The translations under genes were made by a program, and so were the position numbers. The notes under the pieces were generated by a model. That model was not told where the DNA came from, did no database searches, and was given only the letters and a program-made list of their open reading frames with translations. Shown here piece after piece: positions 1 to 21,460 of a stretch of DNA of 21,460 bases. How positions within the stretch are numbered: position 1 is the first letter of the stretch; each line of letters opens with the position of its first letter. Source of the DNA: a virus; IMG/VR virus record IMGVR_UViG_3300037228_000005, positions 1-21,460 of that record; one strand, written 5' to 3'.

Positions 1-158
1 CTTTGGGCGGGCGAGCCCTCCGAGCGTTCCACCTGATAGCCTAAGGATCGCAGGTGTTTGGCATACTCCTCGTTCCAGACCCATCTTGCTAAATACCATC
101 CCGGTTGCTTGATGCCGTAGACCCATACCTTCGTCGGATCGCGATTATCGTCTGCCAT
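1..158 (-). CDS. Hypothetical protein, 3' end cut by the window edge
   Basis: The first 52 codons of a gene run off the left edge. The start is set by a strong AGGAGG about 6 nt upstream of ATG at 156-158. The visible protein begins MADDNRDPTKVWVYGIKQPG and is polar, with several Trp and Tyr residues, and has no signal peptide or membrane segment. I do not recognise a family. It is the last visible gene of the - strand replication and recombination run and follows the zinc-finger/winged-helix gene after a 16-nt gap, so it is probably co-transcribed with it. Confidence 0.7.
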   Translation of the reverse strand, partial: MADDNRDPTKVWVYGIKQPGWYLARWVWNEEYAKHLRSLGYQVERSEGSPAQ

Positions 159-174
159 GTGGTGCCTCCTTGGG

Positions 175-609
175 TTACTTTGAAATTGAGTATTCTCTGT
201 GATTCTTCCCTGCGATTGGGCGTGACAGGACGCTGTATCCACCTGCCTTGGGATTCCGAAGCTCCCTGATCCTCGCCGTGACAGCCGACTCGCTGACGCG
301 TTTTCCAGTGAGCTTGAAGATTTCCGCCTGCACCTCATAAGCCGCCAGCCATCGTCCTACCAGCAACCCGCAGACTCTCTGGAGCATGGTGAGGTGATCG
401 TCTACAGGCTTGCCGTTTGCGACGTGTTCAGAGAAGGCTTTGGCTCCCATCACGACGCGGGCATTCAGGCCAGCCGCTTGTTTGCGATCCCGGCTGGCTC
501 TCACACGGCAGGAATCGGAATGATATTCGGCCCACTTGCGCTTGGGAGTGAAGATTGCGCCACATGGCCCGTAGGCGCATCGGCGGGTCTGAAACCTGGT
601 TTCGGTCAT
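175..609 (-). CDS. Small zinc-finger plus winged-helix DNA-binding protein
   Basis: This is a 144-residue protein. A GAAAGGA motif 6 nt before ATG 607-609 fixes the start, seven codons inside the longest open frame. Near the N-terminus C11, C16, H30 and C34 form a compact zinc-finger-like knot followed by a basic stretch (R35 to about Q45). The C-terminal third has a helix-turn-helix pattern (TGKRVSESAVTARIRELRNP) followed by a hairpin-like wing, typical of winged-helix domains that end phage regulators or replication accessory proteins. It is likely a DNA-binding regulator or accessory factor of the phage. The function is inferred from domain layout only. A perfect 16-bp palindrome lies 36 nt upstream and could be its own operator. 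Confidence 0.75.
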   Translation of the reverse strand: MTETRFQTRRCAYGPCGAIFTPKRKWAEYHSDSCRVRASRDRKQAAGLNARVVMGAKAFSEHVANGKPVDDHLTMLQRVCGLLVGRWLAAYEVQAEIFKLTGKRVSESAVTARIRELRNPKAGGYSVLSRPIAGKNHREYSISK

Positions 610-644
610 CTGGCATCCTTTCTGTCTCACCTAGAGCGATTCCT

Positions 645-660
645 TGGCGTAATTACGCCA
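645..660. promoter_or_regulatory. Perfect 16-bp palindrome, candidate operator
   Basis: TGGCGTAATTACGCCA is identical on both strands with no spacer. It sits in the short gap between the VRR-NUC stop codon (663) and the downstream zinc-finger/winged-helix gene (start 609). No T-run follows, so it does not look like an intrinsic terminator. Its position ahead of a gene for a DNA-binding protein suggests a protein binding site, which is inference. Confidence 0.4.
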
Positions 661-662
661 TA

Positions 663-1004
663 CTACAGCAACGCTTCAACGTCCTCGATGCTTCTCACCA
701 CGGCGTAGGTATGCCCCTCCCATTCGACCATAGCCTGAAACGACTTCTGGGCCTCGGACTGCTTGCCTTTGGGAGTCTTGCATTCCAGCCAAAGCGGATG
801 GGGCAATCTCCATATTCCGTCCGCGCCATCTGAATATGCCTTTTCAGGGAATGCAAGTATGTCCGCCATCCCCGGCGTCCCGAACCGGAAAAAACGGCTC
901 TCCGTCTTGACGGCCCCGGTATTCATCCTGAACGCCAGCACTTTCCTGACTGCCAGATACTCCATGATGCTTGCGAGGACTTGTCCTTCGGGGGTCTTAC
1001 TCAT
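663..1004 (-). CDS. VRR-NUC domain nuclease
   Basis: This 113-residue protein is a stand-alone VRR-NUC domain, the PD-(D/E)XK-type nuclease fold common in phages. The expected residues are present: E6 and Q8 in the first helix, D48 in the PGMADIL motif, and E74-C-K76 in WLECKTPKGKQSEAQ. QSEAQKSF is the typical following helix. The length matches the single-domain phage versions. Family members act as structure-specific nucleases, and a Holliday-junction resolvase role is usually proposed for phage copies. The start ATG overlaps the stop of the upstream HTH gene (ATGA), and AAGGTAAGG serves as the ribosome site, so translation is probably coupled. It acts on DNA in the cytoplasm, most likely resolving recombination or replication intermediates before packaging. 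Confidence 0.88.
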   Translation of the reverse strand: MSKTPEGQVLASIMEYLAVRKVLAFRMNTGAVKTESRFFRFGTPGMADILAFPEKAYSDGADGIWRLPHPLWLECKTPKGKQSEAQKSFQAMVEWEGHTYAVVRSIEDVEALL

Positions 1005-1357
1005 AGCATGAACCTTACCTTTCGATCACTCGCCCGCACCGGCAGACAAACTTCCGTGGATTCATCGCCCGCAGGGGGCACGGATTCATTGGCCTTTCGC
1101 AGTCGGGACATTTTGGCAGTTCCAGCGTGGGGCCATTCTTGTAAGGCTGATACCTCCCGGCTGGTAAGGGGGGGTGGGTCGCGCTCATCCTTTAGCTCCT
1201 TGAGTTTCAATACCCGGCAGACGGTGTTTCGGTGGACGCCAAGACGGACGGCGGCACGTTGCATCGCTCCTCGTGCGCGAATCTTGCGCTCTTCAATCAC
1301 GACTTCGCGAATGAACTGCCGCTTGAACTCCCACGCTGCCCTAGTCAATGCGTTCAT
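1001..1357 (-). CDS. Fis-type helix-turn-helix protein
   Basis: This is a 118-residue protein whose N-terminal half carries a Fis/NtrC-C-terminal-like HTH. A helix ending RGAMQRAAVRLGVHRNTVCR has the typical A-x3-L-GVxRNTVxR recognition-helix pattern at about residues 30-50. After residue 55 the sequence is polar and not conserved-looking. That part (from 1188 downwards) overlaps, in another frame, a well-formed zinc-ribbon gene. The start has a purine-rich AAGGGGGAAGGG just upstream. Its stop overlaps the VRR-NUC start. The protein is probably a DNA-binding regulator. The tail may exist only because the nested gene constrains it, or the HTH and zinc ribbon may once have been one frame, since a C7 run lies within the overlap. 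Confidence 0.65.
   Translation of the reverse strand: MNALTRAAWEFKRQFIREVVIEERKIRARGAMQRAAVRLGVHRNTVCRVLKLKELKDERDPPPLTSREVSALQEWPHAGTAKMSRLRKANESVPPAGDESTEVCLPVRASDRKVRFML
1015..1188 (-). CDS. Nested 57-residue zinc-ribbon protein
   Basis: This is a complete small gene overlapping the 3' half of the HTH gene in a different frame. The start has an excellent ribosome site, AGGAG with 7 nt to ATG at 1186-1188, and it stops at TAA 1015-1017. The protein (MSATHPPLPAGRYQPYKNGP...) carries CPDC at residues 27-30, C37, and CRCG at residues 49-52, a classic zinc-ribbon pair of knuckles, and ends in basic residues. Structural zinc motifs of this quality rarely arise by chance in an unused frame. A role in nucleic-acid binding is plausible but unproven. 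It overlaps the HTH gene almost to its end and is followed by the VRR-NUC gene. Confidence 0.6.
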   Translation of the reverse strand: MSATHPPLPAGRYQPYKNGPTLELPKCPDCERPMNPCPLRAMNPRKFVCRCGRVIER

Positions 1358-1388
1358 CCCTTCCCCCTTGCTTCAATCCTGGCCCGCA

Positions 1389-1886
1389 TCACGCAGCCTC
1401 CGAGCCTGTAACGCGGCATCCCTGTGGGCAACGTAGGGCGAATCTAGCCTCTTTGTATGGCATCCTTTGGACGGCTTGTACCTCGGTTGTCCAGCCTGAG
1501 TTGTCGCATGTCGCGCAAGCGCACTCGCATCGCCTAATCTGTCCATCAGACCCACGAATCATTCCCATCTGGCAGCGTCCGCACCAGCGGCTTTGCTTGA
1601 CTTCGACATAGATGGCGTTCTGGCAAGCCACCGTCAGTTCGTGGGGGGTAGGCAATCGCCTATATTCAGCGGGTGGGGCGGCTTCTAGCGAGAAGCAAGC
1701 CGTGTCGATGGCCTTCTCTGTGAAGCCACTCAGCGCCGTCGCTAGGCGCTTTAGCACCTCAGCGGATGGGATTGGTGCGCCCGTCGTCTCCGCGAGCAGT
1801 TTCAGCCTCTTCACGATCCATGAGTTCAATGGCTTCTCTAACGTTCCTGTCCGCCCTGGTTTCGGATATGCCGTGATTCGTTCCAT
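1389..1886 (-). CDS. Possible helicase-loader-like protein with cysteine-rich C-terminus
   Basis: This is a 165-residue protein. AAAGGAG five nt before ATG 1884-1886 selects a start 16 codons inside the longest frame. Residues 20-92 form an all-helical region (W23, repeated Leu/Ala heptads, then LPTPHELTVAC at 78-88). This resembles the N-terminal part of lambda P-type helicase loaders and related phage replication proteins, where a Phe/Leu-Pro-x-Pro-x-E motif ends the domain. The C-terminus has at least nine cysteines (C102, C105, C120, C122, C124, C127, C153, C157 among them) suited to zinc binding. It directly follows and overlaps by 128 nt the replication-initiator gene, the usual place for a loader. 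The family assignment is inference from pattern and position. Confidence 0.55.
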   Translation of the reverse strand: MERITAYPKPGRTGTLEKPLNSWIVKRLKLLAETTGAPIPSAEVLKRLATALSGFTEKAIDTACFSLEAAPPAEYRRLPTPHELTVACQNAIYVEVKQSRWCGRCQMGMIRGSDGQIRRCECACATCDNSGWTTEVQAVQRMPYKEARFALRCPQGCRVTGSEAA

Positions 1887-2598
1887 TCGATCTCCTTTGC
1901 CACAACTGCGGTTTGTCCCAAAGACCTTCCCCAAAAAACGTTTTGAGTCCGGGCCGGAAACTCAAGTCCGCCGCAACCCATTCCTTGTGAGCCGCAATCA
2001 TCGCGTCTCGAAGCCTTGTGGGGTCGTCCCCAGCCTTGATCCGGGCGCGACACACTCCGTCAAGGACGACAACCAAATCTCTCCCTGAAAGGCAAAGCTC
2101 TTGCAATACCCCACTCGCTACCATCTCAGGCGTAATAGTGGTCTCTTCTGCTTCTGCATATGCATATGCATATGCTTCTGATTGCATTACCGAACCATTA
2201 GCGGGCATTACACCGGCGTTACTTGTGACTGCAAGTCTCTTCTTTTCACGGTGCCTTGCGACACGTTTTCGATTTGCTTCTTGCGCTCCAACTTTTGTCA
2301 CAATGTTTCGATATTTTTCCGCATTTAGTACGATCCAACCTCCGTTCACACGTTCAATGCGTCTTCCCTCGAACTCAGGATCGCCGGATTCCTTGTCGGC
2401 TGATTCCAGAATTTTGACGGCCTCTTTTGCAGCCCTGAGACTGACGTTGGCCCGGCGCGCCAAGTTCGCCAGAGCCGCGAAATGGCAGAATCCAGTCTCG
2501 TCCATTGCGGCTATCATTGTGATCCAAACGATGCGCGTCGAGTCCGGCTCTAACCAAATGGATGAGTCGAGAATCTTGGTGAATATTTTGTTGTACAC
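1759..2598 (-). CDS. Phage replication initiator (replisome-organiser type)
   Basis: This is a 279-residue protein with a GTG start at 2596-2598. Residues 1-100 form the winged-helix domain typical of phage initiators: NKIFTKILDSSIW, then WITMIAAMDETGF, then a recognition region around RRANVSLRAAKEAVKILE, and a wing ending GGWIVLNAEKYR. A basic stretch (about 108-122) and a low-complexity linker with alternating Ala-Tyr (142-150) follow. The C-terminal domain ends RPGLKTFFGEGLWDKP, the signature close of this group. The protein should bind the origin and recruit the helicase through its loader. There is no Shine-Dalgarno sequence. A -35/-10 pair lies so close that the transcript would begin at or next to the GTG. 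The gene itself contains iteron-like repeats, as in lambda O, so it probably carries the origin. Confidence 0.75.
   Translation of the reverse strand: MYNKIFTKILDSSIWLEPDSTRIVWITMIAAMDETGFCHFAALANLARRANVSLRAAKEAVKILESADKESGDPEFEGRRIERVNGGWIVLNAEKYRNIVTKVGAQEANRKRVARHREKKRLAVTSNAGVMPANGSVMQSEAYAYAYAEAEETTITPEMVASGVLQELCLSGRDLVVVLDGVCRARIKAGDDPTRLRDAMIAAHKEWVAADLSFRPGLKTFFGEGLWDKPQLWQRRSNGTNHGISETRADRNVREAIELMDREEAETARGDDGRTNPIR
2156..2221. repeat. Iteron-like repeats and palindrome inside the initiator gene, candidate origin
   Basis: Positions 2156-2175 are a perfect 20-bp palindrome made of three tandem GCATAT units plus GC, flanked on both sides by CTTCTG. Next to it are four pentamers CATTA, CATTA, CATTA and CGTTA, beginning at 2185, 2196, 2206 and 2217. 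They are spaced 11, 10 and 11 bp apart, about one helical turn. The segment encodes the linker of the replication initiator. In lambda-type phages the origin iterons lie in the same relative place within the initiator gene. An origin role is inference. Confidence 0.4.
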
Positions 2599-2605
2599 TC
2601 GCGCA

Positions 2606-2634
2606 ACAGTAATGCCTCACCCATTACTTGTCAA
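2606..2634 (-). promoter_or_regulatory. Promoter for the replication gene run, probably leaderless
   Basis: On the - strand TTGACA (2634-2629), a 17-nt spacer and TACTGT (2611-2606) form a sigma70-type promoter with a perfect -35 box. Only 7 nt separate the -10 box from the GTG of the replication initiator (2598), so transcription would start at or beside the start codon. The -35 context ATTTGACAAG is identical over 10 nt to that of the early promoter at 7591. Confidence 0.55.
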
Positions 2635-2671
2635 ATCTAGCTTCCCGCTGGGGGTGAGTTGTCTTTGGGCT

Positions 2672-3091
2672 TCACATTGAAGTTATGCATCCCAATCTCA
2701 ATTTAGCCACGCTCATCGGAATCTTCGCTGGACGGTTTTGCGGGAAATTTACGCCCTCTCCGTGGCAGCGACCGCATAATACGGCGTCGGGCCGAGGAAC
2801 TTCGCAGGTGTTGTTGCTCCTGCCCGCCTCACTGATTCGCCAACACATACCGCAGACAGTATGTGCCAAAATGATTGGACTTTGCAGTCGATAGAGGTAG
2901 TCGTAACCGAAGTTGTACCAGCGCATATCGGCATAAGCCACCTTGTGAATAAGACTCGCCGCGCCGGGCTTGCCATAAACATATTTCGGGAATCGTTTAC
3001 AGGGCGTTTTCTCCCACAGGTAGCGCTCCTCGTTTTCTCTCGTGCGCGGTATTTTGATGCCATCATAGACGGCTAATTGGGGTCGGGCCAT
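2672..3091 (-). CDS. Hypothetical protein with a zinc-knuckle pattern
   Basis: This is a 139-residue basic protein with an AAAGGAG ribosome site 7 nt before ATG. C80-x2-C83, C96 and C106-x2-C109-H110 suggest a treble-clef or zinc-ribbon core in the C-terminal third. The N-terminal half is rich in Tyr, Trp, Arg and Lys (RWYNFGYDYLYRL at about 57-69), consistent with nucleic-acid contact. It resembles HNH-type zinc cores in spacing but lacks a convincing His-Asn-His triad, so I do not call a nuclease. It is the last gene of the early operon before the promoter at 2606-2634. Confidence 0.65.
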   Translation of the reverse strand: MARPQLAVYDGIKIPRTRENEERYLWEKTPCKRFPKYVYGKPGAASLIHKVAYADMRWYNFGYDYLYRLQSPIILAHTVCGMCWRISEAGRSNNTCEVPRPDAVLCGRCHGEGVNFPQNRPAKIPMSVAKLRLGCITSM

Positions 3092-3173
3092 CGCGCTTCT
3101 CCTTTACAGCAGGGACGTGTCTATCGCCCTGCGGGGCAAATCTTTGGGACTTATATACTTGAGTCCCTTTCAT
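3063..3173 (-). CDS. Possible 36-residue peptide gene
   Basis: A short frame starts with ATG overlapping the methyltransferase stop (ATGA), has GGAG five nt upstream, and overlaps the next gene by 29 nt. The peptide (MKGTQVYKSQRFAPQGDRHV...) is basic with no recognisable motif. Codons 2-10 lie within the left 27-bp inverted repeat. Coupling and ribosome-site spacing favour translation, but the length is too small to be sure. Confidence 0.35.
   Translation of the reverse strand: MKGTQVYKSQRFAPQGDRHVPAVKEKRDGPTPISRL
3143..3169 (-). repeat. Left copy of 27-bp inverted repeat flanking the methyltransferase
   Basis: Read on the - strand this matches the + strand at 3779-3805 at 25 of 27 positions. 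It includes an uninterrupted 16-bp shared core, GTATATAAGTCCCAAA. It ends exactly one base before the last base of the methyltransferase stop codon. The inner part is itself an imperfect palindrome, GGGACT (3146-3151) and AGTCCC (3162-3167). Confidence 0.85.
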
Positions 3174-3769
3174 ACAAACTCCATCACTTCCTGCGCCATC
3201 CGCTTCGCGGCAATCTCGCAGTATTTCTCTTCCCGTTCGATCCCGACCGCAGTCAACCCTGCGTCCTTCGCAGCGCGCAGCGTTGTTCCGCTGCCCATGA
3301 AAGGGTCGATGACGCTCTTTGCGTTTGGAGCAAACGATAGGCACCACTTCATCAACGGCAGCGGCTTTTCGGTAGGATGCTCCTTCATGTAGGAGGTGAC
3401 GCTATACCGAAACATTTTCGCTGGGCCGTCCAGATTCGTCCATGCTATCTCGATCATCGAAGTTGAAAAGTCTTCAGGCTGCCTTTTGTCCCACGCCAGA
3501 AATCTTTGATGTGCTGGCAGAGCAAAGTAATTTCCGCCCCACACAATCGCTTCTTTTGCTTTGCCTATGCACGATTCAAGTAATGTGGGTTCGACAACTG
3601 CATCATCCCAGTCCTTCTTCTCGTGCGCTTGGCGAATTGGGTTAGACGCTATGCCGATGCCATACGGAGGATCAGTCAGCAACAGGTCGAACCGGCCCAA
3701 CTTAGGCAAAATCTCACGGCTGTCACCGTGATAGATGGATATGCCGCCGAACTCGAAATATGGCTTCAT
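3170..3769 (-). CDS. DNA N6-adenine or N4-cytosine methyltransferase
   Basis: This 199-residue SAM-dependent DNA methyltransferase has its motifs in the beta-class order. Motif IV DPPYGIG comes first (catalytic DPPY 33-36). HPTEKP follows at 131-136 and motif I FMGSGTT at 157-163, with GIEREEKYCEIA as motif II. The target-recognition region (about 45-125) is short. No cognate restriction endonuclease is evident, so it is probably an orphan enzyme that modifies phage DNA against host restriction, although an HNH nuclease gene lies directly upstream. Its ATG overlaps the HNH stop (ATGA). The coding region is bracketed almost exactly by 27-bp inverted repeats, unlike any other gene here, which hints at cassette-like acquisition or inversion. 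Confidence 0.9.
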   Translation of the reverse strand: MKPYFEFGGISIYHGDSREILPKLGRFDLLLTDPPYGIGIASNPIRQAHEKKDWDDAVVEPTLLESCIGKAKEAIVWGGNYFALPAHQRFLAWDKRQPEDFSTSMIEIAWTNLDGPAKMFRYSVTSYMKEHPTEKPLPLMKWCLSFAPNAKSVIDPFMGSGTTLRAAKDAGLTAVGIEREEKYCEIAAKRMAQEVMEFV

Positions 3770-4125
3770 TCAGTCTCCAAGGGAGTCATGTATATAAGTC
3801 CCAAATCTTTCGGCGGCACGGGCTTCTGACCGCTAGGCCCATATGAATGTTCGATCCCGATATGGCACTCGGCACATTTCGTCGTGACGTTGGACAACTC
3901 ATCTTTGCCGCCGCGTCCCCTGCCGACGATGTGGGCCATGTGCCCAGACTCCCAAGTGACGCGGCGACCGCATGGCATGGAAATTCTGCCGTGCGAAATC
4001 GCATGTTGACAGTGGTAGAAGTCCCTCTCAAAGCAAGCGCGGCGCAGAGCTCCCATATCCGCTCCCTTGAGCCGTCCGGGTCTCGGCTTGCGGCGTCTGC
4101 TGCGGATTGGCTTGCGAGGAATCAT
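3766..4125 (-). CDS. HNH endonuclease
   Basis: This 119-residue HNH protein starts at an ATG with AGGAG 7 nt upstream. After an Arg/Lys-rich N-terminus (residues 4-20) come zinc ligands C39, C52, C84 and C87. The catalytic region is ESGHMAHIVGRGRGGKDELS (59-78), then N79 and H88, giving the H-N-H pattern. Small phage HNH proteins act in cos cleavage with terminase, or as homing-type or restriction-like nucleases. This one is far from the terminase genes and coupled to a methyltransferase, so a paired modification or nuclease role is possible. The right copy of the inverted repeat encodes part of its C-terminal tail (LGLIYMTPL). Confidence 0.88.
   Translation of the reverse strand: MIPRKPIRSRRRKPRPGRLKGADMGALRRACFERDFYHCQHAISHGRISMPCGRRVTWESGHMAHIVGRGRGGKDELSNVTTKCAECHIGIEHSYGPSGQKPVPPKDLGLIYMTPLETE
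3779..3805 (+). repeat. Right copy of 27-bp inverted repeat flanking the methyltransferase
   Basis: This is the inverted partner of 3143-3169 with two mismatches in 27. It lies 10 nt before the methyltransferase start codon, inside the 3' end of the HNH gene. The pair encloses 609 bp. Confidence 0.85.
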
Positions 4126-4149
4126 CGTTGCGCTCCTGTAGTGCGGTAC

Positions 4150-4242
4150 TCAGCCCTGCTCTTCTTCTTCGTCTTCCGGCTCATCGTCTTCCCGGTCGTC
4201 GAAGTATCCGCTTGCCTCCAGCCAGTCCATGTAGTCCATCAT
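4150..4242 (-). CDS. Possible 30-residue acidic peptide
   Basis: A short frame begins at ATG-ATG overlapping the stop of the Gp157-like gene and ends before the HNH ribosome site. GAGGAG lies 12 nt upstream, so translation would rely mainly on coupling. The peptide starts MMDYMDWLEASGYF and its second half is almost all Asp and Glu, DNA-mimic-like in charge. The function is unknown. It fills the only gap between two certain genes, which supports it moderately. Confidence 0.45.
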   Translation of the reverse strand: MMDYMDWLEASGYFDDREDDEPEDEEEEQG

Positions 4243-4874
4243 CGGATTCTCAAACTCCTCTTGGGGGGATTGTGAGTGACGACTATTGATTGAGGGAGGG
4301 TTCTCCCCTCATCAAGCCGGGCTTTGCATTCGATCTTATCGAGTTCAAAACGTCGCCTCACTAAACCGGGGGATTCTTTTGCCAGCATCTCCAGATCGGC
4401 ATCGGGGGCCACATCGAAAGAGGTGTGGGTAGCGGAGTTCTGACCCCAAATACTGTTTTGAGCGGTGCGCAGCTTCCCAGAGAACGCCGTATCGACCACG
4501 GCCAGCATCCGGCCCTTGAGGTGCTCTACATTGCGCTCCAGAGCCTCAGCACGGGCTTTGTAGCGCGCTGCCTCGGCTTTGCACGTCTCAGCCTCTCCAG
4601 TGAGCTTCCTGACCACCCACGCGGCGGCGTCGAGCGTTGCAGACCCACAGGACAGCAGATCGTCCAAGGCTTGCTCCAGTTCGGGCGTCAGTTCGCCTAC
4701 GGAGTCGAACAACAGGTCTTGGATCGCCAGCGCGTTCTGTTCGATGTCCGACAGAGTGAGGCGGACTTTGACATCTGGGGCATCTTCCCGCTTATGGCGA
4801 GGGACGTAAGGTTTCATGTGAGAAGAAATCAATTCGTCCGAGACTCCGGGGAACGGCGTGCTTTCGTTTTCCAT
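4239..4874 (-). CDS. Gp157-like siphovirus protein
   Basis: This is a 211-residue protein with AGGAGG four nt before the start codon. The central region, about residues 38-140, has the arrangement of the siphovirus Gp157 family. A helix with LSDIEQNALAIQDLL comes first, then an acidic segment (LTPELEQALDDLL), then AAAWVVRKLTGEAETCKAEA and a long Ala/Glu/Arg coiled coil. The C-terminal part is longer and polar. Gp157-like proteins are found beside phage recombination and SSB genes, and a Streptococcus member was linked to phage resistance; the molecular role is unsettled. Here it directly follows the SSB-like gene, whose stop TAG merges with its ribosome site, the expected neighbourhood. The family call rests on pattern recognition. 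Confidence 0.65.
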   Translation of the reverse strand: MENESTPFPGVSDELISSHMKPYVPRHKREDAPDVKVRLTLSDIEQNALAIQDLLFDSVGELTPELEQALDDLLSCGSATLDAAAWVVRKLTGEAETCKAEAARYKARAEALERNVEHLKGRMLAVVDTAFSGKLRTAQNSIWGQNSATHTSFDVAPDADLEMLAKESPGLVRRRFELDKIECKARLDEGRTLPQSIVVTHNPPKRSLRIR

Positions 4875-4882
4875 GTTGCCTC

Positions 4883-5653
4883 CTAGAAGGGCACATCGCT
4901 ATCGTCAATATCGACGCCATGCACGTTCGGGTAAACATCTACGGGGACGGGGGTGTCGTCAAACGGCCCATCGTCTCCCGGCTCCGGCGCATCTGTCCTA
5001 ATCGGTTCCTGCGAAGTTACTTCCGTGAGGTTGGGCTTGGTGCGCGACAGGTAGCCGTCGAGGAACTCCTGCAATGTCTTGTCCAGTTCAGTCGCCAGCG
5101 TCAAGGTCTCCGGCGAGATGTCGTGTAACGCGAACGTCGGCATCCGGTAGGTGATGCGGCCCTTCTTGCCCTCTGTGAAGCCGTCGATGCGAATGGCTTT
5201 GCCGTAAACATTCTTGCGTTGCTGCTTACGAAACTCCATCCACGCCGAGAGAGCCGCGCCCTTGAAACGCAATGCACCCATGACCAGGTTCGCGCCGTCC
5301 TTGAAAGCGATATAGCACTGGGCGTTGAATGCCCCTCCGACAGAAGCAACGCGCTCTCGGATGTCCCGATAGAGACCCTCGGCCAGCGTCCCACCCTTGA
5401 ACGCCTTGACGACCAGAGCGTCCTGCCGGGTGTCCTTGACTTCGTTGGAGTAGATGCCGGAACTGCTCGCATCGTGCCAGCCGCGCACGGTCGCAAGTTC
5501 GTCGAGAAGGATGAACGTGAAGGGCAACGGGACGGCGACGTTTTCCTTCTTCTCTTTGTCGTAATAGTTGATTGCGCCCTGCTCGCCGTGCCACTCAAAC
5601 CAGCGGGTAGAGGGATTGGCTTGACCATTTTCGTTAGGATTGCTCAGACTCAT
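4883..5653 (-). CDS. Single-stranded DNA-binding-like protein
   Basis: This is a 256-residue protein. GGAGG eight nt before ATG 5651-5653 selects a start 48 codons inside the longest frame. Residues 1-180 are a mixed alpha/beta domain with many aromatic and basic residues (TRWFEWHGEQGAINYYD, then GKAIRIDGFTEGKKGRITYR) compatible with ssDNA binding. The last 45 residues are acidic and end DIDDSDVPF. That tail is the hallmark of SSB proteins, in which an acidic tip ending in Pro-Phe recruits replication and repair partners. The domain does not look like a standard E. coli SSB OB fold, so it is probably a phage-specific SSB. It is placed between membrane-peptide genes and the Gp157-like gene and is coupled to the upstream gene by ATGA. 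Confidence 0.65.
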   Translation of the reverse strand: MSLSNPNENGQANPSTRWFEWHGEQGAINYYDKEKKENVAVPLPFTFILLDELATVRGWHDASSSGIYSNEVKDTRQDALVVKAFKGGTLAEGLYRDIRERVASVGGAFNAQCYIAFKDGANLVMGALRFKGAALSAWMEFRKQQRKNVYGKAIRIDGFTEGKKGRITYRMPTFALHDISPETLTLATELDKTLQEFLDGYLSRTKPNLTEVTSQEPIRTDAPEPGDDGPFDDTPVPVDVYPNVHGVDIDDSDVPF

Positions 5654-5925
5654 CGGTATTTCCTCCAGAACTTCACAACTGCGTCCACTGCAACCCAAAT
5701 GGTTACTGCTATGGTGGCGACCAGAAAGGCCGCGATGATGGTGGTGGGGAGAGTCACCACTTGCCGCCATTGCGGATCCACCCATCCAGCAACACATGCC
5801 GGGGTGTTACAAGTGTGGCCTCGCATGGCCGAGGGAAATTCGTTCTGGTCATACATCGTCGGTTCCGCAAGAATTAGCCGCTTCACCTGCCGCAAAATAG
5901 CGATTGCCTTCTTCGGTAATGCCAT
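5650..5925 (-). CDS. Small membrane protein with a CxTxACxAGW motif
   Basis: This is a 91-residue protein with GGAGG 6 nt before ATG. The first half resembles a soluble phage family with a start helix (ILRQVKRLILAEPTMYDQNE) and the motif CNTPACVAGW at about 39-48. In relatives I know, that motif is followed by more soluble helices. Here it is followed at once by a hydrophobic stretch of about 25 residues (roughly 57-82) that should span the membrane, then a short basic tail (KFWRKYR). Orientation by the positive-inside rule places the C-terminus in the cytoplasm. The function is unknown. Its stop overlaps the SSB-like start. Confidence 0.7.
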   Translation of the reverse strand: MALPKKAIAILRQVKRLILAEPTMYDQNEFPSAMRGHTCNTPACVAGWVDPQWRQVVTLPTTIIAAFLVATIAVTIWVAVDAVVKFWRKYR

Positions 5926-5928
5926 GTC

Positions 5929-6048
5929 CTACCTCCGCTGATTCGATCCTGCTATCACCCACATACAGATTCCCCAGACCACTGCGATCCCAGACATAGC
6001 GGCCCACTTGATGACCTCGAAGGCGTTGGCGTAGTCGAGAGGGGTCAT
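5929..6048 (-). CDS. 39-residue single-pass membrane peptide
   Basis: The small frame starts at ATG overlapping the upstream stop (ATGA), with GAGGAA five nt upstream, and its stop TAG lies next to the following gene's ribosome site. Residues about 13-34 (KWAAMSGIAVVWGICMWVIA) form a transmembrane helix, and the tail is basic (NQRR). Two adjacent membrane peptides in an early operon suggest a membrane-directed early function such as superinfection control. A lysis role is less likely, as no endolysin is nearby. This is inference. Confidence 0.65.
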   Translation of the reverse strand: MTPLDYANAFEVIKWAAMSGIAVVWGICMWVIAGSNQRR

Positions 6049-6323
6049 ATGAGTTCCTCGTCTTCCGTTCCGTCGCTGGGACATCCGCCCTTATAGATGG
6101 CTTGGCAGAGGTCGATATGCTGGTGGATATTGCCGGCGGAACCTCCGATGGTAAGCAGCTCCTCACCCTTCTCGTCGGCGTTCCAATCGAACCGCCAAAC
6201 CTTCGTCTCAGAGAACCTTCGCGGCCCTAACATTGCCGATGAGTCCCGGTCGATGGTGGAGACGAAGAAGCACTCCTCGCCGTGCCACACGTAGCTTTTG
6301 ATTAGCCGAGTGTCTTGGCTCAC
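6045..6323 (-). CDS. Hypothetical protein, GTG start
   Basis: This is a 92-residue protein with a GTG start overlapping the stop of the gene before it (GTGA) and AAGGAGGAGAA just upstream. It contains an alternating beta-like N-terminus (RLIKSYVWHGEECFFVSTID) with a W-H-G-E-E-C segment, and an acidic tail DGTEDEELI. I recognise no family. Dense coupling on both sides marks it as a genuine member of the early operon. Confidence 0.7.
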   Translation of the reverse strand: MSQDTRLIKSYVWHGEECFFVSTIDRDSSAMLGPRRFSETKVWRFDWNADEKGEELLTIGGSAGNIHQHIDLCQAIYKGGCPSDGTEDEELI

Positions 6324-6526
6324 TTCTCCTCCTTGGGTACCGGCACCGGCACCATAGATTCAGCGACGGATATGTTTTGCTCGGCATCCCGCTCTAGTCC
6401 CTTAGCTTGCTCCACCAGACGAAAAGCTGAGGCACGAAGGCGAGTCGCTTCTTTGGTATACATTTGGGCGTCTTTGAGCAGGACGCGCCTTCTGGTTTCC
6501 GCGATAATCTCCGCGTCAGTGGCCAT
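6320..6526 (-). CDS. Small coiled-coil protein
   Basis: This is a 68-residue protein with GAGGTG six nt ahead of ATG, the start overlapping the previous gene by 11 nt. Residues 3-52 are almost wholly helical with Arg/Glu/Ala heptads (IIAETRRRVLLKDAQ and onward), a likely coiled coil. The last residues are Pro/Val-rich (VPVPVPKEEK). The function is unknown. Confidence 0.65.
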   Translation of the reverse strand: MATDAEIIAETRRRVLLKDAQMYTKEATRLRASAFRLVEQAKGLERDAEQNISVAESMVPVPVPKEEK

Positions 6527-6701
6527 CGCTCACCTCACGGGGTACCGGCACCACATCCACGGTGATCTCCTGGCCTACAGAGAGGGCGTCGAAATCGGGT
6601 TGTTCGACGTAGAGCCCGCAATCGTAGTGCTTACCGACTGGACGCAAATAGAGGATGAAGAAGGCGTCGCCAGCCTGCTTTGATTTCACGATGTACCGCA
6701 T
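6516..6701 (-). CDS. Hypothetical 61-residue protein
   Basis: Start ATG has GGGAGG five nt upstream. The protein reads as a small beta-rich fold (MRYIVKSKQAGDAFFILYLR, then VGQEITVDVVPVP) with one Cys. Its length and predicted strands suggest a small barrel, but no family is recognised. It lies one nucleotide after the stop of the previous gene and overlaps the next, so it is co-transcribed. Confidence 0.65.
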   Translation of the reverse strand: MRYIVKSKQAGDAFFILYLRPVGKHYDCGLYVEQPDFDALSVGQEITVDVVPVPREVSDGH

Positions 6702-6995
6702 TTATGCCTCCCAGTGTCCAGTAACGTAGTCGATCATGGTCGGACTCATCCTCGCCACAAGCAGGGCGTCCAGATCGGTGTGCGGGGCTGAGGTCAACTG
6801 CTCCACGATGCCCACAAGACAGGCGGCCTCTCCTGATGTCAGAGTCCGCACCGTCGAGGAATCCTCGCCCAGCGCGTAGAGGACTTGGTAAGCCCTGTTG
6901 CGGAGCGCAAGATCGTCGATGAGACTTTTGCCCACCTTGGCTGCGTCGGGAAATACTGCGTCCCACATCTGCTGTTCGTACATATCAGTCCTCAT
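6702..6995 (-). CDS. Hypothetical helical protein
   Basis: This is a 97-residue protein. The ATG at 6993-6995 overlaps the upstream stop (ATGA). An alternative ATG four codons later (start 6983) has a better ribosome site, GAGG with 6 nt spacing, so the true N-terminus is uncertain by four residues. The sequence is helical and acidic, with LTSGEAACLVGIVEQL and a C-terminal SPTMIDYVTGHWEA. No catalytic motif or family is recognised. Confidence 0.65.
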   Translation of the reverse strand: MRTDMYEQQMWDAVFPDAAKVGKSLIDDLALRNRAYQVLYALGEDSSTVRTLTSGEAACLVGIVEQLTSAPHTDLDALLVARMSPTMIDYVTGHWEA

Positions 6996-7156
6996 TTCGC
7001 CACCGCCTGCATAATCAACACCGCGCCCTCGTCGTCGCGCTTGGGGGCCGCATCGTGCAGCGTCTTCACGACGCCGTACCTGATGCATTCTCGGCACAGG
7101 CCGATGACGTTCCAGTTGTCGATGTTCTTGCAGGATCGGCAGATCATTCGTGGCAT
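6992..7156 (-). CDS. 54-residue zinc-ribbon protein
   Basis: The small frame's ATG overlaps the preceding stop (TGATG) and has GGAG eight nt upstream. C6-x2-C9 and C21-x2-C24 are two zinc knuckles separated by 11 residues (NIDNWNVIGL), followed by a short helical tail. This compact four-cysteine fold is typical of small phage zinc-ribbon proteins, often nucleic-acid or protein adaptors. The specific role is unknown. It is too short for routine gene finders but is well supported by coupling on both ends. Confidence 0.7.
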   Translation of the reverse strand: MPRMICRSCKNIDNWNVIGLCRECIRYGVVKTLHDAAPKRDDEGAVLIMQAVAK

Positions 7157-7416
7157 CAGACCGTCTCCTGAATCGCGCCCGCATTGGATAGCAGGACATG
7201 CAGTTTGTCGATAATGTCCGTATCCAATGTGGCGGGATCGAGTAGAGCGCGGGCGTGGGCTGCGGGCATCGTGAGAGTGCGGGCCACTTCTGCATACTGT
7301 GTGGTTCGATCAATCTCAACTATTACCCGCAACAACCCTTCCAGCTTGGCGATGCGCTTGTCCCGCTGCTTGATCTGGTGGCGGAGTTCTGCGAGTTGCT
7401 CCATAATGCTCGTCAT
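7156..7416 (-). CDS. First gene of the early operon, coiled-coil protein
   Basis: This is an 86-residue protein. AAGGAG with 6 nt to ATG 7414-7416 is one of the best ribosome sites here and fixes this start. The frame stays open upstream to an ATG at 7530, but no ribosome site supports that. Residues 2-35 form a coiled coil (SIMEQLAELRHQIKQRDKRI), then a helical domain with PAAHARALLDPATLDTDIID. The function is unknown. The early promoter at 7563-7591 leaves a leader of about 140 nt before this gene, in which I see no other supported gene. Confidence 0.7.
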   Translation of the reverse strand: MTSIMEQLAELRHQIKQRDKRIAKLEGLLRVIVEIDRTTQYAEVARTLTMPAAHARALLDPATLDTDIIDKLHVLLSNAGAIQETV

Positions 7417-7562
7417 CTCTTGCTCCTTTGGGTCTACAAGTGGAAGCGGGTCAGGCAATTCTCCACACCCGCGCATTCTCAGCGTCGATTTTGCGGGTGA
7501 CGAACTTAGCGCCATTGCAGCGACCAACATTCGGCCCGATAGAGCTTCCGTGTCTGAATAAG

Positions 7563-7591
7563 ACTGTATTACATCTCCCGCGTCTTGTCAA
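7563..7591 (-). promoter_or_regulatory. Main early promoter (leftward)
   Basis: On the - strand there is a perfect TTGACA (7591-7586), a 17-nt spacer and TACAGT (7568-7563). The -10 sequence ATACAGT recurs at 10287-10293 and 10572-10578, suggesting a shared early promoter form. The -35 box lies inside the 17-bp palindrome at 7587-7603, so a bound repressor would block it. Confidence 0.65.
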
Positions 7592-7603
7592 ATGGTATTT
7601 GAC
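7587..7603. promoter_or_regulatory. 17-bp palindromic operator candidate
   Basis: GTCAAATGGTATTTGAC has two perfect 7-bp arms around a 3-nt centre. It covers the -35 boxes of both divergent promoters and sits 30 bp before an HTH gene, the classic arrangement of a phage immunity switch. Binding by the 7634-7855 protein is inference. Confidence 0.55.
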
Positions 7604-7627
7604 TATTATTTTGTTATTTGCTAGGAT
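7599..7627 (+). promoter_or_regulatory. Rightward promoter of the HTH gene, possibly leaderless
   Basis: TTGACT (7599-7604), a 17-nt AT-rich spacer and TAGGAT (7622-7627). The expected transcription start falls on or next to the ATG at 7634, as in lambda PRM. AGGA seven nt before the ATG could also serve as a ribosome site from a longer transcript, so leaderless expression is not certain. Confidence 0.5.
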
Positions 7628-7633
7628 GGGTTC

Positions 7634-7855
7634 ATGGACGTTGCAGCGATGGTTCTCAAGATACGGGGCGACCGCACACAAGAGCAGTTCGCCGCCGACC
7701 TTGGATGCTCACGGCAGTCTGTGGTGTGGTGGGAGACGGGCCGATTCAAGCCCGGCAAAGCGATGCTCCTGAAACTCGGAATCTCGGTTCACTATGAAGA
7801 TGGAAACCCCAATTCGGAGCGCACCGTTGAGCGAGGCGAGTATGCCCAAGACTGA
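7634..7855 (+). CDS. Cro/CI-like helix-turn-helix regulator
   Basis: This is a 73-residue protein consisting essentially of one XRE-family HTH. TQEQFAADLGCSRQSVVWWE at about residues 15-34 gives helices 2 and 3, with TGRFKPGKAMLLKLGI completing the fold. There is no cleavage or dimerisation domain, so it is Cro-like in size. It diverges from the leftward early operon across a perfect 17-bp palindrome overlapping both promoters, which suggests it represses early transcription and possibly its own. It is followed by two small frames and a methyltransferase in the same direction. Confidence 0.8.
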   Translation: MDVAAMVLKIRGDRTQEQFAADLGCSRQSVVWWETGRFKPGKAMLLKLGISVHYEDGNPNSERTVERGEYAQD

Positions 7856-7928
7856 GCGCGCATGGCCGTATCTGTTCGTGCGGGGAGCCTGGGTGTGCCC
7901 GGAGACGGATCGGAGGGTATGGCAATGA
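7842..7928 (+). CDS. Possible 28-residue peptide
   Basis: The small frame starts inside the end of the HTH gene with GAGG five nt before ATG and ends at TGA overlapping the next start (ATGA). The peptide (MPKTERAWPYLFVRGAWVCP...) is rich in aromatic and Arg residues. Its only support is the ribosome site and coupling. The function is unknown. Confidence 0.4.
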   Translation: MPKTERAWPYLFVRGAWVCPETDRRVWQ

Positions 7929-8011
7929 CACGAGGACAGGCTGACACTGAGGCGGTACGATTACATGGGCCGCGCGCTTACGCCTTCTACCCAATCGAGG
8001 GGAATACTTGA
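7925..8011 (+). CDS. Possible 28-residue peptide
   Basis: ATG overlaps the previous stop and GGAGG lies eight nt upstream. The peptide (MTRGQADTEAVRLHGPRAYA...) is basic with no motif. Together with the previous frame it fills the space between the HTH gene and the methyltransferase without leaving a gap, which is the main argument for it. Confidence 0.4.
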   Translation: MTRGQADTEAVRLHGPRAYAFYPIEGNT

Positions 8012-8030
8012 CTCCCTCGGAGGTGACTAA

Positions 8031-8684
8031 ATGAAGTTCGCCTATGCAGACCCTCCTTACCTTGGTTGCGGCGCTCTGTATGCAGCGCACCATCCTCGCG
8101 CGGCGGACTGGAACGACCCAGAGCGGCACAGGGCGCTGGTAGCAGAATTAGCGGATTTCCCGGACGGCTGGGCAATGTCTCTCAGCTCGCCATCTTTGAA
8201 GGTGATCCTTCCAATGTGCCCCGATGATTGCCGGGTGTCTGCATGGGTCAAGCCGTTTGCTATCTTCAAGCCCAATGTAGGTGTGGCGTATGCGTGGGAG
8301 CCTGTTATTTGGCGCGGCGGACGGCGCAGAACTAGAGAGCAGGACACGGTGCGCGACTGGCACTCAGCAAATATTACGCTCCAACGTGGATTGACAGGAG
8401 CTAAGCCGCGCTCCTTCGCACGCTGGATTTTCGGAATGTTGAACGCGGAACCTGGAGACGAACTCGTTGATCTATTTCCGGGCACTGGTGCAGTAACTTC
8501 CGCATGGCAGGAGTGGAGCGACGAAACAGAGCCAGAGCAGTTGATTTTGACGGAAAGGGACTCATGTCGCCATTGGGGCGACTTCTCCGAACGGGCGCAA
8601 CTGCTCGACTCTCGGCTGGGGGCCGCTCTTGATGACTCAAAGAAGCCCTACTCCAAGCGAAACATATCTAGCCGATCTATCTGA
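8031..8684 (+). CDS. Phage DNA methyltransferase, second and unrelated copy
   Basis: This is a 217-residue protein with GGAGG seven nt before ATG. The catalytic motif DPPY is at residues 7-10, right at the N-terminus. The region CRVSAWVKPFAIFKPNVGV followed by AWEPVIWRGG is characteristic of a methylase family common in actinobacteriophages. Motif I, DLFPGTG, comes at 147-153, so the order is beta-class. It is not a copy of the 3170-3769 enzyme, as they share only the general motifs. It most likely methylates phage DNA against restriction. It is transcribed with the HTH gene, suggesting expression linked to that regulator rather than to the early operon. Confidence 0.88.
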   Translation: MKFAYADPPYLGCGALYAAHHPRAADWNDPERHRALVAELADFPDGWAMSLSSPSLKVILPMCPDDCRVSAWVKPFAIFKPNVGVAYAWEPVIWRGGRRRTREQDTVRDWHSANITLQRGLTGAKPRSFARWIFGMLNAEPGDELVDLFPGTGAVTSAWQEWSDETEPEQLILTERDSCRHWGDFSERAQLLDSRLGAALDDSKKPYSKRNISSRSI

Positions 8685-8699
8685 TTCCAAAGGAGCGTT

Positions 8700-8777
8700 A
8701 TGAGCATAGAGTCTTCGATGACGGATGAGTTGCGATCTCAGATTCAAGGCTGCTTGGTTGTGGTGCGTGGGGGTTAG
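8700..8777 (+). CDS. Possible 25-residue peptide
   Basis: AAAGGAG lies six nt before ATG, an excellent ribosome site. The frame (MSIESSMTDELRSQIQGCLV...) stops at TAG just before the hairpin that ends this transcription unit. The strong ribosome site argues for translation, but the brevity means it could be a remnant of a longer gene. No function is evident. Confidence 0.4.
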   Translation: MSIESSMTDELRSQIQGCLVVVRGG

Positions 8778-8790
8778 GCCCGAAGCGAAT

Positions 8791-8818
8791 CGAGCCGTGA
8801 TTACCCGCTCACGGCTTG
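8791..8818. terminator. Hairpin between convergent transcription units
   Basis: AGCCGTGA (8793-8800) and TCACGGCT (8809-8816) form a perfect 8-bp stem, extendable to 10 pairs with one G-U, around an 8-nt loop. It lies exactly between a rightward unit ending at 8777 and a leftward unit ending at 8829. No U-run follows on either strand, so it may terminate weakly or act as an RNA-stabilising end. Confidence 0.5.
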
Positions 8819-8828
8819 CGGCTAGGGG

Positions 8829-9251
8829 TTAGTAATCGCGGCACGATGCCAGGATTGGGTCATTCGGCCCTACGCCATTCGCAATAGCCATGGCGCGGTA
8901 AGAGTCGAAAAGTTCGGCGCCGCCGTCCGTAACTTGGCACGGGTCGATCTTGTTTGCGGACATCGCCAGTCGCATCCCGATATTGTGAAGCGAACCATTT
9001 AGGATGAATCCGGCGCAAACAGCGGGCTTCACGCTTCCCGATGAATGGCAAGAGAACATTTCAAACGACGCGTCATAGGCCGTGTGAGCGGTGATGCGAA
9101 AAGCCTCAGCCGGGAACTCCCCGACCGCATCCTTGCGCCACGGGCATGTCTCGCACGGCTTGCGACGATAGCCACTCGCGCCACCCTTGACAGAAAGAAC
9201 CTGATGGTTCGGCCCAGCGGGCTTCACTGCGACAATGGTTGTTTTCTTCAC
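8829..9251 (-). CDS. DUF6283-like protein
   Basis: This is a 140-residue protein with a GTG start and AGGAG six nt upstream. It has the motif set I associate with DUF6283. CETCPWRKD at 33-41 comes first, then EFPAEAFRITAHTAYD, FSCHSS at 67-72 with Cys-His, VCAGFILN at 78-85, and HNIGMRLA at 89-96. The conserved Cys and His residues (C33, C36, C68, H69, C79) could bind zinc or another metal, and no activity is established for the family. It is the last gene of the leftward unit starting at 10316, ending just before the hairpin at 8791-8818. The TAG of the interrupted upstream frame merges with its ribosome site. Confidence 0.75.
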   Translation of the reverse strand: MKKTTIVAVKPAGPNHQVLSVKGGASGYRRKPCETCPWRKDAVGEFPAEAFRITAHTAYDASFEMFSCHSSGSVKPAVCAGFILNGSLHNIGMRLAMSANKIDPCQVTDGGAELFDSYRAMAIANGVGPNDPILASCRDY

Positions 9252-9260
9252 TTCGATCTC

Positions 9261-9407
9261 CTACGCTCTTGCAGCGTCCAGACGTGATTCGAGCGCAGAG
9301 AGTGCCGCGCGAACGTTGCCATTAGCATCCTTGATGAGCCTCGCGAAGTTCGGCGCCGGTGCGCGGGGATGGTCGCTTAGGTGGCCGACTGAGCCCGCGA
9401 AGGGTGG
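9261..9407 (-). pseudogene. Open 3' segment continuing the 9408-9539 frame past a TAA
   Basis: Directly after the TAA at 9408-9410 the same frame stays open for 48 codons to TAG at 9261-9263. It contains no ATG, GTG or TTG start of its own. The predicted segment (SDHPRAPAPNFARLIKDANG, then VRAALSALESRLDAARA) looks like ordinary coding sequence, and its TAG merges with the ribosome site of the DUF6283-like gene, as at other junctions here. It is probably the C-terminal half of one gene of about 91 codons broken by a nonsense mutation. Stop-codon readthrough is the alternative. Confidence 0.5.
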
Positions 9408-9539
9408 TTAGCTGATGATGGGTGCCTTTGGGTGCGTAGCGTGATAGTGCTGCATCAGCGTGTAGCTAGGGCCATACTGGTGAGATTCGCCATTGAATAT
9501 GCGGTGGTGAATCGTTACCTCATGTTCATCACCTAACAT
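9408..9539 (-). CDS. Hypothetical 43-residue protein, possibly truncated
   Basis: The small frame starts at ATG 9537-9539, overlapping the end of the Lar-like gene by 7 nt, and stops at TAA 9408-9410. The peptide is His- and Tyr-rich (EVTIHHRIFNGESHQYGP, then MQHYHATHPKAP). There is only a weak, distant GAGG, so translation would depend on coupling. Because the frame continues uninterrupted after the TAA, this may be the N-terminal half of a broken gene rather than a complete one. Confidence 0.5.
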   Translation of the reverse strand: MLGDEHEVTIHHRIFNGESHQYGPSYTLMQHYHATHPKAPIIS

Positions 9540-9730
9540 TTCGTGCTGTATGGCGCCGCCTCAAACGTAGGCGTGTATGGTTGTGAGGCCCGGCATCCGA
9601 CGCACTCAATCCAGCCATGAGTGCTTTCCCTTCCTCCGAGTCTCGTAAGTACGGGCTGGTGCCCGCAAAATGGGCAGGACAACAACGGAACGGGAGGGAC
9701 AACTTCGTCGTAACTGCACTTTTGGCTCAT
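9533..9730 (-). CDS. Lar-like restriction alleviation protein
   Basis: This is a 65-residue protein whose ATG at 9728-9730 overlaps the upstream stop (ATGA). An ATG ten codons earlier is less likely. LLSCPFCGHQPVLTR (about 16-30) then HGWIECVGCRAS match the Lar/zinc-ribbon pattern: CPFCG, a variable loop, then W-x-x-C-x-x-C. Lar of the Rac prophage modulates type I restriction-modification in favour of methylation. Many phage proteins share this fold without a tested role. With two methyltransferases in the window, an anti-restriction function is plausible. Confidence 0.65.
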   Translation of the reverse strand: MSQKCSYDEVVPPVPLLSCPFCGHQPVLTRLGGRESTHGWIECVGCRASQPYTPTFEAAPYSTKC

Positions 9731-9930
9731 TGAATTAGCATCCCGCCACAATCGCAGCATAGAGTCTTGTTGGTCTCATCGTCGCTGCGCTCATTAGGGC
9801 ACTCACATGCTGGGCAAACATGGCAGCCACATTCTCTACATTCTGGCCATGACTCATATTCGGTTGATCTAGGCTGGGGATCAGACCCGTGAGGCTTGTC
9901 GCATGTTGTAGCGAACCTAACGAGTGCCAT
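9727..9930 (-). CDS. Cysteine-rich small protein
   Basis: This is a 67-residue protein. GGAGG six nt before ATG 9928-9930 fixes the start, 33 codons inside the longest frame. After a polar N-terminus there are about ten cysteines (CRECGCHVCPACECP, then LCCDCGG), enough for two zinc sites in a tandem zinc-ribbon arrangement. It could bind nucleic acid or act as a zinc-dependent adaptor. No family is recognised. It overlaps the upstream gene by 14 nt and is coupled to the Lar-like gene. Confidence 0.7.
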   Translation of the reverse strand: MALVRFATTCDKPHGSDPQPRSTEYESWPECRECGCHVCPACECPNERSDDETNKTLCCDCGGMLIQ

Positions 9931-10246
9931 TGCTCGCCTCCATCCGCTTGCACTTTTCGCAGGTAACGGCCCGCCCAGATGCGGCGGACAGTTCTCGATC
10001 TGAGGATGTTTGTGCGCCTCGAACTTCAATTACCCCTGCGAAGGCGATATCGAGGGCGACCGTGAGGTCAACCCCCTCTCGCTTGGCCCAGAACATCAGA
10101 GTCTCAATGTCATGGTCAGAGACCTGTGCAGTTGCGAAGGCTTTCTTCGTCATCCCCCACTTTGCGTTACGCATCATGTCACCAGCGATGCTGCCCAGTG
10201 TGAATCCCCACTTGCCACTCATCAAGTTTAGCTCTGTGTATGTCAT
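9917..10246 (-). CDS. First gene of the leftward 10.3-kb unit, hypothetical
   Basis: This is a 109-residue protein. AGGAG eight nt before ATG 10244-10246 sets the start. Its sequence is helical (MTYTELNLMSGKWGFTLGSI, then KKAFATAQVSDHDIETLMFW, then VDLTVALDIAFAGVIEVRG), with one CEKC pair near the C-terminus. I do not recognise a family, though its length and helices would fit a small regulator. A strong promoter at 10287-10316 and a 17-bp palindrome at 10263-10279 lie just upstream, so its transcription is probably tightly controlled. Confidence 0.65.
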   Translation of the reverse strand: MTYTELNLMSGKWGFTLGSIAGDMMRNAKWGMTKKAFATAQVSDHDIETLMFWAKREGVDLTVALDIAFAGVIEVRGAQTSSDRELSAASGRAVTCEKCKRMEASNGTR

Positions 10247-10262
10247 CTGCTCATCTCCTATG

Positions 10263-10279
10263 GTGCATTGGTTATGCAC
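10263..10279. promoter_or_regulatory. 17-bp palindromic operator candidate
   Basis: GTGCATTGGTTATGCAC has perfect 6-bp arms around 5 nt. It lies just downstream of the leftward promoter, where a bound protein would block early elongation. Its overall length equals that of the 7587-7603 palindrome but the arms differ, so a different protein would bind. Confidence 0.4.
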
Positions 10280-10286
10280 TGAGAGA

Positions 10287-10316
10287 ACTGTATAGCAAGC
10301 GGCTTGGTGATGTCAA
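10287..10316 (-). promoter_or_regulatory. Leftward promoter of the 10.2-8.8 kb unit
   Basis: On the - strand there is a perfect TTGACA (10316-10311) and TATACAGT (10294-10287), giving a 16-nt spacer to TATACA or 18 nt to TACAGT. The gene it serves starts at 10246 with its own AGGAG site. Confidence 0.6.
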
Positions 10317-10330
10317 TAGGGGAGAGAGAT

Positions 10331-10564
10331 TTATTTTGCAGCTTTGCCCTGGGTCTGCATCTTGCACATCACACACCCGCATCCCAGCGCATGTGCCGGT
10401 CTAACGCTTGCCTTGTAACCTTCAACGGCAACGGCATCCGTCTTCACAGGCCATCGCTTCGCCCGCACACGCGCCAACGTCTCCCGCGCAGCATCTCCCT
10501 TAGCCTGAGACTTAGACTCCCCACCACGCTTCCCAATCTCCCGCAGATACTCTGTGATCTCCAT
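10331..10564 (-). CDS. Small basic protein with a GRKGG-like N-terminus
   Basis: This is a 77-residue protein. The N-terminal helix (ITEYLREIGKRGGESKSQAK, then ARETLARVRAKRW) follows a pattern seen in many small phage and bacterial proteins, in which a G-x-x-GG turn sits between an initial helix and Ala/Arg/Lys-rich repeats. They may bind DNA, but the role is unclear. The C-terminus carries GCGCVMCK. There is no ribosome site before ATG 10562-10564. A TACAGT -10-like box lies 7 nt upstream, so the transcript could be leaderless. A longer frame to 10672 would run through the late promoter region and is less likely. Confidence 0.6.
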   Translation of the reverse strand: MEITEYLREIGKRGGESKSQAKGDAARETLARVRAKRWPVKTDAVAVEGYKASVRPAHALGCGCVMCKMQTQGKAAK

Positions 10565-10571
10565 ACGGTTT

Positions 10572-10577
10572 ACTGTA
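10572..10577 (-). promoter_or_regulatory. Possible -10 box of the leaderless small basic gene
   Basis: TACAGT on the - strand, within ATACAGT as at two other promoters here, sits 7 nt before ATG 10564. No convincing -35 box is found at 16-18 nt, so this call is weak. Confidence 0.3.
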
Positions 10578-10600
10578 TCACGAAACGGCTTGGACTGGAT

Positions 10601-10631
10601 TTGACTAATTCTGTCAAATAGTGTGTAAAAT
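10601..10631 (+). promoter_or_regulatory. Candidate late promoter before terminase
   Basis: TTGACT (10601-10606) is followed after 17 nt by TGTAAA or after 19 nt by TAAAAT (10626-10631). The surrounding ATTTGAC (10599-10605) and GTCAAAT (10613-10619) form an inverted pair with 7 nt between. These are the same 7-mers as in the 7587-7603 operator but in the opposite order. This could link late-gene control to the same regulator, or simply reflect two facing -35 boxes. Confidence 0.45.
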
Positions 10632-10649
10632 GCCTTGAGGGTTTCCGAA

Positions 10650-11093
10650 GTGCCCCAGCAATCCACATTCACTCAAGAGGTTGCGGACACAATATGCAAT
10701 CGCCTGCTCGAAGGTGAATCGCTCACTCATATCTGCACCGATTCCACTCTCCCCAATAAGCCATGCATTCTCAAATGGTTGCGCGACTTCCCTGAGTTTG
10801 CAACCCAATACGCGCACGCGCGCGAGATGCAAATGGAGCTAATGGCCACTGAAATCATCGACATATCTGAAGAGGAGCCGATGATGACCATTACGTTTGG
10901 AGAGAATGGATCGAAGGAATGCATTGATAATGCAGGGATTCAACGCAATCGCCTTCGTGTAGACACGCGCAAGTGGCTGATGAGCAAACTTGCCCCCAAG
11001 AAGTACGGCGAGAAGGTGCAGCAGGAGGTTACCGGCGCGAACGGTGGGCCATTACAACTCATAACGGACATTCCAAGGCCTCAGCGTGACTGA
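10650..11093 (+). CDS. terS: Terminase small subunit
   Basis: This is a 147-residue protein with a GTG start at 10650 and GAGGG eight nt upstream; a TTG at 10635 is the alternative. It matches the Sf6 gp1-type small terminase. An N-terminal HTH (TICNRLLEGESLTHICTD, then KPCILKWLRDFPEFATQYAH) binds the packaging site. A long helix (REMQMELMATEIIDISEEE) leads to the oligomerisation core, and the hallmark RLRVDTRKWLMSKLAPKKYG precedes a flexible tail that contacts TerL. It forms a ring that recognises phage DNA and hands it to the large subunit. It is the first late gene and overlaps TerL by 8 nt, so the two are translationally coupled. Confidence 0.9.
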   Translation: MPQQSTFTQEVADTICNRLLEGESLTHICTDSTLPNKPCILKWLRDFPEFATQYAHAREMQMELMATEIIDISEEEPMMTITFGENGSKECIDNAGIQRNRLRVDTRKWLMSKLAPKKYGEKVQQEVTGANGGPLQLITDIPRPQRD

Positions 11094-12603
11094 TGGTTTC
11101 GAGCGAGCTGCGTTAGACCTCCGCAAAAGCTACTCCCCATATCCGATGCAGCGCAAGTTCCACGCATCCTCCGCCCGGTACCGCTTTCTGGGGGGAGCGG
11201 CTGGCCCTGGAAAGACTACGGCAATGCTGATGGAGAATCTCGTCACTGTCAACGAGTTCAATGCTGACGACGCGAAGCAGGTTCAGACGCTCTTTCTGCG
11301 GCGCACCCAGCCGATGCTCGAAAACACCCTGGTCACTCGGTTCCGCGAGAAGATTGACCGATCCCTCTACAAGAAATTCACCGAGAAACCGTTTGAGGTG
11401 CTATGGCTCAACGGTGCCATTACGCGGTTTGGATCGTGCCAGTACGAAGAGGACATCTTTGCATGGCAAGGACAATGGAAAGATGTTTATTACGATGAGG
11501 TTTGCGAGTTCACATGGAAGCAGTGGAATGGCATCGCGCCGTGGAATCGCTGCCCCGTAAGCACTGATGCTCGCAGGTTGGGAGCTGGCAATCCCGTGGG
11601 GGTAGGGACGATTTGGGTAAGGCCGGTATTCGTCGAGCATCGGCCATGCGATGAGATGGACGAGAACCAACGAAAGCAATACCGTCCTAGCGACTATGCC
11701 TACTTCCCTTGTACCTACCTCGATAACCCCATCTATGCGAATGATGAGACGTTCATTGCGGGATTGATGAGCTTGCCGTTCGCGCTTCGCAAGGCGTTGA
11801 TGGAGGGTTCGTGGGACGTGACAGGGGGCTATTTCACGGGAGCGTTCGACCGTGCGCTGAACGTTATTCCGGCGGAAGAGTGGAATCCGCAGCCGTGGCA
11901 TCGGCAGTGGATTTCAGGGGACTGGGGATTTGAGCACTGGTCTGCACTCTACCGGCATTATCAGGATGACTTTGGTGTGATCCGCACGGGCCGGGAGTTG
12001 ATGATCCAGCACCATGATCCAGAGATGCTGGGCGAAAGGATCGTAGCGTGGTTGGTAGATGAGCGCGGAAATTTCCCTAAGATCGTCGCGTTTCCCTTCT
12101 CGCATGACGCGTTCGCTAGCACAGCCACAAAGACGTTCGGCGCAAGCGTGAACAGTGTGGCGATGAGATTAGGCGGCGCGCTCAAGCCATACGGGATACC
12201 GCTTCCGCTGAACTCCGGCAAAGACAAGCTAGGTCGTGAGCAGACGATGTATAACTTGCTCCGCAAAGAGATTTGGGGCGGTGAAAAGGTGGACGGGCAG
12301 AAGCGCATGGTGAGGAACTGGCTCATCTGTGAGGACTGCCCAAAGCTGATTGACACTCTGATCGCCGCACCGCGAGATGATAAGCGACCTGAGATGATTG
12401 CTGAGTTTTCGGGAGACGATCCGTTGCAAGGCGCAGGGTATGGGGTCTATCACATTGTTGGTAGGCCGGCTGCGCTGCCGAGGGAAGAGGTAGTGCGCCG
12501 TGAACTGGCCGCAACGCCTGATCCCATCGCAAATTACTTGATACAATTGCGAGAGCATACGCGGTCTGAGAAGCAGCAGCAGAGGGGGAACTGGTGGGAC
12601 TAA
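11086..12603 (+). CDS. terL: Terminase large subunit
   Basis: This is a 505-residue packaging motor with a GTG start inside the end of terS and AAGG seven nt upstream. The ATPase domain has Walker A GAAGPGKT at 37-44 and Walker B VYYDE with D137 and E138. An adenine-binding-like RRTQPML follows strand 2. The C-terminal RNase H-like nuclease domain begins near ISGDWG (D279) and has another acidic candidate in SHDAFAS (D341). The length is usual for the family. The enzyme cuts concatemers and pumps DNA into proheads through the portal. It ends at TAA 12601-12603, overlapping the stop of the convergent gene on the other strand. Confidence 0.93.
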   Translation: MTDGFERAALDLRKSYSPYPMQRKFHASSARYRFLGGAAGPGKTTAMLMENLVTVNEFNADDAKQVQTLFLRRTQPMLENTLVTRFREKIDRSLYKKFTEKPFEVLWLNGAITRFGSCQYEEDIFAWQGQWKDVYYDEVCEFTWKQWNGIAPWNRCPVSTDARRLGAGNPVGVGTIWVRPVFVEHRPCDEMDENQRKQYRPSDYAYFPCTYLDNPIYANDETFIAGLMSLPFALRKALMEGSWDVTGGYFTGAFDRALNVIPAEEWNPQPWHRQWISGDWGFEHWSALYRHYQDDFGVIRTGRELMIQHHDPEMLGERIVAWLVDERGNFPKIVAFPFSHDAFASTATKTFGASVNSVAMRLGGALKPYGIPLPLNSGKDKLGREQTMYNLLRKEIWGGEKVDGQKRMVRNWLICEDCPKLIDTLIAAPRDDKRPEMIAEFSGDDPLQGAGYGVYHIVGRPAALPREEVVRRELAATPDPIANYLIQLREHTRSEKQQQRGNWWD

Positions 12604-13472
12604 GTAAAGACGCGATCCGAATAATGCTGAGCTCTGTGGGAACATGGTTCCGACCCGTCGTGGGCATCAGTGTATTCCGAAAGGGGGAGAGGGGGCTGGT
12701 GGCAATGACCAAGCCAAGTGGGAATTATTTCAAGTCCTTCGGTGGGAGTTCCCTTTCCGAAGGTTACATGAAACTGAACCTCTCCGTGATTCTTGAGCTT
12801 GGTCTCAAGGGGAACCGTTCTTCGGTAAAACTGACCGCGGGAGAGGACGATATTGCAGCGATCAATCGTCCCGTCTTCATTCTCCAATTCGATCCCGGTA
12901 ACTCCGGTAACGGCGACCGCTGGAATGAGGAGTCGATGTTTGTCGTCGATGTCGAGAGTGTGGAGAGACAGAATATCGCCGTCCCCTCCCTTGTAACCCT
13001 TCACATGATTGACAAGGAAATCGAAGATTCGGGAAGCGGGGTCTATGCTAGCTGTTTTGGAAAGCGTCGATTCAAGCCAGCGTTTGGTCTGATTGGAGTC
13101 GATGGGAAATTTTGTAAAACCTCCGCCGGCCGATCCCTCGGTTCTTACGATCTCTCCCCACGCGATATCAAGAGCGGAGCGGAGATTGTGGATTGCATCT
13201 CCGGCAACTACCGCGAGTTCGCCGGGCAGCATGTAGTCCCCCAGGTTGTAGTAAAGGAATTGTTCCCCCGTCTTTCCGTCCATGTGCAAGCTGGGGCCGT
13301 AACGGTCGGAAGAGGCGAAGAGTCGCTCGCCGAAATCCTCGATGTGCTTATTGGCCCGTTCGATTTTTAGCATCGCGTGGCCGTATGGAGTGTCCCAGAT
13401 CTTGGAGCCAGCAAAGAAAAAGCTGAGGCGATAAAGGGATGATTGAACTCTGGAAACTGCGATTGCGCGCAT
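12600..13472 (-). CDS. Reverse-oriented moron-like gene of a bacterial unknown family
   Basis: This is a protein of about 290 residues on the strand opposite to the late genes. Its core has the pattern of a widespread uncharacterised bacterial family. WDTPYGHAMLKIERANKHIE comes first, then AGDAIHNLRSALDIAWGEI, a KFPID segment, IFDFLVNHVKGYKGGDGDIL and HTLDIDDKHRLLIP. The His-Asn-Leu-Arg and Asp-Lys-His-Arg motifs are conserved in relatives I know. Start ATG 13470-13472 keeps the WDTPYGH segment; an ATG at 13371-13373 is the alternative, and neither has a strong ribosome site. The gene overlaps the first head-region gene by 34 nt. It is probably a lysogenic-conversion-type cargo, with function unknown. 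Confidence 0.7.
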   Translation of the reverse strand: MRAIAVSRVQSSLYRLSFFFAGSKIWDTPYGHAMLKIERANKHIEDFGERLFASSDRYGPSLHMDGKTGEQFLYYNLGDYMLPGELAVVAGDAIHNLRSALDIAWGEIVRTEGSAGGGFTKFPIDSNQTKRWLESTLSKTASIDPASRIFDFLVNHVKGYKGGDGDILSLHTLDIDDKHRLLIPAVAVTGVTGIELENEDGTIDRCNIVLSRGQFYRRTVPLETKLKNHGEVQFHVTFGKGTPTEGLEIIPTWLGHCHQPPLPLSEYTDAHDGSEPCSHRAQHYSDRVFT

Positions 13473-13714
13473 GGCTGATCGACCTCGTGCGAGAGGCGAT
13501 ACGGCGTGAACAAATCTCGGCACGATTCGTTATAAAGCCAGATGGCGTAACGCGGTTTACTGCCGCGCAGATTGATGACCTTTTTCCTCCGAGCCCACAA
13601 CCTGCATCTAAGCCATTGACCCCGACCGAACCATCCTTCGAGCAGATGGAGCGCGAAGCACTTTCAGCACAGGAGAAGCATTATGAGCCAGGAGAATCGG
13701 AACACGTCGCATGA
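13439..13714 (+). CDS. Hypothetical head-region protein
   Basis: This is a 91-residue protein with GAGG and AAAGGG just before ATG 13439. The N-terminal helix is amphipathic and basic (LWKLRLRAWLIDLVREAIRR), and the C-terminal half is Pro- and Glu-rich and probably disordered. It starts the head-gene run after the reverse-oriented gene and overlaps the next gene by 32 nt. I recognise no family. Confidence 0.6.
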   Translation: MIELWKLRLRAWLIDLVREAIRREQISARFVIKPDGVTRFTAAQIDDLFPPSPQPASKPLTPTEPSFEQMEREALSAQEKHYEPGESEHVA

Positions 13715-14045
13715 TGTGGTAAGAGGTCGCATCATCCAACAGGGCGAAGGCAACGAAACTGGCAACGATCACGCCCGGCTGGCTGAGAATGTGCGGACAA
13801 AGCCGACAGCGCCGACCGGCTATGTGGACGCGGAGTATAACCCGGCCTTCGATGGCAGCGGATCGGAACGCTGGCCGGAGCAGGATGACTGGACGAAGGC
13901 TGGGCAGAACGCCGAGGGCTTCCCTGTGCCCAAGGGGTCGGCTGAGGATGTGACGCGCCCAATCAGCAATCTCCCTACCCAAGCACAGGCTGACGCTATC
14001 GCCGCTCGCGCGCGGGCAGAGCGGGAAGCACGACGCGCGGCATAG
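13683..14045 (+). CDS. Disordered hypothetical protein
   Basis: This is a 120-residue protein with AGGAG seven nt before ATG. The composition is Asn, Gly, Glu, Ala and Pro rich with few hydrophobic residues, so it is likely unfolded for most of its length. The C-terminal TQAQADAIAARARAEREARR is a charged helix. It lies upstream of portal in a coupled run; a minor head or assembly role is possible but not shown. Confidence 0.6.
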   Translation: MSQENRNTSHDVVRGRIIQQGEGNETGNDHARLAENVRTKPTAPTGYVDAEYNPAFDGSGSERWPEQDDWTKAGQNAEGFPVPKGSAEDVTRPISNLPTQAQADAIAARARAEREARRAA

Positions 14046-14047
14046 CC

Positions 14048-14362
14048 ATGTCTGAGCATCGCATCCTCGAAACCATTCTCGAACGACTCAACCGCATTGA
14101 AGACAACACGGAGAAGATCATGACGACCCAAGCAGAATTTGACGCCGCCCTCGACACCCTGATTGCAGCCGAAGCAGCGCGCGATGCTGCCATCACCGCA
14201 GCCCTCAACGACCTCATCGCCAAGGTATCGGCTGGAACCGTGACCCCTGCGGATTTCTCTGCGGAACTGGCTCAGGTTGCAACGCTCCAAGCGAATGCAG
14301 CGGCCATCACGCAGACGGCCACCACCGACGATCCGGGCCCCTTAGTTGTCCCTACGACCTAG
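14048..14362 (+). CDS. Small helical coiled-coil protein
   Basis: This is a 104-residue protein. ATG 14048 lies two nt after the previous stop but lacks a ribosome site. An in-frame ATG at 14120 has GGAG with 6 nt spacing and may be the main start, giving 80 residues. The sequence is Ala-rich and helical (EFDAALDTLIAAEAARDAAI, then FSAELAQVATLQANAAAI), then a short Thr/Pro tail. Similar short repetitive helical proteins occur beside phage structural genes with no defined role. Confidence 0.6.
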   Translation: MSEHRILETILERLNRIEDNTEKIMTTQAEFDAALDTLIAAEAARDAAITAALNDLIAKVSAGTVTPADFSAELAQVATLQANAAAITQTATTDDPGPLVVPTT

Positions 14363-14405
14363 TGTAGCGATGTATGCGCTTTGAATTGCAGCATAACAGC
14401 TACCG

Positions 14406-14452
14406 TGGGCGGCGAGTCCAAAGAGCTGTGTCACGGCCGGCTACGCCGCCCA
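14406..14452 (+). other. Long-range hairpin in the portal leader
   Basis: TGGGCGGCG (14406-14414) and CGCCGCCCA (14444-14452) are perfect 9-bp complements around a 29-nt loop, all in the 117-nt gap between the preceding gene and the portal start. A start-site effect or transcript processing role is possible. No U-run follows, so it is not a standard terminator. Confidence 0.5.
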
Positions 14453-14479
14453 GAAATTAGTTGTGGTAGTCTTTCTGCG

Positions 14480-16945
14480 ATGGCCCTCCCTGTCGAAGAA
14501 GAGAAAGAAGAAGACGTAAAGCCCCTTGGACTCCAGCCGCTAGAAGAGAAATGGCTGAAGGACTTGGGGCTTTATGCGCCTTTCGAGGTTTCCGATGAGG
14601 ACATGTATGGCCCGGACGAGTTAGGGCCGGATACCGTCGCTGCGCTCCGTAAGATGGTGGACGATTCCTGCCTCTATGAGAATGCCGCGTGGGTATGGGA
14701 GAAGATACAGGCGGCTGAGGCACGGCTGTTTGATCGCGGGTATCAGTGGCTGACGAATGACCGGACTGGTGGGGCGTGGGTCATTGCTGGGACGAGCGGA
14801 AGTTCTGGGATTGGCTCTGGTGGAATCAAGACGCAGGACAAGGACAAGCTCTGGTCAATCAACATTTACGGCGCGCGCAAGGACAAGATTGTCTCGGCGC
14901 TGACAGTCAAAGACCCGGAGCCTGAGTTCTTCCCGAAACTGCCTGAGTCGGCCATCGACCAGCAATATGCCGATGAGGCGATGCAGTACAAGCACCTCTG
15001 GAAACAGGCGACGAACGTTCGCAAGCTCTGTGTGAAAATCGGAGGGTTGTTCTATACAGATGATCGAACCGCTCTCATCACGGAGTCGATTGCGGACGCT
15101 CAAGCATTTGGAATGAATGGCACGACGCCGAATATCCGCGAGGTCACGAAGGCCAAAGGAAAGCTGGAATTTTCGGTGCCAATGTCAGTTGACGAGGACG
15201 AGACGCTTCCGTGGTGCCGTAGGGCGCGGGAGCTGGACTCGGCTGTTGCGAAAGAGAAGTATTCTTGGATTGCCTCCAAGATCACGGCTGGGAGCGGTGG
15301 GGATGGCAAGACAGATCGTACCTGCCGCCTCACCGTGCGTAACGCTGTAGCCAATCAGACGGGTTTCACGAGTAACGCACAGGACAGGGCTGTTACTGAG
15401 ACTACGTGGTGGGTCAGGCCATCGCAGTATAGGGACGTGGTGGATGAGCCGATGCGCAAGATGCTACGTGCGACTTTCCCTGATGGCATGAGGATCGTGT
15501 TCGCCGGGGATCAGTTTGCCTACTGTCGCAATGAGAAGATGGACGATTGCGTGATTATCCTGTATTCGCGGGAGGGAACTGGCCAGAACCGTAGGGCGAT
15601 TGGATCGAACAATCTGACGACGCAGAAGGTCTTGAACTACGACTTTCGTCTGTTCAATCGGTATATGACGGCGACTGTGCCGCGAAAGTTTCACCGCAAA
15701 GATAAGATCAATTCCGAAGCATTGCAGCAGCAGCGGGACGATCCAGGTCTATCGACTCCGGTGGATGCGGATACAGGGGAGGACATTAACAGCTTCACGG
15801 GAACTGAAGCTGTACCCCAGCCGCCTCAACAGCTTCTCGACTTCATTCAACTAATGAGCGATACCCTCCCGCAGGAGTTGGATGGCGCGAGTCCCGCGAT
15901 GTTTGGCGGCACAGATGGGACGGATACAGTCGGCGGTATCACTATCCAGCGCGATCAGGCCTTGCAGGTCTTCGGGACACCCTACAACGCAATGACGTGG
16001 GGGATTGCGATCTCATGTGGGAATGCTGCGAAATGGGCTGGGCGCAACCGCAGCGGGAAAGAATCGGGGATGGTTCCGGGGGTTGGGCGAATCTCGGTTG
16101 ACTTCTCGAAGATGGCGAATGGCGATGCCTACTGTTTTCCAGAGGCCGACAGTGGATTTCCTGAGTCCGAGGCGGAAAAAGAACAGCGGCTGGAGAAAGC
16201 GATCGAACAGGCTCCGACCATTCCGATTTATATGCAGTCGCTCAACGACCCGATCAATTTCGAGGCTGTCAATAAGGTCACGAAGCGGTTTGGGATGAAG
16301 ATTTCCGGAACGGATTCGGTGCGGAAGCAGCAGGAAGAGTTTGAGCTGATTCTGAAGAGTCCGCCTATTCCGAATCCCGCTCTGGCGCAAGCGCAGATGC
16401 AGCTACAACAGTCTGAGGCCCATGCTGCTACCGATCCGCAAGCGCAGGTAGAGGCGCAGTCGCCGGATGGCCAGCAAGCAATGCAGCAAGTGCAGGAGGC
16501 CGTCGCGCAGATTCCTCCGTTTATATGTTCCGTGCCTGTAGAGCAGGACGATAGCGTAAATCATGTGATCGAAGCGGCCATTTGCTTTGATAAGATCAAT
16601 TCGCCGGAGGGCCAGAAACTAAAACGCGCCGAGATGCTTACGAAGAAGCCGGGGCCGTTCACAAATCTCATGCTGCATCGGCAAGGGCATATGCAGATGG
16701 CCGCGAAGCTCGCTCCGCCTCCCGCGATGCCGGAAGTAAAGCCCGGAGTGACGGTCGCAGTCGATAAGCTCGGCCCCATTGCTCAGGTAGCAATGCTTCT
16801 CAAGGAATATGGGGTCACCGTGGCACCGGAAGATGTGCAGCCCACGCCTGATGTGCATGAGATCGTGCAGGAGAAGGAAGGCGTTGACGGGAGCGGGGTA
16901 CCAACGAAGCAGAAAATATCGTATTCAGGAAAGGCACTCCAATGA
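14480..16945 (+). CDS. Portal protein
   Basis: This is an 821-residue protein starting at ATG 14480; a TTG at 14381 would add residues encoded by the leader hairpin and is unlikely. It has the character of a large podovirus-like portal. An N-terminal segment with WVWEKIQAAEARLFDRGYQW leads to a long central part. TGTEAVPQPPQQLLDFIQLM and DTLPQELDGASPAMFGG, then VGGITIQRDQALQVFGTP, match the stem and wing region where the channel forms. The C-terminal 250 residues are Gln/Ala-rich helical (AQAQMQLQQSEAH), as in portals with barrel extensions. Twelve copies should form the vertex through which TerL pumps DNA. It overlaps the next gene by ATGA. Confidence 0.82.
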   Translation: MALPVEEEKEEDVKPLGLQPLEEKWLKDLGLYAPFEVSDEDMYGPDELGPDTVAALRKMVDDSCLYENAAWVWEKIQAAEARLFDRGYQWLTNDRTGGAWVIAGTSGSSGIGSGGIKTQDKDKLWSINIYGARKDKIVSALTVKDPEPEFFPKLPESAIDQQYADEAMQYKHLWKQATNVRKLCVKIGGLFYTDDRTALITESIADAQAFGMNGTTPNIREVTKAKGKLEFSVPMSVDEDETLPWCRRARELDSAVAKEKYSWIASKITAGSGGDGKTDRTCRLTVRNAVANQTGFTSNAQDRAVTETTWWVRPSQYRDVVDEPMRKMLRATFPDGMRIVFAGDQFAYCRNEKMDDCVIILYSREGTGQNRRAIGSNNLTTQKVLNYDFRLFNRYMTATVPRKFHRKDKINSEALQQQRDDPGLSTPVDADTGEDINSFTGTEAVPQPPQQLLDFIQLMSDTLPQELDGASPAMFGGTDGTDTVGGITIQRDQALQVFGTPYNAMTWGIAISCGNAAKWAGRNRSGKESGMVPGVGRISVDFSKMANGDAYCFPEADSGFPESEAEKEQRLEKAIEQAPTIPIYMQSLNDPINFEAVNKVTKRFGMKISGTDSVRKQQEEFELILKSPPIPNPALAQAQMQLQQSEAHAATDPQAQVEAQSPDGQQAMQQVQEAVAQIPPFICSVPVEQDDSVNHVIEAAICFDKINSPEGQKLKRAEMLTKKPGPFTNLMLHRQGHMQMAAKLAPPPAMPEVKPGVTVAVDKLGPIAQVAMLLKEYGVTVAPEDVQPTPDVHEIVQEKEGVDGSGVPTKQKISYSGKALQ

Positions 16946-17136
16946 GCAGGCTGAAAACCAAGGAAGTCAACCTCGGCAGTAAGGGATCGTTCCCCATCAA
17001 AGAGGGTGCGATGACGGCAGCGGCTAAACGCGCTGGTGAGTCCAACAGCGAGTATGAGCAGAAGAACAAAGATGCGCCGGGCAAAGCTGGGAAGCGGGCG
17101 CGTCTGGCAATTGCAATGAAATCGTGGGGCAAATAG
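16942..17136 (+). CDS. Small basic SFPI-motif protein
   Basis: This is a 64-residue protein whose ATG overlaps the portal stop. GSFPIKEGAMTAAAKRAG followed by KAGKRARLAIAMKSWGK has the look of small phage or bacterial proteins with a SFPI-x-D/E motif and a Lys/Arg-rich helix. Their function is unclear. Its place between portal and scaffold suggests a minor structural or assembly part. Confidence 0.65.
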   Translation: MSRLKTKEVNLGSKGSFPIKEGAMTAAAKRAGESNSEYEQKNKDAPGKAGKRARLAIAMKSWGK

Positions 17137-17153
17137 ACCAAGGAGTTTGACCG

Positions 17154-18407
17154 ATGGCAGATGTACTCGACCAAATTGACCAGACGACCGATAGCGACCT
17201 CGACGTAGGAACGCAGGATGATGTGGCAGATTCCAGCCAAGCGGATTCCGGCACCGAGCATCAAGAAACCCAACAGCAGACGGAAGCCGACAAGGTTGAT
17301 GGCCGTCGCTTCAACCCTGAATGGTCGAAAGCCCTCAAGGAACTCCGCGAACTCTATCCGGACCGCGCCGACATGCTCACGAAGTTGCGGGACAACTACG
17401 CCCGCTATCAGGCGTTACAGGAGGTGGCTCCCAAGGGTCTGGATGATGTGCGCCAATGGAAGACGACGCTGGACGCGCTGGGCGGCTCCGAGGCCGCTGC
17501 GGAGCTCATGCAGCGGGACGCGGACATGCGGGAGATTGATTCACGTATCGAAGCTGGGGATTATGGGGTCATCGGTGAACTGACACCGGAGTGGCAGAAG
17601 GGTTTCTACCAGATGTTACCCGACGCTCTGACTGATCTGAGCGAGAAAGACCCGGCAGCATTCTCAGCCGCAGTTGCTCCACATTTTCAGGCCGCATTGC
17701 TTGGGACGGGGATGGGCGACCACCTCAAGAAGATGTATGCGGCGGCCGGAGACAATGAACCGCTCAAGGAACTCATCAAGCAGCAGTACGACTGGTTTCA
17801 ATCTCAGACGCAGGGCAAAGGAGAGATGTCGGGCGGGAAGAAGACTGTTAGCCCGGAAGTGCAGCGGCTCCAGACTGAACTAGATTCCCGGCGCAAGGCA
17901 GATGACGAGGCATTCACTGGGCGCATCACGGACGATACCAACAAATACGTCGAGGAGACGTTCGAGAAACATGCTGCTGTCTATCTCAAGCAATTCAATC
18001 TCACCGATGCCCAGAAGTCCGACCTGAGCGATTCATTCGCGGCGAAGCTGGTGGACAAACTAGGGGCTGACTCTGCGTTCCAGAAGCAATTGGGAGCCTA
18101 CAAGTCGCTCAAGAATCGCAGTCCTGAGACGGTCAACAACTACATCCGCGCGAAGATTGACGAGAATGCCAAGCCTATTCTTGACGGCCTTGTGACCGCC
18201 CGATATGGCGGTATGCGGAAGGCAAAACCTGCTGTGGATGCTGGAACCAAGACCACAGACAACGGCGCAGTGCGGGTAGCGCAAGCTCCCGACCAAAGCC
18301 AGTGGGACATGGGCAAAATGGAAGCTGCTGGGTATGAAGCGACGGTAAAAAGGGGGATTTTCTACCTGCAAGGCAATCGGACGGTGCAATTGGCGCGACC
18401 GAATTAG
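17154..18407 (+). CDS. Probable scaffolding protein
   Basis: This is a 417-residue protein with AAGGAG eight nt before ATG. The N-terminal 50 residues are highly acidic and polar (DQIDQTTDSDLDVGTQDD), and the rest is almost entirely helical with charged heptads (KALKELRELYPDRADMLTKL, then PEVQRLQTELDSRRKADDEA). There are no cysteines or enzymatic motifs. That composition, and the location between portal and capsid genes, fit a scaffolding protein that shapes the prohead and is then released. The assignment rests on position and composition. Confidence 0.65.
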   Translation: MADVLDQIDQTTDSDLDVGTQDDVADSSQADSGTEHQETQQQTEADKVDGRRFNPEWSKALKELRELYPDRADMLTKLRDNYARYQALQEVAPKGLDDVRQWKTTLDALGGSEAAAELMQRDADMREIDSRIEAGDYGVIGELTPEWQKGFYQMLPDALTDLSEKDPAAFSAAVAPHFQAALLGTGMGDHLKKMYAAAGDNEPLKELIKQQYDWFQSQTQGKGEMSGGKKTVSPEVQRLQTELDSRRKADDEAFTGRITDDTNKYVEETFEKHAAVYLKQFNLTDAQKSDLSDSFAAKLVDKLGADSAFQKQLGAYKSLKNRSPETVNNYIRAKIDENAKPILDGLVTARYGGMRKAKPAVDAGTKTTDNGAVRVAQAPDQSQWDMGKMEAAGYEATVKRGIFYLQGNRTVQLARPN

Positions 18408-18497
18408 ACACCTGTGGTACATTGTTTGAAAGAACTGGGGTTCGCCTAGCAGTCCTCTTGACCGGAGACAATCTGCAAGCGGCGTAAAACTACCAAG

Positions 18498-18560
18498 CCC
18501 TCGGTGAATAGCGGGAAGACTCGCTCACACGCAGCGTTAGCGTGAAATTCACTTCGAGGG
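18498..18560 (+). ncRNA. Three-way-junction RNA in the capsid gene leader
   Basis: The leader just before the capsid start folds into three helices. P1 pairs CCCTCGGTGAAT (18498-18509) with ATTCAC (18547-18552) and CGAGGG (18555-18560), 12 pairs with a UU bulge. P2 pairs 18510-18515 with 18520-18525, closing an AAGA tetraloop. P3 pairs CACGC (18528-18532) with GCGTG (18540-18544) around a 7-nt loop. The only good ribosome site, GAGG at 18556-18559, lies in the 3' strand of P1 and would be hidden. I see no hammerhead core (no CUGANGA). It is probably a translational control element; homology is not testable here. Confidence 0.5.
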
Positions 18561-18567
18561 TAGGCCA

Positions 18568-19938
18568 ATGGCCGGAGCAATTTCGGAAACAGCGGTTGAA
18601 GGCGTAGAGGTTGAAGTCTGGGCCGACAACGAACTCAAGAATTATCAGCCGTTCTTCATGGGCCTCTACAACAAGCTCGTTAAGAACGGAGCGAAGAAAG
18701 TCCCTGTCGGCTTCATCACGTCAGGCGGCGGCATTCAGCGTGGCGCGTTCCGCGCCGGATTCCGGGCACAGGGCGGCGGCAACTTCACTGCATTGGCCCT
18801 CTCGACACCGGGCTCCATTCCGCCCATCCCGCGCGGTACGGCGTCCACTTACGATTCGTTCGCGGCAACGCCATTCCAGTACCTTGGCGTGACCGAGATC
18901 GCGTCCGACGCCATCGCTGCGGTTGCTGGCGGTCGCGGCAAGATCAAGCTGCCCTCGTCTGAGATGGAGTATTCGTCAGACTCCTTCATGAACGATATGG
19001 AAGGGCTGATCTATGGCGATGCGTCGGGCACCATTGATACCATTCCTTCCACTGGCACCGTCAACAACGCAACGGGTGGCGGAACGATTGGCACCCCGAC
19101 CTATTCCAGCATCCTCGGAGTCAACGCGGCCCTGTTCACCGACCAGATGGTTGTGCAGGTCTTCTCTGCGGTCGGCGGAACGAATCGTGGGTCGTTCACC
19201 ATCAGCTTCACCGATCCCGTTGTGCCGGTCATCTACTCGACCACGGCTCTCCCGGCAGGCACGACCACGGGCGATATTCTGGTGATCCAGGCGGGCACTG
19301 GCGCGGCTGGGTCGGCAGTCTACGGCCTGAAATACTGGTACAAGAACGGCAACGGTGGGACGCAGGCTGGAATTACCAAGGCCAACTATCCCGGTCGCCT
19401 CTCGACGCCCACCCTGAACGCCAATGGTCAGTCTCTGCCGCCCTCTGTGGCTGCGAAGATCGAAGCCATCCGCATGAGGGCATCGGGCGACAAGAACTAC
19501 ATGCAGAACGATAAGGGAGCGTTCTGGTATGTTAACCCCGCACAGGGCGCGCAGTTCGCCTCCGACTTCTACAACAAGTACACCCCGACCTATGACCTGA
19601 GCGGCAAGGACAACGTCCCCGACCTTGCCAAGGGGATGCAGAAGACCTTCCTCGGCGAGGATTGCCTTTGGTCTACGACTTGCGACATGACCCGCGCAGA
19701 TCGTGTTCGGGCCAAGGACTTCATCATCGGCGAGGCGTACACGATGCGCCTCAAGGACTTCGGCGAAGGTCTGACTATCGTTCCCGTTCCCGCGCAGGCT
19801 GGCGGTTATGGGACTGGCTGGACATACCTCAATTCCAAGATGTTCGCATGGGAGCAGGCGTTGAACATGATTTGCGTCGATCCCAAGAGCGGCTTCTACA
19901 TTTCGAGCCTGCCCACCGTGAGCCTCACCACTGTCTAA
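18568..19938 (+). CDS. Major capsid protein
   Basis: This is a 456-residue protein with the length and order expected of the major capsid protein, directly after the scaffold-like gene. The N-terminal arm (ADNELKNYQPFFMGLYNKLV) is followed by GGGIQRGAFRAGFRAQGGGN and Ala/Gly-rich strands, the usual style of HK97-fold shell proteins. Residues about 148-265 are Thr/Ser/Gly-rich with beta-strand patterning and look like an inserted surface domain. The C-terminal part (NVPDLAKGMQKTFLGEDCLW, then YTMRLKDFGEGLTIVP) returns to shell-like sequence. The leader contains a structured RNA that covers its ribosome site, and a hairpin follows the gene. Confidence 0.8.
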   Translation: MAGAISETAVEGVEVEVWADNELKNYQPFFMGLYNKLVKNGAKKVPVGFITSGGGIQRGAFRAGFRAQGGGNFTALALSTPGSIPPIPRGTASTYDSFAATPFQYLGVTEIASDAIAAVAGGRGKIKLPSSEMEYSSDSFMNDMEGLIYGDASGTIDTIPSTGTVNNATGGGTIGTPTYSSILGVNAALFTDQMVVQVFSAVGGTNRGSFTISFTDPVVPVIYSTTALPAGTTTGDILVIQAGTGAAGSAVYGLKYWYKNGNGGTQAGITKANYPGRLSTPTLNANGQSLPPSVAAKIEAIRMRASGDKNYMQNDKGAFWYVNPAQGAQFASDFYNKYTPTYDLSGKDNVPDLAKGMQKTFLGEDCLWSTTCDMTRADRVRAKDFIIGEAYTMRLKDFGEGLTIVPVPAQAGGYGTGWTYLNSKMFAWEQALNMICVDPKSGFYISSLPTVSLTTV

Positions 19939-19947
19939 GAAACTGGC

Positions 19948-19973
19948 CAGCCGGGAGCCATAATACCCGGCTG
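19948..19973 (+). terminator. Hairpin after the capsid gene
   Basis: CAGCCGGG (19948-19955) and CCCGGCTG (19966-19973) form a perfect 8-bp stem with a 10-nt loop, 10 nt after the capsid stop. No U-run follows, so it may partly terminate or protect the abundant capsid transcript rather than end it. Downstream genes lie in the same direction. Confidence 0.45.
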
Positions 19974-19994
19974 CTTCAAGAGGAGTGACCGCCC

Positions 19995-20648
19995 TTGCAG
20001 GTTCCGATTCACATCCAGAATGCGCTTACGGCCGCGGGTGGGCGCAGACCCAACGGCGAACCAAACTACAAATTCGTTTGGAGTGGGGACTTTACCTACC
20101 TGCTCTCCAACGGTACCGGCTACGAGCCTTACCGCGTCGTGGCGGAGGACTGCTGGCTGTTGGTGAAGTATGAGCTTCCTGAGTTCTGGGGGACAAAGGA
20201 AGAGTGGGAGATCAATAATTGGGAGATGGGGACAGTCGTTGACGGGGAGGGGCTGACCTACATCGAACCGCTCTATACGGCTGGGCCTTATCCCTCTCAG
20301 GGACGCTATCGCAATATCATGCGGATCATGCGGCCCGTGAAGCTGACGGACGGAACGCTGATCCACGAGCACTGCGCGCCGACGCTGCATTGGGTGTCCG
20401 AGTTCTTTCCCGGCGTGCGAGACTTTCTCGACCTCCCCGTTTCAAAAAAGATCGCATATCTTGAGGCTAAAGAGAAAGCCGAGAAAGAAAAACTGGCGCA
20501 TGATTTCGTCGCGTCGCGGGAGAACTATCGCGGGATCGCAACCGCGAAACAGGTTTCGACCAAGGTGGAAGCCATCGAACGCTTCCTCAAGGATCGCAAG
20601 CGCGTCACACAGGCGCAACAGTTATTGAAGAAAAGGAGACTCCACTAA
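19995..20648 (+). CDS. Hypothetical head or connector-region protein
   Basis: This is a 217-residue protein with a TTG start; AGGAG nine nt upstream and the overlap geometry support it. The first 125 residues are compact with many Trp and Tyr (KFVWSGDFTYLLSNGTGYEP, then EFWGTKEEWEINNWEMGTVV). The last 80 are charged, helical and coiled-coil-like (EAKEKAEKEKLAHDFVASRE). It resembles small accessory proteins encoded after capsid genes but matches no family I can name. It ends TAATG, coupled to the next gene. Confidence 0.6.
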   Translation: MQVPIHIQNALTAAGGRRPNGEPNYKFVWSGDFTYLLSNGTGYEPYRVVAEDCWLLVKYELPEFWGTKEEWEINNWEMGTVVDGEGLTYIEPLYTAGPYPSQGRYRNIMRIMRPVKLTDGTLIHEHCAPTLHWVSEFFPGVRDFLDLPVSKKIAYLEAKEKAEKEKLAHDFVASRENYRGIATAKQVSTKVEAIERFLKDRKRVTQAQQLLKKRRLH

Positions 20649-21460
20649 TGGCCTCACCATCCGTCTACCACAGCGATATTTCAATGGGCATGTCACGCGG
20701 GAATAACGTCGGCGATTACCACTTCGACCGCAACATGGCGCGCGATCCTGAGAACATCGTGACTATCTTTACAGTCAACACGCGGGAGCAGTATTCAGCC
20801 AGCGCGGGGTGCAAGTTTGAAGGTCGAGCGCCGGGCGAACGCTATCGCAAGGTTGGAACGATCAGCGATCCGAAGTATACCGTGGACAACCTCTCAGTCG
20901 AAGGATCGAAGGATCAGCGCAAAGTCTCATCCGATGACGGCAAGTGGGTGGCGATGGACTGGCTGAACCCCGACAATGTGTTCTCACTCGATCAGGACTT
21001 CGTGGTGCAGAACCGCGTTGACGATTCGACAGACTTGCTTGCGCGCGGACTGTTTTTCATCGTGCGTCCCTTCAACCTCAAGGGTAATGCAGACGACAAG
21101 CCGACTGAGGCGGAGATTGTTCCGGCAGAGAAGCGGCTACGCAATCGCTACCTGAATCTCCGCAGGCTTTACAGTCAGACCAGCACCGCCAGCCCAGCCA
21201 AGCTGCCTCGCATCCTGAATGAAGAAATGATTGATGCGCTGAACATGTCTCCAAAGATGAAGACGCCTTACAACTCCGATCCGGGCGAGATGAAGGACTG
21301 TCCGACATGCGGCGAGTCAATTCCCGTGGCCGCAAGGTTCCACAAGAGCGAAGCGTTGGGCGTTGTTTGCATTGAGCCTACCCAGGAAGGCTGGAAAGCT
21401 GCCGTCAACGCTGGAATCAAGACGCGGGCCGATGTTCCCGAAGGACTGGGCTGGCCGGGA
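20648..21460 (+). CDS. Hypothetical virion-region protein, cut by the window edge
   Basis: At least 271 residues are visible, with the start ATG sharing an A with the previous stop and AAGGAG 11 nt upstream; the frame stays open to the right edge. The N-terminal 90 residues are polar (MASPSVYHSDISMGMSRGNN). A central part has VVQNRVDDSTDLLARGLFFI and helical segments. CPTCGESIPVAARFHKSEAL near the visible end is half a zinc ribbon. The end of the protein is missing, so I cannot name a function. Its position suggests a head-completion or virion protein. Confidence 0.7.
   Translation, partial: MASPSVYHSDISMGMSRGNNVGDYHFDRNMARDPENIVTIFTVNTREQYSASAGCKFEGRAPGERYRKVGTISDPKYTVDNLSVEGSKDQRKVSSDDGKWVAMDWLNPDNVFSLDQDFVVQNRVDDSTDLLARGLFFIVRPFNLKGNADDKPTEAEIVPAEKRLRNRYLNLRRLYSQTSTASPAKLPRILNEEMIDALNMSPKMKTPYNSDPGEMKDCPTCGESIPVAARFHKSEALGVVCIEPTQEGWKAAVNAGIKTRADVPEGLGWPG

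Follow-up and report, generated by a model that had tools for sequence, protein, structure and literature searches.

The capsid locus and its leader fold

The window, by which we mean the whole stretch of viral DNA analyzed here (21,460 nucleotides, positions 1 to 21,460 of IMG/VR record IMGVR_UViG_3300037228_000005), carries a gene for a 456-aa protein preceded by a 417-aa ORF that follows a portal-like gene and can be called a scaffold gene by position only (Table 1). The 456-aa product has no match in Pfam, PHROGs or isolate phages, and no PHROG or Pfam hit of the 417-aa ORF passed the cut-off. An AlphaFold2 model of the 456-aa protein built on 37 relatives (pTM 0.67, mean pLDDT 66.5) was compared with the PDB using Foldseek and matched HK97-fold phage capsids, with phage SU10 as the best match (E 1.4e-9) and HK97 itself at 5.4e-6. 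The predicted structure thus supports what the initial annotation had assumed, that the gene 3' of the leader encodes an HK97-fold major capsid protein. Relatives of this capsid in bacterial genome data come from Acidobacteriota MAGs only, one of them labelled Granulicella, and because of this restriction soil Acidobacteriota are probably the host group of these uncultured tailed phages, an assignment that is suggestive and short of proof for the phage of the window. Elsewhere in the window lie a DNA methyltransferase gene (3170-3769, minus strand; phrog_67, E 2.7e-37) and a gene for a small transcriptional-regulator-like protein (7634-7855, plus strand; phrog_8, E 2.3e-6).

Table 1. Coordinates of features at the capsid locus, numbered from the first nucleotide of the window
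Feature	Positions	Strand	Basis
417-aa ORF after the portal-like and before the capsid gene, scaffold judged from position only	17154-18407	+	ORF list
Promoter-like box TAGACA-N7-TACATT; TGTGG precedes the second hexamer	18408-18423 (TGTGN-type part 18413-18423)	+	Pattern scan
P1 5' strand, anti-Shine-Dalgarno strand (CCCUCG 18498-18503, GUGAAU 18504-18509)	18498-18509	+	Minimum-energy fold; pair probability 0.96; compensatory changes in relatives
P2 hairpin AGCGGG-AAGA-CUCGCU (strands 18510-18515/18520-18525)	18510-18525	+	Minimum-energy fold; both-sided changes in 4 of 6 pairs
GAC in P2 loop, putative counterpart of the GAGAC of relatives	18518-18520	+	Alignment; motif identity inferred
P3 hairpin CACGC-AGCGUUA-GCGUG (strands 18528-18532/18540-18544, 5 pairs)	18528-18544	+	Minimum-energy fold; pair probability; relatives
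P1 3' strand (AUUCAC 18547-18552, UU bulge 18553-18554, CGAGGG 18555-18560)	18547-18560	+	Minimum-energy fold; pair probability; compensatory changes
Shine-Dalgarno GAGG inside P1 3' strand	18556-18559	+	Probability unpaired ~0; opening cost 8.7-9.2 kcal/mol
Major capsid protein gene, 456 aa, predicted HK97 fold	18568-19938	+	AlphaFold2 and Foldseek

The RNA at 18498-18560 folds into a three-way junction that is both the minimum-energy and the centroid structure (-30.9 kcal/mol), in which P1 (12 pairs, CCCUCG/CGAGGG plus GUGAAU/AUUCAC, with a UU bulge), P2 (6 pairs, one of them G-U) and P3 are joined by the linkers CA (18526-18527) and AA (18545-18546). Mean pair probability is 0.96-0.98 per helix, and the pairing is nearly unchanged when as much as 400 nt of flanking sequence is added or the temperature is set to 20 C. 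Energy folding therefore reproduces to the base the three nested helices and two 2-nt linkers described in the initial annotation. The Shine-Dalgarno (SD) sequence GAGG, located 8 nt before the ATG at 18568, is held in the 3' strand of P1, as had been proposed; the fold, the opening cost and the relatives all bear this out. An equally good energy was reached by 2 of 200 shuffled sequences (z -3.05), and a z of -3 taken singly is only suggestive; this modest value is what speaks for a chance fold, or for a DNA-level inverted repeat devoid of RNA function, a reading that we regard as barely credible given the comparative evidence below, which carries the fold well beyond chance.

Searches of Rfam 15 returned no match at the gathering score in the window, and the leaders of relatives yielded only a tRNA, in L025; the best sub-threshold score was 10.3 bits against a cut-off of 47.9, and no match appeared even at E 1. 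This agrees with the earlier remark that no named motif has this layout. The L025 hit is a tRNA-Thr (CGT) gene at 2715-2786 of that contig, located in the scaffold-capsid gap directly upstream of the capsid leader. A small-molecule riboswitch would be compatible with the compact junction and its recurrent unpaired bases, and SD sequestration is a usual riboswitch output, but the window leader matches no Rfam riboswitch, the unpaired bases that are conserved form a short, variable core (GAC/GAGAC) and a capsid gene offers no metabolic logic, so we hold this explanation to be very unlikely. The literature search, which lay largely outside subscription journals, found no description of such leaders at capsid genes.

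Conservation of the leader among relatives

The group to which the window belongs (group A) comprises nine IMG/VR contigs with capsids that are 88-90% identical, whereas the window leader is only 48-53% identical to those of L002, L007 and L001 across about 160 nt. Three of the four distinct leader types in this group (window, L002-type and L007) fold singly into the same junction with GAGG ending P1, and the fourth, L001, forms the same junction with a P2 of just two pairs. A covariance model trained on L002, L003 and L006 only, and thus without the window, recovered the window leader at 18497-18561 (E 1.4e-5) and L007 (2.4e-6) in a search space of 352 kb, with L001 weak at 0.11. The remaining matches at E <=10 were only training-type leaders and their own reverse complements, the latter a by-product of palindromic helices. 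A DNA-pattern scan for further group A leaders returned nothing beyond the L007 contig, already known, and unrelated sites.

Structural alignments of the leaders were taken from the covariance models because MAFFT misaligns P1. In the group A alignment 100% of cells pair and 11 of 25 pairs are changed on both sides, a count reached by none of 500 shuffles; slid alignments are 24-48% paired with 0-2 doubly changed pairs. This alignment is model-fitted and holds four distinct rows with L001 left out, so that statements on single pairs need care, yet the whole compensatory pattern, as judged from the aligned sequences, would be hard to obtain otherwise despite the few rows. The alignment contains 10 G-U cells and no A-C cells, and therefore selection acts on the plus-strand RNA. 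We reject a DNA-level inverted repeat on the same ground, G-U pairs being kept in group A and likewise in group B (8 G-U versus 2 A-C cells). Together with the covariation, the recovery of leaders by the models, the SD-opening controls described below and the lack of a terminator, this refutes in the main the chance fold and the inverted repeat.

A natural swap is seen in L007 and L008, whose capsid genes share 97.7% identity over the 5' half and 94.4% further downstream, whereas their leaders are just 55% identical and identity begins again at the SD. The contrast implies that a leader cassette was replaced while the fold and the SD burial were kept. Exchange of leaders among near-identical capsids is not what tight co-evolution of leader and capsid protein would predict.

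Profile scans reach capsid relatives down to 33% identity, and in the distant relatives (33-48% capsid identity) the plan is mostly kept with other helices: P1 carries the SD on its 3' side, and a GAGAC usually lies by the junction. In group B (for example L051, L052, L056 and L059) the SD is placed in P1 (GAAUCC/GGAUUC), followed by a second helix, a GAGAC or GACAC bulge and P3; P2 is absent as a helix and reduced to the GAGAC-bearing bulge. The group B model, R3, matched 11 leaders and nothing else at E <=0.01, and in its alignment 96.9% of cells are paired and 13 of 22 pairs are changed on both sides, against none of 500 shuffles. Covariation in homologous leaders, the check that the initial annotation had asked for, is thus present in both groups. 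Group C (L029, L030 and L033) has P1 as CCUUCC(GG)/(CC)GGAAGG, a P2 loop with AGAGAC, plus P3. Group E (L037, L106 and L108-L111) forms a three-way junction closed by UUCUCCA/UGGAGAA; the helices of its modelled members (L106, L108, L109 and L111) are invariant, and covariation there is neutral either way. The SD is thus predicted to be buried in the same way by four different sequence solutions. GAGAC precedes the capsid gene in 37 of the 50 leaders, most often between -43 and -60, compared with 12.5% of length-matched random windows; this motif and an SD located in P1 are what most of the family has in common. The three-way junction put forward in the initial annotation is real and conserved in the group of the window, but as a description of the family it was too narrow, being only one form, since a large related group has a GAGAC bulge in place of P2. 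We rejected GAGAC as an SD mimic that pairs with the anti-SD arm, which by eye fits group E and not groups A or B.

Further elements were observed in some leaders. About 100-180 nt before the capsid start, L025-L030 and L033 share a recurrent CGAG-N8-CUCG-UUAAA-CGCG that could be an H-type pseudoknot, in which loop and tail, by eye, seem to covary (CGC/GCG, CAC/GUG, AGC/GCU). About 60-110 nt before the capsid start, group B leaders (for example L052, L053 and L047) show a CCGG...CCGG repeat, UAUAAAU and a short UAA-loop hairpin abutting P1, and the structured leader of this group may extend beyond the part studied.

The helix lengths bear on a processing site, at which RNase III or another enzyme would cleave a long helix and free the SD. 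A stack of P1 with either P2 or P3 would run to about 17-18 pairs, enough for RNase III, but the group E P1 has 7 pairs and its P2 may have 3, which is short for this enzyme, and we consider processing of this kind decidedly unlikely. The covariance models give one match per record, sited at the capsid gene. phi29 pRNA is a phage three-way-junction packaging RNA, but it is a trans-acting component of the motor, whereas the window leader is tied in cis to the capsid SD and matches no Rfam family; on account of this fixed place and the single match per record we reject a pRNA-like element.

Burial of the capsid SD and its place on the transcript

On the same loci and by one procedure, the median cost of opening the SD is 7.0 kcal/mol for capsid genes (n=47) and 2.0 kcal/mol for other genes (n=214; Mann-Whitney p 3e-17), in a family whose members are not phylogenetically independent and with control genes chosen mechanically by ORF and SD. 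Under the same reservations, the median unpaired probability of the SD is 0.23 for capsid genes versus 0.54 for other genes, the capsid SD has the highest opening cost on its locus in 37 of 47 cases and the leaders fold with a mean z of -2.1 versus -0.24 for random pieces. In five leaders (L027, L028, L035, L063 and L122) the SD is weakly or not buried. SD burial is special to the capsid gene on these loci, and the SD is paired in a stable, conserved fold, the structural feature expected of SD-sequestering leaders, in which folding would lower translation and opening of P1 would relieve it.

The main rival to a regulated leader is a passive attenuator or mRNA stabilizer, which would fix the initiation rate or protect the 5' end with no signal or bound factor. 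It would be favored by opening costs that, in many members and irrespective of GC or AT richness, cluster about 7 kcal/mol, as if strength were tuned, and by the interchangeability of leaders between capsids. A plain hairpin would suffice for either task, however, and the branched fold kept in several groups, as well as GAGAC, would be left unexplained. We rate this reading as a genuine, though lesser, possibility.

A TGTGNTATRAT-like box lies upstream of the leader in 15 of 50 cases (the window and 14 others) compared with 1.6% of random 250-nt windows, an enrichment somewhat flattered by the pattern having been written after these leaders were viewed. The box often has TTGACA 7-8 nt before the second hexamer, a spacing shorter than that of ordinary sigma-70 promoters, and a plain sigma-70 scan of the leader region returned no promoter. 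In the window, the putative promoter box would place the start of the mRNA near 18430, with the whole fold included, which suggests that the structure belongs to the capsid gene's own mRNA. Plain translational coupling to the upstream gene was rejected, as the stop codon of the 417-aa ORF (18407) is too far away, 90 nt before P1; in relatives the gap between the upstream ORF and the capsid start is 113-557 nt. A small ORF within the leader might still provide coupling. An intrinsic terminator or attenuator, sought as a GC stem followed by a U run, does not occur at 18100-18700.

The position of the box also bears on timing of the kind known from T4 gene e, in which long upstream transcripts bury the SD and a late promoter inside the structure yields an mRNA lacking the 5' arm (PMC3014915). 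The precedent is close, as the T4 genes e, soc, 49 and I-TevI have the SD and/or start codon paired in an RNA helix, which reduces binding of the 30S subunit (PMC3014915), and SD burial in a phage mRNA is common to these genes and the window leader. The T4 cases are simple stems on lysis or homing endonuclease genes, however, whereas the window has a branched fold at a major capsid gene. Its promoter-like box, like those of the 14 other leaders, is upstream of P1, so that the mRNA would keep the whole fold, and compensatory changes extend to P2 and P3, helices that such a device would not need. Timing by this route is therefore unlikely.

Proposed mode of action and significance

By computation, P1 pairs with the capsid SD, and selection has preserved this pairing despite sequence turnover. 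We consider it probable that the leader acts in cis to control translation of the capsid mRNA, a reading that takes in gating by P1 and, more weakly, contact with a trans-acting factor. In the folded state the 30S subunit would be kept off the capsid start, and capsid output would be set by the frequency with which P1 opens. A phage needs its capsid protein in large amounts, which makes a strong and lasting block improbable and calls for some form of relief. GAGAC, or GAC in the window, beside the junction may be the contact for a trans-acting factor, perhaps most likely a phage-encoded protein, that could clamp or open the junction and in this way might time capsid synthesis or match it to assembly. 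Such protein-mediated control of leader opening is our favored guess. The more specific proposal of an operator, at which a phage assembly protein, such as the capsid or scaffold protein, would bind GAGAC/GAC and fit capsid synthesis to head assembly, we offer tentatively, as the less probable course.

Translational control of this type exists elsewhere. The uS15 (rpsO) operators of B. stearothermophilus and T. thermophilus contain a leader three-way junction whose stabilization may block ribosome binding (PMC8470358), and the three-helix junction is common to these operators and the window leader; theirs is a ribosomal-protein gene with a known protein ligand, whereas ours is a capsid gene, and we found no sequence relation. 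In T4 and RB69, gp43 and gp32 bind structured leaders that overlap their own ribosome-binding sites (PMC3014915), which is the mode proposed for the window leader, where binding is putative; we claim no sequence relation, and these operators are hairpins or pseudoknots on genes for replication proteins, unlike the three-way junction and capsid gene of the window.

Our best reading is that the leader represents a new RNA family of SD-sequestering leaders, a kind already known, at an unusual gene. Leaders that hide the SD have been described before, but in the sources searched we found none that is conserved and devoted to the major capsid gene of a tailed DNA phage. This family is kept over 33-90% capsid identity, in phages that have no cultured member in the collections searched. 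It is a candidate new Rfam family, and P1 with the SD, GAGAC and P3 provide a sequence handle for finding further members. For such phages the leader is a defined, testable element for the timing or dosing of shell production, and if the operator reading is true, it would mean that the major capsid gene in tailed DNA phages is under feedback control via a conserved RNA switch.
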